From Thioalkalivibrio sp. XN279 (GTDB lineage: Bacteria; Pseudomonadota; Gammaproteobacteria; Steroidobacterales; XN24), in assembly GCF_011089885.1 (NCBI RefSeq), contig NZ_JAANBD010000028.1, positions 248,001 through 312,000 of the forward strand: a stretch of 64,000 nucleotides of DNA, in the 5' to 3' direction. This document shows, piece after piece, positions 1 through 64,000 of the stretch. Numbering within the stretch: position 1 is the stretch's first letter; each line of letters starts with the position of its first letter. The notes under the pieces are model-generated. The model saw only the letters and a list, made by a program, of their open reading frames with translations, had not been told where the DNA came from and did not search any database. Made by a program: the position numbers and the translations under genes.

Positions 1-1
1 C

Positions 2-694
2 GATCCCTACGTCGAGAACCGCGACACCGGCAGCTTCATCCTCATCGACCGGATGAACAACAACACGGTCGGCGCGGGCCTGCTCGACTTCGCGCTCCGT
101 CGCGCCCATAACATCCACCTGCAGCACCACGACATCGACAAAGCCGCTCGAGCGGCGCTGAAAGCCCAGAAGCCGTGCGTGTTGTGGTTCACCGGCTTGT
201 CGGGATCGGGCAAGTCCACCGTGGCCAACTTGGTGGAGAAGAAGCTCCATGCCATGGGGCATCACACCTACCTGTTGGACGGCGACAACGTCCGCCACGG
301 CCTTAATCGCGACCTCGGGTTCACCGAGGAGGACCGGGTCGAGAACATCCGTCGCGTGGCAGAGGTCGCCAAGCTGATGGTGGACGCGGGGCTGATCGTG
401 TTGACGGCGTTCATCTCCCCCTACCGCTCAGAGCGGCAGATGGCCCGGGCTCTGTTCGACGATGGCGAGTTCATCGAGGTGTTCATGGACACGCCGCTGG
501 AAGTCGCGGAGTCGCGGGATCCGAAGGGGTTGTACAAGAAGGCGCGGCGCGGGGAATTGAAGAATTTCACGGGGGTGGATGCGCCTTATGAGGCGCCGAA
601 GGCGCCGGAATTCTCAATGAACACGGCCGCAGTAAAACCGGATGATGCTGGCGACGCACTGATCGAGGCCATGAAGCTTCGGGGGCTCGTCTAG
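2..694 (+). CDS. cysNC: CysNC fusion, C-terminal part: adenylylsulfate (APS) kinase domain (5' end outside window)
   Basis: The open frame enters from the left edge without a start. The first ~20 residues ([14 protein letters not shown]) match the end of a sulfate adenylyltransferase large subunit (CysN), and an APS kinase domain follows directly, so this is the tail of a bifunctional CysN-CysC protein. The kinase domain shows the P-loop GLSGSGKST (about residues 65-73 of the 230 visible) and DGDNVRHGL, and it ends with the family's usual [19 protein letters not shown] and YEAP blocks. The enzyme phosphorylates APS to PAPS in the cytoplasm. PAPS serves sulfate assimilation or sulfotransferases. 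The gene converges on the minus-strand polysaccharide cluster, and no sulfotransferase is visible here, so a link to polysaccharide sulfation is only a possibility. Confidence 0.93.
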
Positions 695-750
695 GGCCTA
701 GTTCGTTTTGGCGCTGCGCCCTGCGCATGGGACTCACCGCAGACACCGAA

Positions 751-1878
751 TCACCTCTTCGCCGAGAGCAAAACGCGGTACACAGCCAGATGCGCATCCA
801 CCACGTGCTCAATGGCAAACGCCCGCTCAGCTAACGCGCGGCCGGCCTCACCCATCCGCTGCCGCAAATCTGGGTCCTCTATCAACTTTTGGATCGCATT
901 CGCCAAAGCCAGCGGATCGCGCACTGGTACCAGCAGGCCGGTTTGATCCGGCTCGATGGCATCACGACATCCAGGAGCATGGGTTGTGACCACCGGTCGT
1001 CCGCAGGCGGCTGCCTCGATCAGCACCTTGGGTAGCCCTTCCCGATACGAAGGCAACACCACAATGCTTGACTGGGCGAAGAGCGCAGGAATGTCCGCAC
1101 GGTGTCCAAGCACCTCGACCATCCCTTCATCCCGCCAACCGGCCAAGTCTTGATCTGTCACGGAAGAGGGATTGCCGGGATCCGCTGCCCCAATCAGCCA
1201 GAACCGCACATTTAGACCACGCGCAATCAAGAGACGTGCTGCATCAACGAACTCCAGCACGCCTTTATCCCTCAGCAAGCGCGCGGCAAACGACACCACC
1301 ACCGTTCCTTGTGGCTCTGGATACACTGGATAGCCTGACATGGCCACGCCGGAGCCTCTGATGAGGACGGTTTGTTGTTCTCCTACTGCCCCCAACTCAA
1401 CCAACACCCCGCGGTCATCGGGGTTCTGAAAAATCACCCGGATATTGCCATGCCCCAGTGCGAGGCGATAGAGCGCTTTTACCGCTTTACGTACCAGGCG
1501 CACCTTGCGACCGGAATCGACAAACACCCAGCCCAGGCCCGATATCGCCGCCACCACTGCGGGCACACGCACCAGGCGCGCAATCAGTCCCCCATACAGG
1601 ACGGGCTTTATCGTCACCAAATGCACCAAGTCCGGCTTGAGTCGCCTCATCAACCAGAAAAGCGCCCATAAACTATGGAGTTCGGCCAGCGGATTCTTTC
1701 CACTTCGAGAGAGTGGGATCTTGTGATGAGCAAACCCCAAGTTCGTGATCTCCCCAGCCTCTCCGGGCCCGGTAGCTACCTGCACATCGAAGCCCGCTTG
1801 ACGTGCGGCCAAAGCCAACGGCAGACGATGAGAGAAAAAAAACTCCGGGGCGTTAACCACGAACAAAATCCGCGCCAT
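751..1878 (-). CDS. Glycosyltransferase family 4 (GT-B fold)
   Basis: This 375-residue protein begins MARILFVVNAPEFFFSHR, a typical GT4 N-terminal beta strand with a glycine-poor loop. The C-terminal half carries the E-x7-E nucleotide-sugar motif (E280 and E288 in REGLPKVLIEA). It should add one sugar from a UDP- or GDP-donor to a lipid-linked polysaccharide precursor at the inner face of the cytoplasmic membrane. The ATG at 1878 is chosen because it overlaps the stop of the upstream asparagine synthase gene by one base (TGATG). A start further upstream would lie inside that gene. It is the last gene of the minus-strand polysaccharide run. The sugar donor and linkage cannot be read from the sequence. 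Confidence 0.9.
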   Translation of the reverse strand: MARILFVVNAPEFFFSHRLPLALAARQAGFDVQVATGPGEAGEITNLGFAHHKIPLSRSGKNPLAELHSLWALFWLMRRLKPDLVHLVTIKPVLYGGLIARLVRVPAVVAAISGLGWVFVDSGRKVRLVRKAVKALYRLALGHGNIRVIFQNPDDRGVLVELGAVGEQQTVLIRGSGVAMSGYPVYPEPQGTVVVSFAARLLRDKGVLEFVDAARLLIARGLNVRFWLIGAADPGNPSSVTDQDLAGWRDEGMVEVLGHRADIPALFAQSSIVVLPSYREGLPKVLIEAAACGRPVVTTHAPGCRDAIEPDQTGLLVPVRDPLALANAIQKLIEDPDLRQRMGEAGRALAERAFAIEHVVDAHLAVYRVLLSAKR

Positions 1879-3806
1879 CAACGCCACCGCTCCCTCCACG
1901 CCTGAAACATCAACACGTCCCAAAGGTGGTAATGCCAGCGCCGGCGACCGCCGAGGTGCTCAGCCCAGTGCTTCCGAATCGTAGTCGGGTCGAAGAAGCC
2001 TTCTTCCCGCAGCCGTTTCTCGTCCAGAAGACTTTCCGCCCACTCGCGCAAGGGACCGCACAGCCAGTGCTCGATTGGCACACCGAACCCCTGCTTGGGC
2101 CGCTCCATCAGCTCGCGCGGCACATATCGGTAAAGCACTTGTCGCAACAGCCATTTACCCTGCCCGTCGCGCACCTTGAAGGCGAGCGGCACTCGCCACG
2201 CAAACTCCACCAAGCGGTGATCGAGGATGGGCACCCGCGCTTCCAAGCTCACGGCCATGCTGGCCCGATCAACCTTGGTAAGAATGTCATCCGGCAGATA
2301 TGTGAGCATATCGAGCAACATCATCTGGTTCCGCAAGTCGGCAACCAATGGCAATCGGTCGGGCGCGCTCAGGACAGTGGCTGGCTCACAGGTGTCAACG
2401 ACGACCCGATCCGGCTCGTTCCAATGCGACACGAGCTCGCGATAGAAGCCGCGACCGTCTCGATGACCTAACACGCCCGCCAGTTTTGGCAGCCGATCCG
2501 GCAAATAAGAAACCTGCAAGTGCTTCGGTAGCAAACCCTGAAGGCTCTCCAGAGTCTGCGCAGGCGCGTGAGCCAAAGCCCAGCTCATGGCACGTCGCAG
2601 CGGCACTGGCAACGCCCGCAACTTGCTCCAGACCCGATAGCCCAACAAATACCGGTTATAGCCGCAAAACAGCTCATCCCCGCCATCGCCGGAGAGGCTC
2701 ACGGTCACATGTTGGCGTGCAAGCTGGCTGACCAAGTAAGTTGGAATTTGCGAGGAGTCGGCAAATGGCTCGTCGAATATGTCGGGCAACTTCGGGATGA
2801 CTGCCATCGCGTCAGACGACGTCACCATCAGCTCCGTATGCTCCGTGCGGAGATGCGCCGCAACCGCCCGCGCGTGCTGGGCCTCGTCGTGACCGGCCTC
2901 AAAAAACCCGATGGAAAACGTCTTGATCGGCCGCGTACTCTGGGCCTGCATCAGCGCGACCACTGTCGTTGAATCATAGCCGCCGGAGAGAAACGCCCCC
3001 AGCGGGACATCCGCCACCATGCGGCGATTGATCGCATCCCTGAGCAGGGCATCGAGCTCCTCAATCAGGGCCTGTGGCTCACCGCCCGAGGTGCGCACAC
3101 CGTCTCCAGCAATCTGCGCGAGATCCCAGTAACACACCGGTTCGCCAATTTCGCGCCCGCCATCTCTAACGGCCACAAAATGCGCCGATGGCAGCTTGCG
3201 GATGCCCTCGTAGATGCTCCAAGGTGCTGGAACGCAGTTGTGGCGCATATACAGTGCCAATGCATTCCGATCCACTGTGGGTTGGAAATCCGGATGTGCC
3301 GCCAGCGCCTTTAGTTCCGAGCCGAATAGAAAGGTGCGGCCGGTGCGACCGAAATACAGGGGTTTTTCCCCCATGCGGTCGCGTGCCAGATAAAGTACGC
3401 GCTCGCGCGCATCCCACAGCGCAAATGCAAACATGCCATTGAGGCGCTTGAGCGTACCCTCCACGCCCCAGTGACGCAGCGCCGCGAGCAGGGTTTCGGT
3501 ATCAGAACGGCCGCGCCAGTGGAACGCGCCGCCTTCGATCTCCAACGTCCCCCGTAACTCCGCGTGGTTGTATATCTCACCGTTGTATGAAAGTACGAAG
3601 CGCGCGCAAGGCGACACCATCGGCTGATGCCCCGCGGGGGAAAGATCCAGAATGGAAAGGCGCCGATGCGCGATGGCGAGCCCTGCCGCCTCGTCCACCC
3701 ACAGCCCGACATCGTCTGGACCGCGATGAGCAATCTGCTGGCCCATGCGCTCAGCCACCGTAACGTCAATTCGGTTCGTGCCCATGAAACCAGCGATGCC
3801 GCACAT
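1878..3806 (-). CDS. asnB: Asparagine synthase (glutamine-hydrolysing) family amidotransferase
   Basis: This 642-residue protein starts MCGIAGF, so Cys2 is the class II glutamine amidotransferase nucleophile. The glutaminase domain spans about 1-210 (RGPDD, NGEIYN). A synthetase domain follows with the PP-loop SGGYDS at 274-279 and the SLSGDGGDELF block. It transfers glutamine-derived ammonia to an AMP-activated carboxylate. Free asparagine synthesis is possible, but position inside a polysaccharide cluster makes amidation of a uronic acid sugar equally plausible, as proposed for similar enzymes in O-antigen loci. Downstream it overlaps the GT4 gene by one base. Upstream lies a 103-nt gap containing a 7-bp inverted repeat (TAGAGAC at 3861-3867, GTCTCTA at 3870-3876). 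Substrate is unproven. Confidence 0.9.
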   Translation of the reverse strand: MCGIAGFMGTNRIDVTVAERMGQQIAHRGPDDVGLWVDEAAGLAIAHRRLSILDLSPAGHQPMVSPCARFVLSYNGEIYNHAELRGTLEIEGGAFHWRGRSDTETLLAALRHWGVEGTLKRLNGMFAFALWDARERVLYLARDRMGEKPLYFGRTGRTFLFGSELKALAAHPDFQPTVDRNALALYMRHNCVPAPWSIYEGIRKLPSAHFVAVRDGGREIGEPVCYWDLAQIAGDGVRTSGGEPQALIEELDALLRDAINRRMVADVPLGAFLSGGYDSTTVVALMQAQSTRPIKTFSIGFFEAGHDEAQHARAVAAHLRTEHTELMVTSSDAMAVIPKLPDIFDEPFADSSQIPTYLVSQLARQHVTVSLSGDGGDELFCGYNRYLLGYRVWSKLRALPVPLRRAMSWALAHAPAQTLESLQGLLPKHLQVSYLPDRLPKLAGVLGHRDGRGFYRELVSHWNEPDRVVVDTCEPATVLSAPDRLPLVADLRNQMMLLDMLTYLPDDILTKVDRASMAVSLEARVPILDHRLVEFAWRVPLAFKVRDGQGKWLLRQVLYRYVPRELMERPKQGFGVPIEHWLCGPLREWAESLLDEKRLREEGFFDPTTIRKHWAEHLGGRRRWHYHLWDVLMFQAWRERWR

Positions 3807-3909
3807 CCGTAAGCTCCCCCGTCAAGGCGACCGTTCTAACGTAGAGTTTCCGGTGGACCTTAGAGACAGGTCTCTATGAGCATCAGTTGGTCCAGCAGAC
3901 GTTTCGGCC

Positions 3910-4860
3910 CTACCAACCCCCTCTTATATCCTTTACCTTCTTGAAAAAGGTCCACGCCGGGCCAGGAACCAGTCTACATAAGCGAACGAACAGAGAAATT
4001 ACCAGACTATGGCCTCTGGCTGCTGCAGCCATTTCTCTCAACGCGGCGTAATCTTTTTGTCTCGCGGCGCCCACCGCCTGAAACATCGTGTTTCTCAATA
4101 TGGCACTGATAGCCGTTGCCCTGTTCTCTTCTCTTAGTTCGGCCGCGTCGGCACCTAGGAAGGAACTGATGTGAAACGGCACCCCATCCAATGGTCTTTC
4201 GTTCGATCTATTTTCGGCGTTCCGGAACACCGTCACACTGGGCCTACTTGAAAACGTGAACCCTCCTCTGTCCACCAGGCGCATCCAAGTGTAAATATCT
4301 TCTCCCCTGGTAGCCTGCTCTGGAAAGCCCCCTATCTCAAGAAGAAGTTGTTTCCTCGCGCATGCAGTGGACGAATTCACTAGTTCGAACCGGGGATAAA
4401 CACTGAAGAACTCTCTGGCTGACAAGCAGGCATCTGACGTGAACGGAATCCGCCTTATCAGATCTGAGCCGTCCGACTCAACAATCCGGTGCGCGACCGA
4501 ATAGAGCCCAAAGTCAGGATAAGATTCGATCAACCGCATAACCTCAGTAAGATGCCATGGATCCCAAGCATCATCGGCGTCCAGAAAACACAAATAATCC
4601 GCAGTCGCCAGTTTGATTCCACGATTCCGCGCTCGTGAGACCCCCGCATTTGTTTGTCGATATACATTCAACCTTGGATCCTGAAACTTTGAAGCAACTG
4701 CGAAACTGTCATCTTCCGACCCGTCGTCGACCACCCAGAGTTCGAGCTCCTTAAACTCTTGCGAAAGAACAGAGGATATTGCTCGTCCTACTGAACTTTC
4801 CTTGTTGAACAGGGGTATCACAACTGAGAAGAAAGACGGTACCTGTTGCATAACAATCAT
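3910..4860 (-). CDS. Glycosyltransferase family 2 (GT-A fold)
   Basis: This 316-residue protein opens with SVVIPLFNKESSVGRAISS, followed by VVDDGS (43-48) and the metal-binding DADD (94-97). These are the classic GT2 signatures. The C-terminal third is basic and amphipathic and may contact the membrane. It probably extends a lipid-linked oligosaccharide from a nucleotide-sugar donor. The ATG overlaps the stop of the upstream polymerase gene by four bases (ATGA), which suggests translational coupling. Base composition is much more AT-rich than in the housekeeping genes to the right, consistent with recent acquisition of this part of the cluster. Acceptor and donor are unknown. Confidence 0.9.
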   Translation of the reverse strand: MIVMQQVPSFFSVVIPLFNKESSVGRAISSVLSQEFKELELWVVDDGSEDDSFAVASKFQDPRLNVYRQTNAGVSRARNRGIKLATADYLCFLDADDAWDPWHLTEVMRLIESYPDFGLYSVAHRIVESDGSDLIRRIPFTSDACLSAREFFSVYPRFELVNSSTACARKQLLLEIGGFPEQATRGEDIYTWMRLVDRGGFTFSSRPSVTVFRNAENRSNERPLDGVPFHISSFLGADAAELREENRATAISAILRNTMFQAVGAARQKDYAALREMAAAARGHSLVISLFVRLCRLVPGPAWTFFKKVKDIRGGW

Positions 4861-6125
4861 AGCACTTCGTTCGATGCACTAGAGCCTGGCTTACGTCGCA
4901 CAATTGACTGTTTATAGAACACATAAATCGGCGCCGTGTTGGGTCTGCTTGCGGAGGCAAAAATAATTGTGACAACTATCGCAAGGCGTATGTTTTCGAT
5001 GAACGTACCGTTCCAAAGCCATGCCGCGAGAACAAGCCACATCAGTAAACCGCTTTTTAGCTCCTTTGCCCCCGCAAGAGGCCGCAGGTGTGCGATAACG
5101 CCGACCGCAGCCACGGCGAGTATAATCAGAGATCCGAGGATACCGAAGCGCAATAATAGCGAGACGTACTGGTTGTCAACGATATCTAGATCGCTGTATT
5201 TGATAGCACCCCATCCAAAGACCGGACGCTCCAGGATGAGTCGCACGGCAGTATCGCGCAGGGCCTGACGTTCGGAGTAACTTTGATCGGCGCCAAGGTC
5301 CAAAGTAATCACCATCTTAATCAAGTCTCCCACTCGCTGGAAAGACTCGGCGATCGAAGGCAAGAAGTAGACTGCCGCAACGGGGATAACAAGCGCTATT
5401 GCAAGCTTGGGCGCCGACAGGCTTCGGCGGTTGGTAACCATAGCTGCTACAACGTTTGCCACAAACGTGACGAGCACTACGGAGGACGTGAGCCACGCGG
5501 TGCGGGACCCGCTCAGACCTATCGCGCACACAGATATAAGCGCGAGCTTCAGATCCGGGCGCACCCTGAAATTGAGAGCGATCACAAGCGAAAGGACTGC
5601 GAACAGTCCTAGGAAGTTGGGGTTTTCGAACGGAATGGACAAGCGAACATAATAGGTTGAGAACGCCGTCTTCGTGTCGCCATATACGATTTCCACCACC
5701 GAGGCGAGCACTGGCACTTCGAACATCAAAACCAAGCCGCAGGACACCCCAAAAATGAGCACGGCGAAACATGCGCGTCGAAGATCTTCCAGCCGCGGCG
5801 GCCCGACCACGAGAGCCAGCGTGCCGGAAAAAAATACCATTGATGGTTTCAGCAATTCGACGAAATCACGGACGCCCGTCGAGTAACTGGAAAGCGAGAG
5901 CGTGAGAATGTAGCCAATCAAGGAGATTCCCGTCACAGCGAGTATTGCTGGTAGTGCGATTCGCGCAGTTTGAGGGTATCGTCGGGCAAACCGATCGAAG
6001 TAGAAGATGCCCCACACTGTCGTCACAGATACGAAAGCCCACTCTACCGCCCAGTTAAAGAGATGACCCGGGATCAGCGCCGCGACCAGGAAAAACCAAG
6101 GCCGATTGCGCTTGTTAATCGGCAT
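4857..6125 (-). CDS. O-antigen ligase/polymerase family membrane protein (Wzy- or WaaL-like)
   Basis: This 422-residue protein is very hydrophobic and has around ten to twelve predicted membrane segments. It carries features of the Wzy_C superfamily: SGSRTAWL near the middle and a periplasmic stretch containing ERPVFGWG. Such proteins polymerise undecaprenyl-linked repeat units or ligate glycans in the periplasm. Sequence does not separate the two roles, but company with Wzx-like and Wzz-like genes favours polymerase. The ATG at 6125 is preferred to the GTG at 6131. Either overlaps the end of the upstream glycosyltransferase. One 60-base line here (4861-4920) has 28 G+C, against 44 in a line of the Mrp operon (36001-36060), showing its low-GC character. 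Confidence 0.85.
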   Translation of the reverse strand: MPINKRNRPWFFLVAALIPGHLFNWAVEWAFVSVTTVWGIFYFDRFARRYPQTARIALPAILAVTGISLIGYILTLSLSSYSTGVRDFVELLKPSMVFFSGTLALVVGPPRLEDLRRACFAVLIFGVSCGLVLMFEVPVLASVVEIVYGDTKTAFSTYYVRLSIPFENPNFLGLFAVLSLVIALNFRVRPDLKLALISVCAIGLSGSRTAWLTSSVVLVTFVANVVAAMVTNRRSLSAPKLAIALVIPVAAVYFLPSIAESFQRVGDLIKMVITLDLGADQSYSERQALRDTAVRLILERPVFGWGAIKYSDLDIVDNQYVSLLLRFGILGSLIILAVAAVGVIAHLRPLAGAKELKSGLLMWLVLAAWLWNGTFIENIRLAIVVTIIFASASRPNTAPIYVFYKQSIVRRKPGSSASNEVL

Positions 6126-7362
6126 CAGCACTCGCCCTACTCCAAGGCCATACGTGCTGTGCCTTAGACAGGGCCGCGATGTGAGCGGTCAACGCCGCAG
6201 TCGCCTCTTGGCAATCGCGAACGCCGGCAAACGTGCTGGCTGTAGCGGTAGCAGATGGATGTCGAATCCGCCGGATTACGCGCATCGCTTGACCGGCCAG
6301 TTCCAACGTTGCTTCCTTGGAAATGGAGAACGCAGTAGCGAACCATCCACGATACCGCGCATAAACCGCCACCGCATCCAAGGTTTCGCGATAGTAGCTC
6401 GGATGCGCAAAAAAGCACTTGGCGTACAGTCGCGGAAAATTCGCAGTTCGGTCGTCGCCAAGTTTCTCCGCTGCCTTTATCAACGAATAAGACCAGACGG
6501 TGGGCACGCTGTAAAACTCCGGTATGCGTGGATCCCAAGCCAGATCATGAAATGGTCCGATGTGCGCGTTATCACGCAACTTCCCCTTGTGGCGACCCTC
6601 GGCGCTCTGCCCCGAGGTACTGGCTCCGGAGCTACCGGGAACTATGAACGGGAAGTCGATCTCGACGGCGCTGAGCGCCTCGGCCGAAATCAATGCTGCG
6701 CTGTATGCGTCTGGGCTGACGCCCCCGAAGAGCGAGCCATGCCGGACCTCAATGCGCTCGACGAGCGCGCGGGAAACCATCCCGAGGTAGGCGCGCGGCA
6801 TTCGTAGCACGCCGGCTCCGAGCAAGTCCAAGGCCTCACGGTAAGCTTCTGCCGCATCGAATGGTCGAACTGTGGACGTGAAAGGTAAGACGGCGAGCTT
6901 GGCCGCATAGCCATCCCCGAAGTATCGGGACGAGAAGTCAGGCCAGTAATAGCTCGCCGGAAACGTGCACCGGACCGAGTCTACGCCCTGTTCGCGGGCC
7001 CAAGCGGCAATTTCCTCCGCGCTCGAGTGGACGAAGTCGTCATCACCAATGAAAATGAGATAATCGCCTGTAGCATGGCGCGCTGCTTCACGAAAGTTAT
7101 CGACCACCGTTAACTGGCGGTCCGAGACCGGTCGAATCAACCGCACACGACCCCTTGCGACCCAGTCCGCGAGCTCGCGGGACAATAGATCCTCTGCGGA
7201 TGTATCGCACACGATGATCTCGCTGCGCGGCAGGTTATTCGCCAGTGCGGCAACGGCGCATGCCGCATATCTCTGACGGTCATGAGTGGGAATCAGTATG
7301 GAAAGAACTGGCGGCGGGCCACTCCCGAAAGGCGAGTTCGCCACGACGGTCCCCTCTCTCAT
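6115..7362 (-). CDS. Glycosyltransferase family 2 with C-terminal extension
   Basis: This 415-residue protein begins with a short leader and then LSILIPTHDRQRYAACAVAAL, with IVCDTSAED and the metal-binding FIGDDD in the first 110 residues. This is a GT-A family 2 domain of about 230 residues. The remaining ~180 residues are not a recognisable catalytic domain and may hold acceptor-binding or membrane-associated helices. The ATG at 7362 overlaps the stop of the dehydratase gene by one base. A GTG at 7365 would give a four-base overlap and one extra residue. It ends 17 or 11 bases inside the downstream polymerase gene, depending on that gene's start. The donor sugar cannot be assigned. Confidence 0.85.
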   Translation of the reverse strand: MREGTVVANSPFGSGPPPVLSILIPTHDRQRYAACAVAALANNLPRSEIIVCDTSAEDLLSRELADWVARGRVRLIRPVSDRQLTVVDNFREAARHATGDYLIFIGDDDFVHSSAEEIAAWAREQGVDSVRCTFPASYYWPDFSSRYFGDGYAAKLAVLPFTSTVRPFDAAEAYREALDLLGAGVLRMPRAYLGMVSRALVERIEVRHGSLFGGVSPDAYSAALISAEALSAVEIDFPFIVPGSSGASTSGQSAEGRHKGKLRDNAHIGPFHDLAWDPRIPEFYSVPTVWSYSLIKAAEKLGDDRTANFPRLYAKCFFAHPSYYRETLDAVAVYARYRGWFATAFSISKEATLELAGQAMRVIRRIRHPSATATASTFAGVRDCQEATAALTAHIAALSKAQHVWPWSRASADAD

Positions 7363-8375
7363 CACACGCTCTCGAGCTCGCGCCGTACATAGTCCAGACT
7401 CAGGAGAACTTCTACGATTTCGGACACGCTAAGCCGCTGGGTAGTGTGTGAGGTGTAGTCCTCTACGTAGTTTACTTCGGGTTGACCCTCTAGAATGTAT
7501 TTATCGTAGTTCAGGTCACGGTTGTCAGCGGGAATACGGTAGTAGCGGCCCAGATCCTGCGCCTTGGCCATTTCCTCCCGTGAGACCAGGGACTCATAGA
7601 GCTTCTCGCCATGGCGTGTACCAATAATGTGGATCGGCACTTCGCGACTGAAGATATGCGTGAGGGCCTTGGCGAGATCTCCGATCGTGCTCGCGGGCGC
7701 CTTCTGCACGAAGATATCACCCTGCTCGCCATATTCGAACGCGTGCAGAACCAGGTCTACCGAGTCCTCGAGCGACATCAGGAATCGCGTCATGTTCGGA
7801 TCGGTAACCGTGATCGGGTGTCCCGCCTTGATCTTCTCGATGAAGAGCGGAATTACCGAGCCCCGCGATGCCATCACGTTGCCGTAACGTGTGGCGCACA
7901 TAACTGGCGCACCCTCTACTACGCTGCGCGCCTTCGCTATTAGCACTTTCTCAGCCATGGCCTTCGAGATGCCCATCGCATTGATGGGATAGACTGCCTT
8001 GTCGGTGCTCAGCAAAACTACCCTTTTGACGTCATTGGCGATTGCTGCGTTTAGCACGTTCTCGGCGCCAATAATATTGGTGCGTACCGCTTCCATGGGG
8101 AAGAACTCGCAGGATGGTACCTGTTTGAGCGCAGCGGCATGAAAGACATAATCGACGCCACGCATCGCATAACATATGGAATTGTAGTCGCGGGTGTCGC
8201 CGATAAAAAACTTGACCTTTGGGTTGCGTAACGAAACGCGCATGTCCTCCTGCTTCTTCTCGTCGCGGCTGAAAATGACGATCTGTCCGATGTCAGTATC
8301 CAGGAAGCGGCTCAGTACGGTATTACCGAAGGAGCCGGTTCCACCAGTGATCATTAGAGTCTTGTTTGTTAGCAT
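7362..8375 (-). CDS. UDP-GlcNAc 4,6-dehydratase (inverting, FnlA/WbjB/CapE type)
   Basis: This 337-residue extended short-chain dehydrogenase has the Rossmann motif GGTGSFG (11-17), STDK (123-126), RYGNVMASRGSVIP and the C-terminal GTRHGEKLYESL block typical of FnlA/WbjB/CapE. The usual catalytic tyrosine is replaced: the Y-x3-K motif reads M134-x3-K138, a substitution known for CapE-type enzymes. The reaction is UDP-GlcNAc to a UDP-2-acetamido-2,6-dideoxy-4-keto hexose. The FnlB/FnlC-type reductase and 2-epimerase that normally complete UDP-L-FucNAc synthesis are not in this window, so the keto sugar may instead feed one of the DegT proteins upstream. Contrast with the Y-x3-K PseB homologue at 22849-23859. 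Confidence 0.88.
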   Translation of the reverse strand: MLTNKTLMITGGTGSFGNTVLSRFLDTDIGQIVIFSRDEKKQEDMRVSLRNPKVKFFIGDTRDYNSICYAMRGVDYVFHAAALKQVPSCEFFPMEAVRTNIIGAENVLNAAIANDVKRVVLLSTDKAVYPINAMGISKAMAEKVLIAKARSVVEGAPVMCATRYGNVMASRGSVIPLFIEKIKAGHPITVTDPNMTRFLMSLEDSVDLVLHAFEYGEQGDIFVQKAPASTIGDLAKALTHIFSREVPIHIIGTRHGEKLYESLVSREEMAKAQDLGRYYRIPADNRDLNYDKYILEGQPEVNYVEDYTSHTTQRLSVSEIVEVLLSLDYVRRELESV

Positions 8376-8402
8376 TGTTAGCTCACAGAGTCGTTATCAG
8401 AT

Positions 8403-9827
8403 TCATATCCAAAGGGCGAGAGCCGCGGTGACCAGCGCGAAGCCAGAAAAGATGAACGCTGAGCGTGCAGCTGCGGCTCGTACGAAACGGAGTTCACCCC
8501 CATCGAACAGGCGAAAGCAACGCATCCAGGACACCAGTGTCGACACGGTGTGGTACACCGCGTAGACAACACACAGCGCGATGACGCTACCAGCCCCGAC
8601 CACCGCCGCTGCAGCAATGAGCGTAACAATGGTCAGGGCAGCCGACATTGAGGCTTGGAAAGTGTAGTCTTTACGAGCCACTAAAATACAATATGGGACA
8701 TAGCCAAGCGCACCGCAGGCTAAACCCGGCAGCAGCACACCGACATACGTGGCGACAGGCGCGGCCACGCCCGTATCACCTAACCATGCGCTCGTAATAG
8801 GCTCACGAAACAGCCAGAGCGCGGCTGTTGGGAACAGGGTCACAACGGAGATCACGTTGACAAATTGCCGTAGGGTAACCGCTGCATCGGAGGGGTTTGC
8901 CGTTGCTATGCTTCTCACGATCCGTGGCTGGAAGAACTGAACCACCGGGCCAGCAAAAGCCGTGACGGGTGCCATACACAAGGACATAGCGAGAAAGTAT
9001 GGCGTAACAGCAGCAGGCGAGGCGAGTCCCGCCAAGATGACCTTATCGAGGTTCATCACTGCTGCCCCTGCAAGACCGAACAGCATTAGCGAGCGGCCCT
9101 GCCGAAGAAAATGAGCCACAGTCACCTTGGACCTGGCGGCGCTAGCGTTCGGCAGCACATCCACCCCGATCAAGCGGAAGCTGCGCACGTAGGTGACGAA
9201 CCAATGGACGATGGCGCAACCCGCCTGGGTCCACAGAAAAACTGACAAGCTCGGCGTGATGAGGTGTAAGGCCGCAAGCGTAATGACGGCCCTGAGAATG
9301 GCGCCAAAGAACTGCAATGCCGAAGCCGTACCAAAGTGGCGGCGGGCCAAAAGTGCGGACTGACCAACGTTCTGCGCGGTGAGCGCCGCGAACATCAGCA
9401 TCGACGCCACCACGTCGGTAATGCTCAACCACGCGCCGGAAACCATGCCAACCGCCAGAGCTATCGGGAGAAGCGCCGCGTACAGCGCGACGATGATTCG
9501 GGTGCCGGTCTGCAAGATGCGGATCGCGGTTGCATCGCCATCCGGCGCCGCGGCTATATCGCGGCCAACGATGATCGACACACCCAAATCCAGCATAAGC
9601 ATCAGAGCCTGGACCGAGAGCACTACCGCAACAATCCCAAATGTGTCGGGCCCGAGAATGCGGCTGAATGCGGGTAGGACCAAGAGGCCAACCAGCAACG
9701 CGCCGAACTTGCTACCGTAAAGCAGGGACAAATCGCGGCCCGCACATCTCTTCCGGATCGCCGGGTCCAAGTACGATACTGGCCGCCGTCTGGGTGGCAT
9801 TTTGTATGGACGTACCGACGTGCCCAT
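8403..9827 (-). CDS. Polysaccharide flippase, Wzx/MOP superfamily
   Basis: This 474-residue protein is strongly hydrophobic, with roughly twelve to fourteen membrane helices and the basic N-terminal cap and SKFGALLVGLLVLPAFSRILG first helix usual for oligosaccharide flippases. It should move undecaprenyl-diphosphate-linked repeat units from the cytoplasmic to the periplasmic face for the polymerase encoded downstream. The ATG at 9827 is chosen because it lies three bases after the stop of the upstream DegT gene. The longer frame would overlap that gene by about 70 bases. A further in-frame ATG nine codons on is also possible. Sequence divergence within the family prevents naming the substrate. 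Confidence 0.85.
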   Translation of the reverse strand: MGTSVRPYKMPPRRRPVSYLDPAIRKRCAGRDLSLLYGSKFGALLVGLLVLPAFSRILGPDTFGIVAVVLSVQALMLMLDLGVSIIVGRDIAAAPDGDATAIRILQTGTRIIVALYAALLPIALAVGMVSGAWLSITDVVASMLMFAALTAQNVGQSALLARRHFGTASALQFFGAILRAVITLAALHLITPSLSVFLWTQAGCAIVHWFVTYVRSFRLIGVDVLPNASAARSKVTVAHFLRQGRSLMLFGLAGAAVMNLDKVILAGLASPAAVTPYFLAMSLCMAPVTAFAGPVVQFFQPRIVRSIATANPSDAAVTLRQFVNVISVVTLFPTAALWLFREPITSAWLGDTGVAAPVATYVGVLLPGLACGALGYVPYCILVARKDYTFQASMSAALTIVTLIAAAAVVGAGSVIALCVVYAVYHTVSTLVSWMRCFRLFDGGELRFVRAAAARSAFIFSGFALVTAALALWI

Positions 9828-9829
9828 AC

Positions 9830-10954
9830 CTAGTGTCCGAACACGGCTTGCAAAGTGTTCGTCATTTGTATCGATTGAGACTCGTCTATCCACCACCCGC
9901 ACGGGACCGCCAGCACCTGTGACATGAATGAATCGGTGCCTGGCAGTGCACGTCGCAACGCATCGAACCCGCTGTAAACGTCATTTCGCTGGTGGAGACG
10001 CGTGGCCTGTAAGCCTCGAGATTGGAGTTCCAGTATGGCTTGATCCCGGCGATCAGCGAGGAAAAGAAAGGTCCAATAAGCTGGCACTGTGCCCCGCCGT
10101 GCCACGACGGGTTTCGCGCCTTGCATGTTACTGCACTCGCGAAGGATATGATGGGCGACATCGCGTGTTCGTTCCTGCCTTGCGCCCAGTGACGATAACT
10201 GCTCCAGGGCCACCGCGGCGCTAAGCTGATTGAGCGCGCTGGACCAGCCGATCTCTTCCACGTCACACTGGGGATCAATCTCTCCCAGGCTATCCCGAAA
10301 GCTAGACGCATCGATGCCGAATCGGCGCAGCCGTGTTGCGCGTGCGGCGGTCTCGGCGTTGGGGCACACCAGTATGCCGCCCTCTATGGCATTGATCTGG
10401 CGGTTGGGATAAAGCGAGTAGACGGCGTAGTCTCCCAACCTGCCCACTGGCTCGCCCGCGCTGGTGGCGCCGAGCGCGGCGTTACAGTCCTCGATTACGG
10501 CAATGCCTCGTTCGCGACAGACCGTTACGATCTCTTCCATAGGCGCAGGGTAACCCGCTATGTGGTAAACCATCACTGCTCGAGTCCTCGGTGTGATGGC
10601 TCTCTTGAGATCGTCCGGCGAAATGGCGGCATTCGTCGCATCGATGTCGACCCAGACGGCGCGCGCACCCAAGCGCGCGATTGGCGCCGTAGATGCCAGA
10701 CAAGAAAAGGCCTGGGTCAGCACGTCGTCACCCGGACCAACGCCCGCTAAGTGAAGCGCCAATATCATTGCGCTGGTCATGTCGCTTGTAGACACGACGT
10801 GCGGCCGATTCACAAGCCGGGAGAATTCCAGCTCGAACTGCGCCACCTTAGGACCTGCTGCGATCTGCCCTGAACGCAGAACCTGGAGTGCGGCTAACTC
10901 CATTTCGGCCGAGTGTACAGGACTGAACAGACGGATCATCGAATCGAGCGACAC
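9830..10954 (-). CDS. DegT/DnrJ/EryC1/StrS family protein lacking the PLP-binding lysine (degenerate aminotransferase homologue)
   Basis: This 374-residue protein has the full fold of the sugar aminotransferase family and is related to its upstream neighbour; both end with an unusual PCGWW motif. The PLP-lysine position reads YPNRQINAIEGG, so the Schiff-base lysine is Arg185 (codon CGC at 10402-10400). The aspartate that pairs with the PLP ring nitrogen is kept (Asp156), but the following His/Gln position is Ala159 and the phosphate-binding S/N-G-T motif reads D-M-T. It therefore cannot form the normal internal aldimine. It may be a regulatory or partner subunit, or have another reaction. The GTG start has a GGGG Shine-Dalgarno; stop of the neighbour lies three bases upstream. 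Confidence 0.85.
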   Translation of the reverse strand: MSLDSMIRLFSPVHSAEMELAALQVLRSGQIAAGPKVAQFELEFSRLVNRPHVVSTSDMTSAMILALHLAGVGPGDDVLTQAFSCLASTAPIARLGARAVWVDIDATNAAISPDDLKRAITPRTRAVMVYHIAGYPAPMEEIVTVCRERGIAVIEDCNAALGATSAGEPVGRLGDYAVYSLYPNRQINAIEGGILVCPNAETAARATRLRRFGIDASSFRDSLGEIDPQCDVEEIGWSSALNQLSAAVALEQLSSLGARQERTRDVAHHILRECSNMQGAKPVVARRGTVPAYWTFLFLADRRDQAILELQSRGLQATRLHQRNDVYSGFDALRRALPGTDSFMSQVLAVPCGWWIDESQSIQMTNTLQAVFGH

Positions 10955-10957
10955 GAA

Positions 10958-12043
10958 TCACCCCTTGGAAAGGGCGTCAATTATGCGTTCGCGATCGGCG
11001 TCGGTCACCCACCAACCACACGGAAGGTGTGTGAGCCGCCGGTAAAAAGTGTCCAGACCAGGTAACGGGCGTCGCATAGCAGCGAACACCGAGTGCAAAT
11101 GATTAGGTCGATGTAACTTGGATGCTGCCACATCTACGGCAGCAAGGCGTCGCTCCACACCTTCTGAATCGTCACTAAGAACCGAGTAGAGCCAATATGA
11201 AGGCGCAGCGGTTGGCTCAAAGCGAGTGATGGACAAGCCGGCGATCTTCGGGATGCACTCGTCGAAAAACCGGCCATTTGCTATGTGTCGATCGATGAGT
11301 GACCTGATCCATTTGAGCTGCGCAAGCCCGATGACAGCCGCGACGTTGTGCATATTGTACTTGAAGCCATATCGGGTGATATCCACCTCCGTGCGCGGCA
11401 CACCCTTGGCCAACCCGAACCAGCGCAGCCGTCGCGCGAGCTCAACCTTCCCGAGGTCCCGCATCGTTAGCATTCCACCATCGATGGTGGTCATGTGTTT
11501 GATGGCCTGAAACGAGAAAATCGCGAAATCACCCACGGTACCGATACCTTGGCCGCCATAGGTTGCACCGAGGCTATGTGCTGCGTCTTCTATCAGTACG
11601 ATATCATGCCTATCCGCCAACGTTCGCAGCGCTGCCAGTGGGGCCGGGAATCCTGCGTAGTGGACGACTACGATTGCACGGGTGCGCGGTCCGATTAATG
11701 ACTCGACCGATGCCGGGTCCAGATTGCCGGTGTCAGGCTCCACATCGGCAAACACAGGCACGGCGCCACATTGAAGAATGACCACGTTCGTCGGCTCAGC
11801 GGTCATAGAAGTGGTGATGACCTCGTCACCTGGCTTCACGTCAGCCAGCAATATCGCGAGATGGAGCGCCGCAGTGCCGCTGCTCACCCCGAGCGCAATA
11901 GGAAGGCCGAAGGTCTCGGCGAAGCACTTCTCAAAATGATAGACATGCTCGCCTTCGCCAATGAAGCCGCTGTAAAGCACCTCCTCCAGTGCCGACAGGA
12001 GACTCTCCCGGGGTGGCATCGCGACTTTTACTAATGGAATCAT
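10958..12043 (-). CDS. DegT/DnrJ/EryC1/StrS family PLP-dependent sugar aminotransferase
   Basis: This 361-residue protein keeps the family's catalytic set: SSGTAAL phosphate loop (54-60), the IEDAAHS block with Asp153 and His156, and the PLP lysine Lys182 in FQAIKHMTTIDGG. Such enzymes transfer an amino group from glutamate to a 4- or 3-keto nucleotide sugar in the cytoplasm. A likely substrate is the keto sugar made by the dehydratase at 7362-8375. It lies three bases upstream of the lysine-less paralogue, with which it shares the terminal PCGWW motif. DegT active sites are built across a dimer interface, so the two could form a mixed dimer. The exact sugar product is unknown. Confidence 0.9.
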   Translation of the reverse strand: MIPLVKVAMPPRESLLSALEEVLYSGFIGEGEHVYHFEKCFAETFGLPIALGVSSGTAALHLAILLADVKPGDEVITTSMTAEPTNVVILQCGAVPVFADVEPDTGNLDPASVESLIGPRTRAIVVVHYAGFPAPLAALRTLADRHDIVLIEDAAHSLGATYGGQGIGTVGDFAIFSFQAIKHMTTIDGGMLTMRDLGKVELARRLRWFGLAKGVPRTEVDITRYGFKYNMHNVAAVIGLAQLKWIRSLIDRHIANGRFFDECIPKIAGLSITRFEPTAAPSYWLYSVLSDDSEGVERRLAAVDVAASKLHRPNHLHSVFAAMRRPLPGLDTFYRRLTHLPCGWWVTDADRERIIDALSKG

Positions 12044-12070
12044 GAGAGTGGTTGAATCGTCAGACGGGCA

Positions 12071-12937
12071 TCATGGGGCCGCGCGAAAGCGGGCCTTGTT
12101 TCCAGCAAGAAACTTCAGGATTCGCTGCTCCGATTCGTTGACGCGCTTGTTGTATGTCTTATCCTCAACACAGCATACCGTGACATCCGACATGCTTTCC
12201 CGCATTGCGTATGCCGTCTCACGATCGCGCACGAAAGCTACGCGGTCCGCACATGATGGCAGGCTGAAGATCAGGAGACCGGGGGTAGTGTCGTCGAGCG
12301 ATGCCCCACCAATTTCAGCGACGGCATCGTGAAGCCACTGTGTGAGCATGCACCACTTCTCATCCAACGTAACATCGCGATAAAACGAGAGCCCCGACTT
12401 GGGAGCGGCCGGAGATCCGGCAATGACCATTGAACCCGGCCACGACTTGGTGATGTTTGAACTGATTAGTGCCACGAGCCTGCGGCCAAGCGTCACGCCG
12501 GAAGCGACAATACAGGACCCCACCAACCAGACATCGTCTTCGATCAGAACAGGACGCTCACCAATTAGAGTGCAGCCCTCCATCTGTTCGCCTGCAGCAA
12601 CATGAGTCCACAACTGGGAGTACATGCCTACGCGCACGCCATTTCCGATGGCAATTCCGCCTGTGCCATCAATTACACAGTGCTGGCCGAACCAGCAGTG
12701 CTCGCCTATCGTGACGGACCTGCCGCTGAGAACTAAGCATCGGTCATGTAGTGTTGTCCAGTCACCAATCAAAACGTCGCCACCCGAACAAACTATCCTG
12801 ACGCCGGGCCCGAGCTGGCAGTAGTCGCCGATGGTCACTGTGCCTGGTTTCGCGAACACGACCTCGGCTGAGGAATGAATCTGCGTGCGGCGACCGACGT
12901 CTACGACTCCAGTGCCGGCAGTCTGGAACTGAGTCAT
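12071..12937 (-). CDS. Left-handed beta-helix (hexapeptide repeat) acyltransferase with C-terminal extension
   Basis: Residues ~20-185 of 288 are imperfect hexapeptide repeats of the [LIV]-G-x4 type (VTIGDYCQLGPGVRIV, VLIGDWTTL, VTIGEHCWFGQHCVI, IAIGNGVRVG), the mark of trimeric left-handed beta-helix acyltransferases. TH in QLWTHVA is a candidate catalytic histidine. The ~100-residue C-terminal part (from about DVTLDEKWCML) is not a family feature that I recognise. It probably acetylates a sugar, perhaps the amino group placed by the neighbouring aminotransferase. It sits between the chain-length protein and the aminotransferase pair, with gaps of 27-37 bases, all on the minus strand. Confidence 0.8.
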   Translation of the reverse strand: MTQFQTAGTGVVDVGRRTQIHSSAEVVFAKPGTVTIGDYCQLGPGVRIVCSGGDVLIGDWTTLHDRCLVLSGRSVTIGEHCWFGQHCVIDGTGGIAIGNGVRVGMYSQLWTHVAAGEQMEGCTLIGERPVLIEDDVWLVGSCIVASGVTLGRRLVALISSNITKSWPGSMVIAGSPAAPKSGLSFYRDVTLDEKWCMLTQWLHDAVAEIGGASLDDTTPGLLIFSLPSCADRVAFVRDRETAYAMRESMSDVTVCCVEDKTYNKRVNESEQRILKFLAGNKARFRAAP

Positions 12938-12974
12938 GTTCTACCCCTTCTGGATTGTTGCTCGGAAAGGCACG

Positions 12975-13901
12975 TCATTTCTGCTCAGACCGAATAAGGT
13001 GGACGATCAACACAGAAAAAACGCCGAGTGCGCCGCCCAGAAAAGTTCCAACAAGAACGATTAGAGTCCGCTTTGGCCTAACACTTTGCTTTGGCGGCGA
13101 TGCCGCATCCACAACACGGAACGCAAAGTCGTCGTTTCCGCGTGCCAACATTAGCTTTTGAAGCTCGCTTTCCAGCAACCTCCCGATCGACTGTTGCAGC
13201 GTAACTACGTTTGCTCGGGCGAACTCCGACTGGAGATAGGCGACGTTGGCCTCCGCCTCCCGCAACGCACGCTCGCGCAACCTGCTGTTAAGACGCTGAA
13301 CCAGCGCGTTGGCCCACTCCGCAGCCAGTTCTGGCTGGGTCCATTCGACTCCGAGCGTCACCATTCGCGTTTGACCATCCTCGCTGACTTCAAGAACATT
13401 CTCGTGAAAATACCTCACCGCATCCCGTACATCAGGCCACTCCTCTGGTGCATCTCCCCGCCAGCGCTCTTGCTGCGAATCCCATTTTTCAGCAAAGAAG
13501 ACCGGCAGCAAGTCGAAGTCCTCGATGAACTCCCGCGCGAACTCGCGGGACTTGAGGCCCGCTATCGCCTCAGCACTGCCACGACCACCTACGCTAACCC
13601 CTGCCAGCGCTGCCAGTCCACCGAGCTGCCCGCCCAGGGATGCCGAGGTCTCTTCTTCCGCCGGAGCCAGCACTACCTCGGCGCGATACCATTGGCTAGC
13701 CGTCAGTGCATAAGTGACAGCGGAAACAGTAAAAACCGAGGTCACCGCGATGATCAGCCACTTTCCACGCCACGTTGCATTCCAGAGCTCACGCAAGCCC
13801 ATATGGTCATCGTGCAGCCCGCCAAGTGCCTGCTCCGGCATGACGTACACCAAGCGCTGTCCCGCAGGCGATCCTTGATGCAGCTTCTCTTCGGTCGTCA
13901 T
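12975..13901 (-). CDS. Wzz-family polysaccharide chain-length determinant / co-polymerase
   Basis: This 308-residue inner membrane protein has the Wzz layout: cytoplasmic N-terminus, first membrane helix at about 47-66, a long periplasmic helical region, and a proline-rich PPKQSVRPKR stretch before the second helix (about 279-303). It controls the number of repeat units added by the polymerase. There is no C-terminal tyrosine kinase domain, so it is not a Wzc fusion, and no separate kinase is in the window. It is four bases downstream of the large SLBB export gene, which suggests that both belong to one operon with the Wzi-like gene. Confidence 0.87.
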   Translation of the reverse strand: MTTEEKLHQGSPAGQRLVYVMPEQALGGLHDDHMGLRELWNATWRGKWLIIAVTSVFTVSAVTYALTASQWYRAEVVLAPAEEETSASLGGQLGGLAALAGVSVGGRGSAEAIAGLKSREFAREFIEDFDLLPVFFAEKWDSQQERWRGDAPEEWPDVRDAVRYFHENVLEVSEDGQTRMVTLGVEWTQPELAAEWANALVQRLNSRLRERALREAEANVAYLQSEFARANVVTLQQSIGRLLESELQKLMLARGNDDFAFRVVDAASPPKQSVRPKRTLIVLVGTFLGGALGVFSVLIVHLIRSEQK

Positions 13902-13905
13902 GGCG

Positions 13906-16557
13906 CTAGAAGGAATTCACCGCCGCCACCGCGACAGCCAAATTAAAGATAATCGATGTCACCGCACTCCACAGCGGCAGCGGTCGCATCCGCTCGATAT
14001 CCATCGGAACCACGATCGTGTCACCCGGTTGGACTGTCATATCCGCCTCGCTGAACCACCTGCGGGAGCCATTCGCGTGGACCTGCCCATTGGCCCGCAC
14101 AACGTAGATTCGGTCCGTGTCCGCGCGGCGCGTCATGCCGCCGCTCAGATTGATGTAATCGTCGCGGCTCAGCCCCTTCGCGAACAGGATCGAGGTGGGG
14201 CTCTGGACCTCACCGAGCACAGTCACGGACTGCATGGGACCGGGCACCATTAGCACGTCGCCGTCCTCGAGTATGACGTCCCCAGCCGAGCCGAGTTCGG
14301 CCTGCAACACTCTGTTCAAGTCCATCGCCAGCCGCCCGACCGGCGTCGCCGACTGAAGGTCGCCGAGCAAGCTCCGCCCGGTCGCAATGGTTTCCATGGC
14401 CTGGGCGTCACCGGCGGCCTGCCCAGCCTGGGCGCCCTCCAACGCGAGCGCTGAAAGGTCGGCTTCCATGCGCCGAGATAACTGTCTAAGCTGTTCGGCC
14501 TCGCGCTCACGCAGCTGTTCGCGCGTAAATACGGCACCCTCCGGGAAGGCGCGGTCGGTCAGGCCGCCAGCTCTTTGGAGCACGGACAACAAGGTCTCGC
14601 CCTTGCGGATCGGATACGTACCGGGGAACCGGACCTCTCCGAGCAACGTCACCGACTCCTGCTCACGCCAGTTGGTTACTTCCTTGACGTGGAGGAAGTC
14701 ATAGGGCTGGAGCATGAAGTCCGCGTGGGGATCGCCGGCTGCGATGCCGGCCAAGTCCACCTCGACCAGCTCTGCCTCCCGATACTCGCCGCCCATGACC
14801 TGGTATCGAGTCACCTCAGCGGACGCGATATAGGCACTCTCGCTCAGGCTGCCGCCCGCCCGCAACAGGTCGCTGACGGTCATCCCCGGCTCGAGCGGGT
14901 AGGTGCCCGGGTCGCGGACTCGGCCATCGACGCGCACCAGCTGCGCCGGCGCCTCCAGGCTAGCCTGTAATTCCAGTTCCTCGAGCAGTGCGTCTACCAC
15001 GGCGCGGCGGTCAGCCGCCAACCGGCGCTCAAGTTCCTCCTCTGACAGTTCCGTACCGGCAGCTGCCCCGTTGTCAGGCTGCCCATTGGGCATGCGCTGC
15101 TGTCCGGCTTGTTGCAGCGGCGTCAACTCTGGTGGCATCAGCTCTTCCGGCAACGCCTCCCGCGTGAATACGTTCACGCGATCGCCCGGCCGCAACTCCA
15201 CATCCGCCGCCGAGCCTGGGGCGTCGAGCGCCTGCTCCAGGTCGGCCGACAGCGCCACGATCCGGCGACTCGGTCGCAGCTCGCGCCGGATCAGGAGGTA
15301 ATTGGCGTCGGCCAGTGGCTTGAGGTATTCGAGCGAGGGCAGCAGGTCGCTGATCCTCATGCCAGGCCGATACTGCACCGCTCGCGGCCGGAACACGTGG
15401 CCGGCGAGCTCGATCCGGTTGTCCATGCGGTCGATCACAGCCGGCACGTCGACGAGGTCGCCGGCCTTGACCCCGGCCGCGCGCCCGGTGGCCGTGACGA
15501 GATCGAGATCCAGGATCACCCGGTCCTGCGAGTCGTTGACGCGTGACAAAGTGGCGCCCTGTGGATGCGCGGTCGCGGTGAGGCCGCCGGCGAGGCGCAC
15601 GAGCTCCTCGGCCGTGGTGGCGCTTTGCAGCTCGTATATGGCCGGTCGGTTGACCTCGCCCTGGATGCCGACGCGGGTGCCGACCGGAGGGATGAAGATC
15701 ACGTCCCCCGGCTGCAGCCTGGCGTCTGCGCGCGTGTCGCCCCGGAGCAGCAGGTCGTACAGGTCGAGCGTGCCGACCACCTGGCCGTTGCGCTTGTGCC
15801 GGATGTTGCGCAGCGAACCGATCGGCTTTACGCCGCCGCTGGAGAACAGCGCATTGGTGATGGTCGAGAGGCTGCTGACCATGTAGGAGCCGGGACGCGT
15901 CGCCTCGCCAAGTACGAAGACGCGGATGGACCGCAGCTCACCCATTGAAACGCTGGCGCTGACGCCGATCATCTGTTGGCTGACGCGGTCCTGCAGCAGC
16001 TGCCGCATCTGGTCGAAGCCCAACCCCGCCACCTGGATCGGACCGAGCTCAGGGAAGTTGATGGCGCCGTCGCGGTTCACCACAAGGCTGAAGTTACCCG
16101 GCGTCTTGCCGAACAGCTGCACCTGCACAGTGTCACCCACGCCCACCTCGAAGTCCGTCGGCACCGGGATATCCGTGACGGGCGCGAACGTGGAAGGCAC
16201 GCCGGCGAACAGGTCGTAGCCGAACAGCGGCAGGCCGGTCGCCTCGTCGAGCACCTGCTCACGCACGGCGGGACCCTCGTCCGTGGCGCCGTTGAGCCCG
16301 TTGCGCCCGTTCATGCCCTGCGCATCGCCACGCGGATCGCCCTGCGACGGCTGCTGCAGTCGCTGGTCCTGGATCGTGTTGCCGCTGCGCTGCTGGTACT
16401 GCTCCATCAGCTGGCGCTGCTGCTCGGGCGGCAGCTGGCGAAACATCTCGAGCTGCTGCGGCGTCGGCGTCTGCGCCTGGACGCCCGCGGCGAGCAGCAT
16501 CCCGGCCAGCATCATCCCCGCCAGCAGGCGGCCTAAGAATCGCGTCATGTGCCTCAT
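13906..16557 (-). CDS. Large SLBB-domain polysaccharide export protein (Wza-related)
   Basis: This 883-residue protein has an N-terminal signal peptide (hydrophobic run ending VQAQ), a Q/P-rich linker, a Poly_export domain (YVGVGDTVQVQLFGKTPG-like region near 150-230) and several SLBB repeats recognised by GLTATA, GSLSES and GGLTDRAFPEGAVF-type turns. A C-terminal hydrophobic segment is present. Ordinary Wza is about 380 residues; long versions with repeated SLBB units are a known variant. It should form the periplasmic and outer membrane conduit for the polysaccharide. An ATG three codons downstream (16548) has a nearer GAGG and is an alternative start. The Wzi-like gene ends eight bases upstream. 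Confidence 0.9.
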   Translation of the reverse strand: MRHMTRFLGRLLAGMMLAGMLLAAGVQAQTPTPQQLEMFRQLPPEQQRQLMEQYQQRSGNTIQDQRLQQPSQGDPRGDAQGMNGRNGLNGATDEGPAVREQVLDEATGLPLFGYDLFAGVPSTFAPVTDIPVPTDFEVGVGDTVQVQLFGKTPGNFSLVVNRDGAINFPELGPIQVAGLGFDQMRQLLQDRVSQQMIGVSASVSMGELRSIRVFVLGEATRPGSYMVSSLSTITNALFSSGGVKPIGSLRNIRHKRNGQVVGTLDLYDLLLRGDTRADARLQPGDVIFIPPVGTRVGIQGEVNRPAIYELQSATTAEELVRLAGGLTATAHPQGATLSRVNDSQDRVILDLDLVTATGRAAGVKAGDLVDVPAVIDRMDNRIELAGHVFRPRAVQYRPGMRISDLLPSLEYLKPLADANYLLIRRELRPSRRIVALSADLEQALDAPGSAADVELRPGDRVNVFTREALPEELMPPELTPLQQAGQQRMPNGQPDNGAAAGTELSEEELERRLAADRRAVVDALLEELELQASLEAPAQLVRVDGRVRDPGTYPLEPGMTVSDLLRAGGSLSESAYIASAEVTRYQVMGGEYREAELVEVDLAGIAAGDPHADFMLQPYDFLHVKEVTNWREQESVTLLGEVRFPGTYPIRKGETLLSVLQRAGGLTDRAFPEGAVFTREQLREREAEQLRQLSRRMEADLSALALEGAQAGQAAGDAQAMETIATGRSLLGDLQSATPVGRLAMDLNRVLQAELGSAGDVILEDGDVLMVPGPMQSVTVLGEVQSPTSILFAKGLSRDDYINLSGGMTRRADTDRIYVVRANGQVHANGSRRWFSEADMTVQPGDTIVVPMDIERMRPLPLWSAVTSIIFNLAVAVAAVNSF

Positions 16558-16564
16558 AATCCGT

Positions 16565-18166
16565 TCATAACCCGGAGTAGTCCCATGTCCATTGCAGGAA
16601 CACCTGCGCGTCGGTCTCCGACTCGCCGGTGACCTCGTTGTCGGCGGATTGTAGCCCGAAGCCGGCGCTGACCGTGCCGAGCTTCAGGCCGTTGTACTGC
16701 AGCTCGCGGCTGTGGCTGAGCTGGGCGCTGAAGATTTTCGTTTCTGCAGGCGCGACGGAATGGATCGCATCCCGGCCGGCACCGCCCCCGAGCTCGTTCA
16801 GTGTGCCGGCGCGAATGAGCGCATGCCAGGTGCGCTCGTTACGGTCGACCAGAGTCACGCCCGCGCTCAGCACCTCGCTGTCACCGTCCAGGCTCGCACC
16901 GATCGTGCGGCCGTAATAGCGGTAGCCGCTGGTGTAGATCGAATGCTCGTAGGCCGTGTCGTAGCGCGGGTTGCTCTTGTAGAACGACGCCAGCGTGTTG
17001 CTGTACTCGAAATGCGCGCGCCAGCGGCCGGACAGCCAGCCGGCATCGATTTGGCCCCACGCCTCGATCCCAAGCTGGCCGAACCACAGCGAAGGCGTGC
17101 CGCCGGCCTCGTCTTCGGCCGTCGCCTGGCCGTAGATCGCCCAGGGCTGGCGCATGAACGGCGAGCGCCAGCGGAAGTCCACCGCGGCGAGCTGGTTGCC
17201 GGGCTCGGTGTCGATGGTGAGATCGTCGTCGCCGCGGTTGTCCCGGCCGAGGACCAGGTCGGTGAAGGTGCTGAAGCCGCAGGGACGGCCCTGGCCGCAC
17301 CACTGCGCCGCGCGCGACAGGCCGATCTCGAGGTTGTCGGTGGGGCGGAAGTTGAAGCGGAACGCCGTCAGCCGCGCATTCGGGACGTCGCGGCCGCTCT
17401 CGAGGAAGCCCCACACCAGCGAGTAGTTCCACGCGCCGAGCCACGACAGCCATTTCGTCTCGAAAGGTTTCGCGACATGGCGCTCGATGCCGAGCGCGCT
17501 GACCGGGCGCGCGTTGGAGGACAGGATCAGGCTGTCGCTGTGGCCCGGGCCCCACCAGCGATCCAGCGCGCCGGCATGGATGACCTGGTTGGCGAAGATA
17601 CCGGCGATGTACGAACCGTCGCCGCGCCATTCGCGATCACCGGGCCGCGGCTCGTCGGCGTAGGCGACCTGGGCCCGGGCGGCGAAACGGTCGCCCATCC
17701 ACGACACGCCGACCCGCGCTTCCAGGTCATCCCGCGGCGTGTCTTCGAAGGTCCGTAGCCAGATACCCTCGTCGGTGCGTACTGCGACGCGAGCGTTGGG
17801 CTGCAGGCCGCGCAGGCCGCGAACGGTCGCGAGACGCGACTGCAGCCTGGCCAGGGCGGCCGCCACGTCCGGATCGCCCAGCCGGGCGCAGGCCGCGCGG
17901 TCCCGCTCAGCCCCACCGTTCCAGCCGATGTCCGATGTGCCGCAATCGTCGATGGCCGCGAGGTCGGCTGTCAGCGTGCCCCAGGGAATAGGCCAGGTCG
18001 TGACAGGCGACTTGATGACGCCCGCGTCGGCCAGCAGCTGGACGTCGTGGCGGAGTGCGAGGTCGCCGGGCCTGGCCCACGGGTCGGCCAAAGCGGGAGA
18101 CGCCGGCAGGGCCAGGAGGATGGCCGCTGTACCGATCAAAAGTCTCTTGGTTTTAGGCATGTGCAT
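16565..18166 (-). CDS. Capsule assembly Wzi family outer membrane protein
   Basis: After a signal peptide (KTKRLLIGTAAILLALPASPALA) the 533-residue protein shows the Wzi/Gwd arrangement: an alpha-helical N-terminal part beginning DPWARPGDLALRHDVQLLADAGVI, then alternating amphipathic beta strands rich in aromatic residues, ending in YSGL as expected of an outer membrane barrel. Wzi anchors capsular polysaccharide at the cell surface. The ATG at 18166 (AGG four bases upstream) or the ATG two codons later fits the signal peptide. The longer frame to 18277 adds a proline-rich leader and is rejected. It precedes the export and chain-length genes on the same strand. Confidence 0.88.
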   Translation of the reverse strand: MHMPKTKRLLIGTAAILLALPASPALADPWARPGDLALRHDVQLLADAGVIKSPVTTWPIPWGTLTADLAAIDDCGTSDIGWNGGAERDRAACARLGDPDVAAALARLQSRLATVRGLRGLQPNARVAVRTDEGIWLRTFEDTPRDDLEARVGVSWMGDRFAARAQVAYADEPRPGDREWRGDGSYIAGIFANQVIHAGALDRWWGPGHSDSLILSSNARPVSALGIERHVAKPFETKWLSWLGAWNYSLVWGFLESGRDVPNARLTAFRFNFRPTDNLEIGLSRAAQWCGQGRPCGFSTFTDLVLGRDNRGDDDLTIDTEPGNQLAAVDFRWRSPFMRQPWAIYGQATAEDEAGGTPSLWFGQLGIEAWGQIDAGWLSGRWRAHFEYSNTLASFYKSNPRYDTAYEHSIYTSGYRYYGRTIGASLDGDSEVLSAGVTLVDRNERTWHALIRAGTLNELGGGAGRDAIHSVAPAETKIFSAQLSHSRELQYNGLKLGTVSAGFGLQSADNEVTGESETDAQVFLQWTWDYSGL

Positions 18167-18290
18167 CGCGCCTGGATCCTTCCGTAAGCGCTTCTGCCCC
18201 CCTTGGTCGTGCAGTGCCAAATGGGTCGGGCCGAGCCGCGACCCACGCATGATAGGGGGCGGGGGCGGTGGGGACAAGAAGCCGGCCCGA

Positions 18291-19343
18291 TCAGTCCCCG
18301 AGAACTTCCCGCTTCACCGCCGTGTTCTTCTTGACGTCCGTCACCACGCGCCTGCCGATCACCTCCGGCAGGTACTTCGGCGCCAGCCCGTAACCCGGCC
18401 GCACGCTTCTTACCGCGTCTTCTGTGATCATGTCTCCGGCCTGCAAATCCTTGACGAAATACAGCGAGCGGCGGAACTGCGCGTTGCCCTGCTCGCTCGA
18501 CTTGCGGCCGTAATCCACCCGGCCGAGCGCTTCCCACGCCGTGCGCGTGCCGCTGACCAGTGCGGCCAGCTCGGCGGGCTCGAGGGAGAAACTGTCGTCC
18601 GGCCCGCCGCCGCTGCGGTCGAGCGTGAAGTGCTTTTCGATGACGGAGGCGCCGAGGGCGACGCTGGCGATGGCCGTGGCGTTGGCCAGCGTGTGGTCCG
18701 ACAGGCCGGTGACCACGCCGAAGCGCTCGATCATGTCGGGAATGGTGCGCAGGTTGTAGTCGGCGGCGGGGGCCGGGTAGCCGCTGACGCAGTGGAGCAA
18801 AGCCAGTTCCCTGCAGCCGCCCTCGCGCGCCGCGGCGACGGCCTCGGCGATCTCCTGGGCGTCGGCCATGCCGGTGGAAATGATCATGGGCTTGCCGGTC
18901 GCGGCGACGTAGCGGATCAGCGGCAGGTCCACGGCCTCGAAGGAGGCGATCTTGTAGGCGGGTGCGTCCAGGTCTTCGAGCAGGTCGACGGCGGTGGTGT
19001 CGAAGGGCGAGCTGAAGATGGTGATGCCGGCCTTGCGGGCGCGCGCGAACAAGGGCGCATGCCAGTCCCAGGGCGTGTGCGCTTCTTCATAGAGCTCGTA
19101 CAGCGTGCGGCCGTCCCACAACCCGCCGTGGATGCGGAATTCCTCGGCATCGGAATCGAGCGTGATGGTGTCGGGGCGGTAGGTCTGCAGCTTCACCGCG
19201 GCGGCGCCGGCTTCCCTGGCCGCGTCGATGAGCGCCATGGCGGTGTCCATCCTGCCGTTGTGGTTGGCAGAGATCTCCGCGATCACGTAGGGCGGATGGT
19301 CGGGGCCGATCGGCCGGCCGGCGATGATGATTTCATTCGTCAA
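18291..19343 (-). CDS. pseI: Pseudaminic acid synthase
   Basis: This 350-residue protein belongs to the NeuB family: a TIM-barrel domain (AEISANHNG near 22-30, KLQTYRPDT, YKIASFE, STGMA, LHCVSGYPAP, GLSDHT, EKHFTLD) and a C-terminal SAF/antifreeze-like domain (about 290-350). RPDTIT and the GGPDDSFSLEP block are closer to PseI than to sialic acid synthases. It condenses 2,4-diacetamido-2,4,6-trideoxy-L-altrose with phosphoenolpyruvate to give pseudaminic acid. The start is TTG at 19343; no ATG or GTG fits, and GAGGG lies upstream. It is the last gene of the pse operon, 12 bases after pseH. Confidence 0.93.
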   Translation of the reverse strand: MTNEIIIAGRPIGPDHPPYVIAEISANHNGRMDTAMALIDAAREAGAAAVKLQTYRPDTITLDSDAEEFRIHGGLWDGRTLYELYEEAHTPWDWHAPLFARARKAGITIFSSPFDTTAVDLLEDLDAPAYKIASFEAVDLPLIRYVAATGKPMIISTGMADAQEIAEAVAAAREGGCRELALLHCVSGYPAPAADYNLRTIPDMIERFGVVTGLSDHTLANATAIASVALGASVIEKHFTLDRSGGGPDDSFSLEPAELAALVSGTRTAWEALGRVDYGRKSSEQGNAQFRRSLYFVKDLQAGDMITEDAVRSVRPGYGLAPKYLPEVIGRRVVTDVKKNTAVKREVLGD

Positions 19344-19355
19344 GATCGAATTCCC

Positions 19356-19904
19356 TCACTCTGCGGGGAAATACCTGGGATTGAAACAGGCCACGCACAC
19401 GCGGTCCACCGGCTCGCCGTCGCGCAGGTAGAAGCCGCTGAAGGTCGCCTCCACCACCCAGCCGGCACGGGTGTAGGCCTTGATGGCCGGAATGTTGGTG
19501 GCGAAGATGCCGCTCTGCAGGCGACGGATGTCGTACTTCTCGAAGGCCAGCCGGTTGCCAAGCGCGATCGCTTTCGTCGCCAGGCCCTGGCCGAGGAACT
19601 TGCGGTTACCCACCAGCGCGACCAGGTCCGCTGTCTTGTTGCGGGTGTCGATGGGGCCGATCTTCAGCGTGCCGACGCGCTCGCGCTCGCGCTCGCGCTC
19701 GCCCTCGCCCTCGCCCGTTTCAATGAGGTAGTAGAACCAGCGCCCGCTCTCGAGGCCGGCCGCGAAGTCCTGTACCAGCGTGTCGCGATCGAAGGTGCGG
19801 CCGCTGCCCGTGAAATAGTCGAGGTGGCCGTCGTCGTTGCGGTACCAGCCGACGTACTCGTCGTCGATGTCCTCGCGCGTGACAGGACGCAGGCGTATGT
19901 CCAT
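19356..19904 (-). CDS. pseH: UDP-4-amino-4,6-dideoxy-beta-L-AltNAc N-acetyltransferase
   Basis: This 182-residue GNAT acyltransferase carries the acetyl-CoA loop region (VALVGNRKFLGQGLATKAI) and the IRRLQSGIFATNIPAIKAYTRAG block common in PseH. It acetylates the 4-amino group made by PseC, the third step of the pseudaminic pathway. A low-complexity insertion of two Glu-Gly and four Glu-Arg dipeptides (about residues 63-74) is encoded by tandem hexamers at 19677-19712. It lies just before the strand leading into the acetyl-CoA-binding core, so copy-number changes would lengthen a loop and not shift the frame. The gene starts two bases after the pseG stop. Confidence 0.92.
   Translation of the reverse strand: MDIRLRPVTREDIDDEYVGWYRNDDGHLDYFTGSGRTFDRDTLVQDFAAGLESGRWFYYLIETGEGEGERERERERVGTLKIGPIDTRNKTADLVALVGNRKFLGQGLATKAIALGNRLAFEKYDIRRLQSGIFATNIPAIKAYTRAGWVVEATFSGFYLRDGEPVDRVCVACFNPRYFPAE
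19677..19712 (-). repeat. Tandem hexamer repeat inside pseH
   Basis: On the plus strand there are four perfect GCGCTC units (19677-19700) followed by two GCCCTC units (19701-19712). Read on the minus strand they encode four Glu-Arg and two Glu-Gly pairs. Being a hexamer, slippage changes protein length in two-residue steps. Confidence 0.95.
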
Positions 19905-19906
19905 GT

Positions 19907-21001
19907 TCAGGCTCCCCGGTTCGCTTCGCTGCGGTCACCATCCGCGAGCAGCGCAGCGGCCACGCGCTGGGCGCCGAGCCCGTCGCAGATGGCGGCCGCG
20001 GCGGCAGACATCTTCTGCAGGGTCGCCGGCTCATGGGTGATCGTAGCGATGATCGGCGGCAATGTCCGCGCTATGTCCCCCGGCGCACCCAGTTCAAAGG
20101 CGGCGCCCGCGGCAACGAGTTCGCGACACACCTTGGCCTGGTTGTCCGCCAGCACCACCAGCGCGCTCGGCAGGCCCATGCAGCAGCGCTCCCACGAGGT
20201 GCTGCCGGCGGCACCGATGGCGAAGTCGCTCGCCGCCATGCGCTCGGCCATGTCGTTCACGTCGACGGCGATCTCGACGGGGAACGGCAGTCGCGTCGCC
20301 TGTACCCGGACCTGCGACAACGAGGGCGCGCGGCTGCCCATGACCACCGTGACCGCAACGTTGGGCGGCAAGCCGCCGGCGTCGAGCGCCTCGAGCACAA
20401 GGCCGGTGGCGTTGTCCTTGTCGATGCCGCCCATGGTGACGAGGATGCGCGCCAGCCCGCCGCCGGCGCGGCGCGCGAGGCTGCGCGGCCGCAGCTCGGC
20501 GAATTCGGGCCGCAGCAAGGCGAACTCTGGCCCGCACAATAGCTCGCAACCATCGGGCACCAGGCGGTCGTAATCGCCCGGCGCCCGCCCGAGGGTCTGG
20601 TCCAGCATCAGCTCGCAGTCGTGCGGCCGGTCGGCCAGGTCGTCGATGACCATGATGCTGCGTGCGGCCGGGCGCTGTTGCCGCTCCCAGCGCGCATCGA
20701 GGCCGTAGTGGTCGACGACCAGCCAGTCGGCGGGGGCACCGTCGCCGGCTTGGCCCTCGGACTGACCTCCAAGCTGGAACGTGTCGCCCACATGGACGGG
20801 GAAGCCGCGACGCTGGATTTCCTCGATGCGATGACCCGGCAGCTCCCGGCAGGCGAACTCGCACGCCGCGCCGCGCTCGCGCAGTGCTTCGGCCAGCGCC
20901 AGGCAACGCATGACGTGGCCGGTGCCAATCTCCAGCGAGGCGTCCGCACGGAACACGATGCGTGGCGGGCCGGACGGCTGCGGCGTCGCGCCGTGACTCA
21001 T
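19907..21001 (-). CDS. pseG: UDP-2,4-diacetamido-2,4,6-trideoxy-beta-L-altropyranose hydrolase
   Basis: This 364-residue GT-B-like protein has the PseG N-terminal signature GTGHVMRC (26-33), with His29 the likely counterpart of the catalytic histidine of characterised PseG. The C-terminal half has GGIDKDN and GAAGSTSWERCCMGLPS, which bind the UDP moiety. It hydrolyses UDP from 6-deoxy-AltdiNAc, the fourth step of the pathway. The ATG at 21001 overlaps the pseF stop by four bases (ATGA); the longer frame runs into pseF and is rejected. Composition is strongly GC-rich, unlike pseC. Confidence 0.92.
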   Translation of the reverse strand: MSHGATPQPSGPPRIVFRADASLEIGTGHVMRCLALAEALRERGAACEFACRELPGHRIEEIQRRGFPVHVGDTFQLGGQSEGQAGDGAPADWLVVDHYGLDARWERQQRPAARSIMVIDDLADRPHDCELMLDQTLGRAPGDYDRLVPDGCELLCGPEFALLRPEFAELRPRSLARRAGGGLARILVTMGGIDKDNATGLVLEALDAGGLPPNVAVTVVMGSRAPSLSQVRVQATRLPFPVEIAVDVNDMAERMAASDFAIGAAGSTSWERCCMGLPSALVVLADNQAKVCRELVAAGAAFELGAPGDIARTLPPIIATITHEPATLQKMSAAAAAICDGLGAQRVAAALLADGDRSEANRGA

Positions 21002-21687
21002 GACCCTGCCAGCGCGCGGAACTTGAGCTCCGCCTCGTACCAGTCGTCCAGCGTGTCGATGTCCTGCACGCGGCCGGACGGCAGCACGACGGTACGCGCC
21101 GCCGGCGAGAAGATCGGCCGACCCTCGAGCCAGGCCTCGCGCGTGCCCCAGTACCACTGGCCGGCGTCGTGGTAGGCGGGCTCGAGGTCCTGCGAACGAG
21201 CAGCGAAGTGCCCGGGCTGGAACATCTCGGCGCGCCCGTCCGACGTGATGCGCAGGGCGCGCTGGATCGGGAAGCCGTAGGCGACGACCGGGAACACGTA
21301 GTCGAGCGCGTCGGCCGCCAGCAGGCTCGCGCCCTGGCGCAGGTCCTCGGCGCGGCAGAACGGCGCCGTGGCGTAGATGCAGCAGGCCGCCTGCACCGCG
21401 CCCCCCTGCGCTTCCTGCCAGCGGATCGCGTGGGCGATCACGGGGATCGTCGGCGTGTAGTCGTCGGACAGCTCCGCCGGGCGGATGAAGGGTGTCTCGG
21501 CGCCATGATCCCGGGCGACCGCGGCGATCTCGGCATCGTCGGTAGAGACCAGCACGCGGTCGAAGCAGCCGGCCTCGAGCGCCGCCTCGATCGACCAGGC
21601 GATGATCGGCTTGCCGCAGAATTCGCGGATGTTCTTGCGCGGGATGCGCTTGCTACTGCCGCGCGCCGGGAGAACGGCCAGCCTCAC
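20998..21687 (-). CDS. pseF: Pseudaminic acid cytidylyltransferase
   Basis: This 229-residue protein matches the CMP-sialic acid synthetase family: the nucleotide-binding LPARGSSKRIPRKNI (6-20), KPIIAWSIEAA, VSTDDAEIA and the IYATAPF block. It activates pseudaminic acid with CTP to give CMP-pseudaminic acid, the donor used by glycosyltransferases. The start is GTG at 21687, which overlaps the pseC stop by four bases (GTGA), and its own stop overlaps pseG. Gene order pseB-C-F-G-H-I with tight overlaps shows one operon making CMP-Pse from UDP-GlcNAc. Confidence 0.93.
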   Translation of the reverse strand: MRLAVLPARGSSKRIPRKNIREFCGKPIIAWSIEAALEAGCFDRVLVSTDDAEIAAVARDHGAETPFIRPAELSDDYTPTIPVIAHAIRWQEAQGGAVQAACCIYATAPFCRAEDLRQGASLLAADALDYVFPVVAYGFPIQRALRITSDGRAEMFQPGHFAARSQDLEPAYHDAGQWYWGTREAWLEGRPIFSPAARTVVLPSGRVQDIDTLDDWYEAELKFRALAGS

Positions 21688-22844
21688 ACCCGCATAGCCT
21701 CTCGCAGTACTTCGATAACTTCATCCTGCTCGGCATCGGTCAGCACAGGATGCAATGGAATACTGATTGTCTCCCGGTAGTATTGTTCGGCTTCAGGGAA
21801 ATCACCAACTTGGAACCCCATTGCCTCGTAATAGGGCTGAGTATGCACTGGAATGTAGTGCAGGTTGACCATGATGTCTCTTTCACGCAGCGCCTCGAAA
21901 ACCTGCCGGTGCGTGGGGCGGATTTCGTCGAGGTGCAGGCGAATCACATAGAGATGGTATGCAGAAAAGCCATCCGGGTGCTGCCAAGGAATCGTCAGCG
22001 GCCAACCTTGAAAGGCATCATCATAGCGAGAAGCGAGTTCATGACGACGCTGTACATAGTCATGCAAACGAGTCATCTGGCTCGCGCCAAGCGCCGCTTG
22101 CATGTCCGTCATGCGATAGTTGAAGCCCAGAGCAACCTGTTGGTAATACCACGGCCCATCCATCGGTCGGGTCATCAGGTGAGGTTCACGGGTAATACCA
22201 TGGCTTCGCAATAGGCCCAACTTTTCGGCCAGGACACTGTCGTTGGTAACAGCCACGCCGCCTTCTGCGGTCGTGACAATCTTGACTGGGTGAAAACTGA
22301 AAATGGATATATCGCTGTAGCGACAGTTGCCAATAGGCTGACCCAGGTAGCGGCCACCAATGGCATGCGACGCATCCTCGATGATCCTGAACCCATAGCG
22401 CTGCGCGAGAGCATGGATAGCCCGCATGTCGCAGGGCTGGCCGCTGAAGTGCACGGGTACCACGATTTTTGGCAAAGTGCCTTCGCGCTCGGCGACTACG
22501 AGCTTCTGCTCCAATGCCTTGGGGCATAAGTTGTAAGTGCGCGGATCGATATCGACGAAATCAATGGAGGCCCCGCAGTAGAGGCCGCAGTTGGCTGAAG
22601 CCACGAAAGTATTCGGACTGGTCCAAAGGTAATCCCCTGGGCCGAGCCCGAGCGCGAGGCAGGAAATGTGAAGCGCAGAAGTAGCACTGTTCACTGCGAC
22701 GGCAAACTGCGCGTCACACGCGTACTTAACAGACTCCTCGAACCGAGGTATCGCAGGGCCCTGAGTCAGGTTGATCGAGTGCATCACCTCGATCACAGCC
22801 TCGATATCTTCCGCCGTGATGTGCTGTTGCCCGTAACGGATCAT
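21684..22844 (-). CDS. pseC: UDP-4-keto-6-deoxy-L-AltNAc 4-aminotransferase
   Basis: This 386-residue DegT-family protein begins MIRYGQQHITAEDIEAV, typical of PseC. It keeps Asp157 and His160 (IIEDASHAIGG) and the PLP lysine Lys188 (SFHPVKIVTTAEGG). It aminates the PseB product using glutamate. The ATG at 22844 lies four bases after the pseB stop; the longer frame to 22907 would run into pseB. Base composition is much lower in GC than the flanking pseB, pseF and pseG: one 60-base line (22021-22080) has 29 G+C, against 46 in a pseG line (20161-20220). This suggests gene replacement within the operon. Confidence 0.93.
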   Translation of the reverse strand: MIRYGQQHITAEDIEAVIEVMHSINLTQGPAIPRFEESVKYACDAQFAVAVNSATSALHISCLALGLGPGDYLWTSPNTFVASANCGLYCGASIDFVDIDPRTYNLCPKALEQKLVVAEREGTLPKIVVPVHFSGQPCDMRAIHALAQRYGFRIIEDASHAIGGRYLGQPIGNCRYSDISIFSFHPVKIVTTAEGGVAVTNDSVLAEKLGLLRSHGITREPHLMTRPMDGPWYYQQVALGFNYRMTDMQAALGASQMTRLHDYVQRRHELASRYDDAFQGWPLTIPWQHPDGFSAYHLYVIRLHLDEIRPTHRQVFEALRERDIMVNLHYIPVHTQPYYEAMGFQVGDFPEAEQYYRETISIPLHPVLTDAEQDEVIEVLREAMRV

Positions 22845-22848
22845 GTGT

Positions 22849-23859
22849 CTACCCCGATAAGCTGGGATCGATGTTTCGGCGGATGAGCTCCCTGAGTTGC
22901 TGCACACTCAGGAAATCCGGGTTGGTGCCACTGTTGTAGGCGAAGTCACGCTCGACAGGGGTCGCCCCTGAGCGCTCGCAATAAGCCTCGACTCCACGCC
23001 TGCCGGTTGGCGAGAGGATGGCGTAGTAGTGACCGAGGTCCACCGTGTAGGGGCTGTCGCTGGAGGTGATCATCTCCTCGTGGATCTTCTCGCCCGGGCG
23101 GATGCCGGTGACATCTTGCCGGCAGCCGGGGGCGATGGCTTCGGCCACGTCGAGAATCCGGTAGCTGGGGATCTTCGGCACGAAGATCTCGCCGCCCTGG
23201 GCGTTCTCCAGCGCCCACAGCACCATGTCCACGCCTTCCTGCAGGGTGATGTTGAAGCGCGTCATGGCGGTGTCGGTGATCGGCAGCACGCCGGTCTTGC
23301 GCCTCGCGAGGAAGAATGGGATCACCGAGCCGCGGCTGCCCATGACGTTGCCGTAGCGCACCACCGAGAAGCGCAGGTCGCGCTTGCCCTTGATGTTGTT
23401 GGCGGCGGTGAACAGCTTGTCGGAGCAGAGCTTGGTGGCGCCGTAGAGGTTCACCGGCGCGGCGGCCTTGTCGGTGGACAGTGCGACGACGCGCCTGACG
23501 TCGTTCTCGAGGCAGGCATCGATCAGGTTCTGTGCGCCGAGGATATTCGTCTTGATGAACTCGAAGGGGTTGTACTCGGCGGCCGGCACCTGCTTCAGGG
23601 CCGCGGCATGGATCACCGTATCGATGCCCTCGAGGGCGCGGCGCAGGCGCGCCTCGTCGCGCATGTCGCCGAGGAAGTAGCGCAGTCCCGGGTACTTGTC
23701 CGGGCTGAACTCCTGCGCCATCTCGAACTGCTTGAGCTCGTCGCGGGAGAAGATGACCAGCCGCTTGATGTCGGGGTGCCGCTCGAGCACGGTGCGGACG
23801 AAGGCCTTGCCGAAAGAGCCGGTGCCGCCGGTGACGAAGATGGACTGCGCGCTGTTCAT
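22849..23859 (-). CDS. pseB: UDP-GlcNAc 4,6-dehydratase (inverting)
   Basis: This 336-residue extended SDR has GGTGSFG (11-17), STDK (128-131) and an orthodox Y139-x3-K143 pair, with the FNITLQEGVDMV and GIRPGEKIHEEMI blocks of PseB/FlaA1. It converts UDP-GlcNAc to UDP-2-acetamido-2,6-dideoxy-beta-L-arabino-hexos-4-ulose, the first step of pseudaminic acid synthesis. It heads the pse operon. The 60-nt gap upstream, towards the ndh gene, contains a GGGGTC-T-GACCCC palindrome (23869-23881). It is clearly GC-rich and differs from the Met-type dehydratase at 7362-8375. Confidence 0.95.
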   Translation of the reverse strand: MNSAQSIFVTGGTGSFGKAFVRTVLERHPDIKRLVIFSRDELKQFEMAQEFSPDKYPGLRYFLGDMRDEARLRRALEGIDTVIHAAALKQVPAAEYNPFEFIKTNILGAQNLIDACLENDVRRVVALSTDKAAAPVNLYGATKLCSDKLFTAANNIKGKRDLRFSVVRYGNVMGSRGSVIPFFLARRKTGVLPITDTAMTRFNITLQEGVDMVLWALENAQGGEIFVPKIPSYRILDVAEAIAPGCRQDVTGIRPGEKIHEEMITSSDSPYTVDLGHYYAILSPTGRRGVEAYCERSGATPVERDFAYNSGTNPDFLSVQQLRELIRRNIDPSLSG

Positions 23860-23866
23860 GCCTGCT

Positions 23867-23882
23867 CCGGGGTCTGACCCCC
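23867..23882. repeat. GGGGTC-N-GACCCC palindromic repeat
   Basis: CCGGGGTCTGACCCCC is a short palindrome with a single central base, lying between pseB and the ndh gene. Related copies occur at 24159-24180 (inside a gene) and, in the GGGGAC-N-GTCCCC form, near 25225 and 44785. It resembles the short interspersed palindromes often attributed to REP-type elements. Confidence 0.7.
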
Positions 23883-23919
23883 TAAAGTGCTTGATTGCGC
23901 GACGATTATGGCAGAAAAC

Positions 23920-25212
23920 TCAGTGCAGCTTCAGGTGCGGCCGGATCACGCGGTGCAGGCTCTTCAGCAGGATCATCAGCATGCCGCGCCCGGGCCCGTA
24001 CAGCTCCATCAGGTGGCGGTGGTAAAGCGAGAGGTAGGTGAAGCGCGCAATGCGTCCTTCCACCATCACGCCGCCGCCGAGGAAAGAGAACAGGTTGCCC
24101 ACGGTGTGGAACTTGGACAAATTCACCAGCGAGCCCAAATCCTTGTAAATATAAGTCCTTACGGGGGTCAGACCCCGTAACATGCGCATAATATTGTCGG
24201 CGACGAGGTGGCCGAGCTGGCGCGCCGCCTGGCCGCGCGGCGGCACCCACGAGCCGTCGGCCTGCGGGCAGGCGCAGCAGTCGCCAATGGCGAAGATGGT
24301 GTCGTCGCGCGTGGTCTGGCCGGTCGGCCGCACCACCAGCTGGTTCAAGTGGTTGGTCTCGAGCCCGCCGATGTTCTTGAGGAAGTCAGCGCCGCGGATG
24401 CCGGCGGACCAGATGACGATGTCGGCGGCAATGAAATAGCCGCCCTGGAAGGTAATCCCCTTGTCGGTGACCTCGACCACGCGGGTGTTGGTCAGCACCT
24501 GCACGCCGATCTTCTCCAGCTCGCGCGCCACGGCCTGCGAGATCGCCTCCTGGCTGACTTTGGGCAGGATGCGCTTGTCAGCCTCGATCAGCGTGACGTC
24601 GAACAGCGAGGTATCGATCTTGTAGCCGTAGCCGCGCAGCTGGTCGACCGCATGGTGCATCTCGGCCGCCATTTCCGTGCCCGTGGCACCGGCGCCGACG
24701 ATGGCGACCTTGATCTTTTCCTCCAGCTGCTCGTGGCTGGCGTAGCGCAGGAAGCGATTGAGCAGGAGCTTGCGGATGACCATGGCCTGCTCGGTGTTGT
24801 CGAGAAACAGGCAACGACGCTTCACGCCCGGGATGCCGAAATCATTGGATATGCTGCCGACGGCGACGACGAGGTAGTCGAAGTCGAGGCGCCGTGCCGG
24901 CAAAAGCTCCGTGCCCTTGTCGTCCAGGATCGGCGCCAGCACCACCTGGCGCTGCTCGCGATCGATGTCCACCAGGCTGCCCTGCTGGAAATGGTAGCCG
25001 TTGGCCGCCGCGTGCCCGCGATAACTCAGCGCGTCGATGCCCACGTCGAGCGCGCCAGTGGCGACCTCGTGCAGCAGCGGCTTCCACACGTGGCTCTCGA
25101 CGCAGTCGATCAGCGTCACGTGGGCCTTGCCCTTGCGCCCGAGCTTGCGCCCGAGCCGGGTCGCGGTGCCGATGCCGCCTGCCCCGCCGCCGACGATGAC
25201 GATCTTTTTCAT
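23920..25212 (-). CDS. ndh: Type II NADH:quinone oxidoreductase-like flavoprotein
   Basis: This 430-residue protein starts MKKIVIVGGGAGG with the FAD dinucleotide motif at 8-13, then a second Rossmann motif (VAIVGAGATGTEMAAE) for NADH, and the FAD-binding AIGDCCACP-like segment. The C-terminal part is amphipathic and should attach to the inner face of the membrane. It oxidises NADH and reduces quinone without pumping protons. The ATG at 25212 is chosen since the FAD motif follows at the normal distance. A palindromic repeat (24159-24180) lies within the frame and encodes the LTPVRT segment in a variable loop before KDLGSLVNL. Confidence 0.88.
   Translation of the reverse strand: MKKIVIVGGGAGGIGTATRLGRKLGRKGKAHVTLIDCVESHVWKPLLHEVATGALDVGIDALSYRGHAAANGYHFQQGSLVDIDREQRQVVLAPILDDKGTELLPARRLDFDYLVVAVGSISNDFGIPGVKRRCLFLDNTEQAMVIRKLLLNRFLRYASHEQLEEKIKVAIVGAGATGTEMAAEMHHAVDQLRGYGYKIDTSLFDVTLIEADKRILPKVSQEAISQAVARELEKIGVQVLTNTRVVEVTDKGITFQGGYFIAADIVIWSAGIRGADFLKNIGGLETNHLNQLVVRPTGQTTRDDTIFAIGDCCACPQADGSWVPPRGQAARQLGHLVADNIMRMLRGLTPVRTYIYKDLGSLVNLSKFHTVGNLFSFLGGGVMVEGRIARFTYLSLYHRHLMELYGPGRGMLMILLKSLHRVIRPHLKLH
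24159..24180. repeat. GGGGTC-N-GACCCC palindrome inside the ndh coding sequence
   Basis: TTACGGGGGTCAGACCCCGTAA-type inverted repeat: arms TTACGGG(G)GTC and GACCCCGTAA around a central A, with one extra G in the left arm. It is read through in frame by the ndh gene. Its core is the same as the intergenic copy at 23867-23882. Confidence 0.75.
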
Positions 25213-25224
25213 TGCATGGCCTGA

Positions 25225-25252
25225 GGGGACGGCCCCCACCTGGGGACAGCCC
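25225..25252. repeat. Two GGGGAC-type short palindromes
   Basis: GGGGACGGCCCC (25225-25236) and a half-preserved TGGGGACAGCCCA (25241-25253) lie just upstream of the ndh start. They belong to the same loose family as the GGGGAC-A-GTCCCC copy at 44785-44799. Confidence 0.55.
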
Positions 25253-25356
25253 ACAGTTTACCGCGATGCAACATTAAGCATAGTGCGGAAAATTGCGGGT
25301 TGCCGGGAGGTGCAAGGGGTGGCAGGGCGCGGCGCTGAGCTTAGCCGCCGAGCATC

Positions 25357-25381
25357 AATTATTCTCGCGGCCCGAATAATT
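25357..25381. promoter_or_regulatory. Inverted repeat in the AT-rich region upstream of the MvaT-like gene
   Basis: AATTATTC (25357-25364) and GAATAATT (25374-25381) form a perfect 8-bp inverted repeat with a 9-base spacer. It marks the beginning of the AT-rich tract (about 25350-25520). A binding site for the MvaT-like protein itself or another regulator is plausible but unproven. The rest of the 305-nt gap (25213-25517) holds the GGGGAC repeats and the promoter listed separately. Confidence 0.5.
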
Positions 25382-25452
25382 TATTACCTGCAGCCGTTAA
25401 TATTCTTGTTGCCAGCAAATAAACCCGGTGTTATTTTTTATCGGCAGCGTTC

Positions 25453-25481
25453 AAGACAAAATTAAATCGTTTCCATATAAT
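25453..25481 (+). promoter_or_regulatory. Candidate sigma-70 promoter of the MvaT-like gene
   Basis: A perfect -10 hexamer TATAAT (25476-25481) lies 17 bases after AAGACA (25453-25458; four of six -35 matches). The ATG at 25518 follows 37 bases downstream. The surrounding AT-rich DNA would be a natural target for autorepression by an H-NS-type protein. Confidence 0.55.
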
Positions 25482-25517
25482 TCATTCAGCAAATATTACC
25501 GGGTGATTATTTTGAAA

Positions 25518-25922
25518 ATGTCGCAGAAATTAAAAGAACTACGGGCAAAAGAAGCCAAGCTGGCCAAGCTCACGGAAGAACTGAAGGCCCTGGAAAGCGA
25601 CAAGGAATTGAAGACCGATCTCAAGTTGCGCGATGAAATCGAGGCGCTGCTTAAAAAGCACAACCGCTCCCCCGCGATCCTGGCGGAGTTATTCGACCTG
25701 AAGGGCGGCCGCGGTCCTGGCAAGGGCGCGGGCGGCGGGCGCGGCAGGGCTGCCGGGGCCGGCCCGGTGCGCAAGCGTCGCCGCCGCAAGCTGAAGGTGT
25801 ACACCAATCCCGTCACCGGCGAGGTCGTCAAGACCCGCGGCGCCAACCACAAGGTATTAAAAACGTGGAAGGCCGAGCATGGCGCCGAGACGGTGGAAAG
25901 CTGGGCCAAAACGGAAGAATAA
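25518..25922 (+). CDS. MvaT/MvaU-like H-NS-family nucleoid protein
   Basis: This 134-residue protein has an N-terminal coiled coil (about 1-45, MSQKLKELRAKEAKLAKLTEEL), a Gly/Arg-rich linker (about 65-90, GGRGPGKGAGGGRGRAAG then RKRRRRK), and the MvaT-type DNA-binding end VYTNPVTGEVVKTRGANHKVLKTWKAEHG. Pseudomonas MvaT has KGGNHKTLKEWK here, so the glycine of the minor-groove AT-pincer is alanine in this protein. It should bind AT-rich DNA and silence acquired genes. The ATG at 25518 gives the normal family N-terminus. The upstream in-frame extension is AT-rich and not protein-like. It is encoded on the plus strand beside the AT-rich polysaccharide cluster. Confidence 0.85.
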   Translation: MSQKLKELRAKEAKLAKLTEELKALESDKELKTDLKLRDEIEALLKKHNRSPAILAELFDLKGGRGPGKGAGGGRGRAAGAGPVRKRRRRKLKVYTNPVTGEVVKTRGANHKVLKTWKAEHGAETVESWAKTEE

Positions 25923-25936
25923 CCAGACGCAGAAAC

Positions 25937-25996
25937 GCAGCGGGGCAGAAAGTACAGGGACTAATTAAATATTCCCTGCGCTCTCTGCCCTGCTGC
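25937..25996. terminator. Convergent hairpin between the MvaT-like gene and the DUF885 gene
   Basis: Two 24-base arms (25937-25960 and 25973-25996) pair at 20 of 24 positions around the AT-rich loop CTAATTAAATAT. The stem lies midway between two convergent stops (25922 and 26008). There is no clear T-run after the stem, so it may act as a bidirectional transcription block or as 3'-end protection and not as a textbook intrinsic terminator. Confidence 0.65.
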
Positions 25997-26007
25997 GGAC
26001 CGGCGGC

Positions 26008-27780
26008 TTAATTATTGTTCTTATTTTCCTGCTGCTGCGCCTCGATCCACGCCCGCATCCTGGCCTCCAGCGCCGACAGCGGCATGCCGCCCTCCCCCAG
26101 CAGATGGTCGTGGAAGGCACGGATATCGAACTCCGGCCCCAGCGCCGCCTCGGCATCGGACCGCAAGCGCCGGATGAGCAGCTCGCCGGTCTTGTACGCC
26201 AGGGCCTGGCCCGGCCAGGACACGTAGCGCGCCACCTCGGTACGCACGTTGTGCGGCGCCAGCGCCGAGTTCTCCAGCAGGCAGGCCTCGGCCTGTTCCA
26301 CGCTCCAGCCGTACCAGTGGATGCCGGTATCGACCACCAGCCGGCAGGCCCGCCACATCTCGAAGGTGAGGCGCCCAAAGTGGTCGTAGGGCGTGTCGTA
26401 CAGCCCCATGTCGATGGCGAGGAACTCGGTGTACAGGCCCCAGCCCTCGCCGTAGGCCGTGATGTAGCTGTTGCGACGGAACTCCGGCACGCCCTCGAGC
26501 TCCTGTGCCACGGCGAACTGGTGGTGGTGGCCCGGCACGCCCTCGTGCACCGTCAAGGCCGGCAGCTCGTACAGCGGCCGCTGGTCCAGCGCGTAGGTGT
26601 TCACCATGTAGCCGCCGGCGACGCCGCCCTCGAGGTTGCCCGGCCAGTAGCGGCCCGTGGTGTAGTTCGGCGCCATGGACGCCGGCACCGGCCGCACGCC
26701 ATAGGGCAGGCGGGGCAGGTTCTTGAAGAAACGCGGCATCTGGTCGTCGGCCCGCTTGGCCAGCCACGCGGCGTGCTTCAGCAGCGCTTCCTCGCTCTGC
26801 GCGTAGAACTGCGGATCGGTGCGCAGGAAGTCGAGGAACTCGGCAAAGGACCCCTCGAAGCCGCTTTGGGCGATGACCTTTTCCATCTCGGCGCGAATGC
26901 GCCCGACCTCGGCGCGCCCGACCTCGTGCACCTGCTCGGGCGTCATGTCGCGCGTGGTGTGGTAGCGCACCAGCGCACGGTAGTAATCGCGCCCACCCGG
27001 GACGTCGTAAATGCCCACGGTCGCGCGCGGCGCGGCCAGGTACTGGTCGCGGAAGAACGCGAGCAGATCGCGATAGGCCGGGAGAGCATACTGCTCGATC
27101 GCGGCCAGCGCCTCGGCCTGCAGGCGCGTGCGCTCGGCCTCGGGCAGCTGCGCCGGCAGGTCCTGCAGCGGCGCGAACAGCAGGCTATCCTCGGCCGGCG
27201 TGCTCGCCAGCGTCTCGACCTGGCCAACCACGCCCGGAACGATGTAATGCGGCTGCACCACGCCGGTGTCGAGGCCGCGCTGCAGCCACGCCGTGTTCTG
27301 CTCGAACCACGCCGGCAGGCCCTCTATGCGCCGGATCCAGGCCTCGGCCTCGGCCACCGAGCGCGGCCGGGTGGACAACGCCAGGGAGCCGGGGTAGGAG
27401 AAGAAGCCGCTGTCGTTGGTGAAGGCAATGCGCTCGGGTTCGAACGGCGCCAGCGTGACCGCCGAGCGCAGCAGGTAATCGAGCACGGCATGGCTGACCT
27501 GCTGGCTCTCGTCCAGCGCGGCAACGTCGATCGCCTCGAGCCGGGCCAGGAACTCGGCGTTGGCTTCGTTGCGCGCCGCCACCGCAGCGAACGAGTCATC
27601 GGGCCAGCGCGCCGCCGCCTCGAGATCGCCCTGCCGGCCTGCAGCGATGGGGTTGTTGGCCAGGCGGAAGGCCTCGTAGTCCGCCACCAGGGCGTCGAAC
27701 TCGGCGCCGGGGTCGGGGCGGAGCGAGGCGCAGCCGGCGAGCAGCGCAAGGGAAAACAGCAAGGCCAGTGTTCGGGTCAT
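26008..27780 (-). CDS. DUF885 family lipoprotein, putative metallopeptidase
   Basis: This 590-residue protein starts MTRTLALLFSLALLAGCAS: a lipoprotein signal peptide with lipobox LAGC, so it should be attached to the periplasmic side of a membrane. The body matches DUF885, a mostly helical family with a zinc-peptidase-like HEGVPGHHH motif at 412-420 and RNSYITAYGEGWGLYTEFLA about 20 residues later, which provides further candidate ligands. Proteolytic activity on peptides is likely by family resemblance, but no substrate is known. The ATG at 27780 has CAGGA upstream; the frame extends seven residues further without a better site. It ends towards the hairpin at 25937-25996. Confidence 0.85.
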   Translation of the reverse strand: MTRTLALLFSLALLAGCASLRPDPGAEFDALVADYEAFRLANNPIAAGRQGDLEAAARWPDDSFAAVAARNEANAEFLARLEAIDVAALDESQQVSHAVLDYLLRSAVTLAPFEPERIAFTNDSGFFSYPGSLALSTRPRSVAEAEAWIRRIEGLPAWFEQNTAWLQRGLDTGVVQPHYIVPGVVGQVETLASTPAEDSLLFAPLQDLPAQLPEAERTRLQAEALAAIEQYALPAYRDLLAFFRDQYLAAPRATVGIYDVPGGRDYYRALVRYHTTRDMTPEQVHEVGRAEVGRIRAEMEKVIAQSGFEGSFAEFLDFLRTDPQFYAQSEEALLKHAAWLAKRADDQMPRFFKNLPRLPYGVRPVPASMAPNYTTGRYWPGNLEGGVAGGYMVNTYALDQRPLYELPALTVHEGVPGHHHQFAVAQELEGVPEFRRNSYITAYGEGWGLYTEFLAIDMGLYDTPYDHFGRLTFEMWRACRLVVDTGIHWYGWSVEQAEACLLENSALAPHNVRTEVARYVSWPGQALAYKTGELLIRRLRSDAEAALGPEFDIRAFHDHLLGEGGMPLSALEARMRAWIEAQQQENKNNN

Positions 27781-27845
27781 GGTGAGTTCCTGCGCATGCA
27801 TCGCGTGGTCGACGGAGGTTAAGCGCTCAGGCCGCGGCGTGGCAA

Positions 27846-27865
27846 CGCGTCTCCGCGGAGACGCG
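27846..27865. promoter_or_regulatory. Perfect 20-bp palindrome between the antitoxin gene and the DUF885 gene
   Basis: CGCGTCTCCGCGGAGACGCG is a perfect 20-bp palindrome with no spacer, 66 bases before the DUF885 start and 91 bases after the antitoxin stop. It could be an operator for a dimeric regulator or part of a terminator hairpin; no T-run is adjacent. The rest of the 176-nt gap (27781-27956) shows nothing else clear. Confidence 0.5.
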
Positions 27866-27956
27866 GGGCGGAAATCCAGGCGTTAGAGCCGTTTTAGCGA
27901 TTTGCCCGACGCTGACAAACGGCCCTTGCGACGCTCGCGATCCAGATCGGCCGCGC

Positions 27957-28226
27957 TCACTCCCGGTCCAGCCGGTCCGCCAGCCAGCTCTTGATCAGGG
28001 ACTGGTACGGCACGTCGCGACGGTTGGCTTCCATCTTGATGCGGTCGAGCATGGTCACGGGAAGGCGCAGCGAGATGGTCCGGGTGGTGGGCTTGAGATT
28101 GGGCAAGCTCACCGCCTCGGCCTTGCTCCAGTCAAGATACTCACTTGAGTCGTGCCGCTCCCACCACGCGCGCTCCTCGGCCTCGGTCGTGAACTGCGGG
28201 GGGCGTTTTTTCTCGGGCTTGCTCAT
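27957..28226 (-). CDS. CopG/BrnA-type ribbon-helix-helix antitoxin
   Basis: This 89-residue protein has an acidic/aromatic N-terminal region that would contact the toxin (FTTEAEERAWWERHDSSEYLDW) and a C-terminal ribbon-helix-helix: the strand TTRTISLRLP followed by helices MLDRIKMEANRRD and YQSLIKSWLADRL. This is the layout of CopG-family antitoxins paired with BrnT. It should neutralise the toxin and, through the RHH fold, repress the operon. The ATG at 28226 lies inside the end of the toxin frame, giving an 86-nt overlap. The candidate operator is upstream of the toxin gene. Confidence 0.85.
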   Translation of the reverse strand: MSKPEKKRPPQFTTEAEERAWWERHDSSEYLDWSKAEAVSLPNLKPTTRTISLRLPVTMLDRIKMEANRRDVPYQSLIKSWLADRLDRE

Positions 28227-28515
28227 AAAACTCCCTCTCTCTCCGGTGCATGTCGCGCGCTGATATGACCCTGATGAGCGTCCCCCCGGCACGGAAGGTG
28301 AAAGTCACGTGCAGGTGGCGACCCGAATCGGTCAGGCCCAGGGCGTGGAAGCGTGCCTCCAGCGAGCTGTGATCGGGATCGGCCAACACCAGGCAAGCGC
28401 CGCCGAGGAACACCTGCTCTGCCTCGGACTGCGTCACGCCATGCTTTGCGGCGCTCTTGCGCGCGTTGCCCTCGTCCCACTCGAAGCCCGCGATGCGAGA
28501 CCAGTCGATCACCAT
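28141..28515 (-). CDS. brnT: BrnT-family ribonuclease toxin
   Basis: This 124-residue protein starts MVIDWSRIAGFEWDEGNARKSAAKHGVTQSEAEQVF, the BrnT signature, followed by DPDHSS, FTFRAGGTLIRVISARDMHRREREFYE. BrnT is a RelE-fold ribonuclease that inhibits translation. Typical BrnT ends near the REREFYE block; here a further ~26 residues are encoded in the region that overlaps the antitoxin gene by 86 nt. The ATG at 28515 is set by the conserved N-terminus; the frame upstream has no similarity. Two inverted repeats lie just upstream (28518-28551). Confidence 0.87.
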   Translation of the reverse strand: MVIDWSRIAGFEWDEGNARKSAAKHGVTQSEAEQVFLGGACLVLADPDHSSLEARFHALGLTDSGRHLHVTFTFRAGGTLIRVISARDMHRREREFYEQAREKTPPAVHDRGRGARVVGAARLK

Positions 28516-28517
28516 GC

Positions 28518-28551
28518 GTATATTGCTCCCATATACAGGTGTTGTCACCTG
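28518..28551 (-). promoter_or_regulatory. Candidate operator of the brnT toxin-antitoxin operon
   Basis: Two inverted repeats abut the brnT start: GTATAT (28518-28523) with ATATAC (28531-28536), spacer seven; and CAGGTG (28536-28541) with CACCTG (28546-28551), spacer TTGT. They share one base. The 9-mer GTGTTGTCA from the second repeat recurs at 28631-28639. Autoregulation by an RHH antitoxin is usual in this family, so these are plausible binding sites. Confidence 0.6.
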
Positions 28552-28636
28552 CGGCCAGGCCTCTCGCATGATGAGCACGGCGGCGGCCGCGGTGAAGCCC
28601 CCGTAAACGGGCCAATAACCAGCTTTAAGGGTGTTG

Positions 28637-30235
28637 TCAGCGCCAGCGCACGATGGCGTCGAGCAGGCCGCGGGTCGACGCATCGCCGCCCTGGAAGCCG
28701 TCCGGCTGCGCCACCGCGTCGGTCATCTCGCGCGCCAGGCGCTTGCCCAGCTCCACGCCCGGCTGGTCGAAGGCGTTGATGCCCCAGATGACGCTCTCGA
28801 CGAACACCTTGTGCTCGTACAGCGCCACCAGCTTGCCCAGCGTCTCCGGGTCGAGCTTCTGGAACAGGAGCGTGGTGCTGGGGCGATTGCCGGGGTAGCC
28901 GCCGGACCCGTCATCGTCGCCCTCCGCCAGCGCCCTGGCCTGCGCCAGCATGTTCGCCAGCGCCAGGTCGTGCTGGCCCTGCGACGGGCCGGAGCCCTGC
29001 ACCGGGGCGAGGAAATCGATGGCCACCTGGCGCGTGCCCTGGTGCAGCAGCTGGAAGAAGCTGTGCTGGGCGTTGGAGCCGGGCTCGCCCCACAGCACCG
29101 GCGCGGTTGCGACGCTCACCCTGGTGCCGTCGCGCCGTCGGCCCTTGCCGTTGGACTCCATGTGCAGCTGCTGCAGGTAGGCGGGGAAGCGTGCCAGGCG
29201 GCTGTCGTAAGGCAGCACGGCCAGGCTTTCGGCGCCGAGGAAGTTGGTGTTCCACACCGACAGCAGGCCCATCAGCACCGGCAGGTTCTGGTCCAGCGGC
29301 GCGTCGCGGAAATGCCGGTCGATGACGCGGCCGCCGGCGAGCAGGGCGCGGAAGTTGTCCATGCCGATGCCCAGCGCGATGGCCAGCCCCACGGCGGACC
29401 ACATGGAGAAGCGGCCGCCGACGAAGTCCCAGAAGCCGAAGCGATTGGCCGGCGAGATGCCGAACTCGTCCATGGCCTCGTGATTGGTGGACACGCCGAC
29501 GAAATGCGTGCGCACCGCCTCGGCGCCGAAACGTTCCACGAACCACGCGCGCGCGGCGTGGGCGTTGGTGAGCGTCTCGAGCGTGGTGAACGTCTTGGAG
29601 CAGACCACGAACAGTGTCGTGGCGGGGTCGATCCGCGCCAGGGTGTCCGCGAGGCCGACGCCGTCGATGTTGGAGACGCAATGCACGCGCAACCCCGGCA
29701 CCGCGTAGTTGGCCAGCGCGCCGACCGCCATCTCGATACCGAGATCGGAACCGCCGATGCCGATGTTGACCACGTCGGTGAAGTGGCGGCCGGTGCCGTG
29801 CCCGGCGTACTGGCCGGAGTGCACGGCGCGCACGAAGGCGTCCATGCGATCCAGCACCTCGTGCACGGCCGCGGTGGCGTCGAGCTCGCCGTCGAAATAG
29901 GGATCGTCGCGATCCGCGCGCAGTGCCGCGTGCAACACGGCGCGGTCCTCGCTCTCGTTGATGTGCTCGCCGGCGAACATGCCTTCCCGCAGGGCCTCGA
30001 CGTTGGTCTCGAGTGCCAGGCGGTTGAGCAGCTTCATGGTCTTGCGCGTGACGCGATGGCGCGAGTAGTCGAGCAGCAGGCCCTCGGCCTCGATGGAGAA
30101 GCGCGTGAAACGCTCCGGGTCGCGGCGGAACATGTCGCCCAGGTGCCGCTTGCGGATGTCCTCGCGGCAATGGTCTTTCAACGCCCCCCAGGACTTCAGC
30201 CCACGGGGCCAGTTCACCGCTTTCTTGCCGCCCAT
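28637..30235 (-). CDS. pgi: Glucose-6-phosphate isomerase
   Basis: This 532-residue cytosolic enzyme interconverts glucose 6-phosphate and fructose 6-phosphate. It shows the sugar-phosphate-binding GIGGSDLG, SKTFTTLET, the PGI signature region GGRFSMWSAVGL, the catalytic-glutamate block GEPGSNAQHSFFQLLHQG and the second signature close to the C-terminus with a conserved lysine (FDQPGVELGK). Length is close to that of other bacterial Pgi proteins. In this setting it also links hexose phosphates to nucleotide-sugar supply for the polysaccharide genes. It lies 46 bases downstream of the epimerase gene on the same strand and could be co-transcribed. Confidence 0.97.
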   Translation of the reverse strand: MGGKKAVNWPRGLKSWGALKDHCREDIRKRHLGDMFRRDPERFTRFSIEAEGLLLDYSRHRVTRKTMKLLNRLALETNVEALREGMFAGEHINESEDRAVLHAALRADRDDPYFDGELDATAAVHEVLDRMDAFVRAVHSGQYAGHGTGRHFTDVVNIGIGGSDLGIEMAVGALANYAVPGLRVHCVSNIDGVGLADTLARIDPATTLFVVCSKTFTTLETLTNAHAARAWFVERFGAEAVRTHFVGVSTNHEAMDEFGISPANRFGFWDFVGGRFSMWSAVGLAIALGIGMDNFRALLAGGRVIDRHFRDAPLDQNLPVLMGLLSVWNTNFLGAESLAVLPYDSRLARFPAYLQQLHMESNGKGRRRDGTRVSVATAPVLWGEPGSNAQHSFFQLLHQGTRQVAIDFLAPVQGSGPSQGQHDLALANMLAQARALAEGDDDGSGGYPGNRPSTTLLFQKLDPETLGKLVALYEHKVFVESVIWGINAFDQPGVELGKRLAREMTDAVAQPDGFQGGDASTRGLLDAIVRWR

Positions 30236-30281
30236 GCCTTGACCTCCACCCTCTCGAAACCCACAGCCGGCCGACCCGGGA

Positions 30282-31301
30282 TCATCCCCGGTGCTCGTTA
30301 CGGTAATAAGACAGGTACCACTCGACGAAGCGCGCCACGCCCTCTTCCACCGGCGTCGCGGGCTTGTAGCCGACGTCCTTCGTCAGCGCCTCCACGTCGG
30401 CCCAGGTGTCGGGCACGTCGCCGGGCTGCAAGGGCAGCAGGTTCTTTTCGGCCTTCTTGCCGAGCTGCTCCTCGACGATCTCGATGTAGCGCATCAGCTC
30501 GATCGGGCCCTGGTTGCCGATGTTGTAGAGGCGATAGGGCGCGAAGCTGGTGCCCGGATCGGGGTCGTTGCTGTCCCAGTCGGGATTCGGCGTCGCGACC
30601 TTGTCCAGGCAGCGCACCACGCCCTCGACGATGTCTTCCACGTAGGTGAAATCGCGCTTGTGGTGGCCGTAGTTGAAGACGTCGATGGGCTGGCCCTCGA
30701 GGATGGCCTTGGTGAACTTGAACAGCGCCATGTCGGGCCGGCCCCAGGGGCCGTACACGGTGAAGAACCGCAGGCCCGTGGTCGGCAGCTGGTACAGCGC
30801 CGAGTAAGTGTGGCACATGAGCTCGTTGGCCTTCTTCGTCGCGGCGTAAAAGGACAGCGGGTGGTCCACGTTCTGGTGCACCGAGAACGGCATTTTCGTG
30901 TTGGCGCCGTACACCGAGCTGGTCGAGGCGTAGACCAGGTGCTCGACGCTGTTGTGGCGACAGCCCTCCAGCAGGTTGGTATGCCCGACCAGGTTGCTCT
31001 CGACATAGGCCATCGGGTTCTCGATGGAATAGCGCACCCCGGCCTGTGCCGCGAGGTGCACCACGCGGTCGAACTTCTCGGTCTTGAACAGCTCCTGCAT
31101 GCCGCTGCGATCGCACAGGTCGAGCTTCCTGAAGCGCCAGTTCTTCTGGCCCTGCAGCTGGCTCAGGCGCGCGCGCTTGAGCGTCGGGTCGTAGTACTCG
31201 TTGAGGTTGTCCAGGCCCACCACCTCGTCGCCGCGCTCCAGCAGGCGGCGGGCGGTATGAAAGCCGATGAAGCCGGCGGCGCCGGTGACCAGCACTTTCA
31301 T
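30282..31301 (-). CDS. UDP-glucuronate 4-epimerase-like NAD-dependent epimerase
   Basis: This 339-residue extended SDR begins [15 protein letters not shown], with GxxGxxG at 7-13 and the catalytic SFYAATK (Y-x3-K). [15 protein letters not shown] is characteristic of the CapI/UDP-glucuronate epimerase branch rather than GalE. It likely converts a UDP-uronic acid, made by the dehydrogenase just upstream, into its 4-epimer. The ATG at 31301 overlaps the dehydrogenase stop by one base (TGATG) and has GGAGG five bases upstream, so it is preferred to the GTG at 31304. The pair forms one operon and can feed uronic acids to the polysaccharide made by the cluster to the left. Confidence 0.88.
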
Positions 31302-32584
31302 CACAGCCTCCCGTCCACGGCGTCGGCCGGCAGCAGGTGCTTGATGTCGTACAGCACGCCGCCCTCGTTGAGGAAGCCGCGCACGCCGGCGGCGCCGAGG
31401 GCCTTGAACTCCTTGTGGGCCACGGCCAGCACCACGGCGTCGTAGGACCCGGACTCGGGCGCGGCCACGGGCTCGATGCCGTATTCATGGCGTGCCTCCG
31501 CCGCATCCACCCACGGGTCGTGCACGTCCACGCGCGCGCCGAGGTCGGCGAGTTCGCGCACCAGGTCCACCACCTTGGTGTTGCGGATGTCGGGGCAGTT
31601 CTCCTTGAAGGTGAGGCCCAGCACCAGCACACGGCTGCCCTTCACGGCGAGGCCCTTCTGGATCATCAGGCGCACCACGCGGTTGGCGACGTAAAGCGCC
31701 ATGTTGTCGTTGATGCGACGGCCGGCCAGGATCATGGCCGGGTGGTAACCGACCGCCTGGCTCTTGTGCGTGAGGTAGTAAGGGTCGACGCCGATGCAGT
31801 GGCCGCCGACCAGCCCGGGGCGGAAGGGCAGGAAGTTCCACTTCGTGCCCGCGGCCTCCAGCACCTCCAGGGTGTCGATACCGAGGCGGTTGAAGATCAT
31901 GGCCAGCTCGTTGATGAGCGCGATATTGACGTCGCGCTGGGTGTTCTCGATGACTTTCGCCGCCTCGGCCACGCGGATGGAGGAGGCGCGGTAGGTGCCG
32001 GCGGTGATGATGCTGGCGTAGAGCGCGTCGACGAAGTCGGCCACCTCGGGCGTCGAGCCGGACGTGACCTTGAGAATGTTCTCGACGCGGTGTTCCTTGT
32101 CGCCCGGGTTGATGCGCTCCGGGCTGTAGCCGGCGTAGAAGTCGATGTTGTAGGTGAGCCCGGAAATCTCCTCGATGATGGGCACGCACACCTCTTCGGT
32201 GGCCCCGGGGTAGACCGTGGACTCGAAGATGACGGTGTCGCCGCGCTTGACCAGTTCGCCCAGGGTGCGGCTGGCGCGCTCCAACGGGGCCAGGTCGGGG
32301 ATGCGGGCGTCGTCGATGGGCGTCGGCACGGTGACGATGTAGACGTTGCAGGCAGTGAGACCGGCCGGGTCACTGGTGAAGCCGAGCTGGGTCGCGGAGG
32401 CGAGTTCCTCCGGGCTGGTCTCGAGCGTCGAATCCTCGCCCGCCTCGAGCTCGGCGATGCGTTCGCGCTTCAGGTCGAATCCCACGGTCGGGTAGCGGCG
32501 GCCGAAAGCCACCGCCAGCGGCAGGCCGACGTAGCCCAGGCCGATGATCCCGATTTTCACCTCGTCCATGGCAGGCAAGCTCAT
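31301..32584 (-). CDS. Nucleotide-sugar 6-dehydrogenase (TviB/VipA/WbpO-like)
   Basis: This 427-residue enzyme has an N-terminal NAD-binding domain ([18 protein letters not shown]), the central domain with the catalytic cysteine Cys263 in [12 protein letters not shown], and a C-terminal UDP-binding domain. [10 protein letters not shown] and [15 protein letters not shown] are typical of the Vi-antigen TviB/WbpO group, which oxidises UDP-GlcNAc or UDP-GalNAc, though UDP-glucose cannot be excluded. The product is a UDP-uronic acid. The ATG at 32584 has GGAG seven bases upstream. A perfect TATAAT on the minus strand (32657-32662) may be its -10 box, but no good -35 is placed at the right spacing. 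Confidence 0.9.
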
Positions 32585-32717
32585 CAGTCACTCCAGTCGA
32601 GACGGCGCCCCGCGGGAACGCGGGGAGCGCAGGAAAAATCTTGCAAAACAGCAGGGATTATAGGGTATGAACAAGTCCCCGGCGCCAAGTCCTTGACCCG
32701 CATGCCCCCGGTTGTTC

Positions 32718-32746
32718 TTGGCGGGGCCACCCCGTCCGTCTATTAT
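32718..32746 (+). promoter_or_regulatory. Candidate sigma-70 promoter of the Mrp-like operon
   Basis: TTGGCG (32718-32723) and TATTAT (32741-32746) are separated by exactly 17 bases and lie 37 bases before the GTG start of the first gene. The 198-nt gap between the divergent dehydrogenase and Mrp genes contains this and the minus-strand TATAAT noted there. Confidence 0.6.
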
Positions 32747-32782
32747 TGCCGACTTGCATGACGCCTCGGACCCGCCCCACCC

Positions 32783-33286
32783 GTGAACAGCAAACCGGTC
32801 AATCTGGCCCTGATGGGACTGGCACTGCTCGCCGTCTGGCTGCTGTTGTCCGGCCTGTTCAAGCCCCTGCTGATCAGCCTTGCCGTGCTTTCGGTGCTCC
32901 TCACCCTGTGGCTCTCGAGCCGCATGGGACTCGTTGATTCAGAGCACCACCCGGTGTGGGCGGCGCTGCGCTACGGTCCTTACTGGCCCTGGCTGTCGGT
33001 CGAGATCGTCAAGTCGAGCTTCGACGTGGCGCGCCGCGTGCTTTCGCCCTCCATGCCCATCAGTCCCACCGTGTTCGAGGTGGACGCCAGCCAGCATACG
33101 ATGGTCGGGCGGGTCGTCTATGCGAACTCCATCACGCTCACGCCAGGGACCGTGACGCTGGACGTGCAGGGCAACCGGCTCAGGGTGCATGCGCTGTCGC
33201 GTGAGAGCATCGACTACCTTGTCAGCGGCGAGATGGATCGCCGCGTCACCCGGGCCGAGGGCGAGGCGGAGCGCCGGGCACGATGA
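32783..33286 (+). CDS. mrpE: Na+/H+ antiporter subunit E
   Basis: This 167-residue protein has two N-terminal membrane helices (about 8-45) and a soluble C-terminal domain with the MnhE block YANSITLTPGTVTLDV, followed by a charged tail. MrpE is a small accessory subunit of the multi-subunit cation/proton antiporter in the cytoplasmic membrane. It starts with GTG at 32783; an ATG ten codons later (32813) would remove part of the first helix. It is the first gene of the operon and overlaps mrpF by four bases (ATGA). Confidence 0.9.
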   Translation: MNSKPVNLALMGLALLAVWLLLSGLFKPLLISLAVLSVLLTLWLSSRMGLVDSEHHPVWAALRYGPYWPWLSVEIVKSSFDVARRVLSPSMPISPTVFEVDASQHTMVGRVVYANSITLTPGTVTLDVQGNRLRVHALSRESIDYLVSGEMDRRVTRAEGEAERRAR

Positions 33287-33543
33287 TCATCGCCGCGATC
33301 CTCGCCATCATGGTCACGATGGCGCTCGCGGTGACGCGCGCGCTGCTCGGCGAGACCGTTTACGACCGCATCCTGGCGGTGAACGTGTTCGGCACCAAGA
33401 CCGTGCTGCTCATCGCCGCGCTCGCCTTCCTCACCGGGCGTCCGGACGTGCTCGACATCGCCCTCGCCTACGCGCTGATCAACTTCATCGGCGTGATCGC
33501 GGTGCTGCGTTACTTCGAGTACGGGGGGCCGGAAAATGACTGA
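33283..33543 (+). CDS. mrpF: Na+/H+ antiporter subunit F
   Basis: This 86-residue protein has three membrane helices and the MrpF/MnhF motif RALLGETVYDRILAVNVFGTKTV. It is a structural subunit of the Mrp complex. Start and stop both overlap neighbours: ATGA with mrpE and an eight-base overlap with mrpG, as is usual for tightly coupled Mrp operons. Confidence 0.9.
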   Translation: MIIAAILAIMVTMALAVTRALLGETVYDRILAVNVFGTKTVLLIAALAFLTGRPDVLDIALAYALINFIGVIAVLRYFEYGGPEND

Positions 33544-33916
33544 AGTCATGACGCTCGCGCTCGACCTCCTCAGCTGGTTCCTCATCCTCGTCGGCGGCGC
33601 CTTCGGCATCATCGGCGGCATCGGCCTGCTGCGCCTGCCGGACTTCTTCAGCCGTATCCACGCCGCCAGTGTCACCGAGTCCATGTGTGCGCCCTGCATC
33701 ATCGCCGGCCTGATGCTGCAGTCGGGCCTCACGCTGGTGACCGTGAAGCTGGCTTTCCTCATCGTGTTCCTGTTCCTCACCAGCCCGACGGCCTCGCACG
33801 CGCTGGCGAAAGCAGCGCTGCACGGCGGCCTGCATCCCGGCGAAGAGCATCCGAGCGCCCGCCGCGGGCAGTCCCGGCCCGAGGGTGATGCGGCCAGCGA
33901 GGGAGCGCACGGCTGA
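33536..33916 (+). CDS. mrpG: Na+/H+ antiporter subunit G
   Basis: This 126-residue protein has three membrane helices and the MnhG signature GGAFGIIGGIGLLRLPDFFSRIHAASVTES. The last ~25 residues are hydrophilic and charged (EEHPSARRGQSRPEG), longer than in many MrpG proteins. It overlaps the stop/start of the next gene by one base (TGATG). Confidence 0.9.
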   Translation: MTEVMTLALDLLSWFLILVGGAFGIIGGIGLLRLPDFFSRIHAASVTESMCAPCIIAGLMLQSGLTLVTVKLAFLIVFLFLTSPTASHALAKAALHGGLHPGEEHPSARRGQSRPEGDAASEGAHG

Positions 33917-34971
33917 TGGACACGGTGATCGACGTCCTGCTGCTGGCTTTCCTGGCCATCTGCGCGGTGAGCATCCTGCGGCTGCGCGACCTGTTCGCCA
34001 TGGCGATGATGTTCGGCCTGTTCAGCCTGATCTCCGCCGGACTGTTCACCACCATGGACGCGCCCGACGTCGCCTTCACCGAGGCCGCCGTGGGTGCGGG
34101 CATCTCGACCATCCTCATCCTGGCGACGCTGGCGCAGACGGCGCGGCGCGAACAACCTGTGCCGAGTCGCAGCAAGTGGTTGCCGCTGGCGATCGTCTGG
34201 GTCACGGGCGCGGTCCTGATCTACGGCACCATGGACCTGCCCGCCTTCGGCGACGGCGCCGCGCCGGCGCACAACCACGTCGCGCCCTACTACCTGCAGG
34301 AATCCTATAAAGACATCGGTATCCCCAACGTGGTGGCCTCGATCCTGGCCAGCTACCGCGGCTACGACACCCTCGGCGAGGTGGTGGTGGTGTTCTCGGC
34401 GGTGATCGGCGTGCTGGCGCTGCTCGGCCTGCGCGCCCGCCCGCCGGGGATCGTCACCGGGCCCCCGCGCCCGCTCGACCACCGCGTCGTGCTGAAGGTC
34501 ATCGCCAAGCTGGTGGTGCCGGTGATCCTCTTGTTCGCGCTCTACGTCCAGTTCCACGGCGAGTACAGCCCCGGCGGCGGCTTCCAGGCCGGCGTCATCT
34601 TCGCCGCCGCCATCATCCTTTACGCCCTGGTGTTCGGGCTCGACGAGGCCCGCCACGTGATCGCGCCCCGCCTGCTGCAGCGGCTGCCGGCGATCGGCGT
34701 GCTGATTTTCGGCGGCGTCGGGCTGCTCACCATGCTGCTCGGCGGCAACTACCTCGCCTACAACGCCCTGGGCGAAAACCCGCAAAAGGCGCAGCAGACC
34801 GGGATCATCCTGGTCGAGATCGGCGTCGGCGTCACCGTGGCCTCGGTGATGCTGCTGATCTATTTCACCTTCGCCGAGCGCGGCCGCGGCAAGAAGGCGG
34901 ACGACGGCGATAGCGCCGGCACCGGCGCGGGCAGCAGCGGCGGCAGCGGCGGCAGCGGGAGCAGCCCATGA
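33916..34971 (+). CDS. MbhD/MbhE-MnhB fusion subunit (MrpA C-terminal region fused to MrpB)
   Basis: This 351-residue membrane protein joins pieces that belong to two subunits in classical Mrp. Residues ~1-85 match the MbhD/DUF4040 domain (FTTMDAPDVAFTEAAVGAGIST), residues ~130-180 the MbhE segment (GIPNVVASILASYRGYDTLGEVVVVFSA), and residues ~195-330 the MnhB domain (FHGEYSPGGGFQAGVIFAAA). In classical operons the first two form the end of MrpA. The C-terminus is a Gly/Ser-rich tail (about 335-351). It overlaps mrpC by four bases. Role: part of the ion path and the interface to the antiporter-like subunits. Confidence 0.88.
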   Translation: MDTVIDVLLLAFLAICAVSILRLRDLFAMAMMFGLFSLISAGLFTTMDAPDVAFTEAAVGAGISTILILATLAQTARREQPVPSRSKWLPLAIVWVTGAVLIYGTMDLPAFGDGAAPAHNHVAPYYLQESYKDIGIPNVVASILASYRGYDTLGEVVVVFSAVIGVLALLGLRARPPGIVTGPPRPLDHRVVLKVIAKLVVPVILLFALYVQFHGEYSPGGGFQAGVIFAAAIILYALVFGLDEARHVIAPRLLQRLPAIGVLIFGGVGLLTMLLGGNYLAYNALGENPQKAQQTGIILVEIGVGVTVASVMLLIYFTFAERGRGKKADDGDSAGTGAGSSGGSGGSGSSP

Positions 34972-35321
34972 GCTTCATCGCCCATTACAACTATCACGTC
35001 GCCATCATCCTCGCGATGATCGGCCTCTACACCATGATCTCGCGCACCAACCTGGTGAAGAAGGTGGCGGGCCTGAACATCTTCCAGGTGTCGGTGTTCA
35101 TCCTCTTCATCAGTCTCGGGGTCATGGACGACGGCACTGTGCCCATCCTGGAGGAAGGCTATACGTCCTACTCCAACCCGCTGCCGCACGTGCTCATCCT
35201 CACCGCCATCGTGGTCGGCGTCGCCACCACCGCGTTGGCGCTGGCCTTGATCATTCGCATCAACGAGGCCTACGGCACGGTCGAGGAAGACCAGGTCCAG
35301 GCCAAGGACGAAGAGCCCTGA
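34968..35321 (+). CDS. mrpC: Na+/H+ antiporter subunit C (NuoK-like)
   Basis: This 117-residue protein has three membrane helices and the NuoK/MrpC pattern GLYTMISRTNLVKKVAGLNIFQVSVFILFISLG, and ends in an acidic tail. It includes the PLPHVLILTAIVVGVATTALALALIIRI block with the conserved helix-3 positions. NuoK-like subunits connect antiporter-like subunits to the rest of the complex. The stop codon TGA overlaps a CTG that appears to start the next gene. Confidence 0.9.
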   Translation: MSFIAHYNYHVAIILAMIGLYTMISRTNLVKKVAGLNIFQVSVFILFISLGVMDDGTVPILEEGYTSYSNPLPHVLILTAIVVGVATTALALALIIRINEAYGTVEEDQVQAKDEEP

Positions 35322-36808
35322 GCGCGGCGTCTCACATCCTGCCGCTGATCGTCGTCGCGCCGATGCTGGGCGCGGCGGTGGCCGCGCTGTTGCCGGCCGG
35401 CCGCCTGCCCTGGCTGTGGGCCACGGCGGTGAGCTGGTTCATGCTCTATGCCGCCGCCACGCTGGCGGCCCAGGCCATGGACCTGGGCGTGCTGAGCTAC
35501 TGGATGGGCGGCTGGACGCCGCCCATCGGCATCGAGTACCGGCTCGACCCGGCCAACGCGCTGCTGGCGCTCTTGATCGCGCTGCTGGCCGCCGTGGTGC
35601 TGCCTTTCGCGGGACCGAGCCTTGCCGCGGAGGTCCCGGAGCGCAAATCGCCCTGGCTCTACGCCGCCCTGCTGCTGTTCCTCGCCGGCCAGATGGGCAT
35701 CGCGGTCACGGGCGACGCCTTCAACGTGTTCGTGTTCCTCGAGATCTCCTCGCTGGCGACCTACACCCTCATCGGCCTGGGCCGCAACCGGCGCGCGCTC
35801 ACCGCCTCTTTTTCCTACCTGATCATGGGCACGGTCGGCGCCACCTTCTTCCTCATCGGGGTCGGCCTGCTGTACGCCATGACCGGGACGTTGAACATGG
35901 CCGACCTGGCGGTGCGCATCCCGGAAGTCGCGGCGACGCGCACGGTGCACACCGCCTACGCCTTTATCGTGGTCGGCGTCTGCCTCAAGCTGGCCCTGTT
36001 CCCGCTGCACCTGTGGCTGCCCAACGCCTACACCTACGCGCCCAGCGCCGTCACCGCGCTGATGGCCGCCACCGCCACCAAGGTGGCGATCTACGTCCTG
36101 ATCCGTTTCATCTACACCGTCTTCGGCCCGGCCTTTTCCTTCGGCGACATGCCGACCGTGCAGTTGCTGGTGCCGCTGGCGATCGTCGGCCTGCTGAGCA
36201 CCTCGGTGGTGGCCATCGGCCAGGCCAACATCAAGCGCATGCTGGCCTACTCCTCGGTGGCGCAGATCGGCTACATGGTGCTGGGCATCGGCATGGCCTC
36301 GACGCTGGGCCTCACCGCCGCGCTGCTGCACGTGTTCAACCATGCACTGATGAAGGGCGCGCTGTTCCTCGCGCTGGGTTGCATCGCCTATCGCTTCGGC
36401 ACCACGCAGATCGACGCCTTCCGCGGCCTCGGGCGGCGCATGCCCTGGACCATGGCGGCCTTCGTCGCGGGCGGACTGAGCCTTATCGGCGTGCCGCTCA
36501 CGGTCGGCTTCATCAGCAAGTGGTACCTGGTCTCCGCCGCCATCGAGCTGGGCTGGTGGCCCATCGTCGCCGTGATCATCGTGGGCTCGCTGCTGGCGGT
36601 GATCTACATCTGGCGCGTGGTCGAGGTGGCTTACCTGCAGCCGGCTGAGGATACCAGCCGCTGCGAGGCGCCGCTGGCCCTGTTGCTGCCGACCTGGGTG
36701 CTGGTCGGCCTGAACTTCTGGTTCGGCATCGACACCCGCGTCACCGTCGGCATCGCCGAGCGCGCCGCGACGCTGCTGTTCTCCACCGCCGCGGGTGGCG
36801 CGCCATGA
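35318..36808 (+). CDS. mrpD: Antiporter-like subunit D, first copy (NuoL/M/N family), probable CTG start
   Basis: This ~496-residue protein has about fourteen membrane helices and the functional residues of the family: Glu142 (NVFVFLEISS, helix 5), Lys224 with the LWLP block (VCLKLALFPLHLWLP, helix 7), and a second lysine in MAATATKVAIY. The first ATG (35363) has no Shine-Dalgarno and would cut off the conserved LPLIVVAP. The in-frame CTG at 35318 overlaps the mrpC stop (CTGA) and has AAGGA nine bases upstream; no ATG, GTG or TTG occurs in frame between 35231 and 35363. The CTG start is therefore inferred. Numbering here counts from it. Confidence 0.82.
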   Translation: MSAASHILPLIVVAPMLGAAVAALLPAGRLPWLWATAVSWFMLYAAATLAAQAMDLGVLSYWMGGWTPPIGIEYRLDPANALLALLIALLAAVVLPFAGPSLAAEVPERKSPWLYAALLLFLAGQMGIAVTGDAFNVFVFLEISSLATYTLIGLGRNRRALTASFSYLIMGTVGATFFLIGVGLLYAMTGTLNMADLAVRIPEVAATRTVHTAYAFIVVGVCLKLALFPLHLWLPNAYTYAPSAVTALMAATATKVAIYVLIRFIYTVFGPAFSFGDMPTVQLLVPLAIVGLLSTSVVAIGQANIKRMLAYSSVAQIGYMVLGIGMASTLGLTAALLHVFNHALMKGALFLALGCIAYRFGTTQIDAFRGLGRRMPWTMAAFVAGGLSLIGVPLTVGFISKWYLVSAAIELGWWPIVAVIIVGSLLAVIYIWRVVEVAYLQPAEDTSRCEAPLALLLPTWVLVGLNFWFGIDTRVTVGIAERAATLLFSTAAGGAP

Positions 36809-38277
36809 TCCCGAGCGCCTCCACCGCCCTCGAGATCGCCGTGCTGGTGCCGCTGGTGGGGGCGCTGCTCATCGTGCTCACCGGCAAGCGGCCCAACCTG
36901 CGCGAAGCGGTCACGCTGGTCACGGCGGTGGCCCTGTTCGCCGTCGTGCTGCGCATCATGTACAGCCTGACGCGCGAGGAGATCATCGAGATCACGCTGA
37001 TCGAGATGCTGCCGGGGCTGAGCCTGTCCTTCCACACCGAGCCGCTGTCGATCCTGTTCGCCGCCATCGCCAGCTTCCTGTGGATCGTGACCTCGGTGTA
37101 TTCCATCGGCTACATGCGCGGCAACAACGAAAAGCACCAGACGCGCTTCTACGCCTGCTTCGCCATCGCGCTCTCCGGCGCGATGGGCGTGGCGTTCTCG
37201 GCCAACCTGCTGACGCTGTTCGTGTTCTACGAGGTGCTCACGCTCTCCACCTACCCGCTGGTGGCGCACAAGGGCGACGAGGCGGCGAAGAAAGGCGCGC
37301 GCACCTACCTCGGCATCCTGCTCGCCACCTCCATCGGCCTGCTGCTGCCCGCCATCATCTGGACCTACGCCGTGGCCGGCACGCTCGACTTCAGGCCGGG
37401 CGGCATCCTCGAGGGGCGCATCGGCGGCGGCCTGGCGACAGTGCTGCTCTTGATGTTCGTGCTCGGCGTCGGCAAGGCCGCGGTGATGCCGGTGCACCGC
37501 TGGCTCCCGGCGGCCATGGTGGCGCCGACGCCGGTCTCCGCGCTGCTGCATGCGGTGGCCGTGGTGAAGGCCGGCGTGTTCACCATCACCAAGGTCATCA
37601 TCTACATCTTCGGCCTGGACTTCCTGGTGGAGGTGCCGACCGAGCGGCTGCTGGTGTACCTCGCCGGCTTCACCGTCATCACCGCCTCGGTGGTGGCGCT
37701 GCGGCAGGTGAATATCAAGCGCATGCTGGCCTACTCCACCATCAGCCAGCTGTCCTACATCGTGCTCGCCGCGCTGGTGCTGGCGCCGCTGTCGGAAATC
37801 GGCGCGTCGGTGCACATCGTGGCGCACGCCTTCGGCAAGATCACGCTGTTCTTCGCCGCCGGCGCCATCTACATCGCGTCGAAGAAGACCGAGATCACGC
37901 AGCTGTCGGGCATCGGCCGGCGCATGCCGTGGACCATGACCGCCTTCGCCATCGGCGGGCTGTCGATGGTGGGCGTGCCGCCCACCGCCGGCTTCGTGTC
38001 CAAGTGGTACATGATCGCCGGCGCGTTCCAGAACGATAACTACTTCGTGCTCGCCGTGCTGGTCATCGCCACGGCGCTGAACGCGGCGTACTTCCTGCCC
38101 ATCATCTTCCGCGCCTTCTTCGACACCGAGGACGAGCCGCCGCAGAAAGACCACGGCGAGGCGCCCTGGCCGATGGTGGCGGCGCTGACCACCACGGCGG
38201 CGCTGGTATTGTTGTTCTTCGTCTTCAACGGTCCCGTGGTGGACCTCGAATACGGCATCCTGAAGGGCCCGGAATGA
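36805..38277 (+). CDS. Antiporter-like subunit D, second copy (NuoL/M/N family)
   Basis: This 490-residue membrane protein has the family's key residues: Glu143 (FVFYEVLTLSTYPL), Lys224 and His231 (GVGKAAVMPVHRWLP) and lysines in VAVVKAGVFTITK and the IKRMLAYSTISQLSY block. It begins with an ATG that overlaps the stop of the first D gene by four bases. All proton-path residues seem intact, so it should be an active channel subunit. Its role relative to classical MrpA is probably that of the NuoL-like half, since the MrpA C-terminal domains are fused to MnhB upstream. Confidence 0.9.
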   Translation: MIPSASTALEIAVLVPLVGALLIVLTGKRPNLREAVTLVTAVALFAVVLRIMYSLTREEIIEITLIEMLPGLSLSFHTEPLSILFAAIASFLWIVTSVYSIGYMRGNNEKHQTRFYACFAIALSGAMGVAFSANLLTLFVFYEVLTLSTYPLVAHKGDEAAKKGARTYLGILLATSIGLLLPAIIWTYAVAGTLDFRPGGILEGRIGGGLATVLLLMFVLGVGKAAVMPVHRWLPAAMVAPTPVSALLHAVAVVKAGVFTITKVIIYIFGLDFLVEVPTERLLVYLAGFTVITASVVALRQVNIKRMLAYSTISQLSYIVLAALVLAPLSEIGASVHIVAHAFGKITLFFAAGAIYIASKKTEITQLSGIGRRMPWTMTAFAIGGLSMVGVPPTAGFVSKWYMIAGAFQNDNYFVLAVLVIATALNAAYFLPIIFRAFFDTEDEPPQKDHGEAPWPMVAALTTTAALVLLFFVFNGPVVDLEYGILKGPE

Positions 38278-38540
38278 GCCAGCACGACGACAAGCACGAC
38301 CACTGGCTGGTGCGACCGGCCACCATCCGCTGGCTGTGGCGGGTGTTCGGCCTGGTGCTCGGCCTGACCGTGGCCGCGCAGCTGTTCATCGACGTGCACG
38401 GGTATTTCGGCGTGGACGGCTGGCTCGGCTTCAACGCCGCCTACGGCTTCCTCGCCTGCGTCGCCATGGTGCTGTTCGCGAAAGTGCTGGGCTGGCTGGT
38501 GAAGCGCCCCGAGCACTACTACCGGGACCTGGAAAAGTAG
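38274..38540 (+). CDS. Small two-helix membrane protein of the Mrp-like operon
   Basis: This 88-residue protein has a charged His/Asp-rich N-terminus (SQHDDKHDHW), two membrane helices (about 21-42 and 52-76) and a basic end. I do not recognise it as a classical Mrp subunit. Its start overlaps the preceding antiporter gene (ATGA) and it lies three bases before the next, so it is surely part of the same operon and probably of the same complex. It could bridge or stabilise the third antiporter-like subunit. Confidence 0.8.
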   Translation: MSQHDDKHDHWLVRPATIRWLWRVFGLVLGLTVAAQLFIDVHGYFGVDGWLGFNAAYGFLACVAMVLFAKVLGWLVKRPEHYYRDLEK

Positions 38541-38543
38541 GCC

Positions 38544-40247
38544 ATGTTCGAGATCGTCATTCCGCCGGCATTCGTGATGCTCATCGGGGCCTTCCTGGTC
38601 GCGGTGTCGCGTCCGGGCCTGCGACCGGTGATCGCGCTTGCCGCGCCGCTGGTGACGCTGTACGCGATCTGGCAGATCCCGGACGGCATCCAGCTCACCG
38701 CCACCTTCCTCGGCTACGAGGTGCAGGTGGTCGAAGGCAGCCCGGTGCGGCGGCTGTTCGCCACCGTGTTCGCGCTGATGGGCTTCGGCGGCGTGCTGTT
38801 CGCCTTCCGCCAGGCCAAGTGGTACGAGCTCGCCGCGGCCATGGCCTACGCTTCGGGTGCCATCGGCGTGAGCTTCGCCGGCGACCTCATCGTGATGTTC
38901 CTGTTCTGGGAGCTGATGGCGCTGTTCTCGGTGGTGGTGGTGTGGTGCGGCGGCACTTTCGGCTCCAAGCGCGCCGGCATCCGCTACATCATCATGCATC
39001 TCCTCGGCGGCATCATCCTCAAGGTCGGCATCGAGGGCATCATGATCCACACCGGCTCGGTGGAGATCCGCGCCCTCACGCTGGACAACTTCGACACCTG
39101 GCTGGTGTTCATCGGCATCCTGGTGAACGCGGCCGCGCCGCCCATCAGCGCCTGGCTGGCCGACGCCTACCCCGAGTCCTCGCCCACCGGCTCGGTGTTC
39201 CTCTCGGCCTTCACCACCAAGACGGCGGTGCTGGCGCTGATGCTGCTGTTCCCGGGCCAGCCGCTGCTCATCGGCATCGGGCTTTGGATGATCTTCTACG
39301 GCATCATCTACGCGCTGCTCGAGAACGACATCCGCCGCATTCTTTCCTATTCCATCATCAACCAGGTCGGGTTCATGGTGGTGGCCGTCGGCATCGGCAC
39401 CGAGATGGCGCTCAACGGCGCGGCGGCGCACGCTTTCGCGCACATCTTCTACAAGGCGCTGCTGTTCATGAGCGCCGGCGCCGTGATCTACCAGACCGGC
39501 AAGCACAAGTGCTCGGAGCTGGGCGGGCTGTTCCGCACCATGCCGCTGACCACCATCTGCGGCACCATCGGCGCGCTGGCCATCTCGGCCTTCCCGCTCA
39601 CCTCGGGCTTCATCTCCAAGTCGCTGACCGTGTCGGCCGCCGCCGAGATGCACATGACCTGGGTGTGGTACCTGATGGTGGCGGCATCGGCCGGCGTGTT
39701 CCTGCATGCCGGCATCAAGTTCCCGTGGTACGTGTTCTTCCAGAAGGACTCGGGGCTGCGCCCGAAGGACCCGCCGTGGAACATGCAGGCGGCCATGGTG
39801 CTGTTCTCGATCGTGTGTATCGGGCTGGGGGTGTTCCCGCAGCTGCTGTACGGGCTGCTGCCGTACCCGGTGGAGTACGAGCCTTACACCGCGGAGCACG
39901 TGGTGACGCAGACACAGCTGTTGCTGTTCGCCGGGCTGGCGTTCTTCGTCATGCTGCCGCTGATGAAGCGCACGCTCACCGTGAGCCTGGACCTCGACTG
40001 GTTCTGGCGCGTCGGCTGGGTGCGCCTGTTCCGCGCCTTCGAGGGGCTGATGAACGGCCTGCGGGAAGGCGCCGGCGGTTTCGTCCAGGGCCTGCTGCGA
40101 CGATTCTCCGACGGGCTGATGCGCCACCACGGCGCGCAGGGCGTGCTGGCGCGGGCCTGGCCGGTGGGGAGCATGCTGCTGTGGGTGGCGCTGCTCCTCG
40201 CCGTCTTCATGATTTTCCGCTATTTCCCCGGGGTCGGACCGTCTTAA
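38544..40247 (+). CDS. Antiporter-like subunit D, third copy, lacking the helix-7 lysine
   Basis: This 567-residue protein has about fourteen to fifteen membrane helices of the NuoL/M/N type and Glu123 in LFWELMALFSV. At helix 7, where the two other copies read LKLALFPLHLWLP and GKAAVMPVHRWLP, this one reads VNAAAPPISAWLA: the lysine is Asn195 (AAC), the histidine is Ser and the WLP proline is lost. TTKTAVLAL and SGFISKS keep later lysines. A long C-terminal extension adds an amphipathic region (SLDLDWFWRVGWVRLF) and a last helix. The stop TAA (40245-40247) and the last codons lie within the left terminal repeat of the element at 40231-40454. Confidence 0.88.
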   Translation: MFEIVIPPAFVMLIGAFLVAVSRPGLRPVIALAAPLVTLYAIWQIPDGIQLTATFLGYEVQVVEGSPVRRLFATVFALMGFGGVLFAFRQAKWYELAAAMAYASGAIGVSFAGDLIVMFLFWELMALFSVVVVWCGGTFGSKRAGIRYIIMHLLGGIILKVGIEGIMIHTGSVEIRALTLDNFDTWLVFIGILVNAAAPPISAWLADAYPESSPTGSVFLSAFTTKTAVLALMLLFPGQPLLIGIGLWMIFYGIIYALLENDIRRILSYSIINQVGFMVVAVGIGTEMALNGAAAHAFAHIFYKALLFMSAGAVIYQTGKHKCSELGGLFRTMPLTTICGTIGALAISAFPLTSGFISKSLTVSAAAEMHMTWVWYLMVAASAGVFLHAGIKFPWYVFFQKDSGLRPKDPPWNMQAAMVLFSIVCIGLGVFPQLLYGLLPYPVEYEPYTAEHVVTQTQLLLFAGLAFFVMLPLMKRTLTVSLDLDWFWRVGWVRLFRAFEGLMNGLREGAGGFVQGLLRRFSDGLMRHHGAQGVLARAWPVGSMLLWVALLLAVFMIFRYFPGVGPS

Positions 40248-40454
40248 GTTATTGCTTCTATTGACTTAGATAGCGGTTTTCCAAGCATTTCGGACCCTTG
40301 TGTGACACAAAAACCCCTGTTTCGTGTCACGTAAGCGGAGCCGTGCAGCCCTTACATGACAGCGAACCCGGGATTCTGTGTCACGTAAGGCCCAAAACAG
40401 CCGGTTTCTAACCGTCAAACCAATATTTTTCCATCGCTTAAGCCGGTCCGACCC
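40231..40454. mobile_element. Palindromic element with 18-bp terminal inverted repeats (MITE- or REPIN-like)
   Basis: GGGTCGGACCGTCTTAAG (40231-40248) and CTTAAGCCGGTCCGACCC (40437-40454) are inverted repeats identical at 17 of 18 positions. The 188 bases between them are themselves loosely palindromic: TTGAC...TTAGAT-AGCGG on the left resembles the complement of the right (TTGACGGTTAGAAACCGG). The centre holds two tandem 54-nt hairpin units. There is no coding capacity, and no clear target duplication. The left repeat contains the stop codon of the third antiporter gene. The core GGGGTCGGACC resembles the GGGGTC-N-GACCCC repeats elsewhere in the window. This explains most of the 309-nt gap 40248-40556. 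Confidence 0.7.
40295..40402. repeat. Two tandem 54-nt hairpin units
   Basis: Unit 1 is 40295-40348 and unit 2 is 40349-40402. Each begins CCCTT and contains the exact 12-mer GTGTCACGTAAG (40324-40335 and 40378-40389) preceded by an inverted partner: CCTTGTGTGACAC (40296-40308) in unit 1 and CCTTACATGACA (40350-40361) in unit 2. The second hairpin pairs at 11 of 12 positions. The loops are also related (AACCCC...TTTC and AACCCGGGATTC), so the units arose by duplication. Confidence 0.85.
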
Positions 40455-40475
40455 GAGCGGGCTGGAAACGTTTGC

Positions 40476-40504
40476 TTGACTCGTCCAAGGTAGAAGCACA
40501 ATTC
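40476..40504 (+). promoter_or_regulatory. Weak candidate promoter of the sugar-dehydrogenase lipoprotein gene
   Basis: TTGACT (40476-40481) is a good -35 box; the sequence 17 bases on, CAATTC (40499-40504), is a poor -10. It lies about 50 bases before the ATG at 40557 and outside the palindromic element. Confidence 0.35.
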
Positions 40505-40556
40505 TTGTTCGTGCTCGACAGCCGTAGGGCTACATCAAGCCGATCCAAGGGTAGGC

Positions 40557-42869
40557 ATGGATATTTTCAAACGCGCAAGCGCATCCGTTCCCGGCGGGAT
40601 AGCCATCGCCCTGCTGCTGGCAGTGGCGATGCCCCTGTCAGGATGCGGCGGATCATCAAGCGAACCCCCGTCGGACGACAGCGGCAGTACTCCGCCGCCG
40701 CCACCTCCACCTCCTCCCCCACCACCCCCACCACCCGATGATGGCGGCGGTGACGACGGCGACCCGGATCCGGCACCGCCTCCCGGCCTGGACGCGCGGC
40801 CAGTGAATACCACCTGCATCGCGCCACCCCGCCCGGCCAGCACGCTGGCGCTTTCGGTGCAGCGCGCTTTCCCGGCCCTGAGTTTCCAGCAGCCGCTGTT
40901 CATGCTGCAGGCTCCAGGCGACGCCTCGCAGTGGTACGTACTGGAGAAGACGGGGCGTGTGCGCAGCTTCGGGAACCAGCCGGACGTATCGAGCACCCGC
41001 GTGTTCCTGGACCTTTCCGGAGTCGTCAATACCGCGTCCGAAGGCGGCCTGCTCGGTCTCGCCTTCGCACAGGATTACGCCAGCAGCCGCATCGCCTACG
41101 TTTCGTACACGCGCACGCCCCCCACCGGCGGCATGCAGTCGGTGGTCTCACGATTCCAGAGCACCGACGGCGGGCTGTCTCTGGACCCCGCATCGGAGCA
41201 AGTGCTGCTCACCATCGACCAGCCCTACAACAACCACAACGGCGGCGGCATCAGCTTCGGCCCCGACGGCTTCCTGTACATCGCCATCGGCGACGGCGGC
41301 TCCGGCGGCGACCCGCTGAACAATGCCCAGACCACGACCAACCTGCTCGGCGCCATATTGCGCATCGACGTCTCCGGCGACGGCGACTACACCGTTCCGC
41401 CCGACAATCCCTTCGCCGGCAACCCGCGCTGCGCCACCGGCGAGGGCGCGGCGGACTGTCCGGAGATTTTCGCCTGGGGCCTGCGCAACCCCTGGCGCTT
41501 CAGCTTCGATCGCGCCACGGGCCGCCTGTGGGCCGGCGACGTCGGTCAGAACGCGCGCGAGGAGATCGACATCATCGAGCGCGGCGGCAACTACGGTTGG
41601 CGTTTTCGCGAGGGTTTCGTCTGCTACAACCCCGCAACCGACTGCCCTTCCTCTGGGCTCATAGACCCTGTGCTGGACTATCCCCATAGCGAGGGAAGCT
41701 CGGTAACCGGCGGCTACGTGTATCGCGGGCCGGCGCTGCCCGAGTTCCAAGGGCGCTACCTGTTCGGCGACTTCGTCTCCGGGCGCCTGTGGGTGCTCGA
41801 TGCGGATGAATCCGGACAGTATGACAAGACCTTGCTGGCACAGACCGGCCGCAACATCGCGTCCTTCGGCGAAGCGGAGGACGGTACGCTCTTCATCGTC
41901 GATTACGGCGGCGGCATCTATGCGCTGCAGGCAACGGGCGGCGGATCGACGACCACCATCCCGGAACGGCTTTCCGACACCGGCTGCGTGGCGCCCGCCG
42001 ATGCCACCCAGCCTGCCGCCGGGCTGATCCCCTATCAGCCCAATGCGCCCTTCTGGTCGGACGGCGCCGAGAAGGGTCGCTGGCTCGCACTGCCGGATGG
42101 CACGCGCATCACGCTCACGGCCGAGGGGGACTTCGACTTCCCGCCGGGCGCCGTCCTAATGAAGAATTTCCGGCGGCAGGACCGGCTCATCGAGACGCGG
42201 CTGTTCATGCGCCACCCTGACGGCGTATGGGCGGGCTACACCTACGCCTGGAATGAAGCGCAGACCGACGCGACGCGGGTCATCGGCGGGGCGCTCGTCG
42301 ATATCTCCGGCCGCCCCTGGCTGTTCCCGAGTGAAGCCGAGTGCCTGCAGTGCCACACGGCGGCGGCCGGCCGATCGCTCGGCCTGGAGATCGCGCAGCT
42401 CAACGGCGACTTGCTCTATCCCCAGACCGATCGCACCGCTAACCAGCTGCTCACCCTGGACGCGATCGAACTGCTCGATCCACCGTTGACTGCTGAGCCC
42501 GCTGCGCTACCAGCGCTGCCGGATCCCTTTGGCAGCGCTGCGCTGCCTGCAAGGGCGCGCGCCTACCTGCACACCAATTGCGCGGGTTGTCATCGGCCGG
42601 GCGGGCCGACGCCATCGGCCATGGACTTGCGCTATGACGTGACACTCGGTGCGACCGCCACCTGCGACGTCCCGGGCATTACCGGCAGCAACCTGGGTAT
42701 CGAGGACGCTCACCTGCTGAGCCCGGGCGATCCGGGCCGCTCGCTCATCTGGCTGCGCATGGGGTTGCGCGACGCGCATGCGATGCCGCCGATCGGCAGC
42801 CTGGAAGCGGACGAAGACGGGTTGGCCCTGATCAGCGCGTGGATCGCCGGGCTGACGGGCTGCGATTAG
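40557..42869 (+). CDS. Lipoprotein with glucose/sorbosone dehydrogenase propeller and two c-type haem motifs
   Basis: This 770-residue protein has a lipoprotein signal with Cys30 (PLSGC), a linker with fifteen consecutive prolines (46-60) and an acidic stretch, then a six-bladed PQQ-dependent GSDH-type propeller (about 100-460: SEGGLLGLAFAQDY, HNGGGISFGPDGFLYIAIGDGG, EIFAWGLRNPWRFSFD, RGGNYGW). The C-terminal part has two CxxCH motifs (Cys596-His600 and Cys675-His679). It may oxidise a sugar or sugar-derived aldehyde in the periplasm and pass electrons to its own haems. The stop overlaps that of dnaQ on the other strand. The substrate is unknown. Confidence 0.87.
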   Translation: MDIFKRASASVPGGIAIALLLAVAMPLSGCGGSSSEPPSDDSGSTPPPPPPPPPPPPPPPDDGGGDDGDPDPAPPPGLDARPVNTTCIAPPRPASTLALSVQRAFPALSFQQPLFMLQAPGDASQWYVLEKTGRVRSFGNQPDVSSTRVFLDLSGVVNTASEGGLLGLAFAQDYASSRIAYVSYTRTPPTGGMQSVVSRFQSTDGGLSLDPASEQVLLTIDQPYNNHNGGGISFGPDGFLYIAIGDGGSGGDPLNNAQTTTNLLGAILRIDVSGDGDYTVPPDNPFAGNPRCATGEGAADCPEIFAWGLRNPWRFSFDRATGRLWAGDVGQNAREEIDIIERGGNYGWRFREGFVCYNPATDCPSSGLIDPVLDYPHSEGSSVTGGYVYRGPALPEFQGRYLFGDFVSGRLWVLDADESGQYDKTLLAQTGRNIASFGEAEDGTLFIVDYGGGIYALQATGGGSTTTIPERLSDTGCVAPADATQPAAGLIPYQPNAPFWSDGAEKGRWLALPDGTRITLTAEGDFDFPPGAVLMKNFRRQDRLIETRLFMRHPDGVWAGYTYAWNEAQTDATRVIGGALVDISGRPWLFPSEAECLQCHTAAAGRSLGLEIAQLNGDLLYPQTDRTANQLLTLDAIELLDPPLTAEPAALPALPDPFGSAALPARARAYLHTNCAGCHRPGGPTPSAMDLRYDVTLGATATCDVPGITGSNLGIEDAHLLSPGDPGRSLIWLRMGLRDAHAMPPIGSLEADEDGLALISAWIAGLTGCD

Positions 42870-43603
42870 GGCTCGACCGGGACCTCAGAGGTCGCCTGGC
42901 GCCAGATGCACGGACCACCGACCGCCTGGTCCAGCCGATCCAGCGCCGCCTCGTGCGCCGCCAGCTCCTCCTCGCTCGCGCGCTGCACCACCAGCTTCAG
43001 CCCCTTGCGGCGCACCTGCTTCGGCTTGCGTCGCCCGGTCCCGGCCGCCGTCGATTCCTCCGCCCCCAGCACCAGCTCCGCCTGCCCGCCCGTCATCACC
43101 AGGTAGACGTCGGCCAGGAGCTGGGCGTCGAGCAGGGCCCCGTGCAGCTCGCGGTTGGAGTTGTCGATCGCGAAGCGCTTGCACAACGCATCGAGGCTGT
43201 TGCGCTGCCCCGGGTGGAGCTGCCGCGCCAGCATCAGCGTATCCAGCACGCCGCAGATCTCGCCCATCGTCGGGCCGGGCGGCGCCAGCCGCGCCAGCTC
43301 GGCATCCAGGAAGCCGAGGTCGAAAGCGGCATTGTGGATCACCAGCTCCGCGCCCTGCACGAACTCGAGGAACTCCGCCGCCACTTCGGCAAAGCGCGGC
43401 TTGTCGGCGAGGAAGGTGTTCGACAGGCCGTGCACGTCCTCGGCGGCGCGATCGATCTCGCGCTCGGGGTTGAGGTATTGGTGGAACTTGCGCCCCGTGA
43501 GCCGCCGGTTCACCAGCTCCAGGCAACCGATCTCGATGATGCGGTGGCCCTCGGCCGGCTCCAGGCCGGTGGTCTCCGTGTCGAGCACGATTTGTCGCCT
43601 CAT
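42866..43603 (-). CDS. dnaQ: DNA polymerase III epsilon subunit (3'-5' proofreading exonuclease)
   Basis: This 245-residue protein starts [13 protein letters not shown], with the DEDDh residues Asp8 and Glu10 (Exo I), [11 protein letters not shown] (Exo II) and [17 protein letters not shown] (Exo III, His and Asp). The C-terminal ~60 residues are the segment that binds the alpha subunit. The ATG at 43603 overlaps the rnhA stop by four bases; the longer frame would run through rnhA. rnhA-dnaQ adjacency is conserved in gammaproteobacteria. The TAA stop overlaps the TAG of the convergent lipoprotein gene within the four bases TTAG. Confidence 0.95.
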
Positions 43604-44055
43604 GTCCCCACGCCCTCGGCCGCCTGCAGCGCGTCGATGGCCGCGTTGGCCAGCGCGTCCGCGCGGTCGTTCTCGGGATGGCCGCTGTGCCCCTTCACCC
43701 AGTGCCAGCGCACCTCGTGGCGTGCAGCCGCCGCGTCGAGTTCCTGCCACAGGTCCTGGTTCTTGACCGGCTTGCGCCCGGCAGTGCGCCAGCCGTTGCG
43801 CTTCCAGCCGGCCATCCATTCCATGATCCCGCCGCGCAGGTACTGCGAGTCCGTGTACAGGTCGACCTCGCAGGGACGCTTCAGCGCCTCCAGCGCGCGG
43901 ATCGCGGCGGTGAGCTCCATGCGGTTGTTGGTGGTGAGCGGCTCGGCGCCCATGAGCTCCATCTCGCGCTCACCGGCGCGCAGCAGCGCTCCCCAGCCCC
44001 CCGGGCCGGGATTGCCGCGACAGGCGCCGTCCGTCCACGCCTCCACCCGGCTCAA
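43600..44055 (-). CDS. rnhA: Ribonuclease HI
   Basis: This 151-residue enzyme degrades the RNA strand of RNA-DNA hybrids. All catalytic residues are visible: Asp9 ([14 protein letters not shown]), Glu47 (MELTAAI), Asp69 (YTDSQY), His123 (KGHSGH) and Asp133 (ENDRADALA). The start is most likely TTG at 44055: it overlaps the stop of the methyltransferase (TTGA), has GGAG six to seven bases upstream and gives the normal length (compare E. coli MLKQVEIFTDG). A GTG three codons later is the alternative. No ATG is available. Confidence 0.95.
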
Positions 44056-44756
44056 AGCCGGCTCCGCGTGGTCGGCTCGGCGAGGCCGGTGGGGATGCGT
44101 TCGGGCCGCTGCCACAGCCGGCGCAGCGGCGTCACGGCATGCACGCGCTTGATGGCCACCAGGAGGTAGCCGCCGTAGTAGCCCGGCAGCCGCCGCCCGC
44201 GATGCCGCACGCGCTCGCCCGACTCGGCGAACGCCGGGAAATAGCGCGCGCGCGTGGTGACGTCGAAGTTCAACAGCGACAGCCAGTCGCGCAGGCGCCG
44301 CTCCGAATAAAGCTGGTCGATGGTGGGCGGCCAGGCGCCGCGCGTCAGCAGCCGGCGCATGCCGAGCACGCTCCAGGGATTGAAGCCGAGCACGATGAGG
44401 CGGCCGCCGCCGGTCAGCACGCGCTCGCATTCCCGCAGCAGCTGGTGCGGCTCGCTGGAGCGCTCCAGGGTGTGCGGCAGCAGCACCGCATCCACCGAGT
44501 GGCTGGCCACCGGCAGCTGCCAGTCCTCGGCGAGGAAGCCGACACCGGGCGCCGGTTGCTCGGCGCACACGGCACGCCGGGCCGTGCCGGCCATACCGAT
44601 GAACTCGTCGGCCCGGCCCCAGGCACCGACCTGCAGCAGCTGGCAGCCGAACACGCGGCGCAGCGGCTCCGCCGCGACGACATGCTCCGCCTGGCGCAGG
44701 CGCTGGCCCGCCGGGGATTCCAGCCAGTCGTCGAGTTCCATGGGGTAGATCGGCAT
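44052..44756 (-). CDS. Class I SAM-dependent methyltransferase
   Basis: This 234-residue protein lacks a canonical GxGxG motif but has the Methyltransf_11 layout: [13 protein letters not shown] (motif I region), [22 protein letters not shown] (motif II/post II) and [19 protein letters not shown] (motif III). It occupies the position between gloB and rnhA held by a homologous gene in Pseudomonas (PA1814). The ATG at 44756 avoids overlap with the divergent gloB promoter region. The substrate is unknown. Its stop overlaps the TTG start of rnhA. Confidence 0.85.
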
Positions 44757-44772
44757 GGCCCGAAGGATAGCC

Positions 44773-44824
44773 GGGGACAGCGCCCGGGGACAGTCCCCGC
44801 GGCCGCCGGTTGGGGACTGCCTCC
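44773..44824. repeat. Cluster of GGGGAC-type palindromes between the methyltransferase and gloB
   Basis: GGGGACAG (44773-44780), a perfect CGGGGACAGTCCCCG (44785-44799; 7-bp arms around one base) and GGGGACTGCC (44812-44821) lie in the 88-nt divergent gap. The same core occurs upstream of ndh near 25225-25252. Confidence 0.75.
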
Positions 44825-44844
44825 AAACCAAATAGAATGCCCGG

Positions 44845-45618
44845 ATGCTCAAGGTCACACCCGTCCAGGCATTCCGCGACAACTACATCTGGCTGATCCA
44901 CGGCGAGGACCCGCGGCGCGTGGCCGTGGTCGATCCCGGCGATGCGGGGCCGGTGCTCAAGGCCCTGGAATCCCGGGCGCTCGAGGCCGTCGCCATCCTG
45001 CTCACGCACCATCACCCCGACCACTCCGGCGGCATTCCGGCCCTGCGCCAGGCGCTGGACATCCCGGCCTGGGGCCCGGCCACCGAACTGGTGGCGGGGG
45101 TCACGCACCCGGTCAGCGGCGGCGACCACGTCGACCTGCCGCGGCTCGGACTCAGCTTCGCCGTCATCGACATCCCCGGGCACACGGCCGGCCATATCGC
45201 CTTCTACGGCCACGGCGCACTGTTCTGCGGCGACACCCTGTTCAGCGCCGGCTGCGGCCGCGTGTTCGAGGGCACGCCGGAACAGATGCTGGGCTCGCTG
45301 GACACCCTCGCCCGCCTGCCGGACGACACCCTGGTCTACTGCGGCCACGAGTACACGCTCGCCAACCTGCGCTTCGCCCGCGCGGTCGAGCCCGGCAACG
45401 CCGAGATCGCGCAGCATGCCGAGCATGTAGCGGCGCTGCGCGAGGACGACAATCCCAGCCTGCCCTCGACCCTGGCGCTGGAGAAACGCATCAATCCCTT
45501 CCTGCGCTGCGACGAGCCGGGCGTGCAGGACGCCGCCCGACGCCATGCCGGCCACCCGCTCGCCTCGCGCATCGAGGTGTTCGCGGCCGTGCGACGCTGG
45601 AAAGACGAATTCGCCTGA
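44845..45618 (+). CDS. gloB: Hydroxyacylglutathione hydrolase (glyoxalase II)
   Basis: This 257-residue metallo-beta-lactamase-fold enzyme hydrolyses S-lactoylglutathione in the glyoxalase detoxification pathway. The dinuclear metal motif THHHPDH is at 54-60, followed by [22 protein letters not shown] and [13 protein letters not shown], and the C-terminal glutathione-binding region. The length matches the family. gloB followed by mltD is conserved in Pseudomonas and relatives. mltD begins 14 bases downstream. Confidence 0.95.
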
Positions 45619-45632
45619 GCGGAGGCCTGCCA

Positions 45633-47318
45633 GTGACCCGAAACCTGTTCCACCTCGCCGTCATCGCCGCCTTCGCCCTGCTCACGGCCTGCGCCACGCC
45701 GCCGGGCGACACCCGCACGGAGCCCGCCGACCCCACCGAGAGTGACGAGGCGTCCAAGCTGCCGCCCGCGGTCACCCGCGCCACGCTCGGCGCCGCCGAC
45801 ATCTCCGGGGACGGCAGCGCAGAGACGCCGGACACCCCGGCCGCGGCCGCAGCAGCGCCCGCTCCAGCAGCACCCGCAGCCCCGGCCGCGCCTGACGAGC
45901 TCATTGCACACCTGCGCAGCCAGTTCAGCATCCCGCCGGCGGGGCGCGCCGAAGTGCGGAAACACGCCGACTGGTACGTGCATCACTTCGACTACCTGGA
46001 GCGCGTGTTCGAGCGCGCCAGCCCCTACCTGCCGCACATCGCGGCCGAGGTGGAGGCGCGCGGCCTGCCGGGTGAGGTGGCCTTCCTGCCGGTGGTCGAG
46101 AGCGCTTTCGATCCCTTCGCCTACTCGCACGGCCGCGCCGCAGGCCTGTGGCAGATCATCCCGAGCACGGGTAAGCATTTCGGCCTGAAGCAGAACTGGT
46201 GGTACGACGGCCGCCGCGACGTGCTCGAGTCCACGCGCGTGGCGCTGGACTATCTCGAGTACCTGCATGGCCTGTTCGACGGCGACTGGCTGCTCGCGGT
46301 GGCCGCGTACAACTGCGGCCAGGGCACGGTGGCGCGCGCCATCCGCCGTAACCAGTCGCTCGGCCTGGAGACCGATTTCTGGAGCCTGAAACTGCCGGCC
46401 GAGACCCGTGTCTACGTGCCGCGCCTGCTCGGGCTGACGACCGTGCTGGCGGCGCCGGACGACCATGGTGTCACCCTGCCGGAGATCTCGCCGCAGCCTG
46501 TGTTCGCGGTGGTCGAGCTCGACGGCCAGATCGACCTGGCCGTGGCCGCGGAGCTGGCCGGCCTCGAGCTCGCCGAGCTGCAGAAACTGAATCCCGGTTT
46601 CAACCGCTGGGCCACCGACCCGGACGGCCCGCACCGGCTGCTGGTGCCGGTCGCTATGGCGGCGGATTTCCACGTCGCCATCGCCGCCCTGCCGGCGAGC
46701 GAGCACATGCGCTGGCAGCGTCATGCCGTGCGCCCGGGCGACACGCTCGGCGGCATCGCGCGACGCTACGACACCACCGTCGAGGTGCTGCAATCCGTGA
46801 ACGGCCTGCCCGGCACCCGGATCCGCGCCGGTGCGCACCTCATGGTGCCGACCTCCACGCGCAGCATCGCGGACTATCCGCTCAGCGCCGACAACCGCCT
46901 TGCCGACACCCAGGCGCGCCAGCGCGCCGGCCGCGTGCGCAGCGAGCACACCGTGCGCAAGGGCGAGTCGCTGTGGTCGATCGCGCGCCGCCACGGCGTC
47001 GGCCATCGCGAGCTGGCGTCGTGGAACGGCATGGCGCCGGGCGACACGCTGTCGGTGGGACGCACACTGGTGGTCTGGCAGGCCGGTGACAAGGCTGGGA
47101 CCGCCAAGGCTGCGGCCGCCAGGCCTGGCGCCGACCCGATGATCCGCCGCATCAACTACACTGTGCGCCGTGGCGACTCGCTGTACCGCATCGCGAACAA
47201 CTTCCGCGTCTCGGTGGCCGACATCCGGCGCTGGAACGACCTCGACGAGCAGCGCTACCTGCAACCCGGCCAGCGGCTGGTGCTGCACGTGGATGTGACG
47301 GCGCAGTCGGGCGGCTAG
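45633..47318 (+). CDS. mltD: Membrane-bound lytic murein transglycosylase D with three LysM domains
   Basis: This 561-residue lipoprotein starts with GTG at 45633, seven bases after GGAGG. The signal peptide has the lipobox TAC at Cys20. An Ala/Pro-rich spacer follows, then the SLT domain (about 145-240: [21 protein letters not shown] with the catalytic Glu, and [10 protein letters not shown]). Three LysM modules lie at about 363-410, 437-483 and 507-555, each beginning VRPGDTL, VRKGESL or VRRGDSL. It cleaves peptidoglycan glycan strands with 1,6-anhydro products and binds the wall through LysM. Confidence 0.95.
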
Positions 47319-47370
47319 TGGCAGCGGCGCGCAGACGCCGAGCGGAAAACGCACAGAGAGGAGCAACACG

Positions 47371-48159
47371 ATGGGATTCCTGAACGGCAAGCGTGCGCTG
47401 ATCGTCGGGCTGGCGAGCGAGCGCTCGATCGCCTGGGGCATTGCGCAGGCCATGCGGCGCGAGGGCGCTGACCTGGCCTTCACCTACCAGGGCGAGAAGC
47501 TCAAGCCGCGCGTCGAGGCCATGGCCGCGGAACTCGGCGGCGGCTTCACCTGCGGCATGGACGTGGCCGAGGACACCGAGATCGCCGCCGCCTTCACCGC
47601 GCTGGGCGAGCACTGGGACGGCTTCGACATCCTGGTGCACTCGGTCGGCTTCGCGCCGCGCGACCAGCTCTCGGGGCGCTTCGTCGACTCGGTGACGCGC
47701 GAAGGCTTCCAGGTGGCGCACGACATCAGCGCCTACAGCTTCGCCGCGCTCGCCAAGGCCAGCCTGCCGCTGATGCGCGGTCGCCAGGGCGCCCTGCTGA
47801 CCCTGAGCTATCTCGGCGCGGTGCGCGCGGTGCCGAACTACAACGTCATGGGCCCGGCCAAGGCCAGCCTCGAGGCCAGCGTGCGCTTCCTCGCCGCCGA
47901 CCTCGGCGCCGACGGCATCCGCGTCAACGGCATCTCGGCGGGACCGATCAAGACGCTCGCCGCGGCGGGCATCGGCGGCTTCCGCAAGATGCTGGGCCAG
48001 GTGGCGCGCATCGCCCCCCTGCAGCGCAACGTCACCATCGAGGACGTCGGCAACGCGGCGGCTTTCCTGTGCTCCGACCTGGCGGCGGGCATCACCGGCG
48101 AGATCCTCTACGTCGACGGCGGCTACAGCCACGTCGGCATGTCCCTGCCGGAAGACTGA
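47371..48159 (+). CDS. fabI: Enoyl-[acyl-carrier-protein] reductase (NADH)
   Basis: This 262-residue enzyme begins [25 protein letters not shown], the typical FabI NADH-binding start, and has the Tyr157-x6-Lys164 pair (YNVMGPAK) of the FabI active site and [11 protein letters not shown]. It catalyses the last reduction in fatty acid elongation. A GAGGAG Shine-Dalgarno precedes the ATG. In Pseudomonas fabI follows ppiD; here two minus/plus-strand genes (FkbM-type methyltransferase and a symporter) lie between them. Confidence 0.96.
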
Positions 48160-48170
48160 GCAAAGCGTCC

Positions 48171-49004
48171 ATGCTGCGCTCCACCGCGCTTCTCGTGCAG
48201 CGCTACGTCATGGGGCGCGAGACGGTGCTGGCCCACGCGCGCGCCTTCGGCCTCGAGCTGCGCGTCCCGGTGCGCGACGCGGCGGGCGCCGGGATCTACC
48301 TGCACGGCATGCATGCACCGGACGTCGCCGACTTCCTGGTGCGCCGGCTGCAGCTCGAGCCCGGCGAGCTCGTGTTCGACGTCGGCGCCAGCATCGGCTG
48401 GTACGCGCTGCTGCTGTCGCGACTCGCACCGCGCGGTGTGGAAATCCACGCCTTCGAGCCGGATCCCTGGGCGCGCGGGCTGTTGCAACAGAACCTGAAT
48501 CACAACCGCGCGGACGACGTGGTGGTGGTGGATGCCGCCATCGGCGATGCCGCCGGCGAGGCCACGCTGCATCGCTACGGCAGCCGCCGGCGCACGCCGC
48601 TGGGTTCGCCCCGCACCGACCGGCTGCCGGTGCGCATGCTGCGGCTGGACGATTACTGCATCGAACAGGGGCTGGCGCGGCGCCCGGTCGGGCTGGTCAA
48701 GCTGGGTGTCCAGGGCTTCGAGTTCCAGGCCCTGCAGGGGGCACGCGCCACGCTGGCGCGCTGCCGCACGGTGCTGACCGAATACGCGCCGCTGCACCTG
48801 CGCCAGGCCGACGTGCATCCTGCGGGCGTGCTCGACCTGCTGGTGGAACTCGGCTTCAGCCCCGCGGTGATCGAGCCCGACGCCCTGCGGCCGGTGGAGC
48901 GCGCCGAACTGCTGCGTGACGCCAGGCCGCAGACGCTGGCCTGGACGCGGCCGGTGGCGGCCCGGCGACCGGCGACACCGGACCCGCACGCGCTGGCGAT
49001 CTGA
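48171..49004 (+). CDS. FkbM-family methyltransferase
   Basis: This 277-residue protein has the FkbM core: LVFDVGASIGWYALLLSRLA (SAM motif I), IHAFEPDPWARGLLQQNLNHN, VVDAAIGDAAGEATLH and VGLVKLGVQGFEFQALQGA. FkbM enzymes methylate hydroxyls on sugars or small molecules and are common near polysaccharide genes. In many members the motif reads IKIDVEGxE; here it reads VKLGVQGFE, so the acidic residue is missing. The ATG at 48171 follows the fabI stop by 11 bases. A role in surface glycan modification is possible but distant from the cluster. Confidence 0.82.
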   Translation: MLRSTALLVQRYVMGRETVLAHARAFGLELRVPVRDAAGAGIYLHGMHAPDVADFLVRRLQLEPGELVFDVGASIGWYALLLSRLAPRGVEIHAFEPDPWARGLLQQNLNHNRADDVVVVDAAIGDAAGEATLHRYGSRRRTPLGSPRTDRLPVRMLRLDDYCIEQGLARRPVGLVKLGVQGFEFQALQGARATLARCRTVLTEYAPLHLRQADVHPAGVLDLLVELGFSPAVIEPDALRPVERAELLRDARPQTLAWTRPVAARRPATPDPHALAI

Positions 49005-49011
49005 GAGCCCG

Positions 49012-50316
49012 CTAGCTCCTGGCCCGCTGCGGGCCGCCCTCGACCAGGACCCCTTCCTCGCCTTCCAGCTTCGCCACGATCACGGCGCAGGCGCAGTCGC
49101 CGAGGATGTTGATGGCGGTGCGCGCCATGTCGAGGATGCGGTCGAAGACGAACAACACGCCGATGGCCTCCACCGGCAGCCCGACCGCAGCGAGGATGAT
49201 GGCGATCGCCACCAGCGAGGCCGAGGGAATGCCGGCCACGCCCACCGAGGTCACCAGCGCGGTGATGACGATGACGAACTGCACGCCGAAGGACAGCTCC
49301 AGGCCGTAGGCCTGGGCGATGAACATGGCGGCGACGCACTCGTACAGCGCGGTGCCGTTCATGTTCACCGTGGCGCCGAGCGGGAGCACGAAGCTCGAGG
49401 TCCGGTTGGAGACGCCGGCGCGCTTCTCCATGGCGTCCATGGTGATCGGCAGCGTGGCCGAGGACGAGGCGGTGGAGAAGGCCGTCAACAGCGCCGGGGC
49501 CGCGGCCCGGTACAGCGCCACCGGGCTCACCTTGCCCACCGTCTTGACCAGCAGGGGAATGCTGATGAGCGCATGCAGGGCCAGCGCGCCGAGCACGGTG
49601 AGGCTGAACACGACCAGCGGCCGCGCCGCGTCGAAGCCGGTCTGCGCCACCGTGCGCGCCACCAGCCCGAACACGCCGATGGGGGCGAAGGTCATCACCC
49701 ACTCGGTGACCTTCATCATCACCGCGAACAGGCCGTCCCAGAAGCGGTACATGGCCTCGCTCTGCTCGTTCTCGACGCGGGTCATGAAATAGCCGAACAC
49801 GATGCTGAAGAAGATCAGGCCCAGCATCTGGCCCTCGGCCGCAGCCTGGATGATGTTCGGCGGCACCATGCTCATGAACAGCCGCGCCAGCTGCCCGCCG
49901 CCGCCGCTGCCGGCCGTGGCGCCGACGCTCTCGGCCACGGCGCGCGTGCTCTCTTCCAGCGCCAGCAGGTCGCGCGCCGGCTCGCCGTCGACGATGCCCG
50001 GCTGCACCAGGTTCACCAGCACCAGCCCGATGAGGATGGCCATCAGGGTGGTGACGCCGTAGAACAGGAGCGTCTTGCCGCCGAGGCGGCCGAGGTTGCC
50101 GCCGCCGCCGATACCCGCCACGCCGACGATGATCGAGGAGACGATCAGCGGCACGATGAGCATCTTCAGCGCATTGATGAACAGCGTGCCGACGAAGTCG
50201 AACACCGAGTAGAAGGTGACCCCGAACAGGGCCCCCTGCTCGCCCGCCAGCCACCCCGCCGCGACGCCCGCGACGATCGCGATCAGGATCCGCCAGTGGA
50301 GCTGGAGCTTGCCCAC
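49012..50316 (-). CDS. Dicarboxylate/amino acid:cation symporter (DAACS family)
   Basis: This 434-residue inner membrane protein matches the GltP/DctA family: eight or so membrane helices, the reentrant-loop serines (AFSTASSSATLPITMDAMEK), and the substrate and Na+ site LPLGATVNMNGTALYECVAAMF. The hairpin-2 region IPSASLVAIAIIL and the DRILDMARTAINILGDCACAVIV helix with the substrate-binding Asp/Asn pattern are present. It imports glutamate, aspartate or C4-dicarboxylates with Na+ or H+. The start is GTG at 50316, four bases after the ppiD stop. Confidence 0.92.
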   Translation of the reverse strand: MGKLQLHWRILIAIVAGVAAGWLAGEQGALFGVTFYSVFDFVGTLFINALKMLIVPLIVSSIIVGVAGIGGGGNLGRLGGKTLLFYGVTTLMAILIGLVLVNLVQPGIVDGEPARDLLALEESTRAVAESVGATAGSGGGGQLARLFMSMVPPNIIQAAAEGQMLGLIFFSIVFGYFMTRVENEQSEAMYRFWDGLFAVMMKVTEWVMTFAPIGVFGLVARTVAQTGFDAARPLVVFSLTVLGALALHALISIPLLVKTVGKVSPVALYRAAAPALLTAFSTASSSATLPITMDAMEKRAGVSNRTSSFVLPLGATVNMNGTALYECVAAMFIAQAYGLELSFGVQFVIVITALVTSVGVAGIPSASLVAIAIILAAVGLPVEAIGVLFVFDRILDMARTAINILGDCACAVIVAKLEGEEGVLVEGGPQRARS

Positions 50317-50320
50317 CTTC

Positions 50321-52201
50321 CTACTGCAGGGCGTTCTCGAACACCGTCACTTCCGCGCGCTGGCGCATGTCCTCGAGGTAAGCCTGCAGCTCCTGCGAAG
50401 CCCGTGCCCCACGGCTGCGGTCGCGCAGCTGGCGCTGTTCCTCGGGGCGCAGCAGGTCCAGCCCGCCAGGCGTGGCCGTCAACACCCGCACCACGAACGC
50501 TGCGCTGGGGCCCTGGGTGCGGCTGATCACGGGCTCGCCGGCCGGGCGAGGCGCCGCGAAGGCTGCGCTGACCACCGCCGGCGGCGCCGTCACGTCGTCG
50601 CGCACCACGGTCAGGCCGGCGACGTGGTCGCCCGACACCGCCGCGGCGACCTCCGCCACGGGCTCGCCTGCGGCCAGCCGGGTCTCGGCCTCCGCGGCCA
50701 GCTCCGCCACCCGGGCGGCCGCACGCTCGCGGCGCAGTTCGTCCTGGATCTGCGCCGCCACGTCCTGCAGCGGGCGCTGCTCGGGCGGGTGATGGTCGCT
50801 CACGCGCAGCACCAGGACGCGGTCATCGTCGAGTTCCACCAGGCCGCTGTTCTCGCGCCGGTCGAACACGCCCTCGCTCCAGGCCGCCGCCAGCACCGCG
50901 GGCTCTGCGGCGATGCCGGCGCCGCCCTGGCGGGTCACGTCCGCCACCGTGCTGATCTCGTAGCCCAGCGCCGCCGCGGCGGGCTGCAGGCTGTCCGGGT
51001 TCTCGAAGGCGAGCGTCGCGAGCGCCTCGGCGTCATCGTAGTAACGATCTTCCGCCTGGCGACTGCGGTACTCGGCGAGCAGCTCCTCGCGCGCTTCCTC
51101 GAAGCTCGCGCCGCCGCTCTGCTGCATTTCGTCGAGCCGGATCAGGTGCCAGCCGAACTCCGACTGCACCGGCTCGCTCACCGTGCCGGGCTCCATGGCG
51201 AACAGCGCCGCCTCGAAGGCCGGCACCATCATGCCGCGCTCCACCCAGCCGAGATCGCCGCCCTGGCGCGCCGAGCCGGGATCCTCCGAGGCCTCCTCCG
51301 CCACCGCGGCAAAGTCCTCGCCGGCCTCGATGCGGGCGCGCAGCGCCTCGATCCGCGCCTCGGCGTCGTCGCCGGTGACGAGGATGTGCGCCGCCTTGCG
51401 GCGTTCCAGTCCGAGGAAGCGCTCGGGCTCCCGGCTCACCTCGGACTCGTAGTAGGCGCGCAGGTCTTCCTCGGACACTTCCACCTGCGCAGCCAGCGTG
51501 TCCAGCTCGACCAGGATGTACGCCAGGTCCACGGCCTCGGGCGTCATCCAGCGCTCCGGGCTCTCCTGGTAACGCGCCTCGACCTCGGCCTCGCTCACCT
51601 CGATGTCAGCCAGGAAGCGCTCCAGCGGCAGCGAAACCCACTCGATCTCGCGCAGCTCCCGCTCCAGCGCCACGCGGCGCGCCAGTTCGTCGGGGGTGAT
51701 GAAACTGGACAGCACGATTGCGTCCTGCAGCTGCTGCACCTCGAGCAGGCGGCGCTGCTCGGCCTCGAACATCGAGGGCGTGTAGCCGGCGCCCGCGAGG
51801 GCGGCCCGATACGCCTCCATGCTGAACTCGCCGCCGACCCGGAAAGCCTCGTAGGACTGCACCTGCTCGGCCAGCGCTGCGTCGCTGACGCGGTAACCCG
51901 CACCGACCACGCGCTGCTGCAGGAGCTCGCGACTGACGAACTGCTCGATGACGCCGCGGCGGATCTCGTCGGCGATCTCCTCGGGGACGTCGCCGCGAAA
52001 GGCCTGCTGGAAACGCGACACCTGCTCCTGGTAGGCGCGCCGCACGGGCTCCACCGGGACCTCGGCGCCGTTGACCTTGGCGGCCATCGGGCGTGGCGTG
52101 AAGCTGAGGTCGATACCCCACACGGCGAACACGATGCCGATGGTGATGACGATGGTCCAGGCGACCCAGCCGGTGATCTTCTCTCGGATTTTCTGCAGCA
52201 T
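50321..52201 (-). CDS. ppiD: Periplasmic folding chaperone PpiD
   Basis: This 626-residue protein has one N-terminal membrane anchor (about 10-31, GWVAWTIVITIGIVFAVWG), a SurA-type N-terminal chaperone domain and a parvulin domain at about 265-365 (KAAHILVTGDD, GGDLGWVERGMMVPAFEAALF, SEFGWHLIRLDE). A second helical chaperone region fills the C-terminus. It helps outer membrane and secreted proteins fold at the periplasmic face. The ATG at 52201 gives the conserved MLQKIREKI start. hupB-ppiD order with intervening tRNAs is conserved in this lineage. Confidence 0.93.
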   Translation of the reverse strand: MLQKIREKITGWVAWTIVITIGIVFAVWGIDLSFTPRPMAAKVNGAEVPVEPVRRAYQEQVSRFQQAFRGDVPEEIADEIRRGVIEQFVSRELLQQRVVGAGYRVSDAALAEQVQSYEAFRVGGEFSMEAYRAALAGAGYTPSMFEAEQRRLLEVQQLQDAIVLSSFITPDELARRVALERELREIEWVSLPLERFLADIEVSEAEVEARYQESPERWMTPEAVDLAYILVELDTLAAQVEVSEEDLRAYYESEVSREPERFLGLERRKAAHILVTGDDAEARIEALRARIEAGEDFAAVAEEASEDPGSARQGGDLGWVERGMMVPAFEAALFAMEPGTVSEPVQSEFGWHLIRLDEMQQSGGASFEEAREELLAEYRSRQAEDRYYDDAEALATLAFENPDSLQPAAAALGYEISTVADVTRQGGAGIAAEPAVLAAAWSEGVFDRRENSGLVELDDDRVLVLRVSDHHPPEQRPLQDVAAQIQDELRRERAAARVAELAAEAETRLAAGEPVAEVAAAVSGDHVAGLTVVRDDVTAPPAVVSAAFAAPRPAGEPVISRTQGPSAAFVVRVLTATPGGLDLLRPEEQRQLRDRSRGARASQELQAYLEDMRQRAEVTVFENALQ

Positions 52202-52282
52202 GAAAGCCTCGGCTCTCCAGGCGGCCCCGGCCTGCGCCGGGAGCGGAAAATGAAAGGGCGCCACGCGGGCGCCCTTGCAAAA

Positions 52283-52359
52283 TGGCGGAGCGGACGGGAC
52301 TCGAACCCGCGACCCCCGGCGTGACAGGCCGGTATTCTAACCGACTGAACTACCGCTCC
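52283..52359 (-). tRNA. tRNA-Asp (GTC)
   Basis: The 77-nt cloverleaf starts GGAGCGG, has a D-arm with TAGTTCAGTCGGTTAGAA, an anticodon stem CCGGC/GCCGG around CTGTCAC (anticodon GTC), the T-arm GGGTTCGAGTCCC and an acceptor 3' strand CCGCTCC followed by G and an encoded CCA. Confidence 0.97.
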
Positions 52360-52370
52360 AAAACTGTGAC

Positions 52371-52446
52371 TGGTGGGTGCTGAAGGGATCGAACCTTCGA
52401 CCTTCGCCTTGTAAGGGCGACGCTCTCCCAGCTGAGCTAAGCACCC
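52371..52446 (-). tRNA. tRNA-Val (TAC)
   Basis: The 76-nt cloverleaf starts GGGTGCT, has the D-arm TAGCTCAGCTGGGAGAGC, an anticodon stem CGCCC/GGGCG-like arm around TTACAAG (anticodon TAC), the T-arm AGGTTCGATCCCT and acceptor 3' strand AGCACCC with A and an encoded CCA. It is 11 bases from tRNA-Asp and probably co-transcribed with it, between hupB and ppiD. Confidence 0.97.
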
Positions 52447-52466
52447 GCGCTCCCCGGGAGGGCGCG

Positions 52467-52739
52467 CTAGTTTACTGCGTCCTTCAGTGCTTTGCCAGCC
52501 TTGAAGCCCGGCACCTTGCTCGCAGCGATGGTGATGGTTTCGCCCGTCTTGGGGTTGCGGCCCTGGCGGGCGGCGCGCGCCTTCACCGAGAAGCTGCCGA
52601 AACCAACAATGGAAACCTGGTCGCCCTTCTTCAGCGCGCGGGTCACGGTGTCAACAAACGCCTCGACAGCCTTGGTGGCGTCGGTCTTGGTGAGGTCGGC
52701 GGCCGCAGCCACGGCATCGATCAATTCGCCCTTGTTCAT
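52467..52739 (-). CDS. hupB: DNA-binding protein HU-beta
   Basis: This 90-residue protein is the usual length and sequence of bacterial [34 protein letters not shown], the [25 protein letters not shown] beta-arm with the conserved Pro, and a final helix. It bends and packages DNA as a dimer. The ATG at 52739 gives the family start; the upstream frame lies in the promoter region. A strong promoter is visible at 52843-52871. Confidence 0.97.
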
Positions 52740-52842
52740 CAGCGTACCTTCGTGTTCTGTATGTGTGTTGTGTCCCCGGCCCCAAACTGCGAAACCCGCC
52801 GACGCGGCGGGCTGTGCGGGAGTGCGCCGTAAGAGGTCCGGT

Positions 52843-52871
52843 TTTATAGCAAGCGCACCGGGTGAGGTCAA
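52843..52871 (-). promoter_or_regulatory. Sigma-70 promoter of hupB
   Basis: On the minus strand TTGACC (52871-52866) and TATAAA (52848-52843) are separated by 17 bases, five of six matches each. The transcript would start roughly 100 bases before the hupB ATG. Confidence 0.75.
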
Positions 52872-52873
52872 TT

Positions 52874-52885
52874 AAACCATGGTTT
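52874..52885. promoter_or_regulatory. Perfect AAACCATGGTTT palindrome in the hupB-cydA divergent region
   Basis: This 12-bp palindrome lies two bases upstream of the hupB -35 hexamer and about 110 bases before cydA. Its position suits an operator acting on either divergent gene. No convincing cydA promoter could be placed in the remaining 255-nt gap. Confidence 0.45.
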
Positions 52886-52994
52886 CGATACCGTGCCGCG
52901 GTGCGCAAAACACGCCGCGCAACCGTAAAAACCGAAACGCGATCAAAGCCGAATTTCCGTATCATGGACCAGTTCTAAATTCGAGGATGGAATC

Positions 52995-54401
52995 ATGGAG
53001 CTCGACCCCCTCTTCCTGTCGCGCGTGCAATTCGCGTTCGTCGTCTCCTTCCACGCCATCTTCCCGGTGTTTTCCATCGGGCTCGCGGCCTACATCGCCG
53101 TACTGGAAGGTATCTATTACAAGACCGACGATCCGTCGTGGCTGAAGCTGTCCAAGTTCTGGACCAAGGTCTTCGCCATCGTGTTCGGCATGGGCGTGGT
53201 CTCGGGCATCGTCATGGCCTTCCAGTTCGGCACCAACTGGAGCAACTACTCCTACGCTGCATCGAACTTCATCGGGCCGCTCCTCGCCTACGAGGTGGTG
53301 ACGGCCTTCTTCCTCGAAGCGACCTTCCTCGGCGTGCTGCTCTTCGGGCGGGACAAGGTGCCGCGCGGCCTGCACCTGTTCGCCGCCTGCATGGTGGCCA
53401 TCGGCACGACGATTTCCTCCTTCTGGATCCTCTCCGCCAACAGCTGGATGCAGACGCCCGCGGGCGTGGAAATGGTCGACGGCATGATCCACATGACCTC
53501 GTGGACCCAGGCCATTTTCAATTCGTCCTTCCCCTACCGTTTCGCGCACTTCCTGCTGGCCTCCTTCATCACCGGCGGCTTCGTGGTCGCCGGCGTGAGC
53601 GCGTGGTACCTGCTGCACGGCCGCCACGGCGACATCGCCGAGAAGGCCTTGAAGATGTGCGTGATCATGCTGGCTGTGGCCACGCCGCTGCAGCTGCTCT
53701 CGGGCGACATGCATGGGCTGAACACCCTCGAGGAGCAGCCGGTCAAAGTGGCGGCGATGGAAGGCAACTGGGAGACCGGGCCCAACATCCCGCTGCTGCT
53801 GTTCGCAATCCCGGACATGGCGAACGAGACCAACCACTTCGAGATCGGGATCCCCAACGGGGCCAGCCTGATCCTCAAGCACAGCGCGGACGGCGTGGTG
53901 CCGGGCCTGAAGTCGGTGCCACCAGAGGAACGGCCGCCGGTGGGCGTGACCTTCTGGAGTTTCCGCGTCATGGTGGCCATCGGCATGCTGATGATCGCCG
54001 TGTCGCTATGGGGCGCGGTGCAGCTCTATCGGCGCAAGCTCTATGAGTCGACGCTGCTCCTTAAGATCCTCAGCTGGATGATTCCGTTGCCGTTCCTGGC
54101 CGTGATTGCGGGCTGGTTCGTGACCGAGATCGGACGCCAGCCCTGGATCATCTACGGCATGATGACCGTCGGCGAAGGACTGACCCCGTCGCTCACCGGC
54201 TGGATGGCGCTGACCACCCTGATCGGTTACTTCGCCGTCTATGCGGTGGTGTTCGCCTCCGGCCTGTACTACCTGCGCAAAGTCATCATGGCGGGCCCGG
54301 ACCCGGTCGAGGAATCACACGAACGCATCACCGGCACGCCGAAGCGGCCTTGGTCCGCGGTGGATGGCAAGTTCGAAGCAGCCGGCACGACAGGGAGCTG
54401 A
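52995..54401 (+). CDS. cydA: Cytochrome bd quinol oxidase subunit I (short Q-loop, CioA-like)
   Basis: This 468-residue membrane protein begins MELDPLFLSRVQFAFVVSFH, with His20 in the position of the conserved haem-ligand histidine of helix 1. It has the quinol-site QPVKVAAMEGNWETG and the GWFVTEIGRQPW block. It lacks the ~60-residue C-terminal Q-loop insertion of E. coli CydA, so it belongs to the short-Q-loop group that includes cyanide-insensitive oxidases. It oxidises quinol and reduces oxygen to water. GAGGA lies seven bases before the ATG. It heads the cydABDC cluster. Confidence 0.95.
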   Translation: MELDPLFLSRVQFAFVVSFHAIFPVFSIGLAAYIAVLEGIYYKTDDPSWLKLSKFWTKVFAIVFGMGVVSGIVMAFQFGTNWSNYSYAASNFIGPLLAYEVVTAFFLEATFLGVLLFGRDKVPRGLHLFAACMVAIGTTISSFWILSANSWMQTPAGVEMVDGMIHMTSWTQAIFNSSFPYRFAHFLLASFITGGFVVAGVSAWYLLHGRHGDIAEKALKMCVIMLAVATPLQLLSGDMHGLNTLEEQPVKVAAMEGNWETGPNIPLLLFAIPDMANETNHFEIGIPNGASLILKHSADGVVPGLKSVPPEERPPVGVTFWSFRVMVAIGMLMIAVSLWGAVQLYRRKLYESTLLLKILSWMIPLPFLAVIAGWFVTEIGRQPWIIYGMMTVGEGLTPSLTGWMALTTLIGYFAVYAVVFASGLYYLRKVIMAGPDPVEESHERITGTPKRPWSAVDGKFEAAGTTGS

Positions 54402-54403
54402 AC

Positions 54404-55411
54404 ATGGAACTGATCGACCTGACGCTCGTGTGGGTGGCGCTGATTGGGTTCGGCGTCTTCATGTACGTCCTGATGGACGGCTTCGACCTCGGCGTAGGCA
54501 TCCTTTTCCCCTTTGCCCCCGGCGAAGAGTCGCGCGACCTGATGATGAACTCGGTCGCGCCGGTGTGGGACGGCAACGAGACCTGGCTGATCCTCGGCGG
54601 CGCCGGCCTGCTGGCGGCGTTCCCGATGATCTACTCGGTGTTCCTGCCGGCGCTGTACATCGGCGTGTTCCTGCTGCTGGCGGGCCTGATCTTCCGCGGC
54701 ATCGCCTTCGAGTTCCGTTTCAAGGCGACCACCGGCAAGAAGTGGTGGAACATCTCCTTCTTCGGCGGCTCGACCGTGGCGTCCTTCGCCCAGGGCGCGG
54801 TGATCGGCAGCTACGTGCAGGGTTTCAACGTGGTCGACGGCCGCTATGTCGGCGGCGCTTTCGACTGGCTGACGCCCTTCACGCTGATGACCGGACTCGG
54901 CGTGGTGGCGGGCTATGCCCTGCTGGGCGTGACCTGGACCATCATGAAGACCGAGGGCAAGACGCAGGACTGGGCCTTCAGGCTGGCGCCCAAGCTGCTC
55001 GCCGTGGTGCTGGTGTTCTTCGTGCTGGTGAGCGCCTGGACCCCGATGACAAACGAACGCGTGATGTCGCGCTGGTTCGACCACGTCAACTGGCTGTGGC
55101 TGTTCCCCGCGCTGACCCTCGCCTTCGCCGCCTGGGTGTTCTACAAGCTGAAGCAGCGCGCGGACATTGCGCCCTTCATCGGCTCCATGATCCTGTTCTC
55201 GATGTTCTACCTCGGGATCCTGATCTCCATGTGGCCGCTGGCCGTGCCGCCCAACTACACCTTCTGGGACGCCGCCTCGGACCCGGGCAGCCAGCTGTTC
55301 CTGCTGATCGGCTTCCTGTTCCTGATCCCGATCGTGCTCGGCTACACCGCCTGGACGTACTGGGTGTTCCGCGGCAAGGTCGGCCGCGGAGCCGGTTACG
55401 CTGGCCACTGA
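54404..55411 (+). CDS. cydB: Cytochrome bd quinol oxidase subunit II
   Basis: This 335-residue protein has eight or nine membrane helices and CydB signatures: VLMDGFDLGVGILFPF, NSVAPVWDGNETWLILGGAGLLAAFP and GPGSQLFLLIGFLFLIP-like end region (ASDPGSQLFLLIGFLFLIP). It forms the oxidase with CydA. The ATG at 54404 follows the cydA stop by two bases with AGGGAG upstream. No CydX-like small ORF is visible after it, since the next gene follows directly or overlaps. Confidence 0.95.
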   Translation: MELIDLTLVWVALIGFGVFMYVLMDGFDLGVGILFPFAPGEESRDLMMNSVAPVWDGNETWLILGGAGLLAAFPMIYSVFLPALYIGVFLLLAGLIFRGIAFEFRFKATTGKKWWNISFFGGSTVASFAQGAVIGSYVQGFNVVDGRYVGGAFDWLTPFTLMTGLGVVAGYALLGVTWTIMKTEGKTQDWAFRLAPKLLAVVLVFFVLVSAWTPMTNERVMSRWFDHVNWLWLFPALTLAFAAWVFYKLKQRADIAPFIGSMILFSMFYLGILISMWPLAVPPNYTFWDAASDPGSQLFLLIGFLFLIPIVLGYTAWTYWVFRGKVGRGAGYAGH

Positions 55412-57098
55412 GCCGGCGCCCGGCGCCGCCCCAGGTCCGGGTGACTGGCTGAAAACGCGGGCGCCGGCCTGGCTGGCGCCCGCTTCGTTTGCGCTGGCCG
55501 TCACCGAGGCCGCCTGCGTGCTCGCCCAGGCGTGGCTGCTGGCCTGGATCCTGTCGCAGGCCATCGTCCACGGCGCCGCGCTGGCGACCCTCGCGCTGCC
55601 GCTCGCCGGCCTGCTCGCCGCGTTCATCCTGCGCGCGCTCATCGGCGGCGTGCGCGGAATGATCGCCGCGCGCGCTTCCGGCGCCGTGCGCCAGGCACTG
55701 CGCGGCGAGCTGTTCACGCGCATGGTGGACGCCGGGCCGCTGCTGAAGGGGCGGCGCGGCACCGGCGCCTTGTCCACCGTGCTGATCGAGCAGGTGGAGA
55801 CGCTCGATCCCTTCTACGCCCGTTTCATGCCGCAAATGATCACGGTGCGCGTGGTCCCCGTGGCCATCCTGGTGGCCGTGGCCTGGGCCGACTGGCTGGC
55901 AGGCCTGCTGCTGCTGCTGAGCGCGCCGCTGATCCCGGGCTTCATGATTCTCATCGGCTGGGGCGCGGAACAGGTCAGTCGCGAGCAACAGGCGGCACTG
56001 GCCCGGCTCGGCGGCATCTTCTTCGACCGCCTGCGCGGGCTGGACGTGCTGCGCCGCTTCGGCGCCGAACAGCGCGAGGCCAGGCGCATTGCCGATTTCA
56101 CCGAGGATTTCCGCGCCCGCACCATGCAGGTGCTGCGCGTCGCCTTCCTCTCCTCCGCGGTGCTGGAGTTCTTCAGCTCGGTGGCGATTGCCATGCTCGC
56201 CATCTACATCGGCTTCGGCCTGCTGGGCTTCGTCACGCTCGGCCCCGCGGAAAACCTCACCCTGTTTTCCGGCCTGTTCGTGCTGCTGCTGGCGCCGGAG
56301 TTCTACAACCCGCTGCGCACCCTGGCCCAGCACTGGCACGACCGCGCCGGCGCGCTCGCCGCGGCGCGCAGCATTCGCGAGGTGCTGGCCACGCCGCCGG
56401 CGCGCGCTGAGCCTGCCGCGCCGGCTGCACGGGTCCCGGCGGCCGCGTGCCGGGTGCGCGTGCACGGCGTGGAGCTGGCGCTGCCCGGGCGGCCGCCGCT
56501 GTTCCAGGACCTGTCACTCGAGGCAGCGGCCGGCGAGAAGCTGGTGCTCTACGGTCCCAGCGGCTGCGGCAAGTCCACGCTGCTGGGCATCATCGGCGGC
56601 TTCCTGGCGCCGGACGCGGGCGAAGTCCACTACGACGAGGTCCCGGTGGCCGCCCTCACGCGCGGCCAGCTCAGCGCGCTGCGCGGCTACCTCGGCCAGC
56701 AGCCGTTCCTGTTCGCCGGCAGCATCCGCGAGAACATCACGCTGGACCGGCCGGCGGATGCGGCGGCGCTCGAGCGCGCCCTGGCGCTCGCCGGCCTGGC
56801 GAGCTTCCTCGCCGGCCTCCCGGGCGGCCTGGACACCCGCCTCGGGCAGGACGGGCTGGGCGTCTCCGGGGGCCAGGCGCGACGTATCGCGCTGGCGCGC
56901 GTGCTGTTGCGGCCGGGGCCGTTGCTGCTGCTGGACGAGCCCACGTCGAGCCTGGACGCGGACACCGAGCGGCGTTTCTGGGCCGACCTCGACCGCGCGC
57001 TGGCGGTACAGCCCATGACCGTGGTGTGCGCCAGCCACAGCCCGCTGGCGCTGGCCTGGGCCGACCGCGCCGTGGCCCTCGGGGAGGCGTCCGCATGA
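55401..57098 (+). CDS. cydD: Thiol reductant ABC exporter subunit CydD, probable CTG start
   Basis: This protein (about 565 residues from CTG 55401) has an ABC exporter membrane domain and an ATPase with Walker [10 protein letters not shown], signature GVSGGQARR and [12 protein letters not shown]. CydDC exports cysteine/glutathione and is needed for cytochrome bd assembly. Similarity to E. coli CydD (RWLKQQ...IAQAWFMARIL) begins at [20 protein letters not shown], which lies upstream of the first canonical start, GTG 55518. Between the in-frame stop at 55323 and 55518 there is no ATG, GTG or TTG. CTG codons at 55401 (GGAG nine bases upstream) and 55449 are the candidates. The 3' end overlaps cydC by four bases. 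Confidence 0.85.
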
Positions 57099-58759
57099 GC
57101 AGCCGCCCGACTCCGGACCGCCTGCCTCTCGGCCGCCTGCTGGCGCGGCGGCGCGGCTGGCTCATCGCCGGCCTGGCGCTGATCCTGCTCAGCCTGTTCG
57201 CCGGCGTCGCCCTGCTGGCGCTGTCGGGCTGGTTCATCACCGCCAGCGCCCTGGCGGGCCTGGGTGTCATCGCCACGCTGGATATCTTCGCCCCCGGCGC
57301 CGGGATCCGCCTCGCCGCCATCACCCGCACGGTGGCGCGTTACGGCGAACGGCTGGTCACGCACGAGGCCACGTTCCGCCTCTTGGCCGACCTGCGCCTG
57401 GCGTTGTTCGAGCGCCTGCTGCGCCTGGACGAGGTGCAGCTGCGCGGGCTGCAGCGCGGCGACACGCTGAACCGCCTCACCGCCGACGTCGACACCCTCG
57501 ACCACCTGTTCCTCGGCGTCATCGGGCCGGGCGTGTCGGCGTTCCTGCTCACGCTCCTTGCTGCCCTGCTGGCGGCGCTGTGGGTGGATCCGGGTGTTGC
57601 CCTGGCCGTGGCGCTGGTGCTGCTGGCGGCCAACCCGCTGGTCGCCGAGCTGGCGCGACGCCGGGGCCTGGCCGCAAGCCGCGGCCTGGTCGCGGCCCTG
57701 CCCGGGCTGCGGCGCCAGGCCGGCGACGGGCTGGAAGGCCTGCAGGAACTGGTGGCCTTCGATCTCGGCGACGTGCAACGACAGGCGCTCGAGACGCGCT
57801 CTGCGCACATGATCAGCCTGCAGGAGCGCCTGCAGCGGCTGGATGCCGCCAGCCAGGCCGGCGTTACGCTGGCCGGCTTCGGCGCCACCTGGCTGGCGCT
57901 GGTGCTGGGGCTGGCGCTGCTGCAGGCCGGGACCATCAGCGGGCCGGTGCTCGGGCTGCTGGTGCTCGGCGTGCTCGCCCTGGGCGAGGCCTGGCAACCC
58001 CTGCCGGCGGCATGGCGCCGCCTGGAGCAGTGCCGCGGCGCCGCGCAGCGCCTGGGCGAAAGCTGGGGCCAGTCCCCGATGCTCGCCGTCGCAGACGAAG
58101 CGCTCGCGCCCCACGGCCGCCGCCTGTCGCTGCAGGCCGTCACCTTCGGCTATCGCGCCGACCTGCCGCCGGTGCTGCAGAACTTGTCGCTGGAAATCGA
58201 CGCCGGGGAACGCATCGCCGTGGTCGGGCCCAGCGGCGCCGGCAAGAGCACGCTGGCCATGCTGTTGATGCGCCAGCTCGATCCGGACGCCGGCACGGTG
58301 CGGCTCGAAGGCGTGGACCTGCGGCAGCTCGACCCGGACGGGCTCAGGCGGCACATCGGCCTCCTGGCGCAGCGCCCCGTGCTGTTTCGCGACACCTTGG
58401 CGGAGAACCTGCGCATCGCCCGGCCCGGGGCCGGCGACGGGGAACTGATGCACGCGCTGGAAATCGCCGGTCTCGGCGGCTTCGTCTCCGGCCTGGAACA
58501 CGGTCTGGATACCTGGATCGACGAGGCCGGCAGCAACCTCTCGGGCGGCGAGGCGCGGCGCGTGTCGCTGGCGCGGCTGGTGCTGACCGACTGCCCGGTG
58601 GTGATCCTGGACGAGCCGACCACGGGCCTCGACGCCGCCACCGCGCAGGGGCTGGCACAGACCCTGGACCGCTGGCTGCAGGGACGGACCGCGGTGATGA
58701 TCACCCACGACCCGGAGCTGCTGCCGCGCTACGACCGGGTCTTGCGGGTCGGCGCCTGA
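57095..58759 (+). CDS. cydC: Thiol reductant ABC exporter subunit CydC
   Basis: This 554-residue half-transporter has a six-helix membrane domain ([31 protein letters not shown] is the typical CydC start) and an ATPase domain with Walker [10 protein letters not shown], the Q-loop region LLAQRPVLF, signature NLSGGEARR and Walker [13 protein letters not shown]. It pairs with CydD to export thiols to the periplasm. The ATG overlaps the cydD stop (ATGA). Its stop is followed within 20 bases by the lon terminator, so the two operons converge tightly. Confidence 0.95.
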
Positions 58760-58771
58760 ACACGCGCCCAT

Positions 58772-58807
58772 GAAAAAGGGGCGCGCAGCAACACCGCCGC
58801 GCGCCCC
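58772..58807 (-). terminator. Intrinsic terminator of lon
   Basis: On the minus strand the perfect 9-bp stem GGGGCGCGC (58807-58799) / GCGCGCCCC (58786-58778) with a 12-base loop is followed by TTTTT (58777-58773). It lies 18 bases after the lon stop and could also limit read-through from cydC. Confidence 0.85.
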
Positions 58808-58824
58808 CGGTCCGTTACCGCCGC

Positions 58825-61257
58825 TCAGTGCGCGTGCACGCCCTTGCCTTCGCCCTTGGCCTCGGCAGCCTTGGGGGGCTCCTCGGGAGTGATGTCCTCG
58901 CCCGGCTCGGGCATGTGCGTCAGCGCCACCTCGAGCACCTGGTCGATCCACTTCACCGGCCTGATGTCGAGCTTGCCCTTGATGTTCTTCGGGATCTCGG
59001 CCAGGTCCTTCTCGTTCTCCTCCGGGATCAGCACCACGTGGATGCCGCCGCGATGGGCCGCCAGCAGCTTCTCCTTCAGCCCGCCGATCGGCAGCACTTC
59101 GCCGCGCAGCGTGATCTCGCCGGTCATGGCGACGTCCGAGCGCACCGGGATCCCGGTCAGCGCGGAGACCAGCGCGGTGCACATGCCGATGCCGGCGCTG
59201 GGGCCGTCCTTGGGCGTCGCACCCTCGGGCACGTGGATGTGCACGTCCTTCTTGGAGTGGAACTCGGGATCGACGCCGAGCACCCGGGCGCGGCTGCGCA
59301 CCACCGTCATGGCGGCCTGGATCGATTCCTTCATCACGTCGCCGAGCGTGCCGGTGTGGATCAGCTTGCCCTTGCCGGGGATGGTGGCGGCCTCGATGGT
59401 CAAGAGCTCGCCGCCGACCTCGGTCCACGCCAGGCCGGTGACCTGGCCGACGCGATCGGTCTCCTCGGCACGGCCGAAGCGGAAACGCTTCACGCCGAGG
59501 TATTTCTCGATGCTGGTCGGCTTCACCGCGACCTTCTTCACGTCCTTGTCGAGCACCATCTCCTTCACGGCCTTGCGGCAGATGCGGGCCAGCTCCCGCT
59601 CGAGGTTGCGTACGCCGGCTTCGCGCGTGTAGTGGCGGATGATGTCGCGGATCGCGCCGTCGCTGATCACCACCTCGCCTTCCTTGAGGCCGTTGTTCTT
59701 CACCTGCTTCGGCACCAGGTAGCGCTTGGCGATGTTGAGCTTCTCGTCCTCGGTGTAGCCGGGGATACGGATCACTTCCATGCGGTCGAGCAGCGGCGCC
59801 GGGATGTTCAGGCTGTTCGCCGTGCAGATGAACATCGTGTCCGACAGGTCGAAGTCCACCTCGAGGTAGTGGTCGTTGAAGCTCGAGTTCTGCTCGGGAT
59901 CGAGCACCTCGAGCAGCGCCGAGGACGGGTCGCCACGGAAGTCCATCGACATCTTGTCGATCTCGTCCAGCAGGAACAGCGGGTTGCGCACGCCCGTGCG
60001 CGACATGTTCTGGATGATCTTGCCCGGCATGGAGCCGATGTAGGTGCGGCGGTGACCGCGGATCTCGGCCTCGTCACGCACGCCGCCTAAGCTCATGCGC
60101 ACGAACTTGCGGTTGGTGGCGCGCGCGATGCTCTTGCCGAGCGAGGTCTTGCCCACGCCCGGCGGCCCGACCAGGCACAGGATCGGGCCCTTCTGCTTCT
60201 TCACGCGCTGCTGCACGGCCAGGTACTCGACGATGCGCTCCTTGACCTTCTCCAGCCCGTAGTGGTCCTCTTCCAGCACCTTCTCGGCGCGGGACAGGTC
60301 CTTCAGGATCCGGGTGCGCTTCTTCCACGGCGCCTTCACCAGCCAGTCGATGTAGTTGCGCACCACGGTGGCCTCGGCCGACATGGGCGACATCATCTTC
60401 AGCTTGTTGAGCTCGGAGGTGGCCTTTTCCTTAGCCTCGGCGGGCATGCCGGCGGTCTCGATCTTCTTCTCCAGCTCGGCGACCTCGCTGGCCTCCTCGT
60501 TCATGTCACCCAGTTCCTTCTGGATGGCCTTCATCTGTTCGTTGAGGTAGTACTCGCGCTGGCTCTTCTCCATCTGCTGCTTGACGCGGCCGCGCACGCG
60601 CTTTTCGATCTGCAGCACGTCGATCTCGCCCTCGATGAGCGCCATCACCAGCTCCAGCCGCTCGCGGATGGAGGCTGTCTCCAGCACGCGCTGCTTGTCG
60701 GCCAGGCGCAGCGACATGTGCGCCGCCACCGTGTCCGCCAGCCGGCCCGGGTGGTCGATCCCGGACAGCGAGGTGAGGATCTCGGGCGGCACCTTCTTCG
60801 ACAGCTTGACGTAGTTCTCGAAGTGGGTGATGACGGAACGGGTCAGCACCTCGACTTCACGCTCCTCGGGGGCGCCGGTGTCTTCCAGCACCTCGATGTC
60901 GGCGGTGAAATACTCGCCCTCGCGGATGTCCTTGAGCGCCACGCGCTCGCCGCCCTCGACCAGCACCTTCACGGTGCCGTCGGGCAGCTTGAGCAGCTGC
61001 AGGATGGTGGCCAGCGTGCCGAAGTCGTACACGTCGCCGGGACCCGGCTCGTCCACGTCCGCCTGCTTCTGCGCCACCAGCACGATCTGCTTGCCGGCCT
61101 GCATGGCCTGGTTCAGCGCCTGCACCGAGCGGTCGCGGCCGACGAACAACGGGATCACCATGTGCGGATAGACCACCACGTCCCGCAACGGCAGCAACGG
61201 GGCGCCGGACTCGGGGGCTTCAGGCTTGGCGGGGGTCTGGGTGATGTCTTCTGCCAC
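58825..61257 (-). CDS. lon: ATP-dependent protease Lon
   Basis: This 810-residue protein has the N-terminal substrate-binding domain ([21 protein letters not shown]), the AAA+ module with Walker [10 protein letters not shown], and the C-terminal protease with the catalytic dyad Ser687 (DGPSAGIG) and Lys730 (GGLKEK). It degrades misfolded and regulatory proteins. The start is GTG at 61257, with AGGAGA about eight bases upstream. An ATG at 61314 would sit at or before the predicted transcription start of the heat-shock-type promoter and is rejected. It ends in a clear terminator. Confidence 0.96.
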
Positions 61258-61321
61258 GTGGATACTCTCCTGGATGCTCAAGGACGGCGGACTCGCCAAG
61301 GGGCGAGCCGGCACGCCCTAG

Positions 61322-61350
61322 TTATGGGGGCCGGGCGGCGATTAATCAAG
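61322..61350 (-). promoter_or_regulatory. Sigma-32 (heat-shock) type promoter of lon
   Basis: On the minus strand CTTGATT (61350-61344) is followed after 14 bases by CCCCATAA (61329-61322), close to the sigma-32 consensus CTTGAAA and CCCCATnT. Transcription should begin near 61315, leaving a leader of about 58 bases before the GTG. The rest of the 216-nt lon-clpX gap shows no other clear signal. Confidence 0.75.
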
Positions 61351-61473
61351 GGTTCGACCCGGCGGGGGGCCGGAGATTCAAAAGAATTTCGCGCGCAGAC
61401 GCAGAGCGCGCAGAGATCGCACAGGTGTGCGGGGGTGTCCGGGGGCGCCCGGGGCGCGCCTGGCGGGGCGATC

Positions 61474-62781
<1,308 letters not shown>

Positions 62782-62839
62782 GCCTCGACCTCGGGGATAT
62801 GAACTTTTTCCGGCTGCTCAGCGCGTTACCGGCAGCGAC

Positions 62840-62869
62840 TATATAGCACGGGCCCAAGCCCGGCTGCAA
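62840..62869 (-). promoter_or_regulatory. Candidate promoter of clpX
   Basis: On the minus strand TTGCAG (62869-62864) and TATATA (62845-62840) are 18 bases apart, just after the clpP terminator and about 60 bases before the clpX start. Confidence 0.55.
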
Positions 62870-62894
62870 AAAGGCGGCCCCCGGCGGAGCCGCC
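62868..62894 (-). terminator. Intrinsic terminator of clpP
   Basis: On the minus strand GGCGGC (62894-62889) and GCCGCC (62878-62873) form a GC-rich stem with a 10-base loop, followed by TTTTT (62872-62868). It separates clpP from clpX, whose promoter begins in the same T-run. Confidence 0.75.
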
Positions 62895-62927
62895 CCCAGG
62901 GGCATCCTGAGGCCGGTCCGGGCGGCC

Positions 62928-63560
62928 TCAGCTGCCCTTCTCGCCCTGCAGCGGCAGCGCCTCGCCGCGGCGGGTCAGGACGCGATCGACCAGGCCGTAG
63001 TTCACCGCCTCCTCGCCGCCGATGAAGAAATCGCGGTCGGTGTCCTGCGCCACCTTTTCCTTGGTCTGGCCGGTATGGTGGGCCAGGATCTCGTTCAGGC
63101 GGTCGCGGATTTTCAGCACCTCGCGGGCGTGGATGTCGATGTCCGAGGCCTGGCCCTGGAAGCCGCCGAGGGGCTGGTGAATCATCATGCGCGAGTGCGG
63201 CAGGCAGAAGCGCTTGCCCTTGGCGCCGCCCGCCAGCAGCACGGCGCCCATGCTGGCGGCCTGGCCGCAGCAGATGGTCGACACGTCGGGCTTGATGAAC
63301 TGCATGGTGTCGTAGATCGACATGCCCGCGGTCACCACGCCGCCCGGCGAGTTGATGTAGAGGTGGATGTCCTTGTCCGGGTTCTCCGACTCCAGGAACA
63401 GCAGCTGCGCCACGATGAGGTTGGCCATGTGGTCCTCGATCGGGCCCACCACGAAGATCACCCGCTCCTTGAGGAGGCGCGAGTAGATGTCGTAGGCGCG
63501 CTCGCCCCGGGCGGTCTGCTCGACCACCATCGGCACCAGGTTCATCGCCGTCGTCGTCAT
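62928..63560 (-). CDS. clpP: ATP-dependent Clp protease proteolytic subunit ClpP
   Basis: This 210-residue serine protease has the catalytic triad Ser103 ([10 protein letters not shown]), His128 (MMIHQPLGG) and Asp177 (DTDRDFF). It forms the tetradecameric chamber that works with ClpX. The first ~15 residues are the usual propeptide. The ATG at 63560 overlaps the tig stop by four bases (ATGA), so the two are translationally coupled. Confidence 0.98.
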
Positions 63561-64000
63561 GCGCCTTCCTCCTGGTTCATGAGCTGGTTGAAGCTGACCG
63601 GCTTGTCGGACACCTTGGCGCGCTGCAGCAGCCAGTCGACGACCTGCTCCTCCAGGACCGCAGTCTCGACCTGGCTCATGAGCTCGCGGTTGGCGCGATA
63701 GACGCGAGCCACCGCCTCCGGGTCGCCGTAGTTCTCGCCGATTTCCTTCAGGCGTTCGTCCACCTTGGCGGGGTCGACGCGAATCTCGTTGCTGCGCACG
63801 ATCTCGCCGATGAGCAGCCCCAGGGCCACGCGGAAACGGGCCGGGCCCTCGAAAGGTTCGCGCGGCGGCAGCTCGGCCTGGCCTGGCTCGGCATTGGGGT
63901 TCATGCGCCGCGCCATGTCACGCCGCAGCGCCTCGATCTCCTGCTCGATGAGCGCGCCGGGGACCTCGAACTCGTTAGCCGCCACCAGCTTGTCGAGCAA
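63557..64000 (-). CDS. tig: Trigger factor, C-terminal part (5' end outside window)
   Basis: The frame enters from the right edge; 147 C-terminal residues are visible. They are helical and hydrophilic ([49 protein letters not shown]), matching the substrate-cradle domain of trigger factor, the ribosome-associated chaperone. The N-terminal ribosome-binding and PPIase domains would lie beyond position 64000. Position directly before clpP confirms the assignment. Confidence 0.95.

Follow-up and report, generated by a model that had tools for sequence, protein, structure and literature searches.

A conserved DegT-family protein without the PLP lysine, encoded beside a lysine-containing partner in Thioalkalivibrio sp. 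XN279 and other bacteria

The gene pair and its surroundings

The window, a stretch of 64,000 nucleotides from Thioalkalivibrio sp. XN279, carries two adjacent DegT genes on the minus strand, both of them real open reading frames in a region where the plus strand is full of stops. The first to be transcribed encodes a lysine-containing sugar aminotransferase, P0002 (10958-12043, minus strand, 361 aa), and the second a protein that lacks the PLP lysine, P0001 (9830-10954, minus strand, 374 aa, GTG start). Three nucleotides (10955-10957, minus strand) lie between the TGA stop of P0002 and the GTG start of P0001, giving TGA TTC GTG. The description of the pair in an earlier note on this DNA held throughout; the minus strand had been left unstated there.

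As that note had claimed, P0001 and P0002 align along their full length (BLASTP, 31% identity over 356 columns), have a PCGWW motif in common and are supported as a duplicated pair. The loss of the PLP lysine in P0001 is also supported: Arg185 (codon CGC at 10400-10402, minus strand, computed from the open reading frame start at 10954) stands opposite Lys182, the PLP lysine of P0002. Ala159 likewise stands opposite His156 and D58-M59-T60 opposite S55-G56-T57, and the PLP-pyridine Asp is retained, with Asp156 of P0001 aligned to Asp153 of P0002. The latter protein keeps the full active-site set (Lys182, SGT at 55-57, Asp153 and His156). Since its lysine codon is AAA, three base changes away from CGC, Arg185 is not explicable by one sequencing error. 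A displaced lysine, raised in the earlier note, was looked for and rejected: P0001 contains only Lys36, Lys117 and Lys281, and because all of them lie away from the pocket there is no obvious substitute, nor is there a conserved substitute column near the pocket.

By fold and profile, P0001 is a member of the DegT family without the defining features (Lys, SGT and His) of a functional PLP aminotransferase. Its match to Pfam PF01041 (DegT/DnrJ/EryC1/StrS) reaches 237.1 bits, that of P0002 287.2 bits, and the cut-off is 19.8. The AlphaFold2 single-chain model of P0001 (pLDDT 83.1, pTM 0.85) predicts a DegT fold of the fold type I aminotransferases, and matches DegT structures with Z up to 40.8. 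Both proteins fall below the equivalog cut-off of 423.5 for PseC (TIGR03588), at 162.7 bits for P0001 and 217.2 bits for P0002. Their best sequence matches are the sugar 4-aminotransferases CalS13, AtmS13 and ArnB (PDB 4zas, 4zwv and 1mdo), which are also among the best fold matches of the P0001 model (Z 38-41). These are single-gene enzymes with the PLP lysine, and P0002 retains their whole active site; P0001, in contrast, has Arg, no SGT and no His, and its family is always found beside a lysine paralogue.

Further minus-strand genes flank the pair. A hexapeptide (left-handed beta-helix) acyltransferase (12071-12937), presumed to acylate the new amine, has an ortholog adjoining the pair in Chryseobacterium soli. 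Its C-terminal extension (DKTYNKR...RILKFLAGNKARF), for which no Pfam domain match was found, is conserved with C. soli L040 9084-9938. The open reading frame of a Wzx-type flippase (Polysacc_synt, 8403-9902) begins at a GTG at 9902, and its start is likely the ATG at 9827, just past the stop of the lysine-less gene. A FnlA/CapE-type UDP-GlcNAc 4,6-dehydratase/5-epimerase (7362-8375; Pfam Polysacc_synt_2 and Polysacc_syn_2C) is presumably the source of the 4-keto sugar; it scores below both NCBIfam cut-offs, with 538.6 bits for FnlA (cut-off 730) and 321.4 for PseB (cut-off 407.75). A family-2 glycosyltransferase (6115-7365) is conserved beside several pairs.

Elsewhere, a FnlA/PseB-family UDP-GlcNAc 4,6-dehydratase lies nearby in most pair loci; L117 has none within about 9 kb, and L118 and L119 have weak matches only. 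An acyltransferase stands beside the pair in the loci examined, and its type varies: hexapeptide in the window, C. soli, L118 and L119; GNAT in L041, L060-L063, L109, L116, L117 and L120; formyltransferase-like in L039 and L115, with a PglD-like enzyme also in L115. The last type suggests that N-formylation may take the place of acetylation in some loci. In the Clostridia bacterium locus L039, two formyltransferase-like genes (9128-10499) lie directly 3' of the lysine-less gene, and a gene at 7430-8101 of L115 is homologous to the first of them.

The serial arrangement of UDP-GlcNAc 4,6-dehydratase, DegT 4-aminotransferase and N-acetyltransferase is that of PseB-PseC-PseH and PglF-PglE-PglD, which have one aminotransferase gene, whereas the pair loci have one with the lysine and one without. 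Because the order of dehydratase, aminotransferase and acyltransferase matches the PseB-PseC-PseH route, the product is likely a 4-acylamino-2-acetamido-2,4,6-trideoxyhexose. An ordinary one-gene contrast to the pair is present in the same window, in the form of an apparently complete pseudaminic acid cluster (18291-23859, minus strand) with PseB (22849-23859), a single PseC-like DegT with the normal lysine (21684-22907), PseF, PseG, PseH and PseI.

Spread, pairing and drift of the lysine-less family

A homologue scan covering 84,980 species genomes and plasmids, together with whole-genome profile searches (1,991 genome searches, some genomes being searched repeatedly), brought 28 further lysine-less homologues and raised the family to 29 proteins, 25 in the main alignment and 4 added later. 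They belong to Pseudomonadota, Bacteroidota (Weeksellaceae) and Clostridia. The first relatives with Arg at this site, which the earlier note had proposed to seek, came from C. soli (L040), a Clostridia bacterium (L039) and a Sphingomonadaceae plasmid (L041); the plasmid, phage and viral-contig searches gave no lysine-less member besides this plasmid among the matches examined. The trait is rare in broad draws, where roughly 1% of genomes or fewer have it (3 of 369 in the class of Thioalkalivibrio sp. XN279 itself), but it occurs in 11 of 188 genomes of the C. soli family and in 12 of 36, about one third, of the bacterial family f106. Within the same order, the closest DegT genes of other genomes have Lys, but the presence of lysine-less homologues in other phyla shows that this is not the local mutation that the earlier note had considered.

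The SFxxxK segment, which holds the Schiff-base lysine in P0002, has no Lys in any of the 29 members; at position 185, 17 have Arg, 7 Ser, 4 Asn and 1 Thr. All members outside family f106 have Arg, whereas the f106 loci (L060-L061 and others) encode Ser, Asn or Thr. The SGT phosphate loop and the His/Gln near O3', present in P0002 and replaced in P0001 (DMT, Ala159), are variable across the lysine-less family, and the pyridine-nitrogen Asp is replaced by Glu in L044 and L080-L082. ColD and the AscC/E1 3-dehydratases are DegT-family enzymes with a conserved His in place of the PLP lysine. The lysine-less family is like them in its DegT fold and replaced lysine, and unlike them in its varied replacement (Arg, Ser, Asn or Thr, with His in none of the 29 members) and its lost phosphate loop; ColD-like His chemistry was rejected on the absence of His. 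Because position 185 varies, Arg was also rejected as a conserved catalytic replacement of the kind that His is in ColD; it is one among several tolerated residues and no new catalytic residue. The special standing given to Arg in the earlier note is thus not borne out, and the varied position and drifted phosphate loop argue against a new PLP reaction using it, which is unlikely.

Whether the pair always co-occurs, a question raised at the outset, can be answered from both sides. All 29 lysine-less genes, each from a different genome, lie downstream of a lysine DegT of one clade on the same strand, directly adjacent in 28 cases and with two genes between in L039, which is more than a chance arrangement. 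In a reverse search from the lysine clade, 23 partner-clade genes turned up, spread over two bacterial families, and every one had a lysine-less neighbour. The distance from the lysine stop to the first matched codon of the lysine-less gene is at most 20 nt, or the genes overlap, in 24 of the 25 pairs measured, with junctions such as TAATG and TGATG, which suggests coupled and similar expression. Fusions of the two genes were not seen among the open-frame lengths reported.

The maximum-likelihood tree recovers both the lysine-less and the lysine clade as monophyletic (support 100/97 and 100/99), each dividing into the same three groups, with single-gene lysine relatives outside both. Such relatives with a similar GWW end (L045, L056, L069, L083 and phage L064) were considered as unpaired partners and rejected, since they fall outside the partner clade. 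The single-gene lysine relatives on phage and viral contigs (L064, L147-L156) have the GWW ending and a QAIKxLTTGDGG-type motif, and no lysine-less partner was found for them. Pairwise distances in the two clades are strongly correlated (Mantel r 0.90, with none of 5000 permutations as high); inside the Bacteroidota/Clostridia group the correlation is weak (r 0.28, with 126 of 2000 permutations as high). The simplest account of this history would be one ancient pair moving as a unit.

Purifying selection acts on the lysine-less gene (dN/dS 0.11-0.30 for those comparisons that allowed dS to be estimated), which evolves faster than its partner, with a mean pairwise difference of 0.60 in its clade versus 0.44 in the lysine clade. 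Mean entropy of the PLP-pocket columns is 1.53 bits, against 0.00 bits (invariant) in the lysine clade. The lysine, the SGT loop, His159, Gln182 and Thr188 have drifted, whereas Ser180 never varies and Asp156 is retained in most members. The clade has invariants of its own, namely C85, W101, D103, F219, R220, D231, H321, N324 and Y327. Loop 213-232, to which F219, R220 and D231 belong, is of fixed length, and its G224 is nearly invariant. The FG-GY loop, counted by eye on alignments, has 22 residues in the lysine-less clade, 15 in the lysine clade and 17-25 in single-gene enzymes. Just past it lies a GYK-Y-[HN]-MN segment (Lys238 and Tyr239 in lysine-less numbering) that the lysine clade keeps and the lysine-less clade has lost.

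A proposed two-part enzyme and rival readings

Serine palmitoyltransferase, in which LCB1, without the PLP lysine, pairs with LCB2 (PMC3794620), is by analogy the best reading of how the DegT pair may work. Both have two homologous fold-type-I chains, of which one lacks the PLP lysine along with other key residues, and the constant encoding of a lysine-less chain with a lysine chain holds for the DegT pair in 29 of 29 and 23 of 23 cases. The two differ in that LCB1/LCB2 are eukaryotic, membrane-bound alpha-oxoamine synthases whose heterodimer was shown experimentally, whereas the DegT heteromer is read from genes.

Because its two genes are always inherited together, the pair probably acts as a single enzyme of two parts, one of them catalytically dead. 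We lean towards the view that the lysine-less protein is a dead DegT paralogue and the obligate partner of the lysine DegT in a two-component nucleotide-sugar aminotransferase; the physical complex, the shared active site, the substrate and the product are what we infer from sequence. The substrate, a UDP-2-acetamido-2,6-dideoxy-4-keto sugar, would come from a FnlA/PseB-type enzyme, and the lysine subunit, with PLP on Lys182, would add the 4-amino group to it. From its side of the dimer interface, the lysine-less subunit would supply missing parts of the active site or determine its shape; alternatively, it would serve the stability and regulation of the enzyme. Before the sugar enters a surface polysaccharide, its amine would be capped by the acyltransferase encoded next to the pair. 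The active/inactive heterodimer suggested in the earlier note is thus the favoured reading, in that co-occurrence and the lost lysine both stand; the heterodimer itself is plausible.

Structures of relatives bear on this in two directions. The active site of Pcryo_0638 takes Lys215 and Tyr229 from subunit B (PMC8040287), and that of Spr1654 needs both subunits (PMC5936713). A lysine-less chain serving the site of the lysine chain is consistent with this, because the 213-232 region reaches the partner's active site in solved relatives. By its distance from the lysine, the GYK-Y-[HN]-MN segment would also belong to the cross-subunit region; in that case the lysine site would lack it in a simple heterodimer, since the lysine-less clade has lost it. 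This pattern would be easier to explain by a Lys/Lys homodimer, by itself or as part of a larger assembly with the lysine-less protein, or by a separate lysine-less dimer, and for this reason confidence in the heteromer is held at a moderate level.

The same loss gives room to another account, in which the lysine-less protein is a dimer on its own with a PLP-free use of the pocket, such as binding or presenting a labile keto sugar or PLP-free epimerisation, and the lysine protein is an ordinary homodimer, co-inheritance reflecting a common pathway and no complex. The lysine partner retains its own cross-subunit residues, which the lysine-less clade is without, and C85, W101, D103, F219, R220, H321, N324 and Y327 could form a ligand site. 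However, the translational spacing and the 29 of 29 linkage exceed what two pathway enzymes usually show, and the wide variation at pocket positions speaks against conserved chemistry at the old PLP site. To our knowledge, the DegT family has no PLP-free enzyme, and we regard this account as possible though not likely. Somewhat more doubtful is the idea that the remodelled pocket (invariant C85, W101, H321, N324 and Y327; loop FR...G[DE][IL]) performs a PLP-free or PMP-assisted keto-sugar step within a two-reaction complex, yielding a sugar not made by PseC-type enzymes.

A lysine-independent reaction with PLP or PMP still bound, and Arg in the role that His has in ColD and AscC/E1, would agree with the mostly kept Asp156 and the invariant Ser180; the PDB titles of Lys-to-Ala crystals of ArnB, PglE and WlaRF also describe PLP, product or external aldimine still held. 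Yet the residues seen at position 185 (Arg, Ser, Asn and Thr) never include His, and the clade has also lost the SGT phosphate loop, His159 and the K238 segment. Its pocket entropy is far from the 0.00 bits of the lysine clade, and even Asp156 becomes Glu in L044 and L080-L082, all of which makes such a reaction quite improbable. A decaying duplicate, or a sequencing or assembly error, would agree with the fast evolution of the gene, but is hardly credible and was rejected: frames are intact in at least three phyla, the selection is purifying, CGC is three changes from AAA, and there are 29 cases.

Meaning for the DegT family

The DegT family supplies the rare amino sugars found in O-antigens, capsules and antibiotics, and its enzymes are regarded as homodimers encoded by one gene each. 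Against this background, the lysine-less DegT partner is real, conserved and unexpected. Full-text searches of open-licence papers brought up no account of DegT proteins working as a heteromeric pair, a novelty that is provisional because subscription papers mostly lie outside such a search. If the two-component reading is true, some DegT enzymes would consist of two parts, with a partner that is widespread and co-inherited, and genes annotated as 'DegT aminotransferase' would include non-catalytic subunits. The lysine protein assayed alone could then fail or yield the wrong product. Additionally, the dead-subunit strategy of serine palmitoyltransferase would have a bacterial counterpart that lends itself to simple tests.
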